Part shown: positions 1-51,989 of the stretch, in pieces | How positions within the stretch are numbered: the stretch's first letter is position 1 | How the letters are laid out: every line of letters begins with the position of its first letter | Origin: Aestuariivirga sp. | GTDB taxonomy: Bacteria > Pseudomonadota > Alphaproteobacteria > Rhizobiales > Aestuariivirgaceae | Assembly: GCF_020252395.1 (NCBI RefSeq) | Contig: NZ_JADCDB010000034.1 | Location: forward strand, 1-51,989 | Length of the DNA stretch: 51,989 nucleotides | Reading direction: 5' to 3' | Program-made: the position numbers and the translations under genes | The notes under the pieces: model-generated | The model's input: the letters and a program-made list of their open reading frames with translations, nothing else | What the model was told of the DNA's origin: nothing | Databases searched by the model: none

Positions 1-126
1 CACCTCAGAGCCAAAGCAGCACGCACCATCGATGATCTCTGGAAGGCCATCGGAAACATCTGCTCGCTCTTCACTCCAAACGAATGCGCCAACTACTTCG
101 CCGCTGCAGGATATGGATTCAATTGA
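1..126 (+). CDS. IS630-family transposase, C-terminal fragment
   Basis: The frame starting at base 1 is open for 41 codons and ends at TGA 124-126. It reads as the typical IS630 C-terminus: an [16 protein letters not shown] helix, then a C-x(8)-C-x-NYF stretch and a final AAGY. In this family the C-terminal segment follows the DDE catalytic core, which lies outside the window. The gene is partial only because the window cuts it. The last eight bases overlap the 3' end of the convergent gene at 119-1153. Confidence 0.85.
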
Positions 127-141
127 CCGCCCGATGCTCTA
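1..141 (+). mobile_element. 3' end of an IS630-family insertion sequence (left edge, truncated by window)
   Basis: The window opens inside an IS630-like transposase, whose stop is at 124-126. Thirteen bases later comes ATGCTC followed by TA (140-141). The reverse complement of this end reads TAGAGCAT, and the same eight bases begin the element at the right edge (51851-51858). IS630 elements duplicate a TA dinucleotide on insertion, so I place the element's outer boundary at 139 with TA 140-141 as one target copy. The boundary is inferred from this match only; the inverted repeat is short and imperfect. Confidence 0.6.
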
Positions 142-1153
142 GTCCGGGGGCGCAGGCTGCGACCAGATCATGCCCGGCGAGCCATTTGGCGGCGGCCCGC
201 CAGACCTCCGCAGGCGCGTCCACATTGCCCTTGGCCTGCATCTGATGGATGCGGGGAATGGGGTTCCAGTGCAACCGCTCCACCGCGAGTACGGCCTTGC
301 GGGCATCGCCCTGCCTGACGCTCCAGAAGGCCACCGTTCCGTCCGCGACATCATCCAGATAGTCGCGTATGCAGTTCTCCATCGCATCTGCCTCGGCAAT
401 GACCTCCTCCCGCGTGACGATGGGCTGGAACACGTATCCGTCCACCTCGCGACACTCCCGCGGCAGAATCAGCGGCGCGGCGGAGAGGCCGGCGAGCCGC
501 GCATTGACGGCGCTGAGCCAGACGCGCGCCGCGTCGCGCGCGCTGTCGATGGCAATGGCGGGCGTCCAGGGCGTGGCGATCAGCCCGCTCGCGGGAAGGT
601 CCGGCCGCAGCGAATGCCAGGCCCAGAGCGAAAGCCTGGCCCAGTCCCCCCGCCCCCTCGCCTTGGGCTTGGCCAGCTGCGCTGCAGCCCAGACGGCGAA
701 ATCCTCGCCACCCCAATAGGCCGCAAAGGCGACAACAGCCAGCCACCGCCTCATGGCGCTCTTGCGCTTGGGCAGCGCGTTGCAGATGCGGCGGCGGAAG
801 ACCTCGCCGTCGGGCAGTTTCGGGATGGGGCCCACGAACATCTCCGGCGGCAGCTTGCGCAGCCAGAGGGGCAGGCCCGCCAGCTGTGCGACATTCTTCA
901 GGCTGTCGCCGCGGATCACGGCGTCGATCACCGCGCTCGCCGGAAAGCCCGCCCGCCTGACGCTGAGCGCGAACAGGAGTGCGGGAAAGGAGAAGGCGAG
1001 ATCGGCGATGCGCGGATGGCGGCTGGCCATCCAGGCGAGTGGCGCGCGATGGCGCTTATCGAAGCGCCGCAGTTGTTTTTCCAGCTGCCGTTGCGCGGCA
1101 TGGCCGGCCATTGCCGGCAGCCGCAGGGGCGCCAGCGCGGTATGAGCTTGCAT
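119..1153 (-). CDS. hypothetical protein with PcfJ-like region; 3' end runs into IS630
   Basis: The predicted protein has 344 residues, no signal peptide and no clear transmembrane segment. A motif in the last third, [15 protein letters not shown] followed by FWSVR, resembles the Met-x-Cys-x(3)-Tyr core of PcfJ-like proteins, whose function is unknown; this match is weak. The start is uncertain because no good ribosome binding site precedes ATG 1153, and an internal Met about 14 residues later is possible. The last codons and the stop (119-121) lie inside the neighbouring IS630 element, so the native C-terminus may have been replaced when the element inserted. Confidence 0.6.
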
Positions 1154-1396
1154 GACAAGAGGTCCCGATGCGCCGGAGAAACTCCGGGCGGTGATGGATG
1201 AGCGGTGGAATGAGCCCGATGGAGCCGGGCAGCTCAGCGCAGCTAGCTGGACCGGCCCACCGGGAAGCGGCGTTCAAACGTCATGGCGCTTCTCCGTGTG
1301 GAAGTTGTCGGAGGCGGTGGATAATCCGAACGCGGATGAACCGCAACCCATCCGGACACTTTCTCCACCCCTGTTGCGCGCGCGACACAGGGTGCA

Positions 1397-2929
1397 TCAC
1401 AGCGTTCGCCCCATGCGCGGAAACAGGATCGATGCCTCTCCCAGCGATGCACCGTCCTCAAGCAGGTCGAGCTGCGGTTGCCAAACTTCGGATGGGCCTG
1501 CCCGGCGCGGCAGCGGGGCCAGCGCCCGCTGCGCGGTGGCGGGCATGATGGGCCAGAGCGCTTCGAAGACAAGGCGCAGGCCGTCGAGCGCCACGTGAGT
1601 GACGGTCTCGCCGCGGCTGCGGGTCAAGCGGGACTTCGCGAGCGACCAGGGCGCTTCTGATGTGACATAGCGGTTGAGCTGCTCGACGGCGTCCAGCACG
1701 GCCCGCGTGCTGGCTGGAATATCCTCCGGCGACAGCGATGCTGCGAAGCGCTGGGCGGCCGCCAACACGCATGACCGCACCGCCTCATCGACCGGGGACA
1801 ACGCTCCTTTCGGCGGAACGCGGCCCGCAAAGGCCGCGTGCGTGAAGGAAAGGAGGCGCGCATGCAGGTTGCCGAGCTTGTTGGCGAGCTCCGCCACATA
1901 GCACTGGCGGATCAACGCCACCGAGATCGCACTGTCCGCATCGGCGCGCATGTGGCGGGCGAAGACATAGCGTAGCGCGTCCGCACCGAGTTCATCAATC
2001 ACCGCGTTGGGATCGACGACGTTGCCGAGCGACTTCGACATCTTGAGGCCGCCCTCGCCCACCCAATGGCTGTGGACAAGCAAGCGCTTGGGCAGCGGCT
2101 CGCCCAAGGCCAGCAGCATGGCGGGCCAATACACGCCGTGGGTCTTCAGGATATCCTTGCCGATGATGTGCTCCGCCCCGGCCCACCAGGCCCTATACCC
2201 GGGCGCGGGCCAGCCGAGATTAGTGAGATAGTTGATCAGCGCATCGAACCAGACATAGACCACATAGTCCGGATCGAAGGGAAAGCGCACACCCAGCGGC
2301 ACGCGCGCCGCGGGGCGCGAGATGCAAAGGTCCTCCAGCGGTTCCGCCAGCAGCCGCAAAAGTTCCATGCGGAAGGTCAGTGGGCGGATGAAATCTGGCC
2401 TGGCCGCGATATGCGCGCGGATCGCCTGACGGAAGGGCTCGATCGCGAGGAAATAGTTCTCCTCGCGGATCAGCCCCGCCACAAGGTTCGGGTGCTCGCG
2501 GCAATGGCCCGCCTGGTCGAGGTCGGAGGTCTTCTTGAACTGCTCGCAGCCCGCGCAATAGTGCCCCTCATAGGTCTTGCGGTGAAGCAGGCCGCGCTCG
2601 TGGAGCCTGCCCACGATGTGCTGCACCTGGGGCACGTGGACGGCGCTGCTGGTGCGGGCGAAGACATCGTAGCCGACGTTGAGCCTGTCGAAGAGCGCGC
2701 GGAACTCGGCACTGCGCAGGTCGAGATAGCGCTGCGGATCGAGCCCCATGGCGCTCGCAGCTTGGGCATTCTTCTGGCCATGCTCGTCGCAGCCGGTCGA
2801 GAGCAGCGTGGCAACGCCAAGCCGCGCATTCTGGCGCTTGAGGATGTCGGCGACGACAGTGGTGAAGGCATGGCCAAGGTGCGGCGGGCCGTTCACGTAA
2901 TAGATGGGCGTGGTGAGATAGGACTGCAT
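1397..2929 (-). CDS. metG: methionyl-tRNA synthetase, divergent copy
   Basis: The 510-residue protein is a class I aminoacyl-tRNA synthetase charging tRNA-Met. The HIGH motif appears as HLGH at residues 17-20 in the family context YVNGPPHLGH, and KMSKS is intact near residue 295. The insert has C-x2-C (CAGC) and then an unusual HCREH instead of a second clean Cys pair, so the zinc knuckle is atypical. The SISRT motif is changed to CISRP and the usual WG after it is missing. There is no C-terminal EMAP-like domain. ATG 2929 was chosen because it starts at the conserved N-terminus and has GGAG just upstream. It may be an accessory second copy; the main MetRS is not in the window. Confidence 0.85.
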   Translation of the reverse strand: MQSYLTTPIYYVNGPPHLGHAFTTVVADILKRQNARLGVATLLSTGCDEHGQKNAQAASAMGLDPQRYLDLRSAEFRALFDRLNVGYDVFARTSSAVHVPQVQHIVGRLHERGLLHRKTYEGHYCAGCEQFKKTSDLDQAGHCREHPNLVAGLIREENYFLAIEPFRQAIRAHIAARPDFIRPLTFRMELLRLLAEPLEDLCISRPAARVPLGVRFPFDPDYVVYVWFDALINYLTNLGWPAPGYRAWWAGAEHIIGKDILKTHGVYWPAMLLALGEPLPKRLLVHSHWVGEGGLKMSKSLGNVVDPNAVIDELGADALRYVFARHMRADADSAISVALIRQCYVAELANKLGNLHARLLSFTHAAFAGRVPPKGALSPVDEAVRSCVLAAAQRFAASLSPEDIPASTRAVLDAVEQLNRYVTSEAPWSLAKSRLTRSRGETVTHVALDGLRLVFEALWPIMPATAQRALAPLPRRAGPSEVWQPQLDLLEDGASLGEASILFPRMGRTL

Positions 2930-3140
2930 GTCCGCTCCTGACCTGACAAGCTGACGGGAAGGGCTTGTGCTGCGCAAACGGGCGAAGCCCGGCGCAGCGG
3001 CAGGTGAGTCACATTCGGTCGTTGAGTGCAAAACACAGGGGCCGCGGGCGCCGCGGCTTGGTTGTTTCGGAGCGCAGATAATTGGTCTGCGTGAGATGGT
3101 GAGCGAAAATCCGGAAAGGCGACTCCTGAAAGTGATGATC

Positions 3141-3169
3141 ATTCAACCAGAAGGTTACATCCTTGTCAA
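3141..3169 (-). promoter_or_regulatory. sigma-70-type promoter reading toward metG
   Basis: Read on the minus strand there is a perfect -35 TTGACA (3169-3164), a 17-base spacer and a -10-like TTGAAT (3146-3141). It lies just after the cmk stop and about 210 bases before the metG start. In related genomes this gap usually precedes rpsA, so it could be an ancestral rpsA promoter now driving metG. Confidence 0.5.
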
Positions 3170-3181
3170 TTTGAACGGAGC

Positions 3182-5835
<2,654 letters not shown>

Positions 5836-5980
5836 TCGCTGGCGGTCCGTCGGCCGTTCCTCTGCCGGTCCCCGCGTGGCGTCATGGCTTTCCGAAGCCG
5901 CTTCTTGGTTTCAGTTTCGCAATTCGATCATGTTTCTCTGATGTCCTGAGAGTCGACGCGGGCAACCAGGCGAGGCCAGA

Positions 5981-7162
5981 CTGACCATCATCGACCGCTA
6001 TGTACTGCGCCAGAGCCTTATTCCGATCGTGGGGACGATCGTGATCGGCCTGCTTGTGCTGTCGGCGGCGAGGTTCCTCATCGTCTTCGACCTGGTGCTG
6101 GGCAATGACCAGGGGCTGCTGATCGTGGCGCGGTTGCTCGGCGCCTTCGTGCCGCATTACCTGGCCTTCACGCTGCCGCTGTCGCTCTACTGGGGCAGCT
6201 ACGTGACAGTGCGCCAGCTGACGGTGAGTTCGGAGGCGAACATCCTGCAGGCCACGGGCTCATCCATCGGCCGCACCTTCCGGACGCTGCTGGTGCTGGG
6301 CGCCGTTTTCGCCTGCATCAACGTTGCCGTGGTGGGCTGGCTGCAGCCGCTGGGGCGCTATGCCTATCGTGCCCTGTCCTACAAGCTTGAGAAGGCCGAC
6401 TTCTACCTGCGCGTCCGCGACAGCACCTTCATGAACCTAGGGCCGCGCACCGTCTTCGTCGAAAAGATCAACCCCGACCGCCAAAGCTTCGAGAAGATCC
6501 TGATCTACGAGCGGCTCGACAAGGGCGGCAGCATGACGATCGCGGCGCCGCGCGGCAGCATCGCCAAGCTGGGCGAGCGGCTGAGCCTGCGCCTGAACGG
6601 CGGACAGCGCATACTCATCGAGAATCCCGCCGAACCGGACAATGTGCAGATGATGAACTTCGACGTGCTCGACGTGCCCGTCGGCGGCGTGATGGAACCG
6701 TTCCGCCGCCGCGGCGGCGACGAGCAGGAATTGCTGCTGCCGGAACTGCTGCGGCAGGACAAGCCGCTCGCCGACGCCAGCGTGGCGGACATCTCCTCCA
6801 GCACCCACAAGCGGCTGGTGATCGCGCTGTCCTGCCTGTTCCTGCCCATGCTGGGGATCGTGCTGGGGGTGCAGAGCGCGCGCAAGAAGAACCTCTATCA
6901 GTCGATCGTTGCCCTGCTCATCGTCATCGTCTATCACCAGCTGGTCGAGTTCATGGGCGACTTTGGCAAGGGCCTGGCCGCCGGGCCGGCGGCCCTGCTG
7001 TGGTTCACCTACGCGATCTTCTTCACCATCTCCGCCGTACTTTTCTACAAGACGACCACCGGCATCGGCACGCTGCCGGACCGCTTCTGGTCCACCGTGA
7101 GCCGGTGGGGACTGGACGCAAACCTGCCGGTCTGGCGGCGCGGCAAGCCGCAGACGCCGTGA
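5981..7162 (+). CDS. LptF/LptG (YjgP/YjgQ) family permease
   Basis: A membrane component of the lipopolysaccharide export machinery: two N-terminal-half transmembrane segments after a conserved start, a periplasmic beta-jellyroll region in the middle (about residues 120-260) and three or four hydrophobic segments near the C-terminus. The family N-terminus (TIIDRYVLRQSL) is encoded at 5984-6019, upstream of the first GTG at 6029, and the frame is closed by a TGA at 5939. No ATG, GTG or TTG lies between, so I infer a CTG start at 5981, preceded by AGGCGAGG. This gives 393 residues. No partner lptF/lptG gene is next to it, so which of the two it is cannot be decided. Confidence 0.8.
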   Translation: MTIIDRYVLRQSLIPIVGTIVIGLLVLSAARFLIVFDLVLGNDQGLLIVARLLGAFVPHYLAFTLPLSLYWGSYVTVRQLTVSSEANILQATGSSIGRTFRTLLVLGAVFACINVAVVGWLQPLGRYAYRALSYKLEKADFYLRVRDSTFMNLGPRTVFVEKINPDRQSFEKILIYERLDKGGSMTIAAPRGSIAKLGERLSLRLNGGQRILIENPAEPDNVQMMNFDVLDVPVGGVMEPFRRRGGDEQELLLPELLRQDKPLADASVADISSSTHKRLVIALSCLFLPMLGIVLGVQSARKKNLYQSIVALLIVIVYHQLVEFMGDFGKGLAAGPAALLWFTYAIFFTISAVLFYKTTTGIGTLPDRFWSTVSRWGLDANLPVWRRGKPQTP

Positions 7163-7170
7163 CCGCGATG

Positions 7171-7333
7171 GCGCATGGCCTTTTCGCAAAAGTGGGTTCC
7201 GCTTTCGCGGGTCATGCTCCGGTGTAACGGGACCTCAAGTGCATTTGCAATTGAGGGCGGAAAGTTGCGCCAGCTTATCAATCCAGAGCACCTTTCGCAT
7301 CGCAAGCGAGTCCACTTGCCCGAACGGTGCTCT
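7171..7333. repeat. rhizobial intergenic mosaic palindromes (copy 1)
   Basis: Two palindromic blocks lie between the LptF/G-like gene and the cupin gene. Block one (7171-7220) contains TTCGCAAAAG, GGTTCC and TCATGCT and is closely similar to 47060-47107. Block two (7285-7333) is bounded by the inverted repeat AGAGCACC/GGTGCTCT and contains a sequence sharing GTGGACTCGC with the repeat at 46996-47047. This resembles RIME-type mosaic repeats known from Rhizobiales. The cupin stop codon (7332-7334) is formed by its edge. Confidence 0.7.
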
Positions 7334-7694
7334 AAAGATTCCTTTCGAGCTCCCGGACGAAGACCACGAGAGTTGCGCCCGTCCCGGTCGTGGAGAAATG
7401 CTGCGTGCCGGTTTTCAGCAGCACGAAATCGCCGGCCCGATAGACATAGCCGTCATTGTCGGTCACCTCGCCCTCGATGACGAAGAACTGCTCATGGCAG
7501 GTGTGCTCATGCGGCTGGCTGGAGGAGCCGGGCGCCATGCGGTAAAGCGTGAAGCCCGCTCCCTCCGGGAAGGTGTCGTCGAACTGCACGAAGGACTGAC
7601 CGGGGATCGCGCGGCCATCGGCGTCGACATAGTTCCTGTAGGGCGCAGTCTTATAGTTAGCGACGATGCGCTCGGTGGCGGCGATCTTCTTCAT
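7332..7694 (-). CDS. small cupin-domain protein
   Basis: A 120-residue single-domain cupin. The metal-binding residues of motif 1 are visible as PHEHTCHEQF (H62, H64, E68) followed by G75, and motif 2 ends with H99 in TGTQHF. Small cupins of this form may be enzymes or ligand sensors, and the substrate cannot be told. ATG 7694 has GGGAG upstream. It lies 108 bases downstream of the APC permease on the same strand and could be cotranscribed with it, which links it loosely to methylated-amine use. Confidence 0.8.
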   Translation of the reverse strand: MKKIAATERIVANYKTAPYRNYVDADGRAIPGQSFVQFDDTFPEGAGFTLYRMAPGSSSQPHEHTCHEQFFVIEGEVTDNDGYVYRAGDFVLLKTGTQHFSTTGTGATLVVFVRELERNL

Positions 7695-7802
7695 GGTGGA
7701 GCGTCTCCCTGTTCAACGGAGTTTAAAACGAGAAAGCTCTTGCTGAAAGACGCATGCGGGGCCCCGCAGGACCCCGCACGGTCGGAGAGTCGAGACCGGA
7801 GT

Positions 7803-9530
7803 TCAGCCAGGCAGCACGAAGAACCAGTTGGCCCAAAGCGCAACGGCAGCTCCTGCCGCAAGCGTCAGATATGGCAACACGCCCGCCTTGCGTTCGCCAA
7901 GCCCACTGCCGACGATGCCGAGATCATCGAGCGCCTCCTTGGGGAACTTGCCACCATCCTGAACATAGTGCCGGAAGACGAAGACCGGGATGATCAGTGC
8001 GGCAAAGACAAGTCCTGCCCAGAGGGGGTTGGGTGCATCAGCCTTTGCGCCAACCAGCTGCCAGACCTTTGCGCCTGCTCCCAGCAGCATGATGTTTACA
8101 AAGGCCAGGATGGTATTCAGTCCGATCAGCCACGTTGGGGCCTTCCAAGGCCGTTCAACGTGCCCCGAATCAACCCGGTGAATCCAGCCGGAATTGAGAT
8201 TCAGGAAGTTAAAAATAATGTACCCCACGTTTGAGACCGCCAGGACGAAGAAGTATCCGCCCACATCCGAGGCGATTGCCAAGAGCAGGAGGTTGAAGCA
8301 GAGGTCCGTCCACATGGCGCCAGTGGGGGCGCCGTGGGCGTTCACACGGCCCAAGTACTTTGGCAGCCAACCGTCCTTTGAACCTTGGTAAAGGGTTCGC
8401 GAAGATCCGGCCATGGCCGTCATGATTGCCAGAAACAATGCCATGATCATCAGAATTACGAAGATTTGGGTGATCACTTTGCCACCGCCGACCATGTTTC
8501 CGAGAGCTTCGCCAACCCCGGAACCGTCGACGATCGGAGTTGCGAGCATCCCCTCGAGACCAAGCACCCCCTGGAACGTGAAGGGCACAAGGAAGAAGAA
8601 GAGGATGCAAAGCAGGCCGGAGAAGAATATTGCCTTGAATGCGTCTGTCGCTGGGTTCTTGAGCTCGCGCGTATAACAAACGGCTGTTTCGAAGCCGTAT
8701 GTGGACCACGCTGCAATGAATAGACCGGCGAAGAACAGGGTCCAGCCAGGATTGTTCCATGTACCGTCTGTTGTTACGTAGACGTTAGATGGGGGCACCA
8801 GCGGTGAGAAGTTCGCGAAATTGATCGATCCCTCAAGAATGGGAATAATGCCCACCAGTAGCAGGGGTACGAGTACGATGATGGCAAGCCATTTTTGAGC
8901 ATTCGCCGTCCCCAGTATACCACGATGCTGGATCGCAAAGATCGCTAGCATCAGAATGGCGCCTATCACAAACGTGGCATTGATGTTGAACGACGCCACC
9001 CCCGGAATGGAAAAGTTAAAGAGACTCCATGTGCGCACAGCGGGCGTGGCAGCCGCCGTAAGGGCAGCAATTGCGTCAGTGGCTAGTTTTCCGGCATGAG
9101 CGGGATCCGCCATCCATGCAATGACTTCCGGTGAAGTATCGGTGAATACAGGAACCGGGAACAACGAGTTCAACACGTAACTGGCGGCGATGGCGCAGCC
9201 CAGCGACAGCACCGGGCTCCAGGCGAACCAATTGCACCACACAGACAGGGGTGCGATGAACTTCGAATAGCGCAGCCAGGCCATTGCTCCGTACACGGAG
9301 GCGCCGCCCGACTTGTTGCCGAACATGCCGGCGATCTCGGCATAGGTGAAGGACTGCAGGAAGCCCATGATCATCGAGATGATCCACACCAGGAAGGCGA
9401 GCTTGCCGGTTACACCGGCGATGCCGCCGATGGAGAAAAGCACGAGAGGCGGCACGCCGGCCGCCACCCAGAAGGCGCCCTTCCAGTCGAGCGCCCGGAC
9501 GAGTTCGCCCGATTTTGATTGTTCCGACAT
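7803..9530 (-). CDS. APC-superfamily amino acid/amine permease
   Basis: A 575-residue inner-membrane protein with about 12-14 hydrophobic segments. The N-terminal block GVPPLVLFSIGGIAG and the later YAEIAGMFGNKSGGASVYGAM match the APC (amino acid-polyamine-organocation) family substrate-site helices. It is divergent from tdm with a 228-base shared control region, so a role in importing trimethylamine, TMAO or a related amine is a reasonable inference; no tmoXWV-type ABC importer is present. The middle of the gene (about 8.0-9.1 kb) is lower in GC than its ends, suggesting a mosaic origin. The ATG at 9530 is preceded by GGAGGATC. Confidence 0.85.
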   Translation of the reverse strand: MSEQSKSGELVRALDWKGAFWVAAGVPPLVLFSIGGIAGVTGKLAFLVWIISMIMGFLQSFTYAEIAGMFGNKSGGASVYGAMAWLRYSKFIAPLSVWCNWFAWSPVLSLGCAIAASYVLNSLFPVPVFTDTSPEVIAWMADPAHAGKLATDAIAALTAAATPAVRTWSLFNFSIPGVASFNINATFVIGAILMLAIFAIQHRGILGTANAQKWLAIIVLVPLLLVGIIPILEGSINFANFSPLVPPSNVYVTTDGTWNNPGWTLFFAGLFIAAWSTYGFETAVCYTRELKNPATDAFKAIFFSGLLCILFFFLVPFTFQGVLGLEGMLATPIVDGSGVGEALGNMVGGGKVITQIFVILMIMALFLAIMTAMAGSSRTLYQGSKDGWLPKYLGRVNAHGAPTGAMWTDLCFNLLLLAIASDVGGYFFVLAVSNVGYIIFNFLNLNSGWIHRVDSGHVERPWKAPTWLIGLNTILAFVNIMLLGAGAKVWQLVGAKADAPNPLWAGLVFAALIIPVFVFRHYVQDGGKFPKEALDDLGIVGSGLGERKAGVLPYLTLAAGAAVALWANWFFVLPG

Positions 9531-9700
9531 AATGGTCCGATCCTCCGTTGGTTCCCAATTCCCATCCCCCGGAGGCGCGCCCGCCTCTCCCGGGCGGGTC
9601 GAATATCCAACGGGCGGGAAATGAGGCAGCGGAGCCTGCCGCCGTTCCCCCTCAATCCCTCAGGAAATAATTTTGAATGCCGTTATATCGACGGTCAAGC

Positions 9701-9719
9701 GAAACTCACTTATAGTTTC
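9701..9719. promoter_or_regulatory. inverted repeat upstream of tdm, candidate operator
   Basis: A perfect inverted repeat GAAACT-N7-AGTTTC lies 40 bases before the tdm start, in the divergent region between the permease and tdm. Its symmetry and position suit a dimeric regulator controlling one or both transcripts. No regulator gene is adjacent. Confidence 0.4.
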
Positions 9720-9758
9720 AAAAGACATTGGGAGCATAACCCTAGGGAAGGGCGATCG

Positions 9759-12122
9759 ATGCTGGATTTATTGCGACGCAACACGGCCCCGCCCGCGAGC
9801 CGCATTCTGCGGCCGGGGGTGCGCACACTCCCGGAAAGAGTGGAACGATATCCCGTTCCGGGGGCGGGTTCGGTGGTGGTCGAGATCAAGGCGGGGGATG
9901 TGCTGCGCCTCACTGACATCGAAGGCGGACAGGGCTGCGAAGTGCTGTTCTGCGGGGCGGATGGCAGCTTCGACGTTGCAGCACTCGGCGCGAAGCCCGA
10001 TGGCACGGGCGAGGGATTGAAGGCCATCCTGTCACGCCAGGCTGGGGGTGCGGCCCGCACGCTGGGCGCGCTGCGCCGCCGCGGCATCGATCTTGCCAAG
10101 GCGCGCTCCGCGGGCCTGTTCAGCCAGGAGAGCCGGGCCGGAAACCATGCCGAACTGACGGTGGCGCGTGACGGGCTGGTGATTGTTGCCGTGCCCGGCG
10201 CCGACATGAACCCGGATGAACAGGACACCGCCACCCCCATCGAGTTGCAAATAACCCGCGCGGCGCCGCCCACGGGCAAGCAGTTCGACATCCTGCCTGA
10301 GCCGCTGGCCGATCCCATCCACGACATCCGCATCAGGGCAGCCACCGCGCAAGCCTACCTGGTCCGCGCCGGCGAATGGATCCAGGTGATCGACGTGTCG
10401 GGCCGTCAGTGCACGGATTTTCAGGCGCTGGCCGCGCGCAAGGTGGACAAGGGCCTCGACTATGCGCTGGACTCCACCGTGACGCGCACGCTGCTGGGCC
10501 GCAGCTACCCGGCACCGGGCCTTCCGTCGAAGGCCTTCGACCGCGAGTTCGAGCCCCTGGTCGAGATCGTGCAGGACACGGTGGGCCGCCACGATGCCTT
10601 CGCCACTGCCTGCAACAGCCGCTACTACGACGACATGGGCTATCCCGGCCACGTGAACTGCACCGAGAACTTCAACAAGGCGCTGGCGCCTTACGGTGTC
10701 GCCCCGCGCAAGGGCTGGGAAGCGATCAACTATTTCTACAACACCAACATCGATCACCAGAACCAGCTCTATCTCGACGAGCCATGGTCCAGGCCCGGCG
10801 ACTATGTGCTGATGCGGGCACTGACCGACATCGTCTGCGTCTCGTCCTCCTGCCCCGATGATATCGACGCGGCAAATGCCTGGGACCCGACCGACATCCA
10901 CATCCGCACTTATGCCGCAAAAGAAACCTTCCAGAGAGCAGTGGCCTATCGCATGACACCGGACGCCGACGCCCAACTGACCAAGCAGACCGCCTTCCAC
11001 GCGAGATTCTCCGCGCTCACCCGGAACTTCACGGAATATCGCGGCTACTGGCTGCCCACGCGATTCAACAATGACGGCCCGATCGAGGAATACTGGGCGG
11101 CGCGCGAGAAATGCGTGGTGATGGACTTGTCGCCCTTGCGCAAGTTCGAGGTGACGGGCCCCGATGCCGAGGCGCTGATGCAATATTGCGTGACGCGCGA
11201 CATCCGCAAGCTCGCCACCGGGCATGTGGTCTACACCGCCATGTGCTACGAAAACGGCGGCATGATCGACGACGGCACGGTGTTCCGGCTGGGCCCCAAC
11301 AACTTCCGCTGGATCGGCGGCGACGACTATTCCGGTATCTGGCTGCGCGAGCAGGCGGAGAAGATGGGCTACAAGGTGTGGGTGCGCTCCTCCACCGACC
11401 AGCTGCACAACATTGCGGTGCAGGGTCCCAACAGCCGCGACCTGCTGAAGGAGATCATCTGGACGCCGCCTGCGCAGCCGTCGATGGCTGAGCTCGAGTG
11501 GTTCCGCTTCACGCCTGCCCGCATCGGCCACTTCGAAGGTGCGCCCATCGTCGTCTCGCGCACCGGCTACACCGGCGAGCTCGGCTATGAGATCTTCTGC
11601 CACCCGAAGGATGCCAATGCCGTCTTCGACGCGGTGTGGAACGCCGGCCAGAAATATGGGCTGAAGCCGATGGGCCTCGAGGCCCTCGACATGGTGAGGA
11701 TCGAGGCGGGCCTGATCTTCGCGCATTACGAGTTCGACTCCGAGACCGACCCCTTCGAGGCGGGCATCGGCTTTGCTGTGCCGCTCAAGACCAAGGCGGA
11801 TGACTTCATCGGCAGGCAAGCCTTGATCAAGCGCAAGGAGCATCCGCGCCGCAAGCTGGTGGGCATCGAGATCGACTCGAACGAGGCCGTGGGCCACGGC
11901 GACTGCGTGCACATCGGCCGTGCCCAGGTGGGCGTGGTGACGAGTTCCATGCGCTCGCCCATCCTCGGCAAGAACATCGCGCTCGCAAGGGTCGATGCGC
12001 TGAACGCGGACCTCGGCACCGAGGTGGAAATCGGCAAGCTCGACGGGCGCCAGAAGCGGCTGCCGGCGAAGATCGTGAAGTTCGCGGCCTATGGCCCGGA
12101 CAAGACCAGGCCGAGATCCTAA
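9759..12122 (+). CDS. tdm: trimethylamine N-oxide demethylase
   Basis: A 787-residue two-domain enzyme that splits TMAO into dimethylamine and formaldehyde. The N-terminal half is a DUF1989 zinc domain. Cys285, His298, Cys301 and Cys365 have exactly the spacing (13, 3, 64) I recall for the three-Cys one-His zinc site of Methylocella silvestris Tdm. The C-terminal half (from about residue 410) is a GcvT-type tetrahydrofolate-binding domain, thought to capture the formaldehyde. ATG 9759 follows GGGAAGGG at good spacing; an upstream extension of the frame crosses the promoter region and was not used. It heads the tdm-dmmDABC-tmm block. Confidence 0.93.
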   Translation: MLDLLRRNTAPPASRILRPGVRTLPERVERYPVPGAGSVVVEIKAGDVLRLTDIEGGQGCEVLFCGADGSFDVAALGAKPDGTGEGLKAILSRQAGGAARTLGALRRRGIDLAKARSAGLFSQESRAGNHAELTVARDGLVIVAVPGADMNPDEQDTATPIELQITRAAPPTGKQFDILPEPLADPIHDIRIRAATAQAYLVRAGEWIQVIDVSGRQCTDFQALAARKVDKGLDYALDSTVTRTLLGRSYPAPGLPSKAFDREFEPLVEIVQDTVGRHDAFATACNSRYYDDMGYPGHVNCTENFNKALAPYGVAPRKGWEAINYFYNTNIDHQNQLYLDEPWSRPGDYVLMRALTDIVCVSSSCPDDIDAANAWDPTDIHIRTYAAKETFQRAVAYRMTPDADAQLTKQTAFHARFSALTRNFTEYRGYWLPTRFNNDGPIEEYWAAREKCVVMDLSPLRKFEVTGPDAEALMQYCVTRDIRKLATGHVVYTAMCYENGGMIDDGTVFRLGPNNFRWIGGDDYSGIWLREQAEKMGYKVWVRSSTDQLHNIAVQGPNSRDLLKEIIWTPPAQPSMAELEWFRFTPARIGHFEGAPIVVSRTGYTGELGYEIFCHPKDANAVFDAVWNAGQKYGLKPMGLEALDMVRIEAGLIFAHYEFDSETDPFEAGIGFAVPLKTKADDFIGRQALIKRKEHPRRKLVGIEIDSNEAVGHGDCVHIGRAQVGVVTSSMRSPILGKNIALARVDALNADLGTEVEIGKLDGRQKRLPAKIVKFAAYGPDKTRPRS

Positions 12123-12261
12123 GGGATGATCCGCTTGGTTAAATCGCCGCACGGCGATGCTGCGCCTTTCCGCAGCAGTCTCTGCGTGCTTCACGGCGCG
12201 CAGTCCGGGCGCAATTCCTTCGCAACACTTTTCCCGCATGAGACGACTTGCGCTTCTCTGA

Positions 12262-12301
12262 TTCCTGTGTACAGTTCGGAAAAAATAATTCCATACAGGA
12301 A
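12262..12301. promoter_or_regulatory. inverted repeat before dmmD, candidate operator
   Basis: TTCCTGT (12262-12268) and ACAGGAA (12295-12301) form an inverted repeat with an AT-rich centre, ending 18 bases before the dmmD start and touching its ribosome binding site. The 197-base gap after tdm and this AT-rich stretch suggest dmmDABC-tmm has its own promoter. Confidence 0.4.
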
Positions 12302-12319
12302 ACACAGAGGAGGAGACTG

Positions 12320-13453
12320 ATGCCGCTTTCCTGGAGATTCTCGGTCCTTGGCGACCGTCACCGTGCGCTGGGCTCGAAGCTCGAAGACTGGAGCGGCATG
12401 GGCACCGCCTGGACCTATGACAAAGACATTTACGAGGAGCACATCGCGGTCCGCACCAAGGCCGGCCTCATGGATGTCTCGGGCCTGAAGAAGGTCCACC
12501 TTGTCGGCCCGCATGCGATCGCGGTGCTCGACTACATCACCACCCGCGATCTCACCAAGGTCTATCCCGGCAAGTCCGTCTATGCCTGCATGCTCAACGA
12601 GCGCGGCATGTTCACGGACGACTGCATCGTCTATCGCACGGGGCCCAACAGCTGGATGCTGGTCCACGGCTCCGGCTCGGCGCATGAGGAAGTGGTGAAG
12701 CAGGCCATGGGCCGCAACGTGGCCGTCCTCTTCGACGACGATCTCCACGACCTCTCGCTGCAGGGCCCGGTCGCCGTCGATTTCCTCGCCCAGCACGTGC
12801 CGGGCATCCGCGACCTCAAGTATTTCCACCACATGCAGACGACGCTGTTCGGCGCGCCCGTGATGATCTCGCGCACCGGCTACACCGGCGAGCGCGGCTA
12901 CGAGATCTTCTGCCGCGGCCAAGATGCTCCGATGATCTGGGACACGATCCTCGACAAGGGCAAGCCGATGGGCATCATCCCCGTGTGCTTCAGTGTGCTC
13001 GACATGCTGCGCGTCGAGAGCTACCTGCTGTTCTATCCTTACGACAATTCGCAGATATACCCCTTCCCCGATCAGATCCCGGGCGACTCGCTGTGGGAGC
13101 TCGGCCTCGACTTCACCGTCAGCCCCGGCAAGACCGGCTTCCGCGGCGCCGAAGAGCACTACAAGCTCAAGGGCAAGGAGCGCTTCAAGATCTTCGGCGT
13201 GCTGGTCGAACATGACGGTCCGGTGGACCTGGGCGACGAGGTCTGGGCCGACGGCCGCAAGGTCGGCGTCGTCACCTGCCCCAGCTATTCGAAACTCACC
13301 AAGAAGAGCATGGGCATTGCCCGCCTCGAAGTTCCCTATGCCAAGCAAGGCACGCCGCTTGAAATCCGCGGCAAGAACGTGAAGGCCAAGGCCGTCGCCC
13401 ACACCATCACCTTCGATGACCCGGAAAAGAAAAAGCGGACCGCAGTCGGTTAA
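12320..13453 (+). CDS. dmmD: GcvT-family folate-binding protein of dimethylamine oxidation
   Basis: A 377-residue GcvT/aminomethyltransferase-fold protein, similar to the C-terminal domain of Tdm: the stretch ISRTGYTGE..GYEIFC occurs in both. It is the first gene of the dmmDABC order described for dimethylamine monooxygenase clusters. By family it should bind tetrahydrofolate and may pass the formaldehyde released by DmmABC to 5,10-methylene-THF; this role is inferred. The start ATG 12320 has a strong GGAGGAGGAG upstream. The next gene follows after 15 bases. Confidence 0.88.
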   Translation: MPLSWRFSVLGDRHRALGSKLEDWSGMGTAWTYDKDIYEEHIAVRTKAGLMDVSGLKKVHLVGPHAIAVLDYITTRDLTKVYPGKSVYACMLNERGMFTDDCIVYRTGPNSWMLVHGSGSAHEEVVKQAMGRNVAVLFDDDLHDLSLQGPVAVDFLAQHVPGIRDLKYFHHMQTTLFGAPVMISRTGYTGERGYEIFCRGQDAPMIWDTILDKGKPMGIIPVCFSVLDMLRVESYLLFYPYDNSQIYPFPDQIPGDSLWELGLDFTVSPGKTGFRGAEEHYKLKGKERFKIFGVLVEHDGPVDLGDEVWADGRKVGVVTCPSYSKLTKKSMGIARLEVPYAKQGTPLEIRGKNVKAKAVAHTITFDDPEKKKRTAVG

Positions 13454-13468
13454 GGAGCAACGGGGCGG

Positions 13469-14074
13469 ATGCTCGTAGCAGGTATCAAGAGCCGCCCGGT
13501 GTACGGCGGGCTGAACGTCGACACCCACGCCAAGCGGCACCTCTTCGCCCTCGAGGGCGAAGGGGCGCTCGCCCTGATGGACCAGGTCAAGGCGGTGGGG
13601 CCGGACTTCCTTGAGCACAGCGACATCCTCTATGTCGCTGCTGCCTCGGCGGCGCATGAACATGACAAGGCGCTGGCGAAGCTGGGCGCCGATACGCTGT
13701 GGGTGGCGCCCACCATTCCGGTGCTGCTCAACCGGCTCAACGTCATGCTCGGCCAGGCCCACATGGGCACCCACATCTATCTCTCAGGGACAGAGGGCTT
13801 CATCGGCCAGGCCCAGCAGGTGGCGATGAACCACGGCGTCGATCCGGCCTCGCTTCACAAGGAGCACCGCGGCTCCACCGCCCGGCGCGTGCAATGCGTG
13901 CACTGCAAGGGCATCACCGACAATGTCACCACCAGCCCCTACACCTGCAGTGCCTGCGGGTTGCCGCTTCTGGTGCGTGACCATTACTCGCGCCGCCTCG
14001 GCGCCTTTCAGGGCGTCAATATCGATGCGGAGGAACCTGGCACGGCGCCCAAGCCCCAGGAATTGTTCCCGTGA
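13469..14074 (+). CDS. dmmA: dimethylamine monooxygenase subunit DmmA
   Basis: A 201-residue subunit of the three-component dimethylamine monooxygenase. The C-terminal third has a zinc-ribbon-like arrangement, C-x2-C (CVHC) and C-x2-C (CSAC) 17 residues apart, followed by DHYSRRLGAFQGV. The N-terminal part has an alpha/beta pattern without an obvious catalytic motif. It is identified mainly by this ribbon and by position between dmmD and dmmB. Its TGA overlaps the GTG start of dmmB by four bases, as expected for subunits made in fixed ratio. Confidence 0.85.
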   Translation: MLVAGIKSRPVYGGLNVDTHAKRHLFALEGEGALALMDQVKAVGPDFLEHSDILYVAAASAAHEHDKALAKLGADTLWVAPTIPVLLNRLNVMLGQAHMGTHIYLSGTEGFIGQAQQVAMNHGVDPASLHKEHRGSTARRVQCVHCKGITDNVTTSPYTCSACGLPLLVRDHYSRRLGAFQGVNIDAEEPGTAPKPQELFP

Positions 14075-15036
14075 CCATCAACACCGAAATGAAGGTCCGC
14101 GTGGCCAAGGTCACGCAGGTTGCCGACAAGGTGAAGCGCTTCCGCTTCGAGCGCGTTGACGGCGAGCCGATGCCGGTCTTCTCCGGCGGCGCCCACGTCA
14201 TCGTCTCGATGCGCGACGGCAAGGCGCTGCGCCGCAATCCGTATTCGCTCATGTCCTCGCCGGAAGACACCAAGGGCTATGAAATCAGCGTGCTGCGCGT
14301 CGAAAACTCGCGCGGCGGCTCCGCTTTCCTGCACGAGACGCTGAAGGAGGGCGACGAGCTCGTCCTCAGCCAGCCGGTCAACCTTTTCCCCTTCGACCAG
14401 CGGGCCAAGAAGCACATCATGATGGCGGGCGGCATCGGCATCACCCCCTTCCTTGCCATGATGGACCAGATGGAGCGCGAGGGTAAAAACTTCGAACTCC
14501 ATTACGCGGTCCGGACGCGCACCCACGGCGCCTACTGGAAGGACCTGCAGCAGCGCTATGGCGCGCACCGCGTGAAAGTCTACTGCGACGCGGAGAATCT
14601 CTTTATCCCCGTCGAGAAGATCCTCGCCAACCAGCCGCTCGGCACGCATCTCTATGTTTGCGGCCCCGCCGGCATGATCAATGGCGTGCTCGGCAAGGCG
14701 CGCGACATGGGCTGGCCGAAGCAGAATCTCCATTCCGAGGAATTCCTCGCCCCGCCGCCCGGCAAAGCCTTCCAGGTGAAGCTGGCGAAGTCCAGCCGCG
14801 CCATCGACGTGGCGCCCCATCAGTCGATCCTCGAGGCGCTCGAAGCCAATGGCGTGGATGCGCCCTATCTCTGCCGCGGCGGCGCCTGCGGCCAGTGCGA
14901 GACGGGTGTCGTCTCCTGTGACGGCGCGCTCGAGCACAACGACCATTTCCTCGAGCCCGACGACAAGGCCTCGGGCAGGAAGATCATGATCTGCGTCTCG
15001 CGCATCAAGGGCAACGAGGTTACCCTCGACCTCTAG
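14071..15036 (+). CDS. dmmB: dimethylamine monooxygenase reductase subunit (PDR/VanB-type)
   Basis: A 321-residue electron-transfer component with three domains in order: a flavin-binding barrel (NPYSLMS motif near residue 53), an NAD(P)-binding domain (GGIGITPF and later CGPAGM) and a C-terminal plant-type [2Fe-2S] ferredoxin domain (C-x4-C-x2-C in CRGGACGQC, last Cys near ICVS). This matches phthalate dioxygenase reductase-like proteins and DmmB. It would pass electrons from NADPH to the heme subunit. GTG 14071 overlaps the dmmA stop as GTGA. Confidence 0.92.
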   Translation: MTINTEMKVRVAKVTQVADKVKRFRFERVDGEPMPVFSGGAHVIVSMRDGKALRRNPYSLMSSPEDTKGYEISVLRVENSRGGSAFLHETLKEGDELVLSQPVNLFPFDQRAKKHIMMAGGIGITPFLAMMDQMEREGKNFELHYAVRTRTHGAYWKDLQQRYGAHRVKVYCDAENLFIPVEKILANQPLGTHLYVCGPAGMINGVLGKARDMGWPKQNLHSEEFLAPPPGKAFQVKLAKSSRAIDVAPHQSILEALEANGVDAPYLCRGGACGQCETGVVSCDGALEHNDHFLEPDDKASGRKIMICVSRIKGNEVTLDL

Positions 15037-15047
15037 GAGTTCAGCCG

Positions 15048-16091
15048 ATGAACATCAAATTCAAGACCGAATCCTTCCGCAACGACTACACTTTCAAGAA
15101 CTCGGCCGAAGCGATCCGCCGCTTCCCCTTCCCGTTCAACGAAGACAAGTACATGTACTCGGTGAACATGGAACCGCATGTTCCGGCAGGCCCTCCGGGA
15201 CATGCCTATAACAAGCCCATCGACGTCGACGAGCATTACGTGGCCGAGATGCATGACCGTGCGATGGTGCTGAAGGAGGACCCGCTGCGCTACCAGGCGC
15301 TGCCGCACATGATGGCGGCCCAGTGGGACACGCTCGAACTCCTGATGGAAGCCCAGGCGGCGGGATACCCCGAGCACTTCACGCTGGAAAGGAACGGCGG
15401 CCAGTGGCGCTGGATCAACCGCCCCATGGGAATCGACCAGACCTTCACCTTCGGCGATGCCTCGACCCTGCCGATGGAGCCGCTCGAATTCATCACCCGC
15501 CAGGCCCAGGGCGATTTCGTCATCGTCGACCAGCGTGACGGCCAGCTGTGGTGCGACGCCGGCATGGTGACGACCCAGGCCGACTGGTCGCTCGACTTCG
15601 ACATCGGCATGAACTTCCATGAATGGCATGGGCCCGTGCCGCTGGCCCACGAGATCGGCGTGTTCGACCGCGCGCTGAAGTTCCTGCTGAACCTCCAGCA
15701 GGGCAAGCCGGTGCGCCGCCTCAACTGGACCATGACCATCAACCCGCGCCTCGATACGAGCCCCGAGAATTATCACAAGTGGGGCCCGGACCGCGCCACC
15801 GTCACACCGGAGAATGTCGGCAACAAGGTGCACCTGCGCTGCGAATTGCAGTCGCTGTGGCGCTTGCCGCGGTCCAACGCCATCCTCTTCGTCATCCGCT
15901 GCTATCTCATCAAGATGGAAGAACTGGTAACCGTGCCCAAATGGGCGCGCCGCTTCCACCGCGTGCTCCGCGACCTGCCGCCGGAGCTGGTGGACTACAA
16001 GGGTCTGACCCGCTACCGCCCGGCCACTGTCGGGTGGCTGTCGAGATTCGATGACGGCCAGCCGACCTCGCCCGGAATCTATCCGGAGTGA
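15048..16091 (+). CDS. dmmC: dimethylamine monooxygenase heme subunit (DUF3445, oxidative N-demethylase)
   Basis: A 347-residue DUF3445 protein. Members of this family are heme-dependent oxidative N-demethylases with a PAS-like fold; in dmm clusters this is the catalytic subunit converting dimethylamine to methylamine and formaldehyde. Family features seen include the N-terminal [13 protein letters not shown] and the RIE-like histidine-rich centre [12 protein letters not shown], plus the late [16 protein letters not shown] 15048 follows AGGAG that overlaps the dmmB stop. The next gene, tmm, begins 34 bases later. Confidence 0.9.
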
Positions 16092-16125
16092 AGGCAGGCG
16101 GAAAGAAAAGCACCAGGGAGCTAAC

Positions 16126-17466
16126 ATGACGAAAGTTGCAGTTGTCGGCGCAGGCCCGTCGGGCCTGGCGGCGCTTCGCGCCTTCCAGTCCGCGAAGAAG
16201 AAGGGGGCCAAGATCCCCGAGGTCGTCTGCTTCGAGAAGCAGGATGATTGGGGCGGCTTGTGGAAATATACCTGGCGCACCGGGCTCGATGAGTTTGGCG
16301 AGCCCGTGCACTGCTCCATGTACCGCTATTTGTGGTCCAACGGCCCCAAGGAATGCCTGGAATTCGCCGACTACACCTTCGAGGAACATTTCGGCAAGCC
16401 GATCCCGTCCTATCCGCCGCGCGCCGTGCTGTGGGACTATATTGTTGGCCGCGTGAAGAAGGCGGGCGTCAGGAAGTGGATCCGCTTCAACACGCCCGTG
16501 CGCATGGTGGAGTACGACAAGAAGAAGAAGAAGTTCTCCGTCACCTCGCACGACCGCGTGAAGGACGTGATGAAGACGGAGGAGTTCGACTACGTGATCT
16601 GCGCGTCGGGCCACTTCTCGACGCCGAACGTGCCCTTCTTCCCCGGACTCGACACGTTCAACGGCCGCGTGCTGCACGCCCATGACTTCCGCGATGCGCT
16701 GGAGTTCAAGGGTAAGGACATCCTGATCGTCGGCCGCAGCTATTCGGCCGAAGACATCGGCTCGCAGTGCTGGAAGTATGGCGCGAAGTCGGTGACCACC
16801 ACCTACCGCTCGAAGCCCATGGGCTTCAACTGGCCGAAGAACTTCGAGGAGCACCCGCTGCTGCAGAAGGTCGAGGGAAAGACGGCCTATTTCAAGGATG
16901 GCAGCAAGAAGGATGTGGACGCCATCATACTCTGCACCGGCTACCAGCACCACTTCCCTTATTTACCGGAGGACCTGCGCCTCAAGACCGCGAACCGCCT
17001 GTGGCCGGAGAACCTCTACAAGGGAGTGGTCTGGCAAGATAACCCGCGCTTCTTCTACATCGGCATGCAGGACCAGTTCTACACCTTCAACATGTTCGAC
17101 GCACAAGCCTGGTACGTGCGCGACATCATCCTCGGCCGTATCAAGCTGCCCAAGGCCGATGCCATGAAGAAGGACTGGAAGAAGTGGCTGAGGCGCGAGA
17201 AGAAGCTCGAGAATGCCGAGCAGATGATCTGGTTCCAGGGCGACTACGTCAAGGAACTGATCGAGGCGACGGATTATCCGACCTTCGACATCGAGGGCGT
17301 CAACAGGACTTTCATGGACTGGGAGCACCACAAGATGGATGACATCATGGGCTTCCGCAACAACGCCTACAAGTCGCTGATGACAGGCACCATGAGCCCC
17401 AAGCACCACACCCCGTGGAAGGACGCGCTGGACGATTCGCTCGAGACCTATCTGGCGAACAAGTAA
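16126..17466 (+). CDS. tmm: trimethylamine monooxygenase (flavin-containing monooxygenase)
   Basis: A 446-residue FAD- and NADPH-dependent enzyme that oxidises trimethylamine to TMAO. The FAD site is GAGPSG (residues 8-13), the FMO signature is F-x-G-x3-H-x3-F at 178-188, and the NADPH site is GRSYSAED at 203-210. Length and the C-terminal [17 protein letters not shown] region are typical of bacterial Tmm. ATG 16126 is preceded by CAGGGAG. It is last in the operon and is followed by a strong terminator. It supplies the substrate for Tdm at the head of the cluster. Confidence 0.95.
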
Positions 17467-17495
17467 GTCTGCAGCTGGAGTTCGAACACGCATCG

Positions 17496-17523
17496 TCGCC
17501 GGGCCACGCGCCCGGCGATTTTT
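17496..17523 (+). terminator. rho-independent terminator of the dmm-tmm operon
   Basis: A nine-base-pair GC-rich stem, TCGCCGGGC (17496-17504) with GCCCGGCGA (17510-17518), a five-base loop and a run of five T. It lies 30 bases after the tmm stop and separates this operon from the convergent che operon. Confidence 0.85.
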
Positions 17524-17716
17524 CCTGGGGAGGCGGTTCGCCACTCCTCCACTCGTGCGTCATCCCGGCTTCGAAAGGGAGATGGTCTCGATGGCGGTGC
17601 GCGGTGGGATGCAAGGTGTTCAGCGATGCATTTCACTGCACCTCACCGACCCCAACTGCGCCGGGGCCCGTTCCCCTCCCGCCTTACGGGTGGGTGAAAA
17701 CGATCGAGCACGTCAA

Positions 17717-18076
17717 TCAAGCGTCCGAGAACAGCTCGTAGCTATCCGTCTCCGCCTTCGCCGCGTGGCCCGTCCCGCGGGAGAGGCGTTGGGCAAGGCT
17801 GGCGAGCTTGATGCCGTGGACGGAGGCGAGACCGTCGATCTTGCATTCCGGCGGGGCGAGTCCTGCGGTGTTGGCGGCGAACTGGGCAAGCGCCAGCAGC
17901 GTCTGGTTCAGGATGTCGAGGAGTTGCAGGTTCTGGATCGAGCGCGCATCGAGGACGCCGGCATGGCGCTCGATCATGTCGTCCACCGTGGCCTCCATGT
18001 CGGCGGCCATCAGCTGCAGAGCGCCGAGCTCATGCGAGAGCTGGGCGAGGATGATGGGCAGCGGCAATTTGCTCAT
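17717..18076 (-). CDS. cheT: small chemotaxis protein, CheT-like
   Basis: A 119-residue, mostly helical protein with no transmembrane segment. It occupies the last position of the operon, directly after cheD, as CheT does in Sinorhizobium meliloti. Residues D54-x3-Q58 (LDILNQ) match the DxxxQ motif used by CheZ-type phosphatases, so a role in removing phosphate from a CheY protein is possible. The assignment rests on position, size and this motif. The ATG follows the cheD stop by one base. Confidence 0.7.
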   Translation of the reverse strand: MSKLPLPIILAQLSHELGALQLMAADMEATVDDMIERHAGVLDARSIQNLQLLDILNQTLLALAQFAANTAGLAPPECKIDGLASVHGIKLASLAQRLSRGTGHAAKAETDSYELFSDA

Positions 18077-18077
18077 G

Positions 18078-18602
18078 TCAGAACAGCTCCAGGTCGCCCG
18101 CGGTGGGCAGGACAGGATCGGCGAGCGGCTTTTCTTCCACCGCGCGGACAAGCTTCTGAATCACCCGGCCCGAAGCCGGCCAGAACTGGATGCGCCGCCC
18201 GGTTTCGCCGCCGAGGCTGCCGCCGGTGACGGCAATGCCCTCGCGCCTGAGGAAGTCCTGCGCGAATTTCGCATTGGTGGCGCCGATGTCGCCCAGCCCC
18301 TGCATGGTGCGCGCGCCGCCGAACAGCTTGGCTTCCAGCCGGTGGCGCGCCGCACCCTTCTTGAGCAGGCCGTTGATCAGCAGTTCCATGAGGTGCACGC
18401 CGTGGCGCGAGAAGAGCGGCGCGGCCGCGGCATCCCCCGGCAGCAGGAAGTGGTTCATGCCGCCGACTTCCGCAACCGGATCATTGATGCAGGCCGCCAC
18501 GCAGGAGCCGAGCAGTGTGGATATGGAGAGCGCCTTGTCGCCGCTCACGTGATATTCGCCCTGCACGATGTTAATGCGGGCATGATGGCCTGGATGCTGC
18601 AT
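18078..18602 (-). CDS. cheD: chemoreceptor glutamine deamidase
   Basis: A 174-residue CheD that deamidates glutamine side chains of chemoreceptors. The catalytic Cys lies in STLLGSCVAACI and the catalytic His in GGMNHFLLPG; the Thr contribution is in GATNAKF. ATG 18602 was chosen because it shares one base with the upstream stop (TGATG) and begins just before the conserved domain; the longer frame upstream is only antisense overlap with cheY2. Confidence 0.92.
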   Translation of the reverse strand: MQHPGHHARINIVQGEYHVSGDKALSISTLLGSCVAACINDPVAEVGGMNHFLLPGDAAAAPLFSRHGVHLMELLINGLLKKGAARHRLEAKLFGGARTMQGLGDIGATNAKFAQDFLRREGIAVTGGSLGGETGRRIQFWPASGRVIQKLVRAVEEKPLADPVLPTAGDLELF

Positions 18603-18991
18603 CAGACGAGCTTTCCCACCACCGCCTCGATGGCGGCCTTGAGCGTTGCCGTCGTGAAGGGCTTGGCGAGGAAATTGTTGAGGCCGTATTTCTTGCCCTC
18701 CTCGATCATCGCGCGGTCGCCCTTGCCGGTGACGAGAATGAAGCAGCACTGGCGCGTGGGCGCGTATTCGCGCAGAGCCTTCAGCAGCTGAAGCCCGTTG
18801 AGCTTGGGCATGTTCATGTCCGAGAACACGATGTGGCAGGGAGCCGCCATCATCAGTTGCAGCGCCTGCTCGCCATCGCCTGCCAGCACGGTGTTCTTGA
18901 TGCCGAGTTCGTTCAGTCCCTCGACGAGCAGCATGCGGCTGACCGAGGTATCGTCAACGACCATCACCTTGAGGTGCTGCGTATAGGGCAT
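18602..18991 (-). CDS. cheY2: response regulator CheY (second copy)
   Basis: A 129-residue single-domain receiver. The acidic pair D13-D14, phosphoacceptor D58 (FSDMNMP), the Thr in LVTGKGD and the Lys in AKPF are all present. Its place between cheB and cheD is that of CheY2 in S. meliloti, the regulator that acts on the flagellar motor there. ATG 18991 has CGGAGG upstream. It ends with a one-base overlap onto cheD. Confidence 0.92.
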   Translation of the reverse strand: MPYTQHLKVMVVDDTSVSRMLLVEGLNELGIKNTVLAGDGEQALQLMMAAPCHIVFSDMNMPKLNGLQLLKALREYAPTRQCCFILVTGKGDRAMIEEGKKYGLNNFLAKPFTTATLKAAIEAVVGKLV

Positions 18992-19002
18992 TGGAGCCTC
19001 CG

Positions 19003-20031
19003 TTATATCCTGACGGCCGTCGCCTCGATGAGGGCCTGGCCGATGCGCGTGATGGGATGCTGGACTTCGACCGCGCCGAGCTCGACTGCCGCCTTCGGCA
19101 TGCCGTAGACGATGGACGTGGCCTCGTCCTGGGCCATGGTGTGGCCGCCCGCCTGGCGGATATCGAGCAGCCCCTGGGCGCCGTCCCGGCCCATGCCGGT
19201 GAGCAGGACCCCCACGGCGCGGGGACCCAGCGAGCGCGCCGCCGAGGAAAACAACCGGTCTATGGATGGGCAATGGCCGTTCACCGGGCCGCCCGTCTTC
19301 AGCGCGCAGGCGAAGGTCGAGCGCCCCGCCACCTCGAGATGAAGCTCGCCGCCGGGCGCGATATAGACCGTGCCGGGCCTCAAGGCCGCGCCGACCGTCG
19401 CCTCCATGACTTCGGGTGCGCACATCTTGTCGAGCCGGACCGCGAGGTTGCGGGTGAACACCGGCGGCATGTGCTGGGTGACGAGGGTCGGCGGGCAATT
19501 GGCGGGAAAGGCCGTCAGAATAGAGATCAGCGCCTCGACGCCACCTGTTGATGACCCCATGAAGATCATCTTGCCATCGGGCTTGTAGACGTCCGCGTTA
19601 GGTGGCTTCTGCTCGACGGTCCGGGCAGCCGGCGCGCGGCGCTTCACGTTGGAGGCGATCTTCACCTTGGCGGGAAGCTCATCGAAGCTGTTGGGGTTAT
19701 GCACGCTGGGTTTGACCACGCAATCCACTGCCCCCAGCGCCAGCGCGGCGATGGTGGTGTCGGTGCCGCGGGCCGTCATCGAGGACACCATGACGACCGG
19801 CATCGGCCTCAGGCGCATCACCTTCTCAAGGAAGGAGATGCCGTCCATTTCCGGCATCTCGACGTCCAGCGTCATGACGTCCGGGTTGAGCATCTTGATG
19901 AGTTCGCGCGCCTGCAGCGCCGACTTTGCCGAGCCCACCACCTCGATTTCCGGGTCAGCCTCGAGCACATTGGCGACGAGCTGGCGCATGGTGGCTGAAT
20001 CGTCAACGACAAGAACCTTGATCTTGCTCAT
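19003..20031 (-). CDS. cheB: protein-glutamate methylesterase/glutaminase CheB
   Basis: A 342-residue two-domain protein. The N-terminal receiver has D10-D11 and phosphoacceptor D56 (TLDVEMPEMDG). The C-terminal esterase domain shows the catalytic Ser in GSSTGG, His in QHMP and Asp in GMGRDGA. It removes methyl groups from chemoreceptors during adaptation when phosphorylated by CheA. The start overlaps the cheR stop by four bases. Confidence 0.96.
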   Translation of the reverse strand: MSKIKVLVVDDSATMRQLVANVLEADPEIEVVGSAKSALQARELIKMLNPDVMTLDVEMPEMDGISFLEKVMRLRPMPVVMVSSMTARGTDTTIAALALGAVDCVVKPSVHNPNSFDELPAKVKIASNVKRRAPAARTVEQKPPNADVYKPDGKMIFMGSSTGGVEALISILTAFPANCPPTLVTQHMPPVFTRNLAVRLDKMCAPEVMEATVGAALRPGTVYIAPGGELHLEVAGRSTFACALKTGGPVNGHCPSIDRLFSSAARSLGPRAVGVLLTGMGRDGAQGLLDIRQAGGHTMAQDEATSIVYGMPKAAVELGAVEVQHPITRIGQALIEATAVRI

Positions 20032-20894
20032 GCCGGGGAGCCTCCAATCTTCCGGTAAACGGTTGTGCCGTCGATCTTGAAAAGCTTCTCGGCAGGGCCG
20101 ATGACGCGTTCGGAATGCCCAAGATAGAGGTAACCCCCAGGGCGGATGAGCGGCAGCATGCGGTTGAGAAGCCGCATCTGCGTTTTCTCGTCGAAATAGA
20201 TCACGACGTTGCGGCAGAACACCGCGTCGAACGGGCCCTTCATCGGCCAGGACCCCATGAGGTTGAGCTGGCGGAAGGTAACGAGGCCGCGCGGCGCCTC
20301 GTCGAAGCGCATGGCGCCCGTTCCCGTGCTCTCCATCCAGCTGCGGCGCAGCTCGGCGGGAAGGCTCGCCGTTTCCTCGGCGGGATAGGTGGCCCGGCGG
20401 CCGGTCTCGAGCACCAGAGGATTGATGTCGGTCGCCAGGATGCGGGCGTCATAGGCGCGGGCATCCGGCAGCACGGAAAGAATGGAGAGCGCGATGGAGT
20501 AGGGCTCTTGCCCGCTGGAGCAGCCGGCCGACCAGATGCGCAGGCGGCGGCCGTCGCGCAGCTCCTTGGCCATCGGCTCGATCAGCTTGCTGCGCAGGTG
20601 CTGGAAGTGATGCGGCTCGCGGAAGAAGCGCGTGACGTTGGTGGTGAGCGCCGCGATCATCTGGGCGCGCTCGTCCACGCCGTTCTCAGAACCCACGAGG
20701 GCGCAATAGTCGCGGAAGTTTTCCAGCCCCAGCGCGCGCAGGCGCTTGGCGAGGCGCGAGTAGACAAGGTTGGCCTTGGAGGCGGGAAGGCTGATCCCCG
20801 CATCCTCATAAAGGGTGTTGGCGATGAAGGCGAAATCGGTTCTGTCGAAGCCGAACTCGCCGGCTGCGAGCGGAGCCGCAGCTTGGGTGTTCAT
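20028..20894 (-). CDS. cheR: chemoreceptor methyltransferase CheR
   Basis: A 288-residue SAM-dependent methyltransferase that methylates chemoreceptor glutamates. An N-terminal helical domain (about residues 15-85) is followed by the catalytic domain, with TNVTRFFRE, the SAM motif WSAGCSSGQEPYS, and FCRNVVIYFD. ATG 20894 overlaps the cheW stop by four bases (ATGA); the longer frame upstream lies over cheW and is not used. Confidence 0.96.
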   Translation of the reverse strand: MNTQAAAPLAAGEFGFDRTDFAFIANTLYEDAGISLPASKANLVYSRLAKRLRALGLENFRDYCALVGSENGVDERAQMIAALTTNVTRFFREPHHFQHLRSKLIEPMAKELRDGRRLRIWSAGCSSGQEPYSIALSILSVLPDARAYDARILATDINPLVLETGRRATYPAEETASLPAELRRSWMESTGTGAMRFDEAPRGLVTFRQLNLMGSWPMKGPFDAVFCRNVVIYFDEKTQMRLLNRMLPLIRPGGYLYLGHSERVIGPAEKLFKIDGTTVYRKIGGSPA

Positions 20895-21367
20895 GCGGCT
20901 TCCAGATCCATACCGGCCGGGAGCACGTTGTCCATGGTGATGACGGAGATCATGCGGCCATCCATGGCGATGACGCCACGCACGAACATGCGGGCGAGCT
21001 GGGAGGCGACATCTGGCGTCGGCTGAATGGAGGTATCCTCCACCGAGAGGATATCGGACACGGAATCGACCAGCAGACCCGCCGCGCGCTCGCCCACCTG
21101 GGCCACGATGATGACGTGGCGCGCCGTGGGTTCGGTGCCGGGAAGGCCGAGCCTTACGCCGAGATCGACGATGGGCAGCACCACGCCGCGCAGGTTGATG
21201 ACACCGCGAATATAGGAGGGTGCTCGCGGGATGGCGGTGGCCGGCGTCCAGCCGCGGATCTCGCGCACCGACATGATGTTGATGCAGAATTCGAGGCTGC
21301 CGGAACGGAAGGCGACGAATTCGGCCTCGCGGCTCTGCGGGTTCAGGGATTTCTCGATCATGTACAT
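20891..21367 (-). CDS. cheW: chemotaxis coupling protein CheW
   Basis: A 158-residue CheW that links CheA to receptors. Family residues include EFVAFRSGSLEFCINIMSVREI near the N-terminus and the IRGVINLRGVVLPIVDL core. ATG 21367 shares one base with the cheA stop (TGATG); a second ATG two codons later is also possible. Confidence 0.95.
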   Translation of the reverse strand: MYMIEKSLNPQSREAEFVAFRSGSLEFCINIMSVREIRGWTPATAIPRAPSYIRGVINLRGVVLPIVDLGVRLGLPGTEPTARHVIIVAQVGERAAGLLVDSVSDILSVEDTSIQPTPDVASQLARMFVRGVIAMDGRMISVITMDNVLPAGMDLEAA

Positions 21368-23466
21368 CAGCTCGCTTTGGCAAGGGGGGTTTCGGCGGCG
21401 ACCCAGTCATGGTGGCGGGGGCCCACCAGCGCATCGACATCGAGGATCATCGCCACGCGGCCATCGCCGAGGATGGTGGCAGCGGCAATGCCGTCGACGC
21501 GCATGTAGTTGGTCTCGAGGCTCTTGATCACCACTTGGCGCTGGTCCTGGATATTGTCGACGAGCAGAGCGCTGCGCGTGCCGTTGGCCGTCTCGATGAG
21601 GATCGCCACGCCCGACCGCAGGTCGGAGGTGGGTCCGCGCACGCCAAGTTCGGCGCCGACATCGATCAGCGGCACCAGCACGTCGCGCACGCGCAGCACG
21701 AAGGAATGGTCGCCTAAGTGATGGATGCGCGAGGGTTCGTGCTTCACCGTCTCGACAATGGCCGTGAGCGGAATGACGAAGACCTGCTCGTCCACGGTGA
21801 CCACGATGCCATCGAGCACCGCGAGCGTGAGAGGCAGCGAGAGCGTGAAGGTGGAGCCCTGCCCCGGCGCGGAGGAAATCGAGATGCGGCCGCCCAGCGC
21901 CTGGATCGAGCGCTTGACCACGTCCATGCCGACGCCGCGTCCCGAGATGTTGGACACCGTGCTTGCGGTGGAGAAGCCGGGAAGAAACAGCAGGTTGTCG
22001 ATCTCGCTGTCGGACAGCTGCGCATCGGGCGGCACGAGGCCGTTGGCGATGGCCTTCTGCAGCACCCTGGGGCGGTTGATGCCCTGCCCGTCGTCGCTGA
22101 CCTCGATGATGACGCGGCCGGACCGGTGGGCGGCGGCGAGCTTGACCGTGCCCTCGGGCGGCTTGCCTGCGGCGACGCGCTGCTCCGGCCCTTCGAGGCC
22201 GTGGTCCACGGCGTTGCGGATCATGTGAGTGAGCGGGTCGGCCAGCAGCTCGACCACCGTCTTGTCGACTTCGGTCGCTTCGCCTTCGGTGCGCAGCCGG
22301 ACGTCCTTGGACGTGGCATCGGCCACTTCGCGGACGATGCGCGACATGCGCTGGAACAGCGGGCGAACCGGCTGGGCGCGTATGGCCATGACGCTTTCCT
22401 GGATCTCACGCGTCAGCCGCTCCAGCTCTTCGAGGCTCGAGGTCACCTCGCGGTCGCGCACGTGGCTCGAATGCAGCACGCGCTGGGTGAGCATGGCCTG
22501 GTTGATGACCAACTCGCCCACGAGGTTGATGAGGCGGTCGACGCGGTCGAGGTCGACGCGGATCGTCGGCTGCACGGCGGCCTTCGCGGCCTTGGGCGCG
22601 GCGTCCGCTTCCGGTTGGGGCGCGGCGGCGGCGGCCGCGGCGGCGATCGCCGGGGCCTCCTCGCGCACCTTGCGGAGGATTGCGGTGATGTCCATCTCCT
22701 GCGGCGGCGGCGTAGCCGTGGCGGGCTGCGCAAGTTCAATGGCGAGATCGCAGTCGCCCTCGACGAAATCGAAGACCTCCTTCACCGCCGCGCGCTGGCT
22801 TTCGGTTTCGAGGCGGAGCTCCCAGGAGAGATAGCTGTCCTCCGGCTCGAAAGTATCGAGGAAGGGCAGATTTTTGATGTCGCAAGCCGACGTGAGCGTA
22901 CCGAGCCGCGCCAGTTCGCGGAACAGTGCCAGAGGTTCATTTGCCTTGGCGAAAAGCTCGCGCAGCGGGCGGAAGCGGATGGTGAAGACGTTCCGTGCCG
23001 GAGACGGCGGCTCATCGAAGGCGGTGATGATGGGCCGGAACTCGAGGCCCGCGAATTCGTCCTCCTCCGCGGCGGCGCCACCGCCACCGATGAGCGCGTT
23101 GAATTCCTCTTCGATGGCCAGATAGGGGGCGGTGACTTCCACCCCGCCGTCACGGCTCGCCGACACAAGGTCGGCCAGCGCATCGGCGGCGCGCAGGAAC
23201 AGCTTCATCGCATCGGAATCGGGCACCAGGTCGCCGGAGCGCACCCTGTCGAGCGCGGTCTCGAAGATGTGGGCGAAGCTTACCAGCGCATTGAGCTTGA
23301 AGGCGCCGGCCCCGCCCTTGATCGAATGCACGGCGCGGAACACGGCATTGACGGTTTCGGAATCGCTGTCGCCCTCCTGCATCGACAGAAGGCCGTTCTC
23401 CAGGGCGGTGAGCTGCTCCTCGCATTCCTGGAAGAATGTCAGGCGGATTTCGGCCATCGGGTCCAT
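21367..23466 (-). CDS. cheA: chemotaxis histidine kinase CheA
   Basis: A 699-residue sensor kinase. Domains in order: HPt with phosphoacceptor H47 (AVHSIKGGAGAF), a CheY-binding-like region (about 150-270), an Ala/Pro-rich linker, dimerisation helices, an HATPase domain with HMIRNAVDHGLE and GRGVGMDVV, and a C-terminal CheW-like domain. It phosphorylates CheY1, CheY2 and CheB. ATG 23466 was chosen because it has GGGGAG upstream and begins the HPt domain; the longer frame overlaps cheY1. Confidence 0.96.
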   Translation of the reverse strand: MDPMAEIRLTFFQECEEQLTALENGLLSMQEGDSDSETVNAVFRAVHSIKGGAGAFKLNALVSFAHIFETALDRVRSGDLVPDSDAMKLFLRAADALADLVSASRDGGVEVTAPYLAIEEEFNALIGGGGAAAEEDEFAGLEFRPIITAFDEPPSPARNVFTIRFRPLRELFAKANEPLALFRELARLGTLTSACDIKNLPFLDTFEPEDSYLSWELRLETESQRAAVKEVFDFVEGDCDLAIELAQPATATPPPQEMDITAILRKVREEAPAIAAAAAAAAPQPEADAAPKAAKAAVQPTIRVDLDRVDRLINLVGELVINQAMLTQRVLHSSHVRDREVTSSLEELERLTREIQESVMAIRAQPVRPLFQRMSRIVREVADATSKDVRLRTEGEATEVDKTVVELLADPLTHMIRNAVDHGLEGPEQRVAAGKPPEGTVKLAAAHRSGRVIIEVSDDGQGINRPRVLQKAIANGLVPPDAQLSDSEIDNLLFLPGFSTASTVSNISGRGVGMDVVKRSIQALGGRISISSAPGQGSTFTLSLPLTLAVLDGIVVTVDEQVFVIPLTAIVETVKHEPSRIHHLGDHSFVLRVRDVLVPLIDVGAELGVRGPTSDLRSGVAILIETANGTRSALLVDNIQDQRQVVIKSLETNYMRVDGIAAATILGDGRVAMILDVDALVGPRHHDWVAAETPLAKAS

Positions 23467-23479
23467 GCCGGCACTCCCC

Positions 23480-23845
23480 TCAGGCAGCGACGCGGCGGAC
23501 TGCGGCGATGAGCTTCGCCGGGTCGAAGGGCTTGACGATCCACCCGGTGGCGCCAGCGCGGCGGGCGCGCAGCTTCTTCTCGTCATCGCTCTCGGTGGTC
23601 AGAACCAGGATGGGAATGGCGCGGTACTGCGCATCCTGGCGGACCGCCTCGATAAAGCCGAAGCCGTCCATGCGCGGCATGTTGATGTCTGTGATGACCA
23701 CCTGCGGCTGTTCACCGCGCAGCACATCAAGGCCGTGCAGCCCGTCCTCGGCCTGCACGACACGGAAGCCGGCATCAACGAGGGCCATTCGGAGCATGTC
23801 GCGCATGGTACGGGAGTCATCCACGGTGAGAATAGTGACTGTCAT
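23480..23845 (-). CDS. cheY1: response regulator CheY (first copy)
   Basis: A 121-residue single-domain receiver with acidic pair D9-D10, phosphoacceptor D53 (ITDINMPRMDG), the TTES Thr and the VKPFD Lys. In S. meliloti the CheY in this position, upstream of cheA, acts as a phosphate sink that drains CheA. The start overlaps the cheS stop by four bases. The cheA gene starts 13 bases after its end. Confidence 0.92.
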   Translation of the reverse strand: MTVTILTVDDSRTMRDMLRMALVDAGFRVVQAEDGLHGLDVLRGEQPQVVITDINMPRMDGFGFIEAVRQDAQYRAIPILVLTTESDDEKKLRARRAGATGWIVKPFDPAKLIAAVRRVAA

Positions 23846-24138
23846 GCAGTGAGTCCTTCGCGGGAGAGAAAGTCTTTCGGGAGGCCGAGGAGGGATGCAG
23901 CATCGCCAAGGGCGGGCGAGGCGGAGGCGACGTGAAAGTCATGGCCGTCCGAGCGCCACGTCATCCAGGCGGAGAGCAGTGCCTGCAGAGCGATGGTCGA
24001 GACGCGCGTGACATCCCCGGCCTCGACGACGACGGCGGTGTTGCGGGCCTTCTTCAGCTCGCGCAGCAGGTCCTCGATCGCCGTCGGATCGAGCGAGGGC
24101 CGGAGCCTGAGCACGGTGATGCCGGGGCTGTCGCTCAT
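23842..24138 (-). CDS. cheS: STAS-domain protein, CheS-like
   Basis: A 98-residue STAS (anti-anti-sigma-like) domain. The hydrophobic core strand pattern and the VSTIALQALLSAW helix start resemble the STAS fold. It is first in the operon before cheY1, the position and size of CheS of S. meliloti, which binds CheA and speeds the drain of phosphate from CheY1. ATG 24138 was chosen over a GTG at 24168; neither has a strong ribosome binding site. A chemoreceptor gene, usual before cheS, is absent. Confidence 0.75.
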   Translation of the reverse strand: MSDSPGITVLRLRPSLDPTAIEDLLRELKKARNTAVVVEAGDVTRVSTIALQALLSAWMTWRSDGHDFHVASASPALGDAASLLGLPKDFLSREGLTA

Positions 24139-24245
24139 CCGGCGCTCTGACGTTGGGGGGCGAGACACATGTGCGAGGGCTCCGCTGTTGATGGCGGAAC
24201 GCTAGAAAGGAAAGATTGCGTCAGGCTGGAGGGATCGCAGGCGGC

Positions 24246-24764
24246 CTAGCCGGCCTGGCGGCGGTTTTCGTTCATCCGGGCCAGCAGGGCGTCCAGGTCA
24301 TCTTGGGTGAGGCGCAGCCGGGCGAGCGGCATGACGAGCTGGTTTTCCCAGTGCACATGGCGGCGGTAACGCTCGAAGAAGCCCCGCAGCATGTAGCCCA
24401 GCATCTCCGGATTGCCGGGGCGGCCGCCCTGGCCCAGCGTCTCAAGCGCCTCGGCAATTTCGGAGGCGAAGTCATTGTCGAAGGAATGCTCGGCGGCCAG
24501 ACGCTCAAGAATCTTGTCGAGCCCCTCCTCCGGACTGGCGCGCCTGCGGAGCAGCGGGAACAGCCCCTCCTCCTCGTCATGATGGTGCAGAGGCAAGTCG
24601 AACTGCAGGCAGGAGGCGACCTGGGCGCAGAGGCGGCGGTCCACCTCGTCCGGCAAGCTATCGGCGATGCGCTCCATGGCGTCGCACATCTCGACCTGCA
24701 CGGCATGCGCACTGGCGATCATGTCCAACGGGTTGCGCGCCGGTGCACTCGGCTTCTCACTCAC
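24246..24764 (-). CDS. hemerythrin-domain protein
   Basis: A 172-residue cytoplasmic four-helix protein with the di-iron ligand pattern of hemerythrins: an early His in SAHAVQ, LHHHDEEEGLF, AEHSFDN and HVHWENQLV. Such proteins bind oxygen or nitric oxide or store iron. GTG 24764 was preferred over TTG 24809, which has no ribosome binding site. It lies 107 bases upstream of the che operon on the same strand, so cotranscription and a role in oxygen sensing for taxis are possible but unproven. Confidence 0.85.
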   Translation of the reverse strand: MSEKPSAPARNPLDMIASAHAVQVEMCDAMERIADSLPDEVDRRLCAQVASCLQFDLPLHHHDEEEGLFPLLRRRASPEEGLDKILERLAAEHSFDNDFASEIAEALETLGQGGRPGNPEMLGYMLRGFFERYRRHVHWENQLVMPLARLRLTQDDLDALLARMNENRRQAG

Positions 24765-24845
24765 GGCGTGCTCGGACCTCAAAGCGTGGTTCCTGACGAT
24801 CTGGAGCAATGTCGCGGCGGGGACGTTGCCAAGCCTTGATCCAGA

Positions 24846-25766
24846 TCAACCGGGGGTGGCCAGAAGCGCCTCGACGGCGGCCCGGCGCGGCAGAGGTGCT
24901 ATGGCGCCATAGCCTTGGGTGGCAAGCCCGGCGGCGGCATTCGCGAAGCGTGCAGCGGCGGCAAGCGCCTCGCCGCGCGCCAGCTCCGCCAGTAGCGCGC
25001 CGGTGAAGGCATCCCCCGCACCCGTGGCATCGACGGCGGCAACCTTACAGGCAGGCAAGTGCTCCAGCCCGTCGCGCGTCGCCAGTGCCACGCCGTCCTT
25101 GCCCAGCGTGATGACCACCGACCCGGCCCCAAGCCCCAGGACACGGCGCCCGATCTCCGCCGGGTTGCGCAGGCCGAACAGCGCCTCGGCATCCTCCGCC
25201 GAGGTCTTGAGGATGTCGGCCCATGCAGCGGCAGCCTCGATCACGGGCCGGGCCTTCTCCGCCGCCCATAAGCGGGGGCGGAAATTGGTGTCGTAGGAGA
25301 CGCGCACGCCTGCCCGGCGGGCCATGGCGATGGCCGCGGCGACGGTTTCCGCCGCGCTGTCGCTAATCGCCTGGCTGATGCCGGAGGCATGGAGAAAGCG
25401 AGCCGAGGCGATGAGCGCGGGGTCGAGGTCCTCGGGCCGCATGCGGCTCGCTGCGGAGCCGGCGCGGCGGTAGGTGAAGACATGGCCCGTGGGCCCGTGG
25501 GTGACGAAATAGAGGCCGGTGGGGGCGCCCCTGTCCTGCACAACGGCGGACGTGTCTATCGCCTCGCGCTGCATCAGCACGCGCAGCTCATCGGCGAAGA
25601 TGTCGTCCCCCAATCGCGTCACATAGGCGGCCCTGCTGCCGAGTCTTGCGGCAGCCATGGCGACGTTGAGCGTGTCGCCGCCGAAGCCCGTCAGCCAGTT
25701 GCCGTCCGGCTGGCGGTTCAGTTCATAGAGCGGCTCGCCGATGGCGACGACGTCGATTGGGCTCAC
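24846..25766 (-). CDS. PfkB-family sugar kinase, KDG-kinase-like
   Basis: A 306-residue ribokinase-fold enzyme. The N-terminal [17 protein letters not shown] and the C-terminal [17 protein letters not shown] are the PfkB signatures, with the catalytic Asp in GAGD. The phrase DTNFRPRLW is typical of 2-keto-3-deoxygluconate kinases. The GTG start at 25766 overlaps the ABC ATPase stop by four bases, so the kinase is coupled to the sugar importer and probably acts on the imported sugar or its oxidised product. Confidence 0.88.
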
Positions 25767-26599
25767 GCCGCAGCAGCCGGGCTCTGCAGCGCGCCGGGGC
25801 CGGGAACGGCGCCGGGCGGGCACTTGCCGGCTATGATCATGCCCAGCACCTCGTCATGGTCGACGTCGGTGGTGCGCGCCGTGCCGACGACGCGGCCGTT
25901 CTTCATGACCGTCACGCGGTCGGCGAGGTCGAACACGTCATGAATGTCATGGCTGATGAGGAAGATGCCGATGCCCTCCGCTTTCAGCTGCTTGATGAGC
26001 TCGCCCACCTGGGCCGTCTCCTGCGGGCCCAACGCGGCCGTCGGCTCGTCCATGATCAGGATGCGGGCGTTGAAGTGGATGGCGCGGGCGATCGCGACCG
26101 ACTGGCGCTGGCCGCCGGAGAGCGCCTTCACCGGCTCCTTGAAGCGGCGGAAGTTGGGGTTGAGGCGCCCCATCACCTTGCGGCACTCGGCCTCCATGGC
26201 GACGTCGTCGAGGGTTCCCCATGAGGTGCGCAGCTCGCGGCCGAGATAGAGGTTTGCGGCGGCGTCGACATTATCGGCCAAGGCCAGCGTCTGATAGATC
26301 GTCTCGATGCCCAGCGCCTTGGCGTCACGCGGGTTGCTGATCTCCACTTTCTCGCCATTGATGAAGATGTCGCCATGGTCGCGCTTATAGGCGCCCGACA
26401 GAATCTTGATCAGCGTCGATTTGCCGGCGCCATTGTGACCGAGCAGGCCGACCACCTCGCCGGGATAGAGGTCGACCGAGGCATGGTCCACCGCCTTGAT
26501 GCCGCCGAAGGCAATGGAGATGTCCGTCATCGCGATCAACGGCGGCCCGGAGCGCAGAACCCCGGTGGGGTGCTTGTGGCCGTGATGGTGCGTTGTCAT
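25763..26599 (-). CDS. sugar ABC transporter ATPase, XylG/FrcA-like
   Basis: A 278-residue protein with a single ABC domain: Walker [10 protein letters not shown], signature LSGGQRQ, Walker B ILIMDEP and the switch His in LISHDIHD. Many sugar importers of this class have a fused double ATPase; this one has one domain, as in rhizobial FrcA-type systems. The N-terminus is His-rich (HHHGHKH). It is 13 bases downstream of the permease gene and coupled to the kinase. Confidence 0.92.
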
Positions 26600-26612
26600 C
26601 TTTCGCTCCCCC

Positions 26613-27959
26613 TTATTTGACGCGGCGCTGATAGACTTGGTCGACGAAGACGGCGAAGACCAGCACGCAACCGACCACCATGTCCTTGGTGGCGGATTCG
26701 AAGTTGAGCAGCGTCATGCCCGATTGCAGCGACTGCATGACGAGGGCGCCGAGCATGGCGCCATAGATTGTGCCGAGGCCACCGGCCAACGAGGTGCCGC
26801 CGATCACCGCCGCGGCGATGACGTAAAGCTCGTCGAACTGGCCCAGCGCGTTGGTGGCCGAGTCGAGGCGGGCCGAGGAGATGGAGGCCGAGATCGCCGC
26901 CAGCATGCCCATGAGCGAGAACACCATGAGGGTGATCTTCTTGGTGTTGATTCCGGCGAGTTCGGCGGCTTCCGGATTGCCGCCGATGGCATAGATGTAG
27001 CGCCCGAAGCGGGTGCGGTTGGCCACGAAGGTCATGGCCACGCCGACGAACAGCGCGATCAGCACCGGGATCGAATAGCCGAAGGAGATGTTGAGGCCTT
27101 CGGGCGGGATGGTGGCGCCGGTCTGCTGCGCCCAGCGGTCCACCACACCCTTCGGCCAGTAATAGGCATTGAGCACCCAAGTGATGCCGATGACGGCGGC
27201 GCAGCCCGCGGCGGCGAGCAGCACCTCCGCCCAGACCGGCTTAAGCGTGAAGTTGAAGCGCTTCCTCTGCTGGCGGCCATTCCAGATCAGCGCCAGGATG
27301 GCGGCACAGATAAGAAGGCCCAGGATCCAGCTCGCCGTGGCGCCGATGGAGCCCGGCGTAATGCCGGAAATGCCCCCGCCGATGAGCTTGAAGTTCTTGT
27401 CCATGGGCGCCACCGTCTCGCCGCGGATGACGGACCAGGCTGCACCGCGCCACACGATGAGTCCGCCCAGCGTGACAATGAAGGAGGGAATGCCGAAGTA
27501 GGCGATGAGCGTTCCATGCAGCGCGCCAATCGCCGCACCGAGCGCCAGGCCAAGAATGAGCGTGATGATCCAGATGGCGGGGTGCCCAACGCCCAGCGCG
27601 GGGCCGAGCCAGTAGACCTGCATGGTGCCGATGCAGACGGCAGTGAAGCCGAGGACGGACCCGACCGAAAGGTCGATGTGGCGCATCACGATGATCAGCA
27701 CCATGCCCGTGGTCATCACCGCGATGGAAGAGGTCTGGACAAGCAGGATCCACAGGTTGCGGGGCGTGAGGAACGTGCCGCCAAGCAGCCCGTCACCGCC
27801 CCGGACGAAGGCGCTGGCGAGATCAAATCCGGCCCAGATCGCCAGCAGCGCGCCAAGCATGCCGAGCATGCGTGAGTCGATCTCAGTGGCGCGCAGGAAA
27901 CGCTTCAGCGTGCCTTCTTGTGCCATTCCCGGGTTCTGCGTGTTGTCGATCGCAGCCAT
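26613..27959 (-). CDS. xylH: sugar ABC transporter permease, XylH-like
   Basis: A 448-residue inner-membrane permease with about ten to twelve hydrophobic segments. The [13 protein letters not shown] and GGxxVWRG segments and the EAAELAGIN coupling loop are hallmarks of the RbsC/XylH family. It is longer than RbsC, as XylH is. It is the second gene of the operon after the binding protein, 128 bases upstream of it in gene order. Confidence 0.92.
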
Positions 27960-28087
27960 CGGAGGTCCTCTCTTTACGCTGTCTCTGGTGGTGAGTGGCG
28001 CTTCTTGCGGCGCCTTCCGCTTAAGGAAACCGCGCCACCCCGGGGGAGTGGCGCGGCCATCGTGTCAGGTCGCCGGCGTGCCGCCGC

Positions 28088-29143
28088 TTACTTGCACGCG
28101 TCGACCGTGCCAGCGGCCACGCCGGCGCAGACTTCTTCCTTGGTCACCCAGCCGCCATCGATGACGTCGTTCAGGTTGGCCTTGGTGATCGGGTTCGGAG
28201 CGATCAGAACGGCGTTCACTTCAACGCCCTTGGCGCCGGAGTTGAACTTGCCCACACCCGGAATATCGGAGTTGGCCTTGCCGTCGGCGATCATGTTGGC
28301 GAATTCAGCGGCGGCCTTGCCGAGCACGCGCGAGTCTTTCCAGACCGACACGAGCTGCGTGCCGAGCGCCACGCGGTTAAGGGCGGCCTTGTCGCCATCC
28401 TGGCCGGTCACCGGCACCGTGCCGGCGAGGCCCTGTGCCTCGAGAGCGGCAACGACGCCGCCGGCCATGCCGTCGTTCTCGGAGATCACCGCGTCCACCT
28501 TATTGTTCACCGAGGTCAGGCACTGTTCCATATTCTTCTGGGCGGCATCCGGCTTCCAGCCGTCGGTGAAGGTTTCACAGACGTTCTTGATCTTGCCGGC
28601 GTCGATGTTGGGCTTCAGCACTTCCATGATGCCTTGGAACAGGAAGGTGGCGTTCGGATCGCCCTTGTCGCCCTTGATGAAGGCGAAGTTGCCATCCTGG
28701 CGGCCCTTCTCGAGCATGGTCGAGGCCATCAGACGGCCGACGCCCACATTGTCGAAGGTGACGTAGAGCGCATCCGGATGCTCGACGAGCACGTCATAGG
28801 AAATCATCTTCACACCGGCGTCAGCCGCAGCCTGGAAGGCCGGCAGGATTGCGTCCGAGTCGAAGGCGACGACGAGAATGACGTTGCAGCCCTGGGTGAT
28901 CAGGCCCTCGATGTCGGCCTGCTGCTTGGCGGCGGAGCCCTGGGCGTCAGCCGAGAAATACTTGTTGCCGGCTGCCTCGACCACGGCCTTGATCGCCGCT
29001 TCATCGGTCTTCCAGCGCTCTTCCTGAAAGGTCTTCCAGGAGACGCAGATGTTCTTACCGGCCGCCATGGCCGGCGAGGTGGCGAGGCTGGCCGCGGCGA
29101 GCGCAACGGCTCCGGCCGCCAGTGTCAGGATCTTGCGATACAT
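28088..29143 (-). CDS. xylF: D-xylose-type periplasmic binding protein
   Basis: A 351-residue exported sugar-binding protein with a signal peptide of about 27 residues ending AMA. The mature part aligns with XylF: ERWKTDEAAI, the ISYDVL and YVTFDNVGVG strands, NKVDAVISENDGMAGG and VTGQDGD. ATG 29143 has GGAGGAGGAC upstream. The first gene of a four-gene importer/kinase operon, divergent from a ROK regulator. Xylose is the best guess for the substrate, though related pentoses cannot be excluded. Confidence 0.92.
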   Translation of the reverse strand: MYRKILTLAAGAVALAAASLATSPAMAAGKNICVSWKTFQEERWKTDEAAIKAVVEAAGNKYFSADAQGSAAKQQADIEGLITQGCNVILVVAFDSDAILPAFQAAADAGVKMISYDVLVEHPDALYVTFDNVGVGRLMASTMLEKGRQDGNFAFIKGDKGDPNATFLFQGIMEVLKPNIDAGKIKNVCETFTDGWKPDAAQKNMEQCLTSVNNKVDAVISENDGMAGGVVAALEAQGLAGTVPVTGQDGDKAALNRVALGTQLVSVWKDSRVLGKAAAEFANMIADGKANSDIPGVGKFNSGAKGVEVNAVLIAPNPITKANLNDVIDGGWVTKEEVCAGVAAGTVDACK

Positions 29144-29363
29144 TTGTTGGGTCCTCCTCCAAGCCGCTACGGCCCCCGTGAGACGCCTCCCTGAAGCAGC
29201 TTGTCGCCACCGCACGGGGTTCCTGGGCCATGGACGGTCTGTTGTTTTATTTCGGCGTCCAAAAAAATGTTGCGACAATCCGTCATCGGAGTCAACATGC
29301 AAAACAAGCAAAACAAAATAGTGCAGCGCAACAACAATGCTGCACGAGCGAAATGGGAGAGGC
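29144..29363. promoter_or_regulatory. divergent control region between xylF and ROK gene
   Basis: The 220-base region is AT-richer than its surroundings near 29240-29350. It has an imperfect inverted repeat TTTTATTT-N8-AAAAAAAT (29245-29268) and repeated CAAAACAAG/CAAAACAAA units near 29298-29315. ROK repressors of xylose and related genes bind AT-rich inverted repeats, so this is the likely operator site for both directions; this is inferred from position. Confidence 0.4.
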
Positions 29364-30623
29364 ATGCGGGAGAAGGCCGACAGCGATCTCGTGCGCCGGC
29401 AGAACCGCCTCCTGCTGATGGAGGCGCTGCGCCAGCACGGCGCCATGGCGCGGGTCGAGATGGGGCGGCACACAGGGCTGTCGCCCGCCTCGATCACCAC
29501 CATCTCCTCGCAGCTCATCGCCGACGGCATCCTCGAAGAGGCGCACGCCGCGCATGCCGCCGCCGAAGGCCCGCAGCGGCGCGGCCGGCCGGTGACGCGG
29601 ATCGATTTCAACCCGAGATCCGCGAATGTGGTGGCCGTGAAGGTATCGATCGACGGCATCGAGCTGGCGCTTGCCGACGGACGGGGCGCGATACTGGCGC
29701 GGCGCACCGCGCGCACAGCCACCTATGACGCCGGCCCGCTGGCCTTCGGCAAGCTGGTGGCGGACGAGATCACCACGCTCCTCGCCGGGGCGCGGGTGCC
29801 CAAGCGGCGCGTCGCCCGCGCCGGCATCGCGGTGCAGGGGGTGGCCGACTCGCAGGCGGGCACCGTGGTCTGGAGCCCGGCCTTCCGCGAGCGGAACATT
29901 TCCGTGGCCGCCACCATCGAGGGCCAGCTCGGCATTCCCTGCCGCGTGGCGAATGACGCCAACATGATCGCTGAGGGGCTGATCGGCAGCGACCGCCAGC
30001 GCTACGGCGGCACGGCGGCGGTGGTGTTCATGGGTTATGGCGTGGGCATGGGTCTCATCATCAATGGGCAGGTCTATCACGGACCCACCGGGGCCGCCGC
30101 CGAGTTCGGGCACATGAACCACCTGCCTGACGGACCCCTGTGCCGCTGCGGGCGGCGCGGCTGTGTGGAGGCCTATGTGGCGGATTACAGCCTGCTGCGC
30201 TGGGCCTCGGGCCATGCAGTGACGCAACCCCCTTCCTCCAACGCCATCCCGCAACAGGACATGCTGGCACTGGAAGCCGCAGCCCATCGCGGCGATCCAG
30301 CCGCCGTTGCAGCCTACGCCAAGGCGGGCGAAGCGCTGGGCTTTGGGCTTGCCCGCCTCATCGCAATCCTCACACCATCGCGCATCGTGCTGGCAGGGCC
30401 GGGCACGCGGGCCATGCCGCTGATCCGCCCGCATCTTGAGCGGGCGCTGGAACAGGGTGTGGTCGACGAGCTGCGCCGCACCGTCGAGATCGAGGTGGTG
30501 CCGATCGGCACCGACATGATCGTCAAGGGCACCATCGACCGCGCGCTGCGCCACGTCGACCGCGAAATCTTTGCCCATGGCCCGCTGACGAAGCGCGGCC
30601 GCGAACTGGAGACCGTCGCATGA
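29364..30623 (+). CDS. ROK-family transcriptional regulator
   Basis: A 419-residue protein with an N-terminal winged helix-turn-helix (residues about 10-70, LLLMEALRQHGAMARVEMGRHTGLSPASITTISSQL in pieces) and a ROK sugar-kinase-like domain with the zinc motif GPLCRCGRRGCVEAY. It probably represses the divergent xylFHG operon and responds to a sugar. ATG 29364 was chosen because GGGAGAGG precedes it; an ATG nine codons upstream has none. Its stop overlaps the next start by four bases, so it is coupled to the haloperoxidase-like gene. Confidence 0.88.
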   Translation: MREKADSDLVRRQNRLLLMEALRQHGAMARVEMGRHTGLSPASITTISSQLIADGILEEAHAAHAAAEGPQRRGRPVTRIDFNPRSANVVAVKVSIDGIELALADGRGAILARRTARTATYDAGPLAFGKLVADEITTLLAGARVPKRRVARAGIAVQGVADSQAGTVVWSPAFRERNISVAATIEGQLGIPCRVANDANMIAEGLIGSDRQRYGGTAAVVFMGYGVGMGLIINGQVYHGPTGAAAEFGHMNHLPDGPLCRCGRRGCVEAYVADYSLLRWASGHAVTQPPSSNAIPQQDMLALEAAAHRGDPAAVAAYAKAGEALGFGLARLIAILTPSRIVLAGPGTRAMPLIRPHLERALEQGVVDELRRTVEIEVVPIGTDMIVKGTIDRALRHVDREIFAHGPLTKRGRELETVA

Positions 30624-31942
30624 GCATCACCCGCCGCCGTGCCTTGCAACTGGGCGGCGCTGCCGCAGTCCTGGCGTTCACCGGCGGCATCGCGCGCGCC
30701 GGGGACAATGGTGGCGAGATCCTGCGCCAGTGGTACAAGGTGGTGCTGATGCTGGTGCGCCACACCGCCACCTACTCGCCGCCCGTGGCAAGCCGCGCCT
30801 TCGCCTATCTGGGCGTTGCGGCCTATCAGGCTGTGGCTTCAGGCTCGACCTCGCTGGTGTCGCTCGCAGGCCAGCTCAATGGCTTGAAGGCCCTGCCGCC
30901 GCGCGACCCCTCGAAGCGCTATAGCGACGCGGTGATCGCCCATTGCGTGATGGCCTCGGCGGTCAAGACCTTCTTCGGCAACACCGGCCCCACCGGCCAG
31001 CGCGTGATGGCGGCGGCCGAGAAGAAGCTGAAGGGCGATGCGCTGCAGGGCCTGCCTGACGGCGTAATCGCGGCGAGCCTTGCCTATGGCGAGACGCTGC
31101 AGGCGGCGATCATCGGCTGGTCGCAGGATGATGGCGGCGCCGTCATCGAGAACATGGGCTTTCCCATGGACTATCCCGTGTCGAAGGAGCCGGGGCACTG
31201 GGCGCCGACCAGCCCCATCCGCATGCAGCAGTTCCCGCTTCTGCCGAAGTGGGGCCAGAACCGAACATTCGCCATGCCATCGGGCGCAAGCTGCGGCCTG
31301 CCACCGCCGCCGCTCTACAGCGAAGACCCGAATTCCGATTTCGTGAAGCAGGCGAAGGAGGTCTATGACGTCACCACGCATCTGACGCCGGAGCAGATCG
31401 CCATCGCGCGCTTCTGGTCGGATGACCCGATGTTGTCCTTCACGCCGCCCGGCCACTGGATCGCCATCGCGCATGACTTGCTGGAGCAGGAAAATGCCGG
31501 GCTCGACAAGTCAGCCGAGGTGATGATGCGGCTGGGCGTGGCCATGGCGGATGGCTTCATCGGCTGCTGGAACGCCAAGTTCCGGTATGACTATGTGCGG
31601 CCCGTCACCGTCATCAAGAAACTGATCGACGCGAAATGGGAGCCGCTGCTCATCACCCCGCCCTTCCCCGAATATCCGAGCGGGCATTCGACGGGCTCAG
31701 GGGCCGCCGCCGCGGTGCTGACCGCGATCTATGGCGAGAACTTCGCCTTCACCGACCGCAGCCATGCGCGCGACGGGCTGGGCGAGCGCAAGTTCCCGAG
31801 CTTTGCCGCCGCGGCCGAGGAGGCCGGCATCTCGCGTATGTATGGCGGCATCCATTTCCGCCCCGCCATCGAACAGGGTCTCGTCCAGGGCCGTTGCATC
31901 GCGCAGTTCGCCATCGGGCTCCGCACGCGGAGCTCGACGTGA
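30620..31942 (+). CDS. vanadium-dependent haloperoxidase / PAP2-family enzyme, exported
   Basis: A 440-residue protein with a twin-arginine signal (TRRRALQ, cleavage about residue 27). All residues of the vanadate/phosphate site are present: K320-x6-R327-P, PSG-H356 (S354, G355) and R406-x5-H412, the last being the vanadate-linking His in haloperoxidases. Whether it binds vanadate and halogenates, or is an acid phosphatase, cannot be told from these motifs. It overlaps the ROK gene upstream and the FG-GAP gene downstream by four bases each. Confidence 0.85.
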   Translation: MSITRRRALQLGGAAAVLAFTGGIARAGDNGGEILRQWYKVVLMLVRHTATYSPPVASRAFAYLGVAAYQAVASGSTSLVSLAGQLNGLKALPPRDPSKRYSDAVIAHCVMASAVKTFFGNTGPTGQRVMAAAEKKLKGDALQGLPDGVIAASLAYGETLQAAIIGWSQDDGGAVIENMGFPMDYPVSKEPGHWAPTSPIRMQQFPLLPKWGQNRTFAMPSGASCGLPPPPLYSEDPNSDFVKQAKEVYDVTTHLTPEQIAIARFWSDDPMLSFTPPGHWIAIAHDLLEQENAGLDKSAEVMMRLGVAMADGFIGCWNAKFRYDYVRPVTVIKKLIDAKWEPLLITPPFPEYPSGHSTGSGAAAAVLTAIYGENFAFTDRSHARDGLGERKFPSFAAAAEEAGISRMYGGIHFRPAIEQGLVQGRCIAQFAIGLRTRSST

Positions 31943-33543
31943 GGACTTTCGCCATCGCATCCGCAACGCTTCTGATCTCGGCGCGCGCGGCGCTTGCCGG
32001 CGGCGGGCCGGTGGTCCCCTCCTTCGTGGAGGAAACGAAAACATCGGGCATCGCGAGCGTCTACAGCGGCGAATGGCAATACATGGTGGGTGGCGGCGCT
32101 GCCGCCTTCGACTGCAATGACGACGGCTTCGAGGACGTGCTGATCGCCGGGGGCGGGAAGCCTGCCACCTTCTACTTGAACAAGAGCACGCATGGCGGCG
32201 CCCTGAAATTCGAGAAGCACACGAGCGGCCTCGAATTCGACGCGATGACGGGCGCCTATCCGCTCGACGCCGACGGCGACGGCATCATGGATGTCGTGGC
32301 GCTGCGGGTGGGCGAGAACATGCTGATGAAGGGCAAGGGCAACTGCCAGTTCGCCCGCGCCAACGAGGACTGGGGCTTCGCGGGCGGCGACGGCTGGTCG
32401 ACGGCTTACGCCGCAACGTGGGAAAATGGAAATGACTGGCCCACGATCGCCATCGGCAACTACATCGACCGCACCGAGGAGCTGGAACCCTGGGGCTCCT
32501 GCACGCCCAATGTGCTGCAGCGACCCAGGGACGGAGGCAAGGGCTTCGCGCCGCCTCTTGAGCTGAAGCCCAGCTACTGCCCGCTCTCCATGCTGTTCAC
32601 CGACTGGAACAATTCCGGCACGCCCGACCTGCGCATGGCCAATGACCGCGAATATTACGAGGGCGGGCAAGAGCAGATGTGGCAGGTGCGGCCGGGCCAG
32701 CCGCCGAAGCTCTACCGGAAGGAAGATGGCTGGGCCTACCTGCGCATCTGGGGCATGGGGCTGGCGGGCTATGACCTCGATGGCGACGGTTTCCAGGAAT
32801 ATGCCATCACCTCGATGGCCGACAACAAGCTGCAGACGCTGAAGGAGCCGCCCAAGGATGGTTCTGCACCCAAGCCCACCTACAAGGACGTGGCTTGGCC
32901 CAGGGGTGTCACCGCGCACCGGCCCTTCATGGGCACCGACCTCAAGCCCTCGACCGCCTGGCACATCGACTTCCAGGACGTGAACAATGATGGGCTCGCC
33001 GATCTCTTCATCGCCAAGGGCAATGTCTCCGAGATGCCGGACTTCGCGATGAAGGACCCCAACAACCTGCTCGTCCAGGGCAAGGATGGCAAGTTCATCG
33101 AGATGGCCGATAAGGCGGGAGTCGCCTCGACCGAGACCTCGCGCGGCGCCGCCCTCGCCGACTTCAACCTCGATGGCCTCGTCGACCTCCTCGTCGTCAA
33201 CCGCAATGCGCCCACGCAGGTCTGGCGCAATGTGACGCCTGCTGCTGGCAACTGGATCGAGGTGAAGCTGCGGCAACCGGGCGGCAACGTCAACGCCATC
33301 GGCGCCATGGTTGAGGTGAAAACGCCGACGGGCCGCCAGACGCGCGAGGTCGTGTCGGGCGGGGGCCACGTCTCCGGCCAGTCCGGCTGGGTGCATTTCG
33401 GCATCGGCGATGCGAAGCAGGCCGAAGTTCGGGTGCGCTGGCCGGGCGAAGACTGGGGCAAACCCATGACGCTGGGGGCCAATCGCTTCGCGGTTCTGGA
33501 CAAGACGAAGGCTGAGGCTGAAGCGTGGACGCCCAACCCTTAA
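31939..33543 (+). CDS. secreted FG-GAP repeat protein with ASPIC/UnbV domain (CRTAC-like)
   Basis: A 534-residue exported protein with a signal peptide of about 20 residues (ending ALA). At least four calcium-binding-like FG-GAP/VCBS loops are seen: DADGDGIMD, DLDGDGFQE, DVNNDGLAD and DFNLDGLVD, consistent with a beta-propeller. The C-terminus is an ASPIC/UnbV domain (NWIEVKLRQ.., GGGHVSGQS..VHFGIG). The start GTG 31939 overlaps the haloperoxidase stop (GTGA) and has GGAGC upstream. It likely forms a periplasmic partner or binds the same ligand as the enzyme before it. Confidence 0.85.
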   Translation: MRTFAIASATLLISARAALAGGGPVVPSFVEETKTSGIASVYSGEWQYMVGGGAAAFDCNDDGFEDVLIAGGGKPATFYLNKSTHGGALKFEKHTSGLEFDAMTGAYPLDADGDGIMDVVALRVGENMLMKGKGNCQFARANEDWGFAGGDGWSTAYAATWENGNDWPTIAIGNYIDRTEELEPWGSCTPNVLQRPRDGGKGFAPPLELKPSYCPLSMLFTDWNNSGTPDLRMANDREYYEGGQEQMWQVRPGQPPKLYRKEDGWAYLRIWGMGLAGYDLDGDGFQEYAITSMADNKLQTLKEPPKDGSAPKPTYKDVAWPRGVTAHRPFMGTDLKPSTAWHIDFQDVNNDGLADLFIAKGNVSEMPDFAMKDPNNLLVQGKDGKFIEMADKAGVASTETSRGAALADFNLDGLVDLLVVNRNAPTQVWRNVTPAAGNWIEVKLRQPGGNVNAIGAMVEVKTPTGRQTREVVSGGGHVSGQSGWVHFGIGDAKQAEVRVRWPGEDWGKPMTLGANRFAVLDKTKAEAEAWTPNP

Positions 33544-33546
33544 TGC

Positions 33547-33632
33547 CGTCACCCCAGCGCAAGCTGGGGCCCAGCTTCGGGCAGAAGACACGCGGACAGA
33601 AAGCTGGGTCCCGGCTTTCGCCGGAATGACGG
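33547..33632. repeat. REP-like palindromic repeat pair
   Basis: Two hairpins flank each other after the FG-GAP gene: CCCCAGC-gcaa-GCTGGGG (33552-33569) and CCGGC-tttc-GCCGG (33611-33624). The outer sequence CGTCA..and GGAATGACGG with GGGACCCAGC in reverse form is the common REP-type repeat of many alphaproteobacteria. It may also stop transcription after the operon. Confidence 0.65.
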
Positions 33633-33708
33633 TTCAGTGAGTTTGCACCATCCTGATTTTCTTTTCCCCTCCGCCACCTTATGACGGTAGCAAGACGGAG
33701 ACGGACCC

Positions 33709-34902
33709 ATGCCCCTGACACTCACCCGCCGCGGTTTCGCGAGCCTCGTTGCGCTGACGCCCTTTCTTTCGACTGCGCATGCCGAGGAGAGCTGGGCCGG
33801 CATCGAGAAACAGGCGAAGGGCCAGACCGTCTATTTCAACGCCTGGGCCGGGTCGCCGCAGGTCAACGACTATATCGCCTGGGCGGCGGGAGAGCTGAAC
33901 GCGCGCCATGGCATCACGCTCGAACATGTGAAGCTCACCGACACGGCGGAGGCGGTGCGCCGGGTGCGTGACGAGGTGAAGGCGGGCAAGGACGGCAGCG
34001 CCGGCCTCATCTGGATCAATGGCCAGAACTTCCACGTGATGAAGGAGGAGCAGCTGCTCTTCGGCCCCTTCGCCTGGGACCTGCCGAACTTCGCGCTGGT
34101 CGACACCGATGGCAAGCCGACGACGCTTGTCGATTTCGCCGAGGGCACCGAGGGGCTCGAATCGCCCTGGGGCATGGCGCAGCTCACCTTCTTCGCGGAT
34201 GGCGCGAAGCTCCCGGCGCCGCCGATGTCGATGATGGAGCTGCTCGACCTGGCGCGCGACGAGCCGGGCCGCATCGCCTATCCGGCCCCGCCCGATTTCC
34301 ACGGCGCCACCTTCGTCAAGCAGGCGCTGGCCGAAACCATCGCCGACCGCGCACTGCTGCCGCTCGCCATCGACAAGGACGATTTCAGGGAGGCCACGCA
34401 GCCGCTGTTCGCATTCCTCGACCAGCTGCACCCCTATCTGTGGCGAGAGGGCAAGCAGTTCCCGCTGACCCAGGCGCAAGTGACGCAGATGCTGTCTGAC
34501 GGCGAGCTGTTGATGGGCCTCACCTTCAATCCCAACGAGGCGGCGAACCTGGTCTCCTCCGGCACGCTGCCTGCCACCACCATCGCCTGGCAGAACCGCG
34601 GCGGCACAATCGGCAACACGCATTTCGTGGCCATCCCCGTTAATGCGAAAGCGAAGGCAGCAGCGCAGGTGGTGGCGAATTTCCTGCTCTCGCCGGAAGC
34701 CCAGGCGCGCAAGGCCGATCTCAAGGTCTGGGGCGATCCCACGGTGCTCGACATGGACAGGCTGACGCCCGGCCAGCGCGCATTGTTCACGGGCGGTGAC
34801 GCGCCCGGCGCGGTGAAGGACCCGGCCCGCACCATCCCGGAGCCGCATGGCAGCTGGGTGCCGCTGATCGAGGCCGCATGGCTCGAACGCTACGGCGCAT
34901 GA
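33709..34902 (+). CDS. ynjB: ABC transporter substrate-binding protein, YnjB family
   Basis: A 397-residue exported binding protein with a signal peptide containing an RR motif (LTRRGFASLV; cleavage after THAEE about residue 25). The mature start GQTVYFNAWAGS and the WINGQNFHVMKEE segment match the YnjB family, related to thiamine and putrescine binding proteins. The substrate is not known. ATG 33709 lies after AGACGGAGACGG. Its TGA overlaps the permease start (ATGA). It heads the four-gene ynjBCD-ynjF operon. Confidence 0.88.
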   Translation: MPLTLTRRGFASLVALTPFLSTAHAEESWAGIEKQAKGQTVYFNAWAGSPQVNDYIAWAAGELNARHGITLEHVKLTDTAEAVRRVRDEVKAGKDGSAGLIWINGQNFHVMKEEQLLFGPFAWDLPNFALVDTDGKPTTLVDFAEGTEGLESPWGMAQLTFFADGAKLPAPPMSMMELLDLARDEPGRIAYPAPPDFHGATFVKQALAETIADRALLPLAIDKDDFREATQPLFAFLDQLHPYLWREGKQFPLTQAQVTQMLSDGELLMGLTFNPNEAANLVSSGTLPATTIAWQNRGGTIGNTHFVAIPVNAKAKAAAQVVANFLLSPEAQARKADLKVWGDPTVLDMDRLTPGQRALFTGGDAPGAVKDPARTIPEPHGSWVPLIEAAWLERYGA

Positions 34903-36497
34903 ACAGGCTGGGTGCAGCACCGCTGCTGCTGCTCTGGGCGCTGCCGCTGCTCGCGCCACTCGCCATGCTGCTGCCCGCGGCGCTCGATGGCGAAGCATGG
35001 CGCATGGCGCTGGCGCACCCGCAGCTGTGGCCGGCGCTGGCCCTGTCGCTCGGCGCCGGAGCCGTCTCGACACTCGGTGCGCTGGCCCTCACGCTCACGC
35101 TGCTCGCCGGGCTCTACCGCAGCCGCGTTTGGGACAGCCTGCAGGCGCTCGCGGCTTCAGGCCTCGCCATCCCGCATCTGGCCTTCGCCATCGGCTTCGG
35201 CTTCCTCGTCATGCCATCCGGGCTGTTGGCGCGGCTCTTCATTGGAGGCGAAGCGCCGCCGCAATGGGTGAGCGTGCAGGACCCATGGGGGCTGACGCTG
35301 AGCCTGGCACTGGCGCTGAAAGAGCTTCCCTTCCTGCTCACCGCGGGGCTCGCACTCCTGTCGCGCGGCGACGCGGCGCTGCAACTGCGTCAGGCCTGCC
35401 GCGCGGCGGCAAGCCTCGGCCATGCGCCGGGCTCCGCCTTCCTGCGCGTGGTGCTGCCGCCGCTGCTGAAGGACCTTTGCTGGCCATTGATCATCGTCTT
35501 CGTCTATGGCGCCACAGTGGTCGACATGGCGCTGGTGCTGGGCCCGACGCAGCCGCCGGCACTGGCCGTGGTGATCTGGCATGCGCTCAATGACGTCGAT
35601 CCCGCCATGAATGGCATGGGACTCGCCATGGTGCTGCTGCTGACCGCCGCGCTGGCGCTGGTGCTGGGTGTTGTGGCCCTGTTGCTGCGGCGAGCTCGTG
35701 ACCCGCTGCACCGGCGGCTCGCTGCAGGCCCGTCACCGCTCAGCGCACCACGCGGCCTCGCGGTGCTGCTCGGCGCAGCGGCGCTGCTCATCCTCCTCCT
35801 CGCAATGGCGGTGCTGGTGATCCTCTCCTTCGCACCGCGCTGGCCCTACCCCGCGCTGCTGCCGCCCGTGGCGGATGGCGCAGCCTGGATGAAGATGACG
35901 GCAGCGCCATTGTGGGTGAGCCTGACGCTGTCGCTCACCGCCGCCGCGACAGCCGTCGCACTGGCGGTGCTGTGGTTCGAGACGCAGGCGCCCGCGCGCG
36001 ATAGCTGGGTGAACGGCCTTGCCCTTCTCGCCCTCGCGCTGCCGCAACTCGCCAGTGCGGGCGGGCAATACAAGCTGTTCTTGCCGCTGGGCCTCACCGG
36101 CACCGTGTTCGGACTGTTCCTGGCGCACCTGACACCGGTGGCCGCCTACGTGCTGATCGTGCTCGCCGGGCCTTACCGCGCCTTTGACGGGCGCTATGTG
36201 GCGGCGGCCCGCGCCCTCTCGGTGTCCCGCATCCGCGCCCTGCTGACGGTGAAGCTGCCGCTGCTGAAGGCGCCGCTGCTCACCGCCGCCGCCATCGGCT
36301 TCGCCGTGTCGATCGCGCAATATGTGCCGGCGCAACTGATCGCCGCGGGACGCTTCAGCACGCTGCCGATGGAGGCGGTGACGCTCGCTGCTGGCGGCAA
36401 CCGCGCCCTCACCGCCGCCTTCGCGCTGGCGCTGGCCACACCACCGCTCCTCGCCTTCCTCGCCGCCGCGATGCTGGGGAGGCCCAGGTGGCGCTGA
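34899..36497 (+). CDS. ynjC: ABC transporter permease, YnjC family (fused double permease)
   Basis: A 532-residue inner-membrane protein with two permease modules in tandem, about six hydrophobic segments each, as in ThiP-type and FbpB-type permeases. Each half carries the coupling-helix region (RQACRAAASLG near residue 170 and AARALSVSRIRAL near residue 440). It is coupled at both ends: four-base overlap with ynjB and ten-base overlap with ynjD. Strong Ala/Leu richness is typical of a high-GC membrane gene. Confidence 0.9.
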   Translation: MNRLGAAPLLLLWALPLLAPLAMLLPAALDGEAWRMALAHPQLWPALALSLGAGAVSTLGALALTLTLLAGLYRSRVWDSLQALAASGLAIPHLAFAIGFGFLVMPSGLLARLFIGGEAPPQWVSVQDPWGLTLSLALALKELPFLLTAGLALLSRGDAALQLRQACRAAASLGHAPGSAFLRVVLPPLLKDLCWPLIIVFVYGATVVDMALVLGPTQPPALAVVIWHALNDVDPAMNGMGLAMVLLLTAALALVLGVVALLLRRARDPLHRRLAAGPSPLSAPRGLAVLLGAAALLILLLAMAVLVILSFAPRWPYPALLPPVADGAAWMKMTAAPLWVSLTLSLTAAATAVALAVLWFETQAPARDSWVNGLALLALALPQLASAGGQYKLFLPLGLTGTVFGLFLAHLTPVAAYVLIVLAGPYRAFDGRYVAAARALSVSRIRALLTVKLPLLKAPLLTAAAIGFAVSIAQYVPAQLIAAGRFSTLPMEAVTLAAGGNRALTAAFALALATPPLLAFLAAAMLGRPRWR

Positions 36498-37132
36498 AGC
36501 TCGAGCACGTCTCGATCCGCCTCAATGACCGGACATTGATCCAGCCCCTGTCGCTCAGCGTGGAGACCGGCGAAACGGTGGCGCTGATGGGCGCCAGCGG
36601 CTCCGGTAAGTCGACGCTGCTGTCCTTCATCGCAGGCGGCCTCGAGCCGCCCTTCACCGCCACGGGCAAGGTGAGCCTCGACGGCGTGCAGCTCGACAGT
36701 CTGCCACCAGAGGCGCGACACATCGGCCGGCTGTTCCAGGACGATCTGCTCTTCCCGCACCTCACCGTGGGCGAAAACCTGCTCTTCGGCATGCCGCGCG
36801 GGCCCCGGCCTGCGCGGCTGGCGAGAGTCGACGCCGCCCTGGCGGAGGCGGAGCTGCCGGGCTTCGGCGAAAGGCCGCCGCACACGCTCTCCGGCGGCCA
36901 GCGCGCCCGCGTGGCGCTGATGCGCGCACTGGTGGCGGAGCCCCGCGCCATGCTGCTGGATGAGCCCTTCAACAAGCTCGACGCCCCCTTGCGCCAGGCG
37001 ATGCGCAGCTTCGTGTTCGAGCACATCGCGGCCCGCGGCATCCCCTGCCTTATGGTGACGCATGATGAAGCCGACGTACCGCCCGGCGGCCGCGTGCTGC
37101 GGCTGAAGGACGGCGAGGTGACCCATGCTTGA
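36488..37132 (+). CDS. ynjD: ABC transporter ATPase, YnjD family
   Basis: A 214-residue ATPase with Walker A GASGSGKST, signature LSGGQRA, Walker B AMLLDEP and the switch His in MVTHDEAD. GTG 36488 has GGGGAGG upstream and overlaps the permease. It lacks the extra C-terminal domain found in larger importer ATPases, as is usual for YnjD. It ends eight bases inside the next gene. Confidence 0.92.
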   Translation: MALKLEHVSIRLNDRTLIQPLSLSVETGETVALMGASGSGKSTLLSFIAGGLEPPFTATGKVSLDGVQLDSLPPEARHIGRLFQDDLLFPHLTVGENLLFGMPRGPRPARLARVDAALAEAELPGFGERPPHTLSGGQRARVALMRALVAEPRAMLLDEPFNKLDAPLRQAMRSFVFEHIAARGIPCLMVTHDEADVPPGGRVLRLKDGEVTHA

Positions 37133-37730
37133 CCGGCTGGCGCTGAACCTCGTGAAGCCCGCGGTGGACGCGGCCGCCCGGCATCTGGCGGCGCGCGGCA
37201 TCACAGCGGACCAGGTGACGCTGGCGGGCTTCGGCTTTGGCATGCTGGCCGCCGTGCTGGTCGCCTCCGGCCACAGCCTCCTCGCCATCCTGCCGCTGGT
37301 CGCCAACCGGGCGCTGGATGGCATCGACGGCGCGCTGGCCAGGCTTTCCACCTCCTCCGAGCGCGGCGCCTTCCTCGACATCTCGCTCGATTTCGTGTTC
37401 TACGCCGCCATTCCGCTGGCCTTCGGCATCGCCGCGCCGAGCGAAAACGCGCTCGCCGCCGCGGTGCTGCTCGCCGCCTTTGTGGTAACGGGGACGAGCT
37501 TCCTCGCCTTCGCCGTGCTGGCGGAGAAGCGCGGGCTGAAGAGCACAGATTATCCGTCCAAGGCCTTCTACTATCTGGGCGGCCTGACCGAGGGCACGGA
37601 GACGATTGCCTGCTTCCTTGCCATGTGCCTGTGGCCGCAACACTTCGCTGCGCTGGCATATTTCTATGCATTCCTCTGTGCGCTGACGGCCGCGACGCGG
37701 CTGCAAGCGGGCTGGAAGGCCTTCGGCTGA
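37125..37730 (+). CDS. ynjF: CDP-alcohol phosphatidyltransferase-family protein, YnjF-like
   Basis: A 201-residue integral membrane enzyme with about five or six transmembrane segments. The catalytic CDP-OH-P motif is present: D-x2-D-G-x2-A-R then G-x3-D-x3-D (RALDGIDGALAR..GAFLDISLD). Such enzymes move a phosphoalcohol from CDP to an alcohol, for example in phospholipid head-group synthesis. It overlaps ynjD by eight bases, so its acceptor alcohol could be what the transporter brings in. The exact reaction is unknown. Confidence 0.88.
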   Translation: MLDRLALNLVKPAVDAAARHLAARGITADQVTLAGFGFGMLAAVLVASGHSLLAILPLVANRALDGIDGALARLSTSSERGAFLDISLDFVFYAAIPLAFGIAAPSENALAAAVLLAAFVVTGTSFLAFAVLAEKRGLKSTDYPSKAFYYLGGLTEGTETIACFLAMCLWPQHFAALAYFYAFLCALTAATRLQAGWKAFG

Positions 37731-37761
37731 AAAAACTTTGCCCGCGCGGGCAAGAAAACTC

Positions 37762-37790
37762 TTGCATGTGACGGCGAACAGGAACATATC
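37762..37790 (+). promoter_or_regulatory. candidate sigma-70 promoter for the decarboxylase leader
   Basis: TTGCAT (37762-37767), a 17-base spacer and CATATC (37785-37790) precede the structured leader, placing a start of transcription near its 5' end. A perfect 16-base palindrome, TTGCCCGCGCGGGCAA (37738-37753), lies just upstream and could be an operator. Confidence 0.4.
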
Positions 37791-38040
37791 GCGCTCGCCC
37801 AAAGTCGCACGTGCCCCAAGGATTTCCCCAAAGCAACGACGGTGCGGGCTTTTTGGTCTCTGCCGGCTCCTCCAAAGGCCGGGGTTACTGAGAGGCACCA
37901 CTATCCTTGCCCCATGTGCGATTGGGAGCTTCCCGATCAAGCCAAGGCGAACGTCAGTCTGAGCAGAGCGTTTCCGCGTCTCCACAGCGTGGCACGACCG
38001 TCATCATTCTGGCGCAGGCAACGCTTACCCTTGATTCCGG
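37791..38040 (+). ncRNA. speF-type cis-regulatory leader RNA
   Basis: The 250-base leader of the ornithine decarboxylase gene is strongly structured. Outer helix 37806-37813 (CGCACGTG) pairs with 37913-37920 (CATGTGCG, one G-U); inner helix 37817-37823 (CAAGGAT) pairs with 37903-37909 (ATCCTTG); a small hairpin lies at 37863-37882; and a stem-loop ATTGGGA-GCT-TCCCGAT (37921-37937) abuts the outer helix. Position and shape fit the speF motif known upstream of alphaproteobacterial ornithine decarboxylase genes. The identity to that motif is from memory; a covariance search would settle it. The 3' limit is approximate. Confidence 0.7.
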
Positions 38041-38051
38041 GAGATACCCCC

Positions 38052-39188
38052 ATGGCCACCACCGTCCGCATTCTCGACTTCCTGCGTGACCGACGTCCCG
38101 AGGGCCCTTGCCTCGTCGTCGACCTTGAGGTCATCGCCGGCAATTACCGCGCCTTCCGCCGCGCCATGCCCGACACCCGCATCTTCTATGCGGTGAAGGC
38201 GAATCCGGCGCCGGAGATACTGAAGATGCTCGTCGGCATGGGCTCCTGCTTCGACACCGCTTCGGTGCCGGAGATCGAGATGGCGCTGGCCGCCGGGGCC
38301 ACGCCGGACCGCATCTCCTTTGGCAACACCATCAAGAAGGAGCGCGACATCGCGCGCGCCCACCAGCTGGGCGTGAAGCTCTTCGCCGTCGACTCGGGTG
38401 AGGAAGTGGAGAAGGTCGCCCGTGCGGCTCCGGCTGCGCAGGTGTTCTGCCGCATCCTCACCGATGGCGCGGGCGCCGAGTGGCCGCTGTCGCGCAAGTT
38501 CGGCTGCGAGCCCGCCATGGCGGTGGACGTGCTGATGCATGCCCACACGCTGGGCCTCGAGGCCTATGGCATCTCCTTCCATGTCGGCTCGCAGCAGACC
38601 AGGCTCGAGGCCTGGGACCAGGCTCTCGAGGAGTCGAAGGCAATCTTCGATGCGATGCAGAAGCACGGCATCACGCTGAAGATGGTGAACCTCGGCGGCG
38701 GCTTCCCGACCAAATACCTGAAAGAGGTGCCGGGCACGGGAAGCTATGCCAACGCCATCCACGAGGCGCTGACCAAGCATTTCGGCAACGCGATCCCCGA
38801 GACGATCATCGAGCCGGGCCGCGGCATGGTGGGCAATGCCGGCGTGGTGAAGGCGGAGGTGGTGCTGATCTCCAAGAAGCACGCCAACGACAACCACCGC
38901 TGGGTCTATCTCGACATCGGCAAGTTCGGCGGCCTCGCCGAGACGATGGACGAGGCGATCCGCTACCCGATCGTGACGGCGAAAGACGCCGATGCGAAGG
39001 CGCCCTGCGTGATCGCAGGTCCCACCTGCGACTCGGCCGACGTGCTCTACGAGAAGACGCCGTATGACCTTCCCGTGACGCTCACGGTGGGTGACGAGGT
39101 CCTGATCGAGGCGACCGGCGCCTATACGACGACCTATGCGGCCGTGGCCTTCAACGGCTTCTCGCCGCTCAAGTCCTACGTCATCTGA
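38052..39188 (+). CDS. odc: PLP-dependent ornithine/lysine decarboxylase (type III fold)
   Basis: A 378-residue alanine-racemase-fold decarboxylase that makes putrescine from ornithine (or cadaverine from lysine). PLP Lys is K49 in FYAVKANPAP; SFHVGSQQ, GGGFP and EPGR hold the cofactor; the catalytic Cys is in GPTCDSADV. Length fits the eukaryote-like bacterial ODC group. ATG 38052 has GGGAG upstream. An open frame continues upstream through the leader RNA (from 37842) but that region is better explained as structured RNA. It is followed by a GNAT acetyltransferase, a frequent neighbour. Confidence 0.93.
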   Translation: MATTVRILDFLRDRRPEGPCLVVDLEVIAGNYRAFRRAMPDTRIFYAVKANPAPEILKMLVGMGSCFDTASVPEIEMALAAGATPDRISFGNTIKKERDIARAHQLGVKLFAVDSGEEVEKVARAAPAAQVFCRILTDGAGAEWPLSRKFGCEPAMAVDVLMHAHTLGLEAYGISFHVGSQQTRLEAWDQALEESKAIFDAMQKHGITLKMVNLGGGFPTKYLKEVPGTGSYANAIHEALTKHFGNAIPETIIEPGRGMVGNAGVVKAEVVLISKKHANDNHRWVYLDIGKFGGLAETMDEAIRYPIVTAKDADAKAPCVIAGPTCDSADVLYEKTPYDLPVTLTVGDEVLIEATGAYTTTYAAVAFNGFSPLKSYVI

Positions 39189-39208
39189 CGTTACGCACAC
39201 TCCAGTCG

Positions 39209-39228
39209 CCCCCGGCAGGTGCCGGGGG
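39209..39228 (+). terminator. hairpin after ornithine decarboxylase gene
   Basis: Eight-base-pair stem CCCCCGGC / GCCGGGGG with a four-base loop, 20 bases after the stop. No T-run follows, so termination would be weak; the sequence after it (CGGCGGGATGACAG) resembles the REP-type repeat at 33547-33632, so this may be a repeat remnant. Confidence 0.35.
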
Positions 39229-39287
39229 ACCACCTCGTTCTTTGGTTCCCGGCGCTTGAGCGGCGGGATGACAGGAAGGCTTTTGAC

Positions 39288-39812
39288 ATGATCCAGATCC
39301 GCACCGAGACCGCTGCCGACGTTGCCGCCCGCGAGCGCCTGCTCGACCGCGCTTTCGGCAAGAGCCGCCGCCGCAAGACCTCCGAGCGCCTGCGCGAGGG
39401 GCGCCAGCCGTCCGAGAGCCTCGCTTTCACGGCGGTCGACGAGAGGGGCAAGCTCGTCGGCACGCTGCGCCTGTGGGACGTGGTGGCGGGTTCCGCCGGC
39501 CCCGCACTCCTGCTCGGGCCGCTGGCGGTGGAGTGCAAGCACCAGGGCAAGGGCATCGGCGCCGCGCTGATGCGCCATGCGATGGCGCAGGCGAAGGAGC
39601 TCGGCCATGCGGTCATCATCCTGGTGGGCGATGCGCCTTACTATGCGCGCTTCGGTTTCTCCGGCGCTCTGATGGCGGACCTGCATCTGCCGGGCCCGGT
39701 GGACCGCGCGCGCTTCCTCGGGATCGAGCTGATCCCCGGTGCGCTCGATGGCGCGGAAGGCCTGGTTGCCGGCTGCGGCCGGCTCAAGGCGCTTCGTCAG
39801 GAAGCAGCTTAA
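39288..39812 (+). CDS. GNAT-family N-acetyltransferase
   Basis: A 174-residue acetyltransferase. The acetyl-CoA-binding motif A is LGPLAVECKHQGKGIGAALM (Q/R-x2-G-x-G/A around residue 88), and the C-terminal half has YYARFGF, the motif of the YhbS-like group. The substrate is unknown; its place right after ornithine decarboxylase suggests a polyamine or related amine. ATG 39288 has AGGAAGG upstream. Its stop overlaps the convergent kinase gene by four bases. Confidence 0.88.
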   Translation: MIQIRTETAADVAARERLLDRAFGKSRRRKTSERLREGRQPSESLAFTAVDERGKLVGTLRLWDVVAGSAGPALLLGPLAVECKHQGKGIGAALMRHAMAQAKELGHAVIILVGDAPYYARFGFSGALMADLHLPGPVDRARFLGIELIPGALDGAEGLVAGCGRLKALRQEAA

Positions 39813-41230
39813 GCTTCCTTCCAGCCCCGGGCGCGCGTTATCGCTGTGGCGAAGCGGCTGCGCGCCTGAGGGCCATAGGTCCCCACCGGCTTCACGCTGC
39901 TGGCGGGCGGCGGCAATTCTGGAAGAGTTGCCACGCCCAGCCCCCGCATCGCCATGCGGGCGGTTCCCAGCGCCGTGAGGTCGGTGGAGGACGGAACCAC
40001 GATGGTCCGCCCCGTCACATCCGCCAGCACCTGGAGGAGGTAAGGGTTCTTCGCCATGCCGCCATCGACCGACACGCTGGCGCCGAGCGGCAAGAGCTCG
40101 GCCATCGCGGCGATCACCTCCGCCGCGCGGAGCGCCACGCCCTCGATCAGGCTCTGCATCAGATCGGCGCGCGTGGTGTCGAGGCCAAGCCCGATCCACA
40201 GACCCGCCGCCGCGCGGTCCCAATGCGGGCAGGCAAGCCCTGAGAGCGCGGGCACGAAGGCGAGGCCGCGTAGGATGGCGGGCTCCTTCCCGAAGGCGTT
40301 GATCTCCGCATAGTCGGAAAACAACCCCAGCTGCTTGGCCCAGTTCACCGCCGAGGCGGCATTGTAGACCCCGCCTTCCAGCGCGAAATGCGGCTTCTCT
40401 TTCAGCCGCTGCCAGGCGACCGTGGACACGATGCCGAAGCGGCTGCCGTTCACGCGCTTGGCCCCGGCAATGGCCAGCGCGAAAGCGCCGGTGCCGAAGG
40501 TAATCTTCACGTCGCCCACGCCTGAGCAGCCATGGCCGAAGAGAGCCGCCTGCTGGTCGACGAAGCTCGCGGTGACCGGCACGCCCTTGTGCTCGCCGAA
40601 GTGACCGGTCGAAGGCCTGATTTCCGGCAGGCACTCCATCGGCACGCCGAAGAGATCGCAGAGCTTCGGGTCCCACTGGAACGAGTCGAGCGACATCAGG
40701 CTGGTGCGCGAAGCATTGGTGACGTCGGTCACGAACTGGCCGGTGAGGCGCGCGAGAAAGAAGGCCTCCGAGGTGCCGAGCCGCAGCCGCTTCTGCTTGA
40801 GCAGGCCCTTCGCCTCGGGCACGTGGTCGATGAACCAGCGCAGCTTGGCGGCGGAGAAATAGGAATCGAGCGGCAGGCCCGCCAGTTCTTGTGTCAGCTC
40901 CTCCGCACCCTCAGCCTCGAGCCGCGCGGTCACGTCCTTCGTGCGGTCGTCCTGCCAGACAATGGCATTGTGGATGGGGCGGCCCGTCGCAGAGTCCCAA
41001 GCGATGACCGTCTCGCCCTGGTTGTCGATGCCGATGGCATCGACTTTGCCGGCAGCGGCGATGGCCAGTGTTACATGGCGGACGAGTTCCTCCGGATCAT
41101 GTTCCACCCAGCCTGGCTGCGGATAGACCTGCGCATGCTCGAAGCCGGCGACGGACGTGAAGCGCCCGTCCACATCGTAGACATAGGACTTGGTACCCGT
41201 GGTGCCCTGGTCGACTGCAACGACTTTCAC
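39809..41230 (-). CDS. FGGY-family carbohydrate kinase, glycerol kinase-like
   Basis: A 473-residue kinase. The ATP phosphate-binding loop is VDQGTTGTKS near the N-terminus, IGIDNQGETVIAWD and IVWQDDR match glycerol kinase, and the C-terminal half has FGTGAF and GGMAKNPYLLQ. GlpK-type enzymes have similar motifs, so glycerol or a related polyol is likely. GTG 41230 overlaps the upstream stop by four bases. It is last in a three-gene unit with two FAD enzymes. Confidence 0.88.
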   Translation of the reverse strand: MKVVAVDQGTTGTKSYVYDVDGRFTSVAGFEHAQVYPQPGWVEHDPEELVRHVTLAIAAAGKVDAIGIDNQGETVIAWDSATGRPIHNAIVWQDDRTKDVTARLEAEGAEELTQELAGLPLDSYFSAAKLRWFIDHVPEAKGLLKQKRLRLGTSEAFFLARLTGQFVTDVTNASRTSLMSLDSFQWDPKLCDLFGVPMECLPEIRPSTGHFGEHKGVPVTASFVDQQAALFGHGCSGVGDVKITFGTGAFALAIAGAKRVNGSRFGIVSTVAWQRLKEKPHFALEGGVYNAASAVNWAKQLGLFSDYAEINAFGKEPAILRGLAFVPALSGLACPHWDRAAAGLWIGLGLDTTRADLMQSLIEGVALRAAEVIAAMAELLPLGASVSVDGGMAKNPYLLQVLADVTGRTIVVPSSTDLTALGTARMAMRGLGVATLPELPPPASSVKPVGTYGPQARSRFATAITRARGWKEA

Positions 41231-42093
41231 GCCAATTCTCCTGCCATCTTCTCCGCAATGGCGCGGCCCTCGCGCCAGCAGGCGCCGGAGGTCTTGAGCG
41301 CACCATGCACATTGCCGGCGAGCGTCACCTTCGGCCGGTTCACCAGCAGCGATGCCTCCGGCACCCATTCGCCCGTGAAGATCACGCCATCGCAGGCCAC
41401 GCGCTCATGACTGCCCTCGCGCTCGATCTCCACCGCTTCCACCTGCGAACGGCCCTCGATGGCGATGAGTTTCGTCCTCGTCCAGACCGGGACGCCATAG
41501 ACAAACTGTGCAACGAGATCGCCGGGGCGGGGCGCCGAGATCCGGTCCTTCGCCTCGATCATCGCCACGGGGCGGATGCAGAGATGGCGGCAGGTGAGGA
41601 TGGCTGAGAAGGAGACCAATTCAGTGCCGATGATCACCGGCCGCGCGAAGGGTGCGAAATTCTGCAGATAGATATTGGCCTGCAGCGCGCCGGTGGTCAT
41701 CACCCCGCGCGGCCTGCTGCCGCCGACGAAGCGCGGGGCGCGCGGCGTCTCGCGCGTGCCGGTGGCGAGGAGGATCTTGCCTGCCGCCATCTCGTGAATG
41801 CCACGCGCGTTCTGCACGCGCAGAATGTCACCGTCGATGCCCAGCACGGTGTGGCCCGCTCGCACATCGAGAGCCGCCGAATCCGCCCGCAGCTGCGCGG
41901 CAAAACGCGGGCCGGTCCAGATGCGGCGGTGGCTCTGCCAGCCGAAGCCCAGATGCCCGCAATGACGCGGAACGCCACCGGCCTGTTGTTCGCGCTCCAG
42001 CACCGTGGCGGCGATGCCGAGCTCGGAAAAGCGCCGCGCGGCGGAAAGCCCCGCGGGCCCGCCGCCGATGATGATGGCGTCACGCCGCTCCAT
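41227..42093 (-). CDS. FAD-dependent oxidoreductase, GlpB/thioredoxin-reductase-like
   Basis: A 288-residue flavoprotein with an N-terminal FAD dinucleotide fold (IIGGGPAGLSAARR) and GTRETPRAPRF, the second nucleotide-binding region found in NADH-dependent pyridine nucleotide-disulfide relatives. The Cys in RHCGHLG is not part of a CxxC pair, so it is not a disulfide reductase. It overlaps the preceding gene by 14 bases and has AGGGAGAAG before ATG 42093. With the GlpA-like gene upstream it probably forms a two-component dehydrogenase. Confidence 0.8.
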   Translation of the reverse strand: MERRDAIIIGGGPAGLSAARRFSELGIAATVLEREQQAGGVPRHCGHLGFGWQSHRRIWTGPRFAAQLRADSAALDVRAGHTVLGIDGDILRVQNARGIHEMAAGKILLATGTRETPRAPRFVGGSRPRGVMTTGALQANIYLQNFAPFARPVIIGTELVSFSAILTCRHLCIRPVAMIEAKDRISAPRPGDLVAQFVYGVPVWTRTKLIAIEGRSQVEAVEIEREGSHERVACDGVIFTGEWVPEASLLVNRPKVTLAGNVHGALKTSGACWREGRAIAEKMAGELA

Positions 42094-43435
42094 GGATCTT
42101 CTCCCTGAATATGGCCTCGACATGGGCGGAACAGTTGAAGCCCTGGCAGCGCCCCATCATGGCCCGCGTGCGGCGCTTGAGGCCGCCCAGATCTCCCGCG
42201 GGCAACGGACCTTCGAGTGCCCGTTCGATCTCGCCGCGCGTCACCCATTCGCAATGGCAGACGATCTCGCCGCCTTGCATGTAGGGCCGCGGACGTACCT
42301 CGGTAAGATTAGGCACCGGGGTCCAGATCGGCTCGACCGGATTGGGCAAGGCGCCGAAATGCGTGACGTAGAGCCCAGCCGCATGCTGCGCGATGCCGAG
42401 GCTGGCGGTGAGGCCAGTGGAGCGGATGCCGCCCACGGTGATCCAGCCGCGCCCGGGCAGCGCCTCGATCACATAGTCCTTGTGCTCCGTCGCAGGCCTC
42501 AAGCCAGCATAGATGGCATTGACGCCGATGCCTTGCAGTGCGGGCACCATCTCCAGCGCGCGCGACTTGAGTTTTTCGAGCGTGGCGGTGTCGGTCGCCG
42601 CCACCTCGCGCTCGGTCACGTCCTCGGCCGTCGGGCCGATGGCGAGATTGCCGAAGGCGGTGCGGAACAGCACCACGCCCTTGGTGCGTTCGGCGGGCAC
42701 AGGAAGGATGATGGTATGCACAAGCTGCGAGGCAGGCTTGTCGAACACCACGAACTGGCCGCGGCGCGGCGTGATGGTGAAGGGGGAGGGCCGCGCGATC
42801 GCCTCGACGAGGTCGCCGAAATTCCCGGCGGCATTGATGACGACGCGCGCGGTGACGGGACCCGCCTTACCGGCGAGCGTCCACACACCATTGACAAACT
42901 CACCGCCCGTCACCTCCGCATGGCGCAGGATCACCGCGCCATGGGCCAGCGCCTGGTGGGCATAGGCGAGCGGGGCCGACCATGCATCGATGATGTGTTC
43001 GCCCGGCACCAGAACGGCAGCCTTCGCTGCGGGCGAGAGCTGCGGTTCGATCCTCAGCAGCTCTTCGCGCGCCACGTGGCGCACGTCGGCGACGCCATTG
43101 GCATGGGCCTTGGCCACGATGCCGCCGAGCTTCGAGCCCTCCTCTTCGCTCCACGCGACGACGAGCGCGGAACTCTTCACCAGCGGCAGGTTCAGCCTGT
43201 CGCGGATCGCGATATACTCGGCATAGCCCGCCTGCATGCAGGCAAGTTCGAGGCTGCCGGCGGGCGCATCGAAACCCGTGTGAAGAAGTGCGCTGTTCCC
43301 TTTGGAGGCGCCGCTGAGGATGTCGGCGCCCCGCTCCAGCAGCACGGCAGAAAGGCCGGCCATGGCGAAACGGCGCAGGATGGCGAGGCCAACAACGCCG
43401 CCGCCGATCACTGCGATGTCGAAGCTTCGCTGCAT
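42080..43435 (-). CDS. FAD-dependent oxidoreductase with BFD-like [2Fe-2S] domain, GlpA-like
   Basis: A 451-residue flavoprotein. The N-terminal FAD fold is VIGGGVVGLAILRR, followed by a DAO-type substrate domain with SGASKGNSALLHTGFD. The C-terminal 80 residues hold Cys in CHCEWVTRGEI and CQGFNC, a bacterioferredoxin-associated [2Fe-2S] motif as in GlpA. This suggests a glycerol-3-phosphate dehydrogenase or a relative with a different 3-carbon substrate. Its ATG at 43435 lies only 20 bases after the upstream terminator. Confidence 0.85.
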   Translation of the reverse strand: MQRSFDIAVIGGGVVGLAILRRFAMAGLSAVLLERGADILSGASKGNSALLHTGFDAPAGSLELACMQAGYAEYIAIRDRLNLPLVKSSALVVAWSEEEGSKLGGIVAKAHANGVADVRHVAREELLRIEPQLSPAAKAAVLVPGEHIIDAWSAPLAYAHQALAHGAVILRHAEVTGGEFVNGVWTLAGKAGPVTARVVINAAGNFGDLVEAIARPSPFTITPRRGQFVVFDKPASQLVHTIILPVPAERTKGVVLFRTAFGNLAIGPTAEDVTEREVAATDTATLEKLKSRALEMVPALQGIGVNAIYAGLRPATEHKDYVIEALPGRGWITVGGIRSTGLTASLGIAQHAAGLYVTHFGALPNPVEPIWTPVPNLTEVRPRPYMQGGEIVCHCEWVTRGEIERALEGPLPAGDLGGLKRRTRAMMGRCQGFNCSAHVEAIFREKIHGAA

Positions 43436-43455
43436 GGGACGATCCTAGCAGAAAC

Positions 43456-43490
43456 GAAAAGGGGCGGCACTTGCGGGCCGCCCCTTCGGA
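43456..43490 (-). terminator. rho-independent terminator of the second APC permease
   Basis: A ten-base-pair stem AAGGGGCGGC (43459-43468) with GCCGCCCCTT (43477-43486), eight-base loop. On the minus strand it is followed by TTTTCGTTTC. It stops transcripts from the permease gene at 43502-45073 before the FAD/kinase unit. Confidence 0.75.
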
Positions 43491-43501
43491 AGTGATGTCG
43501 T

Positions 43502-45073
43502 TTACGAGGCTTCCGCGGCGTCGAGCGCGCTTTCGCGGGCCGCGATCTCGGCCTGGCGGCGCTTGATCTCCTCACCGATCGGCGGTCCGGGGAAGCGCTT
43601 GCGCTCCGACAGGAACCATCCCAGCGCCAGCGCCACCGCCAGGAAGATCAGCGGATTGGTGAGTTGGTTCAGCGGGAACACGAGATCCGGGAACAGCGGC
43701 AGGATGATCGGGTTAAAGGGCGGCTGGATGCCGGCGTAGGCGAGGATGACCACACCGATGACGGTGACCAGCGCGAAGGGCTTGGACCAGCCGCCGAGAC
43801 GGAACGGGCCGTATTCGGTCCAGGTCTTGCCTTCCGCAATGAGCCCCGCCGCCACGGGCATGGCGTAGGAGATATAGAGGAATAGCGCGCAGCCTGCCGC
43901 CAGCGCGAACATGAAGGGCGCATAGTAGCAGGTACCCGCCGACAGAGCCGCCGTCAGCCAGATTGCGTTGACGGGGGTGCGGTGCTTGGGGTGGATGCTG
44001 GAGAGCGCCTTGGACGCCGGAAGGCCGCCGTCACGCGCGAAGGCATAGATCATGCGCGAGGTGGAAGTCATGCCGGCGAGGCCGCAGATGTAGTTGGCGA
44101 TCACGATGCCGATGGCGAGCAGATCCCGGATGATCTCCGGCATCGGCAGGTTGTTGAAGAGGTTGAAGAAGGAGTTAAAGCCGTCCTTCGCCGCCACCGT
44201 GGTATCGGGCATGGCCAGCACGAAGGACGAGGCGAGGAAGAAGCCGAACAGCAGTGACCAGAACACCGAGTTCAGCATGCCCTTCGGCACTGTGGAGCGG
44301 GCGTTGATGGTCTCCTCGGACGTATGCGCCGAGGCGTCGAAGCCGGTGATGGTGTAGAGCGGATAGAGCAGGCCGATGAGGAAGGCCACCAGCGCGGTGC
44401 GTGGTTCCGGCACCACCAGGCCACCCGGCTCGCCCGTGTTGTTCACGAAGGAGAACAGCCGCGAGAGATCGAAGGACGCGCCCCAGATCAGCATCGAGGC
44501 CGTCAGGACGATTGCCACCACGAAGATCAGATAGCCGGAGAAGTCCGTCAGCATCGTGGTGACCTTGATGCCGAAGTGGTTGAACAGCGCCTGGGTGACG
44601 GCGAAGACGGTCACGAAAATACTGGCATGGAGCGCGCCCCAGGCCGAGGTGTCGATGCCGAAGACGCCGGTGATGACGAGGTCCTTCAGCAGCAGGTAGA
44701 CGCCGAAGTTCACCGAGGCGACGACAAAGATCAGGCCGACGAGATTGATCCAGGCGCAGAGCCAGCCCCAACCGCGGCCGCCAAGGATCGACGCCCAGTG
44801 ATAGAGGCCGCCGGCCGTCGGATAGGCCGAGGCGATCTGGCCGACCGAGGCGGCCACCACGAGGGCGAAGAAGCCGCCCACCAGCCAGCCGATCGACACC
44901 GAGAAGCCGCCGCCCGACGAGAAGGCCACCGGGAAGGCGGTGATGCCTCCGGCAAGAATACAGATGATCGAGAACGAGATCGCGAAGTTCGAGAACCCGC
45001 CCATGCGGCGCGCAAGCTCTTGCGCATAGCCCATGTTGTGGAGGACTTTTTCGTCCTCGGTCATGTGTTTCAT
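43502..45073 (-). CDS. APC-superfamily permease (amino acid/choline type)
   Basis: A 523-residue inner-membrane protein with about 12 hydrophobic segments. The N-terminal FSNFAISFSIICILAGGI and IASAYPTAGGLYHWAS match the amino acid/choline transporter subgroup of APC. GFDASAHTSEET is a conserved family segment. ATG 45073 has GGGGGAG upstream. It is divergent from an MttB-family gene, so a quaternary or tertiary methylamine is a possible substrate. It ends at a strong terminator. Confidence 0.88.
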   Translation of the reverse strand: MKHMTEDEKVLHNMGYAQELARRMGGFSNFAISFSIICILAGGITAFPVAFSSGGGFSVSIGWLVGGFFALVVAASVGQIASAYPTAGGLYHWASILGGRGWGWLCAWINLVGLIFVVASVNFGVYLLLKDLVITGVFGIDTSAWGALHASIFVTVFAVTQALFNHFGIKVTTMLTDFSGYLIFVVAIVLTASMLIWGASFDLSRLFSFVNNTGEPGGLVVPEPRTALVAFLIGLLYPLYTITGFDASAHTSEETINARSTVPKGMLNSVFWSLLFGFFLASSFVLAMPDTTVAAKDGFNSFFNLFNNLPMPEIIRDLLAIGIVIANYICGLAGMTSTSRMIYAFARDGGLPASKALSSIHPKHRTPVNAIWLTAALSAGTCYYAPFMFALAAGCALFLYISYAMPVAAGLIAEGKTWTEYGPFRLGGWSKPFALVTVIGVVILAYAGIQPPFNPIILPLFPDLVFPLNQLTNPLIFLAVALALGWFLSERKRFPGPPIGEEIKRRQAEIAARESALDAAEAS

Positions 45074-45185
45074 AACGGCATCTCCCCCACGCCGTCGGGG
45101 CCACCCGGCGCATTACATGTTTGATCAGCTTGGAATCGCCAGCTTGGTCCAGCGATACCCTACTCCCCTCCTGTCATTCTGTAGC

Positions 45186-45221
45186 GTAATTTACAATCGG
45201 TCAACGTGCCGTAACTGATTG
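45186..45221. promoter_or_regulatory. palindromes in the permease/mttB divergent region
   Basis: The 345-base gap holds the perfect palindrome GTAATTTAC (45186-45194), overlapping the first arm of CAATC-N18-GATTG (45194-45221). It is the most AT-rich part of the gap and the likely control site. The rest (45222-45406) is GC-rich with no gene I can support. Confidence 0.35.
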
Positions 45222-45418
45222 GAAACCGAAGGAGTTGCCGGTATCGTTGGCCGCGCCGTTGCCAGAGAATAGTGTTTCGCTACGTCAACCGGCGACATAA
45301 AGTTGCGGGTTGCGGCACCGCGGCGATGATTTGCCCTCGCTCACCGCGCGCTGCCGCCAAGATTGCAGGTGCGCCGCCGCCACGGTGTTTTATGATGCCT
45401 CGCTCCAGGAGACCCATG

Positions 45419-46966
45419 ATGACCGAAACCAGCACCACCGCATCGCCCACCGCACGCCGCGCTGGCGGGCGCGACGGGCGCCGTGCGCTGCGCGCCACCC
45501 CCATGGCCTCCTTCCCCACGCTGGTGCGCGGGATCCCCGTCTACAACCTCGTGCCCGACGAGGCGGTGGAGCTGATCCACGACGAATCGATAAAGATCCT
45601 CGAGGAAGTCGGCTGCGAGTTCCGCGACGACGAGGCGATCGGGCTATGGAAGGCCGCTGGCGCAAATGTCTCCGGCACGCGCGTCCGGATCGACCGCGGC
45701 CTGCTGATGAGCCTCATCGCCAAAGCCCCCGCAGAATTCACGCTCAATGCCCGCAACCCGGAGCGCACCGTCCAGGTAGGCGGGCGCAACCAGATCTTCG
45801 TGCCCATGTACGGGGCGCCTTACGTGCGCGACCTCGATAATGTCCGCCGCTATGGCTCGCTCGAGGACCTCAACAACTTCCACAAGCTCGCCTACATGCT
45901 GCCGGCGCTGCACTCATCGAGCTCGATCTGCGTCGAGCCGATGGAGATCGCGGTGCCGAAGCGCCACCTGCACATCATCCATTCGGCGCTCACCTATTCC
46001 GACAAGCCCTTCATGGGCATCGTCACCTCGAAGGAGCGCGCCGAGGACGTGATGAAGATGTGCGGCATCGTGTTCGGCGAAGACTATGTGACGGACAACA
46101 CGGTGGTCGTCTCGATCGCCAACTGCAATTCGCCGCTGGTGTGGGACGCGACCATGCTGGACGCGATGAAGGTCTATGCCGCGCACAACCAGCCAATCAT
46201 CTGCGCGCCCTTCGCGCTGTGCGGGGCCTCGACGCCGGCGTCCGCCGTGGGCGCTGTGGCGCAGGTCAATGCCGAGGCGCTGGCTGGCGTTGCCTTCACC
46301 CAGCTGATCCGCATGGGCTCGCCCGTCATCTACGGTCAGTTCATGGTGGCGGTGGACATGAAGTCAGGGGCGCCCATGGGCGGCACGCCGGAAGCAGCTC
46401 AGATGATGTATCTGATGGGCCAGCTGGCGCGGAAGTATGGTCTGCCTTGGCGCACGTCCGGTTTCCATGTCGGCTCCAAGCTCAACGATGCGCAAGCGGG
46501 CTATGAATCGAACATGCTGATGCATGCGGCGATCCTGTCGGGCGCTAACTACATCTGGCATGTGGCGGGCTGGCTGGAAGCGGGCCTGTGCTGCGATTAT
46601 TCCAAGTTCGTCACCGATGCCGAGCAGCTGGTGGGCTGGTACAAATATGCGGGCGGTGTGTCCTTCGCCGACTTCAAGGAGGCGATGGCTGCAGTGCGCG
46701 AGGTGGGGCCGCAGGGCCACTTCCTCGGCACGCAGCACACGCTGGATCATTTCGAGAAGGCCTTCTTCAGCCCCTCGATCATGGACTTCAATAGCTTCGA
46801 GCAGTGGTCCGCCGAGGGTGCGAAGGACCACGCCACGCGCGGCCGCGACAAGGCGCGCCAGATGCTGCAGGCCTATGAGCCGCCGAAGATGGACGAGGGC
46901 ATCGCCGAGGGCCTCAAGGACTTCATCGCGAAGCGCGAGGAAGTGCTGCCCGACACGGTGAACTGA
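45419..46966 (+). CDS. trimethylamine methyltransferase (MttB) family protein, non-pyrrolysine
   Basis: A 515-residue MttB-superfamily corrinoid-dependent methyltransferase. The family core IHDESIKILEEVGCEFRD, the GAPYVRDLD region and the late GPQGHFLGTQHTLDHFEKAFFSPSI are present. The frame has no internal stop, so it lacks the amber-encoded pyrrolysine of archaeal TMA enzymes. Non-Pyl members act on glycine betaine and other quaternary amines, so the substrate may be one of these. AGGAG at 45407-45411 suits ATG 45419 better than ATG 45416. No corrinoid protein or MtaA gene is adjacent. Confidence 0.88.
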   Translation: MTETSTTASPTARRAGGRDGRRALRATPMASFPTLVRGIPVYNLVPDEAVELIHDESIKILEEVGCEFRDDEAIGLWKAAGANVSGTRVRIDRGLLMSLIAKAPAEFTLNARNPERTVQVGGRNQIFVPMYGAPYVRDLDNVRRYGSLEDLNNFHKLAYMLPALHSSSSICVEPMEIAVPKRHLHIIHSALTYSDKPFMGIVTSKERAEDVMKMCGIVFGEDYVTDNTVVVSIANCNSPLVWDATMLDAMKVYAAHNQPIICAPFALCGASTPASAVGAVAQVNAEALAGVAFTQLIRMGSPVIYGQFMVAVDMKSGAPMGGTPEAAQMMYLMGQLARKYGLPWRTSGFHVGSKLNDAQAGYESNMLMHAAILSGANYIWHVAGWLEAGLCCDYSKFVTDAEQLVGWYKYAGGVSFADFKEAMAAVREVGPQGHFLGTQHTLDHFEKAFFSPSIMDFNSFEQWSAEGAKDHATRGRDKARQMLQAYEPPKMDEGIAEGLKDFIAKREEVLPDTVN

Positions 46967-46995
46967 GGCCGATGGCGTGGGGCCCCGCCCCGTGC

Positions 46996-47107
46996 TGGCG
47001 CATGTTCCGATCGGGTGGACTCGCATGATCGATAAGAACATGCGCCAGGCCGAAAGCTTGAGCATGATCTTATCGCAAAAGCGGTTCCAATTTTGCGGAT
47101 CATGCTG
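46996..47107. repeat. rhizobial intergenic mosaic palindromes (copy 2)
   Basis: Two palindromes before marC. The first has perfect 11-base arms TGGCGCATGTT (46996-47006) and AACATGCGCCA (47037-47047) and contains GTGGACTCGC. The second (47060-47107) contains ATCGCAAAAG, GGTTCC and ATCATGCT and is closely similar to 7171-7220. Same repeat family as copy 1. Confidence 0.75.
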
Positions 47108-47119
47108 TAGCACGGCCCG

Positions 47120-47758
47120 GTGCTCGCCGATTTCATCACCTCCGCCATCGCCACGCTGCTGGTCGTCGCCGACCCGGTGCTGCTGAGCGCGCTGTTTCTC
47201 GGCATCACCCATGGCATGACCAAGGAGCACCGCCGCGAGGTTGCGCTGCGGGGATCGATCATCGCCTTCTCGATCCTGCTGGCGGCAGGCCTTGGCGGCG
47301 CGAAGCTTCTCGACCTGCTGGGCATCTCGCTCTCGGCCTTCCGCATCGCCGGCGGCCTGCTGCTCTTGTCGGCGGCTGCCGAAATGGTGTTCGACCGCCG
47401 CGGCGAGAGGCTGAAATCGACCGTCGAGCAGGCGATCACCATCGACCATGTGCGCAACATCGCCGCCTTCCCGCTGGCCATTCCGCTGATGGCGGGGCCC
47501 GGCGCCATCACCGCCATGATCCTGCTGGCCGGCCGCGCCGAGGGCCGCTTCACCTGGCTTCTCTCGCTCTATGGCGTGGCGGCCCTCGTCATGGCGGCGT
47601 GTTTCGTCAGCTTCCTGATGGCCGAGCGCATCTCGCGGCTTATGGGCGTCACCGGCCAGGCGGTGCTGTCGCGCCTGCTCGGCATTATCCTGGCGGCGCT
47701 GGCCGTTCAGTTCGTGATCGACGGCGTGTCCGCCATCACGCCGTGGCACGCTCGCTGA
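47120..47758 (+). CDS. MarC-family integral membrane protein
   Basis: A 212-residue membrane protein of about six segments; family features include DPVLLSALFLGIT near the N-terminus and AFPLAIPLMAGPGAITAMILL. The family's function is not firmly known. GTG 47120 gives the usual length. No clear ribosome binding site is seen because the palindromic repeat is immediately upstream. Its 3' end overlaps the convergent small membrane gene by 23 bases. Confidence 0.85.
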   Translation: MLADFITSAIATLLVVADPVLLSALFLGITHGMTKEHRREVALRGSIIAFSILLAAGLGGAKLLDLLGISLSAFRIAGGLLLLSAAAEMVFDRRGERLKSTVEQAITIDHVRNIAAFPLAIPLMAGPGAITAMILLAGRAEGRFTWLLSLYGVAALVMAACFVSFLMAERISRLMGVTGQAVLSRLLGIILAALAVQFVIDGVSAITPWHAR

Positions 47759-48029
47759 GCAGCTGCAGCAGCTTCGTCGCCACAAAGCCAAGCGCGACCA
47801 GCACCAGCGACACGAAGCCCCAGACGGCAACCACCAGCCACTCGCCGATGCCCGTTCCGGCAGAGGCGAGCCAGGAGGCCCATTCGACGAGCCGCGGGTC
47901 AGCCGGGATGATGTCGGCATTGCTGGCGGCGAGGCCGCCGGCAACCCCCAAAAGGCCATGCACGATCCATGCGGCGAGCGACCACAGGGCCACCACCGCT
48001 GCCGTGAGAATCCAGACGAGCGTCTTCAT
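47736..48029 (-). CDS. small two-segment membrane protein, coupled to DUF4112 gene
   Basis: A 97-residue protein with an N-terminal hydrophobic segment (TLVWILTAAVVALWSLAAWI) and another near the C-terminus (VVAVWGFVSLVLVALGFV). No known family is recognised. ATG 48029 overlaps the DUF4112 stop by four bases, so both are made together. It may act with the DUF4112 protein in the inner membrane. Confidence 0.75.
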   Translation of the reverse strand: MKTLVWILTAAVVALWSLAAWIVHGLLGVAGGLAASNADIIPADPRLVEWASWLASAGTGIGEWLVVAVWGFVSLVLVALGFVATKLLQLLSERATA

Positions 48030-48397
48030 CGATGTGTATCCACGAGATGCTGCCGCAGCAGGTTGAGATTGCGCTGGTTGGCCTTGAACGCCATGTCGAA
48101 CAGGACGCCAATGACGGGCACGGCGCCGAGTGCGGTGTCGGCCGCGACGTTGAGGCCCATGCGGGCCAGAAGCCGGGCCGGTACGCCGTGCCGCACCGCT
48201 TCGCCCAGCACGTAAAGCGACAGGCCGGTGCCGGCGAGCGTGCCCACTCCGGGCACGAGGCTCAGCACGCCGTCGGCGCCGATGCTGCGCGAGGTGCCGG
48301 GAATGCGCAGCGCGGAGTCGCAGAACCAGGCGAGCCATTCAAGCCGTTCCATGGTGCCCTGTGGGGTGAGGTCTAAGGTGACCGAGGGGCTGGTCAT
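48026..48397 (-). CDS. DUF4112-domain protein
   Basis: A 123-residue DUF4112 protein: the DGVLSLVPGVGTLAGTGLSLYVLGEAVRHGVP and ADTALGAVPVIGVLFDMAFKANQRN segments are the family signature, giving two hydrophobic hairpins. The function is unknown. ATG 48397 has GGGAGA upstream. It is the first gene of a two-gene unit. Confidence 0.88.
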   Translation of the reverse strand: MTSPSVTLDLTPQGTMERLEWLAWFCDSALRIPGTSRSIGADGVLSLVPGVGTLAGTGLSLYVLGEAVRHGVPARLLARMGLNVAADTALGAVPVIGVLFDMAFKANQRNLNLLRQHLVDTHR

Positions 48398-48829
48398 TGG
48401 TTCATCTCCCAGATTGCGGCGCGCGAGGCGCGTTCAAGGTGGAAGAGTCCGACATCGCAGCCTGAAGGCTGCCAGAGGGGCCCGGACCCGTTGCATGATC
48501 ATGTGGAGACGCGCGGCGCAGGGACAAGGCGTCCGCGCAAAAAAATGGGGTGAACGGCAGCAACCACCAACCACTCACCCCTGAGCCGGCCTGAGGCCGG
48601 GACGCTCCGAGTGCTCTTCACTTGAGAATGGGAGGACCCAAGAAAGACGTTTGCGCTGCTTGTTTACCAGCAACCTTTGTGCCAAAGCACCGACACCCCG
48701 CAGTTCAGATCTAAGTTCATGATATCGCAAAAAACTATTCTTCACCGGTAGATCGATCCCGGCGATCGGCAAACCGCCATGCCCGGGCTTTGTGCAGTGC
48801 AACGCAAAACTGTTCGGCAATCAGGCAGA
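48398..48829. other. 432-base intergenic region
   Basis: Between DUF4112 and the aminotransferase. It holds the upstream region of the DUF4112 gene, a terminator-like hairpin (48539-48581), a second palindrome CCGGCC-tga-GGCCGG (48586-48600) and an AT-richer stretch (48650-48770). A minus-strand 81-codon frame here has a TTG start without a ribosome binding site and I do not call it. A small RNA or long 3' untranslated region from the minus strand is possible. Confidence 0.5.
48539..48581 (-). terminator. rho-independent terminator, minus strand
   Basis: Read on the minus strand, GGGGTGA and TCACCCC form a seven-base-pair stem around a 21-base loop, followed by A and seven T. It is about 250 bases after the aminotransferase stop, so the transcript reaching it carries a long 3' tail or starts within the gap. 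Confidence 0.6.
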
Positions 48830-50023
48830 TCAGACCGGCCCGTGCTCGCGCATCCACTCTACGAAGCGGCCGAGCGCCTCCTCCAGCGGACCGAGGTCCT
48901 TGAGGTAGCACATGCGCAGGTGCCCCTCGCCGCCAGGGCCGAAGGTGCTGCCTGGCGCGAAGCCGACCCTGGCCTCATCGATGAGGCGGCGCACGGTGGC
49001 AGCCGAATCGGTCATGCCCTCGATCCCGAAGAACAGATAGAAGGCGCCCTGCGGCGCCTCGAACTGCAGTCCCGGCAACTCCTTCAGCATCAGCACGGTG
49101 AGGTCGCGGCGGTGCCGCGCCATCAGCACCTGGCGCTCAATGAATTCATCGCCAGTATCAAGTGCGGCTACGCAGCCACGCTGCAGGAAGGCCGGCGTAC
49201 CGGAAGACGAGACTTGCACGATGCGCTCGATCGGCGGACCCAGCGCCTTGGGCGCCTGCAGCCAGCCGACGCGCCAACCGGTCATTGCCCAGTTCTTGGA
49301 GAAGGTGTTGGCAAGCAGCAGCTGCTCCTCATCCTCGCAGATGTCGAGGAAGGAGGGGGCGCGCGTTTCGCCATTCCCGCCATAATAGAAGCGGGTATAG
49401 ACCTCGTCGCCGAGAATCCACAGGCCGCGCTTGCGGCAGAAATCGCGCACCGTGACGAGCTCGTCGCGCGTTGCCGTCCAACCCACGGGGTTCGACGGCG
49501 AATTGAGCGCGATCGCCTTGGTGCGCGGCGTCACCGTGTCGAACAACCGGTCAAGGTCCAGCTTCCACTTGCCATTGGCGAACTGCATCGGCGCCTCGAC
49601 GGGTCTCGCTCCCGAGAGGCGCAGCGCACCGGCATAATTCGGCCAGGCGGGTGTTGGCAGCACGATCTCGTCGCCATCGCCAGTGATGAGCTGCACGATG
49701 ATCTGGATCGCATGCATGCCGCCCGAGGTGACGATGAAGTTCTCAAGGTCGAAGGCACGGCCGAAATTGCGGGTGTGATAGCGCGCCAGCGCGTCCCGCA
49801 ATTCGGGGATGCCGCGCTGCCAGGTATAGAAGGTCTCGCCATTGAGCAGCGCTTCGGCGGCGGGCCTCGCAAAGGCCTCTGGCGTGGGCTGGTTGCCTTC
49901 GCCCGACCACAGCGGAATGATGCCGGGCACGGTAAAGCCATACATGGCGGCCTTGACGATGCCGCTGTCGGGCTCGTTGCGGGCCTGCGGCGTCAGCGCC
50001 GCGAGAAGCTGTTCCGAATTCAT
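48830..50023 (-). CDS. class I/II PLP-dependent aminotransferase
   Basis: A 397-residue fold-type I aminotransferase. The PLP Lys is in NTFSKNWAMTGWR, with the cofactor-binding LNSPSNPVG and LGDEVYTRFYY and the C-terminal Arg in HLRMCYL. The group includes aspartate and related transaminases; the donor cannot be named. ATG 50023 is preceded by an AAGGTCC stretch; no strong ribosome binding site. The length is typical. Confidence 0.92.
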   Translation of the reverse strand: MNSEQLLAALTPQARNEPDSGIVKAAMYGFTVPGIIPLWSGEGNQPTPEAFARPAAEALLNGETFYTWQRGIPELRDALARYHTRNFGRAFDLENFIVTSGGMHAIQIIVQLITGDGDEIVLPTPAWPNYAGALRLSGARPVEAPMQFANGKWKLDLDRLFDTVTPRTKAIALNSPSNPVGWTATRDELVTVRDFCRKRGLWILGDEVYTRFYYGGNGETRAPSFLDICEDEEQLLLANTFSKNWAMTGWRVGWLQAPKALGPPIERIVQVSSSGTPAFLQRGCVAALDTGDEFIERQVLMARHRRDLTVLMLKELPGLQFEAPQGAFYLFFGIEGMTDSAATVRRLIDEARVGFAPGSTFGPGGEGHLRMCYLKDLGPLEEALGRFVEWMREHGPV

Positions 50024-50096
50024 GCTGGGACCTTAAGCCAGCGCGCTGGAGTGTCCACCCCGGCGCGCTGGCATTTCACTGCAGTTCTGCTTGGCG

Positions 50097-50537
50097 TCAG
50101 GCGGAGGTTCTGGCCTTCAACGAGTCGCGGATTTCGGCGAGCAGCTCTTCCGTCTTGCTCGGCGGCGCAGGCGGCGGCGCGGGCTCGGCGCGCTTCACCC
50201 GGTTCGAGATCTTGACCAGCTGGAACAGCACGAAGGCGACGAGAAGAAAGTTGATGATCACGGTGATGAAGGCGCCATAGGCGAAGACCGCGCCCTGCTT
50301 CTGCGCCTCGGCCAGCACCGGCGAGGTCACGCTGGCGGAGAGCGGCAGGAAATAGGAATCGAAATTGAGCCCACCGGTAAGCGCCCCGATGAGCGGCATG
50401 ACCAGCAGGTTCACGATGCCGTCGACAATCCGCCCGAAGGCCGCGCCGATGATCACACCGACCGCGAGGTCGAAGGCATTGCCCTTGAAGGCGAAGGATT
50501 TGAAGTCGTTCCACTCATTGCGCACAGTCTCGTTCAT
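50097..50537 (-). CDS. mscL: large-conductance mechanosensitive channel MscL
   Basis: A 146-residue channel subunit that opens under membrane tension to release solutes. The conserved start NEWNDFKSFAFKGNAFDLAVGVIIGAAFGRIVDGIV is the pore helix, followed by a periplasmic loop and the second helix VFAYGAFITVIINFLLVAFVLF, and a charged C-terminal bundle (KTEELLAEIRDSL). ATG 50537 has GGGGGGA upstream. Confidence 0.96.
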   Translation of the reverse strand: MNETVRNEWNDFKSFAFKGNAFDLAVGVIIGAAFGRIVDGIVNLLVMPLIGALTGGLNFDSYFLPLSASVTSPVLAEAQKQGAVFAYGAFITVIINFLLVAFVLFQLVKISNRVKRAEPAPPPAPPSKTEELLAEIRDSLKARTSA

Positions 50538-50646
50538 GTCGTCCCCCCGTTGCCGGATCTGCATTCCGGCGTTGAATAACAGTGGCTGCCATTATCCAGC
50601 AGATACTGGCAAGATTAACCACACATCGTCCAAAACTGCGAATCAG

Positions 50647-51612
50647 ATGAGTGAACGCCGCACATTCTACCCCGGCCTCCAGCCCTTCAACCGCGGCCGG
50701 CTGAAGGTCTCAGCCCTGCACGAAATCTATTTCGAGGAATGTGGCAACCCCAAGGGCAAGCCCGCCGTGGTGCTGCATGGCGGCCCCGGCGGCGGCATCT
50801 CGCCGTTCTTGCGCCAGAGCCATGACCCGAAGGCCTATCGCATCATCCTGTTCGACCAGCGCGGCTGCGGCCAGTCGACCCCGCATGCCGAGCTCGCCGA
50901 GAACACCACCTGGGACCTCGTCGCCGACATGGAGAAGCTGCGCCAGCACCTGAAGATCGAGCGCTGGCAAGTGGTGGGCGGCTCCTGGGGCTCCACCCTG
51001 GCGCTGGCCTATGCCGAAAGCCACCCCGAGCGGGTCACCGAACTCATAACCCGCGGCATCTTCACCCTTCGCAAGAGCGAGATCCACTGGTTCTACCAGG
51101 AAGGGGCGGACCAGATCTTCCCCGACCTGTGGGAAGGCTTCGTGGCGCCGATCCCGCCAGCGGAACGGCATGACTTGCTCACCGCCTATCACCGCCGTCT
51201 CACCGGCCCGGACAAGGTGGAGCAGATCGCCTGCGCCCGCGCCTGGAGCCAGTGGGAGGGCGCCACCATCTCGCTGCTCCCCGACCCCAAGCGGGTGGCG
51301 GAATTCGGCTCGGACCATTTCGCCATCGCCTTCGCCCGCATCGAGTGCCACTATTTCGTCAATCGCGGCTTCTTCCGGCAGGACGGCCAGCTGATCGCCG
51401 ATGCCCATAAGCTTGCCGGCATCCCCGGCGTCATCATTCAGGGCCGCTACGATGTGGTCACGCCCCCCGTCACCGCCTGGGACCTGCACAAGGCGTGGCC
51501 GCAGGCGGAGTTCATCATGGTGCCGGATGCCGGCCATACCGCCACCGAGCCCGGCATCGCCGACGCCCTCGTCCGGGCCACCGACCGGTTTCGTCATGCA
51601 GAAAGTGCATAG
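50647..51612 (+). CDS. pip: proline iminopeptidase
   Basis: A 321-residue alpha/beta-hydrolase that removes N-terminal proline. The oxyanion motif is HGGPGGG (residues 44-50), the nucleophile S113 lies in GGSWGS, Asp is in GRYDVVTP and His in DAGHTATEP. The family sequence FDQRGCGQS is present. ATG 50647 was chosen by homology to the family N-terminus (FYPGLQPF); the longer upstream frame runs over the mscL gene. Confidence 0.94.
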   Translation: MSERRTFYPGLQPFNRGRLKVSALHEIYFEECGNPKGKPAVVLHGGPGGGISPFLRQSHDPKAYRIILFDQRGCGQSTPHAELAENTTWDLVADMEKLRQHLKIERWQVVGGSWGSTLALAYAESHPERVTELITRGIFTLRKSEIHWFYQEGADQIFPDLWEGFVAPIPPAERHDLLTAYHRRLTGPDKVEQIACARAWSQWEGATISLLPDPKRVAEFGSDHFAIAFARIECHYFVNRGFFRQDGQLIADAHKLAGIPGVIIQGRYDVVTPPVTAWDLHKAWPQAEFIMVPDAGHTATEPGIADALVRATDRFRHAESA

Positions 51613-51718
51613 CGGGATCGGTGTGCAGTGCAGCACGATGCTGCAATCCGTTCACAATTGATCGCCATATGGAGAGCGGACTGAAGAAACGCACCACTGC
51701 AACGTTTTGAGGCACCCC

Positions 51719-51853
51719 ATGATCGTTTTCTCCGCCATGCGCGACTTGGCCGATGGCCTGACCCGTGGTCTCGGCCTGTTCCTGACCGAGCGCCAGGACA
51801 CCACGGCCCGCGGCATCAACCCCACCCCCGTGAAGCGCGGCTTCCGCCGCTAG
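51719..51853 (+). CDS. hypothetical 44-residue ORF ending at the IS630 junction
   Basis: A short frame, MIVFSAMRDLADGLTRG to KRGFRR, of basic, mostly hydrophilic residues with no recognised family. Codon use is GC-rich at third positions like its neighbours, which supports coding. No strong ribosome binding site (TTTTGAGGCACCCC precedes). Its TAG stop is formed where the IS630 element begins, so the native protein may have been longer. Confidence 0.45.
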   Translation: MIVFSAMRDLADGLTRGLGLFLTERQDTTARGINPTPVKRGFRR

Positions 51854-51989
51854 AGCATTTTCACGCTTAGCGGAATCGCGGATTTTCTTAGGGCCTGTTT
51901 GGTGATTCAGTGTTCATGTTGATTCGGCATGGAGACCTGCGATGGGAGTTGCCTATTCTCAAGATCTGCGTGAACGTGTTCTGAGCGTC
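51853..51989 (+). mobile_element. 5' end of an IS630-family insertion sequence (right edge, truncated by window)
   Basis: TA (51851-51852) followed by GAGCATTTTCACGC marks a probable element end, matching the outward end of the left-edge element in eight bases (TAGAGCAT). An 89-base leader leads to the transposase start. Alternatively the element begins nearer GGGCCTGTTTGG (51891) and the TAGAGCAT stretch is part of an intergenic repeat. Confidence 0.55.
51942..51989 (+). CDS. IS630-family transposase, N-terminal fragment
   Basis: The 16 codons MGVAYSQDLRERVLSV are the typical IS630 N-terminus (AYSQDLRERV), the start of its helix-turn-helix DNA-binding domain. GGAG seven bases upstream supports ATG 51942. 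The remainder lies beyond the window. Same orientation as the left-edge fragment. Confidence 0.85.
   Translation, partial: MGVAYSQDLRERVLSV

Follow-up and report, generated by a model that had tools for sequence, protein, structure and literature searches.

Closest described systems

Described systems close to the locus presented here include the xylose clusters that combine a ROK-type XylR regulator with XylFHG, XylA and XylB. Another point of comparison is given by the MauG/methylamine dehydrogenase and MbnH/MbnP systems, in which a di-haem peroxidase-like enzyme has a dedicated protein partner. Hydrazine-synthase-like clusters of Planctomycetota and Desulfobacterota carry, according to excerpts of their description, a CRTAC1/FG-GAP gene beside genes for a propeller and a CCP/MauG-like di-haem subunit, with ABC substrate-binding genes downstream, and the gamma-type part of the hydrazine-synthase-like genes resembles CCP/MauG (PMC12758564). 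Those clusters differ from ours in phyla and enzyme set, and the same excerpts name no xylose genes (PMC12758564).

Here we analyzed a window (the whole stretch of 51,989 nucleotides of Aestuariivirga sp. DNA) in which genes for a vanadium-haloperoxidase-type enzyme (VHPO) and a CRTAC1-like propeller (FG-GAP) lie next to a ROK regulator and a xylose-type importer. Regulator, importer and operator layout are the same as in the ROK-type XylR clusters; the differences are that xylA and xylB, which adjoin in many relatives, are off the contig stretch of the window, and that an extra, predicted exported peroxidase-propeller pair is present. The MauG and MbnH systems are alike in having an enzyme and a dedicated partner, whereas the enzyme here can also be of the vanadate type. 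No description of the VHPO/propeller/ROK-xyl combination was found in the titles and abstract beginnings of the papers listed by full-text searches of the open PubMed Central library.

Organization of the locus

The ROK, VHPO and FG-GAP genes form a unit divergent from xylF-H-G (Table 1). As the original prediction had it, these three genes overlap by four bases at each border: ATGA at 30620-30623 contains the ROK stop and the VHPO start, and GTGA at 31939-31942 the VHPO stop and the GTG start of FG-GAP; an alternative ROK start is possible at 29337. The overlap recurs in relatives, at 19/23 ROK-VHPO and 46/94 VHPO-FG-GAP borders scored, at 37/38 DHOR-FG-GAP, 11/26 ROK-DHOR and 5/8 ROK-FG-GAP borders (DHOR being a di-haem family treated below), and at 5/9 borders with the reversed order FG-GAP-VHPO; these counts leave out the window and include a few genomes twice.

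Table 1. Features of the locus, with window coordinates and the evidence for each assignment.
Feature	Position	Strand	Evidence
PfkB-type sugar kinase, end of importer unit	24846..25823	-	KDG-kinase and related models, below cut-off
xylG-type ATPase, 278 aa, one nucleotide-binding domain	25763..26599	-	first half of 500-residue sugar ATPase models
xylH-type permease	26613..27959	-	GguB and other sugar-permease models, below cut-offs
xylF-type sugar-binding protein	28088..29143	-	TIGR02634 xylF, 330.1 bits, cut-off 389.55
Predicted 22-bp ROK operator (imperfect palindrome TTTATTTCGGCGTCCAAAAAAA) separating xylF from the divergent ROK gene	29246..29267	.	single match in the genome; same position in relatives
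ROK-family (NagC/Mlc/XylR-type) repressor	29364..30623	+	PF00480, 142 bits
VHPO, vanadium-haloperoxidase-type enzyme, Tat-type leader	30620..31942	+	PF01569; phmmer to 4cit; active-site residues invariant
CRTAC1-like FG-GAP propeller, C-terminal ASPIC/UnbV domain, predicted exported	31939..33543	+	FG-GAP_3 and UnbV_ASPIC (Pfam)

Some features of the surroundings may be recorded separately. The xylG-type ATPase has a single nucleotide-binding domain, the models it matches having about 500 residues. Downstream of FG-GAP, the stretch 33544-33650 before the next transporter gene looks repeat-like by eye (CGTCACCCCAGCG ... CGGAATGACG); no inverted pair was reported there by the repeat finder. An ABC transporter set follows at 33709-37730, which we take to be YnjBCD-like (its substrate-binding gene is above the PRK11622 cut-off), and this interval also includes a small gene resembling, by eye, CDP-alcohol-phosphatidyltransferases; both occupy the same position in many loci of the family. 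An Rfam ar45 sRNA and a speF leader were located at 37797-38010, directly 5' of a decarboxylase-like gene (of the ornithine decarboxylase type by eye).

The enzyme and its propeller partner

The nearest solved relative of the VHPO is PDB 4cit, a "vanadium-dependent haloperoxidase" (phmmer E 7.9e-79, residues 51-433), presumably the Zobellia enzyme. Three weaker solved matches have E values of 2.1e-5 to 2.4e-4, and all four solved relatives found are named vanadium haloperoxidase or NapH protein; we take NapH to be a VHPO. The vanadate-site residues predicted earlier (K320, R327, S354-G355-H356, R406 and H412, in the numbering of that prediction) are indeed each unchanged in 124 of the 125 relatives aligned, the remaining row being a gap and some genomes standing twice in the alignment. 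The predicted Tat signal could likewise be read by eye as a twin-arginine leader (MSITRRRALQLGG...ARA), a feature which is not universal, since 63 of those 125 rows have an RR in the 60 residues that precede the core. Both the site residues (K, R, SGH, R, H) and the relatedness to solved members place the protein, as judged from its sequence, among the probable vanadium-dependent haloperoxidases; it is like the Zobellia-type enzyme over residues 51-433 and in the active site, and differs from it by standing in a sugar-importer cluster and by its coupling to a CRTAC1-like protein.

The Pfam label of the VHPO is nevertheless PAP2 (PF01569), the vanadate/phosphate active-site motif is common to VHPO and PAP2 phosphatases, and this motif alone cannot separate the two. 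A phosphatase in this position could free sugar from a phosphoester for the importer, which we regard as very unlikely, in view of the names of the four solved relatives and of the di-haem proteins, non-phosphatases, that hold the same slot in relatives.

The partner had been described as an exported beta-propeller with an ASPIC/UnbV domain, a view supported by both Pfam matches and by a Sec-type leader read by eye at about 31939-31998. Aestuariivirga litoralis has counterparts of both proteins, with 85% (VHPO) and 86% (propeller) identity. FG-GAP repeats, ASPIC/UnbV domain and CRTAC1 fold together assign it to the CRTAC1 family, and its middle part is conserved (NDR-Y, E245, GMG, SMxD, STxWH and KGN). 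Compared with cartilage acidic protein 1 (CRTAC1, PDB 9etn), the propeller is bacterial and predicted to be exported, and the portions examined of its sequence alignments with CRTAC1 and two large FG-GAP proteins do not extend over the conserved middle part. Kinship with aldos-2-ulose dehydratase was also considered and found no support in the sequence.

Regulator and operator

The NagC and Mlc models align to the ROK protein from residues 6 and 10, with scores below their equivalog cut-offs, thus the N-terminal HTH region is covered. With up to 3 mismatches allowed, TTTATTTCGGCGTCCAAAAAAA matches nowhere else in the 3.49-Mb genome, with zero control matches, and the position of the operator is the same in relatives. 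With a weight matrix derived from ten sites of the family, the top-scoring 22-mer anywhere in the locus was found 5' of xylF in 38 of 48 non-VHPO order-level loci with xylF; two of the remaining loci rank second or third and eight score 8 or less. A strict palindrome scan 5' of the pair missed even known sites, which the weight matrix recovered. As in XylR-type systems, a ROK gene stands beside an importer with a conserved palindromic operator, and ROK appears to act as local regulator in a cluster with a xylose-type importer; a sugar-type ROK as first gene, which had been called unexpected, is therefore what such a cluster would be expected to have. We infer that ROK binds the predicted operator and, from the xylA and xylB genes in clusters of relatives, that xylose would be the inducer.

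In the window genome xylA is on contig C1 and xylB, over cut-off, on C1 and C30. The operator was not found near any of them, therefore ROK here seems to serve the importer and the enzyme pair only. At pairs unlinked to xyl genes the weight matrix gave a mixed picture, most showing no strong site: L047 has a score of 25.3 at 180 nt before the aligned VHPO start, L055, L067 and L100 have scores of 14-15 upstream of VHPO, and in L054, L044 and the Rhizobium loci no operator above the limit was found upstream of VHPO.

Linkage to xylose genes

The binding protein of the importer is named xylF-type only, because its score is under the XylF equivalog cut-off used to recognize the D-xylose importer XylFHG (Table 1). 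The xylA and xylB genes of a D-xylose utilisation operon, absent from the window's cluster, are in the cluster in many relatives. Within the family, VHPO was found in 37 of 69 genomes, and FG-GAP is no more than 500 nt away from it in 35 of 37 loci (36 genomes); at the two exceptions, L048 and L067, the contig ends at VHPO. The stretch that carries VHPO also carries xylF, H or G in 27 of the 37 loci; the 10 without any xyl gene include several on short contigs. By genome, 35 of the 69 have VHPO and xylF, 2 VHPO alone (G027 and G029, which are 89% and 79% complete), 1 xylF alone (G006) and 31 neither; in genus g9, both are carried by G054, G056 and G057 and neither by G053 and G055. Three gene orders were observed: xylGHF divergent from ROK-VHPO-FG-GAP, ROK divergent from xylF-H-G-VHPO-FG-GAP, and xylGHF divergent from VHPO-FG-GAP.

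A wider survey took the best 80 of 584 relatives; it shares genomes with our other surveys (L112 and L032, for example), and the counts are not additive. At 60 of these 80 loci FG-GAP shares the strand of VHPO and is at most 500 nt away; they comprise all 60 from alpha- and betaproteobacterial records and, by the 500-nt test, none of the 20 others. The expectation that enzyme and FG-GAP protein would be found together elsewhere is thus borne out in the two proteobacterial classes. One of the others, L144, whose record carries the label Deinococcales, combines ROK, xylFHG and VHPO and lacks FG-GAP. Taking the alpha/beta loci plus L144, again among the best 80 of 584, xyl genes are present at 30 of 61 (xylF in 28; two short contigs have xylA, with or without xylB, and no xylF), and xylA and/or xylB at 14, one representative of each being above the NCBIfam cut-offs. 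At the remaining 31 of the 61, Rhizobium included, no xyl gene was found within about 10 kb or to the contig end; short contigs are frequent among such pairs. Since about half of the alpha/beta VHPO-propeller pairs in this survey are without a nearby xyl gene, the link is common and not universal. The proposed tie of the secreted pair to sugar sensing and to a divergent xylose importer is upheld in so far as the linkage to xylFHG recurs, and the same is true of the ROK gene, which accompanies xylFHG at many loci and not always.

Where xylA and xylB are included, the arrangements are again diverse. In the Rhodobacterales (L131, for example) ROK is divergent from xylF-H-G-xylB-xylA-VHPO-FG-GAP; Comamonadaceae L165 has xylA-xylB-ROK-xylGHF divergent from FG-GAP-VHPO, and Comamonadaceae L172 has FG-GAP-VHPO-xylFHG-ROK-xylB-xylA. 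The many pairs without a xyl gene on their stretch could suggest a neighbourhood without function, the pair merely hitch-hiking beside the importer; several gene orders over two proteobacterial classes, the co-occurrence of the genes, and the presence of another kind of enzyme-propeller pair in the same coupled place (see below) make this reading highly improbable. The full clusters of Rhodobacterales and Comamonadaceae, which include xylA and xylB, would also suit an extracellular oxidation of lignocellulose or halide, with hypohalous acid from VHPO, aromatics attacked by di-haem enzymes and xylan opened for uptake. The nearest solved relative is a vanadium haloperoxidase, and titles in reference lists call the Zobellia enzyme an iodoperoxidase. 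Di-haem CCP/MauG enzymes, in contrast, are usually periplasmic, and to our knowledge they are not known as secreted lignin oxidases, so that we hold the lignocellulose or halide reading to be quite unlikely.

Outside these classes, the 19 more distant loci of the wider survey (best 80 of 584; one a Thiotrichaceae record) include 5 Bacteroidota with a larger FG-GAP gene at most 1 kb upstream of VHPO; no FG-GAP gene was found within 1 kb in the other 14. The ASPIC domain was confirmed in the large FG-GAP genes of L190 and L185, and in Bacteroidota L190, L185, L184 and L189 two or three such genes stand in a row directly before VHPO. A plasmid survey gave 90 records, all under 60% identity, and among four of them examined FG-GAP genes were beside VHPO only in Gemmatirosa (Gemmatimonadota), whose VHPO and large FG-GAP/ASPIC genes overlap by ATGA. 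A VHPO-FG-GAP fusion in this locus (L108), suggested by a stop-to-stop ORF, was rejected, VHPO being in another frame. The VHPOs of L109-L111 have no propeller partner, and neither an FG-GAP nor a xylF match was found at the low-similarity VHPO-like loci L103-L107.

In four Tabrizicola/Rhodobacter loci (at about 8.4-9.9 kb in L142, L152, L153 and L154) a FAD-dependent DAO-type oxidoreductase gene, its domains checked for L154, is directly upstream of VHPO, and no xyl genes were seen; this oxidoreductase is a possible source of H2O2.

Exchange of the enzyme beside the propeller

Searching with the FG-GAP protein, the propeller was found in 76 of 397 order-level genomes. The gene beside it encodes VHPO in 19, DHOR in 39 and a CCP/MauG enzyme in 8, and 10 have none of these within 1 kb; one DHOR and one CCP were identified through Pfam as representatives, and the others by BLAST to the representative. 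All 57 propeller genomes without VHPO were examined: xylF is on the stretch in 48, with xylA or xylB too in 22 of the 48, and 34 of the 39 DHOR cases have xylF. Two CxxCH motifs are present in 38 of 38 DHORs scored, and the 8 CCP_MauG di-haem peroxidase genes, within 1 kb of the propeller, are usually convergent with it. A phylum search with the propeller was positive in 20 of 398 genomes. The 14 belonging to family f60 have CCP (9), DHOR (1), VHPO (1) or none within reach (3), with ROK directly 5' of FG-GAP in 12; with flanks of 1.5 kb, the f60 loci do not reach far enough to reveal xyl genes. That a propeller lacking both VHPO and DHOR has no enzyme beside it was rejected for 17 loci (8 order, 9 f60), where CCP_MauG is its neighbour. 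In L295 an open frame of 202 aa that has two CxxCH motifs (7270-7875 in the orientation analysed) was noticed about 1.6 kb before the propeller, which otherwise has none of the three peroxidases nearby. MauG/MbnH-type pairing, a di-haem enzyme beside its partner, is thus seen in relatives with DHOR or CCP_MauG and not in the window, because there the enzyme is of the vanadate type.

Unlinked pairs included, xylF is present in 53 of 54 propeller-positive genomes against a base rate of 80 in 259, a comparison which assumes that the 259 genomes are among the 397 searched and that G118 is present; at the threshold used, 27 of the 80 xylF genomes have no propeller. Fisher p-values computed in the course of these analyses take no account of common descent. 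The constant part is the propeller and not the vanadium enzyme, and its partner enzyme can come from one of three peroxidase families, of which the two di-haem kinds (DHOR and CCP/MauG) may be kin of each other.

G006 has, in the place of VHPO between ROK and FG-GAP, a protein with two CxxCH motifs. The C-terminus of this protein matches Pfam DHOR (31.9 bits against a cut-off of 22), described as "di-haem oxidoreductase, putative peroxidase"; its gene overlaps each neighbour by four bases, and ROK and the operator are kept. The operator of G006 is identical to that of the window and its xylF falls among those of family genomes that have VHPO (support 93), while its FG-GAP is inside the DHOR clade; G006 shows one swap of the enzyme-propeller pair at a kept importer and operator.

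Phylogenetic trees were used to compare the genes over more loci. In a tree of 147 FG-GAP proteins, in which CCP rows are labelled "none" and VHPO rows come mostly from VHPO searches, a single branch (SH-aLRT 96) separates the 89 VHPO-linked rows from all others, and the enzyme label changes four times in total against a shuffled mean of 52. For 89 loci with both genes, the split of VHPO versus the rest requires a single change in the propeller phylogeny and four in that of xylF, the four being forced by well-supported branches (a quick method without bootstrap, some long branches flagged). Enzyme and propeller therefore move as a unit, and the propeller stays with its type of enzyme as the pair passes from one importer to another.

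The VHPO, DHOR and CCP/MauG families have H2O2 in common as oxidant, and the pair could accordingly be a peroxide defence cued by plant sugar: xylose would signal plant or algal tissue, the exported peroxidase would remove H2O2 from outside and the propeller would be a scaffold. In an excerpt in keeping with this, a vanadium iodoperoxidase of Zobellia is up on fresh brown alga, and the same passage stresses reactive-oxygen defence (PMC9296495). This defence reading leaves unexplained that the propeller tracks the enzyme type and that it persists without a nearby peroxidase of the three kinds, and we consider it possible yet rather unlikely.

Discussion

Our results support a conserved, gene-coupled and presumably exported pair, having an operator in common with a xylose-type importer, in which different peroxidase-type enzymes stand beside the same kind of partner. 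Whether enzyme and propeller form an exported peroxidase module of two proteins within a xylose-type regulon, the reading we prefer to those discussed above, appears to us about evenly balanced. Support comes from the several gene orders, the single operator, the co-occurrence, the G006 swap, the trees and the gene overlaps. Counted against it are the pairs without xyl genes, the 10 of 76 propellers with none of the three enzymes within 1 kb, the xylF genomes without propeller (27/80), the distant VHPOs without partner, L144, the xylA and xylB of the window genome on another contig without operator, and the unlinked pairs, mostly without a strong operator.

According to this regulon reading, ROK would repress through one operator, itself supported by conservation, between xylF and its own gene, and a sugar would relieve repression, so that importer, ROK, enzyme and propeller would be made together. 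The enzyme and the CRTAC1-like propeller, encoded by overlapping genes, would be exported and, as comparative genomics suggests, may act as one unit, probably in contact. Since a vanadate-type and two di-haem peroxidase-like kinds of enzyme occur beside the propeller, the role of the enzyme would be a peroxide-driven oxidation. The propeller, as the constant member, could carry the actual function in the xylose context, with the peroxidase as an oxidising enzyme dedicated to it that would either mature the propeller or serve its reaction.

A different peroxidase at the same spot in related bacteria points to an undescribed oxidative step linked to plant-sugar use. An exported peroxidase-type enzyme would thereby be tied to pentose uptake across a wide set of alpha- and betaproteobacteria, giving a hint on the role of two poorly understood groups, the bacterial CRTAC1-like proteins and the Zobellia-type vanadium haloperoxidases. 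Different peroxidases beside the same kind of partner amount to a natural experiment, and the role of bacterial CRTAC1 proteins may become approachable through growth on xylose.
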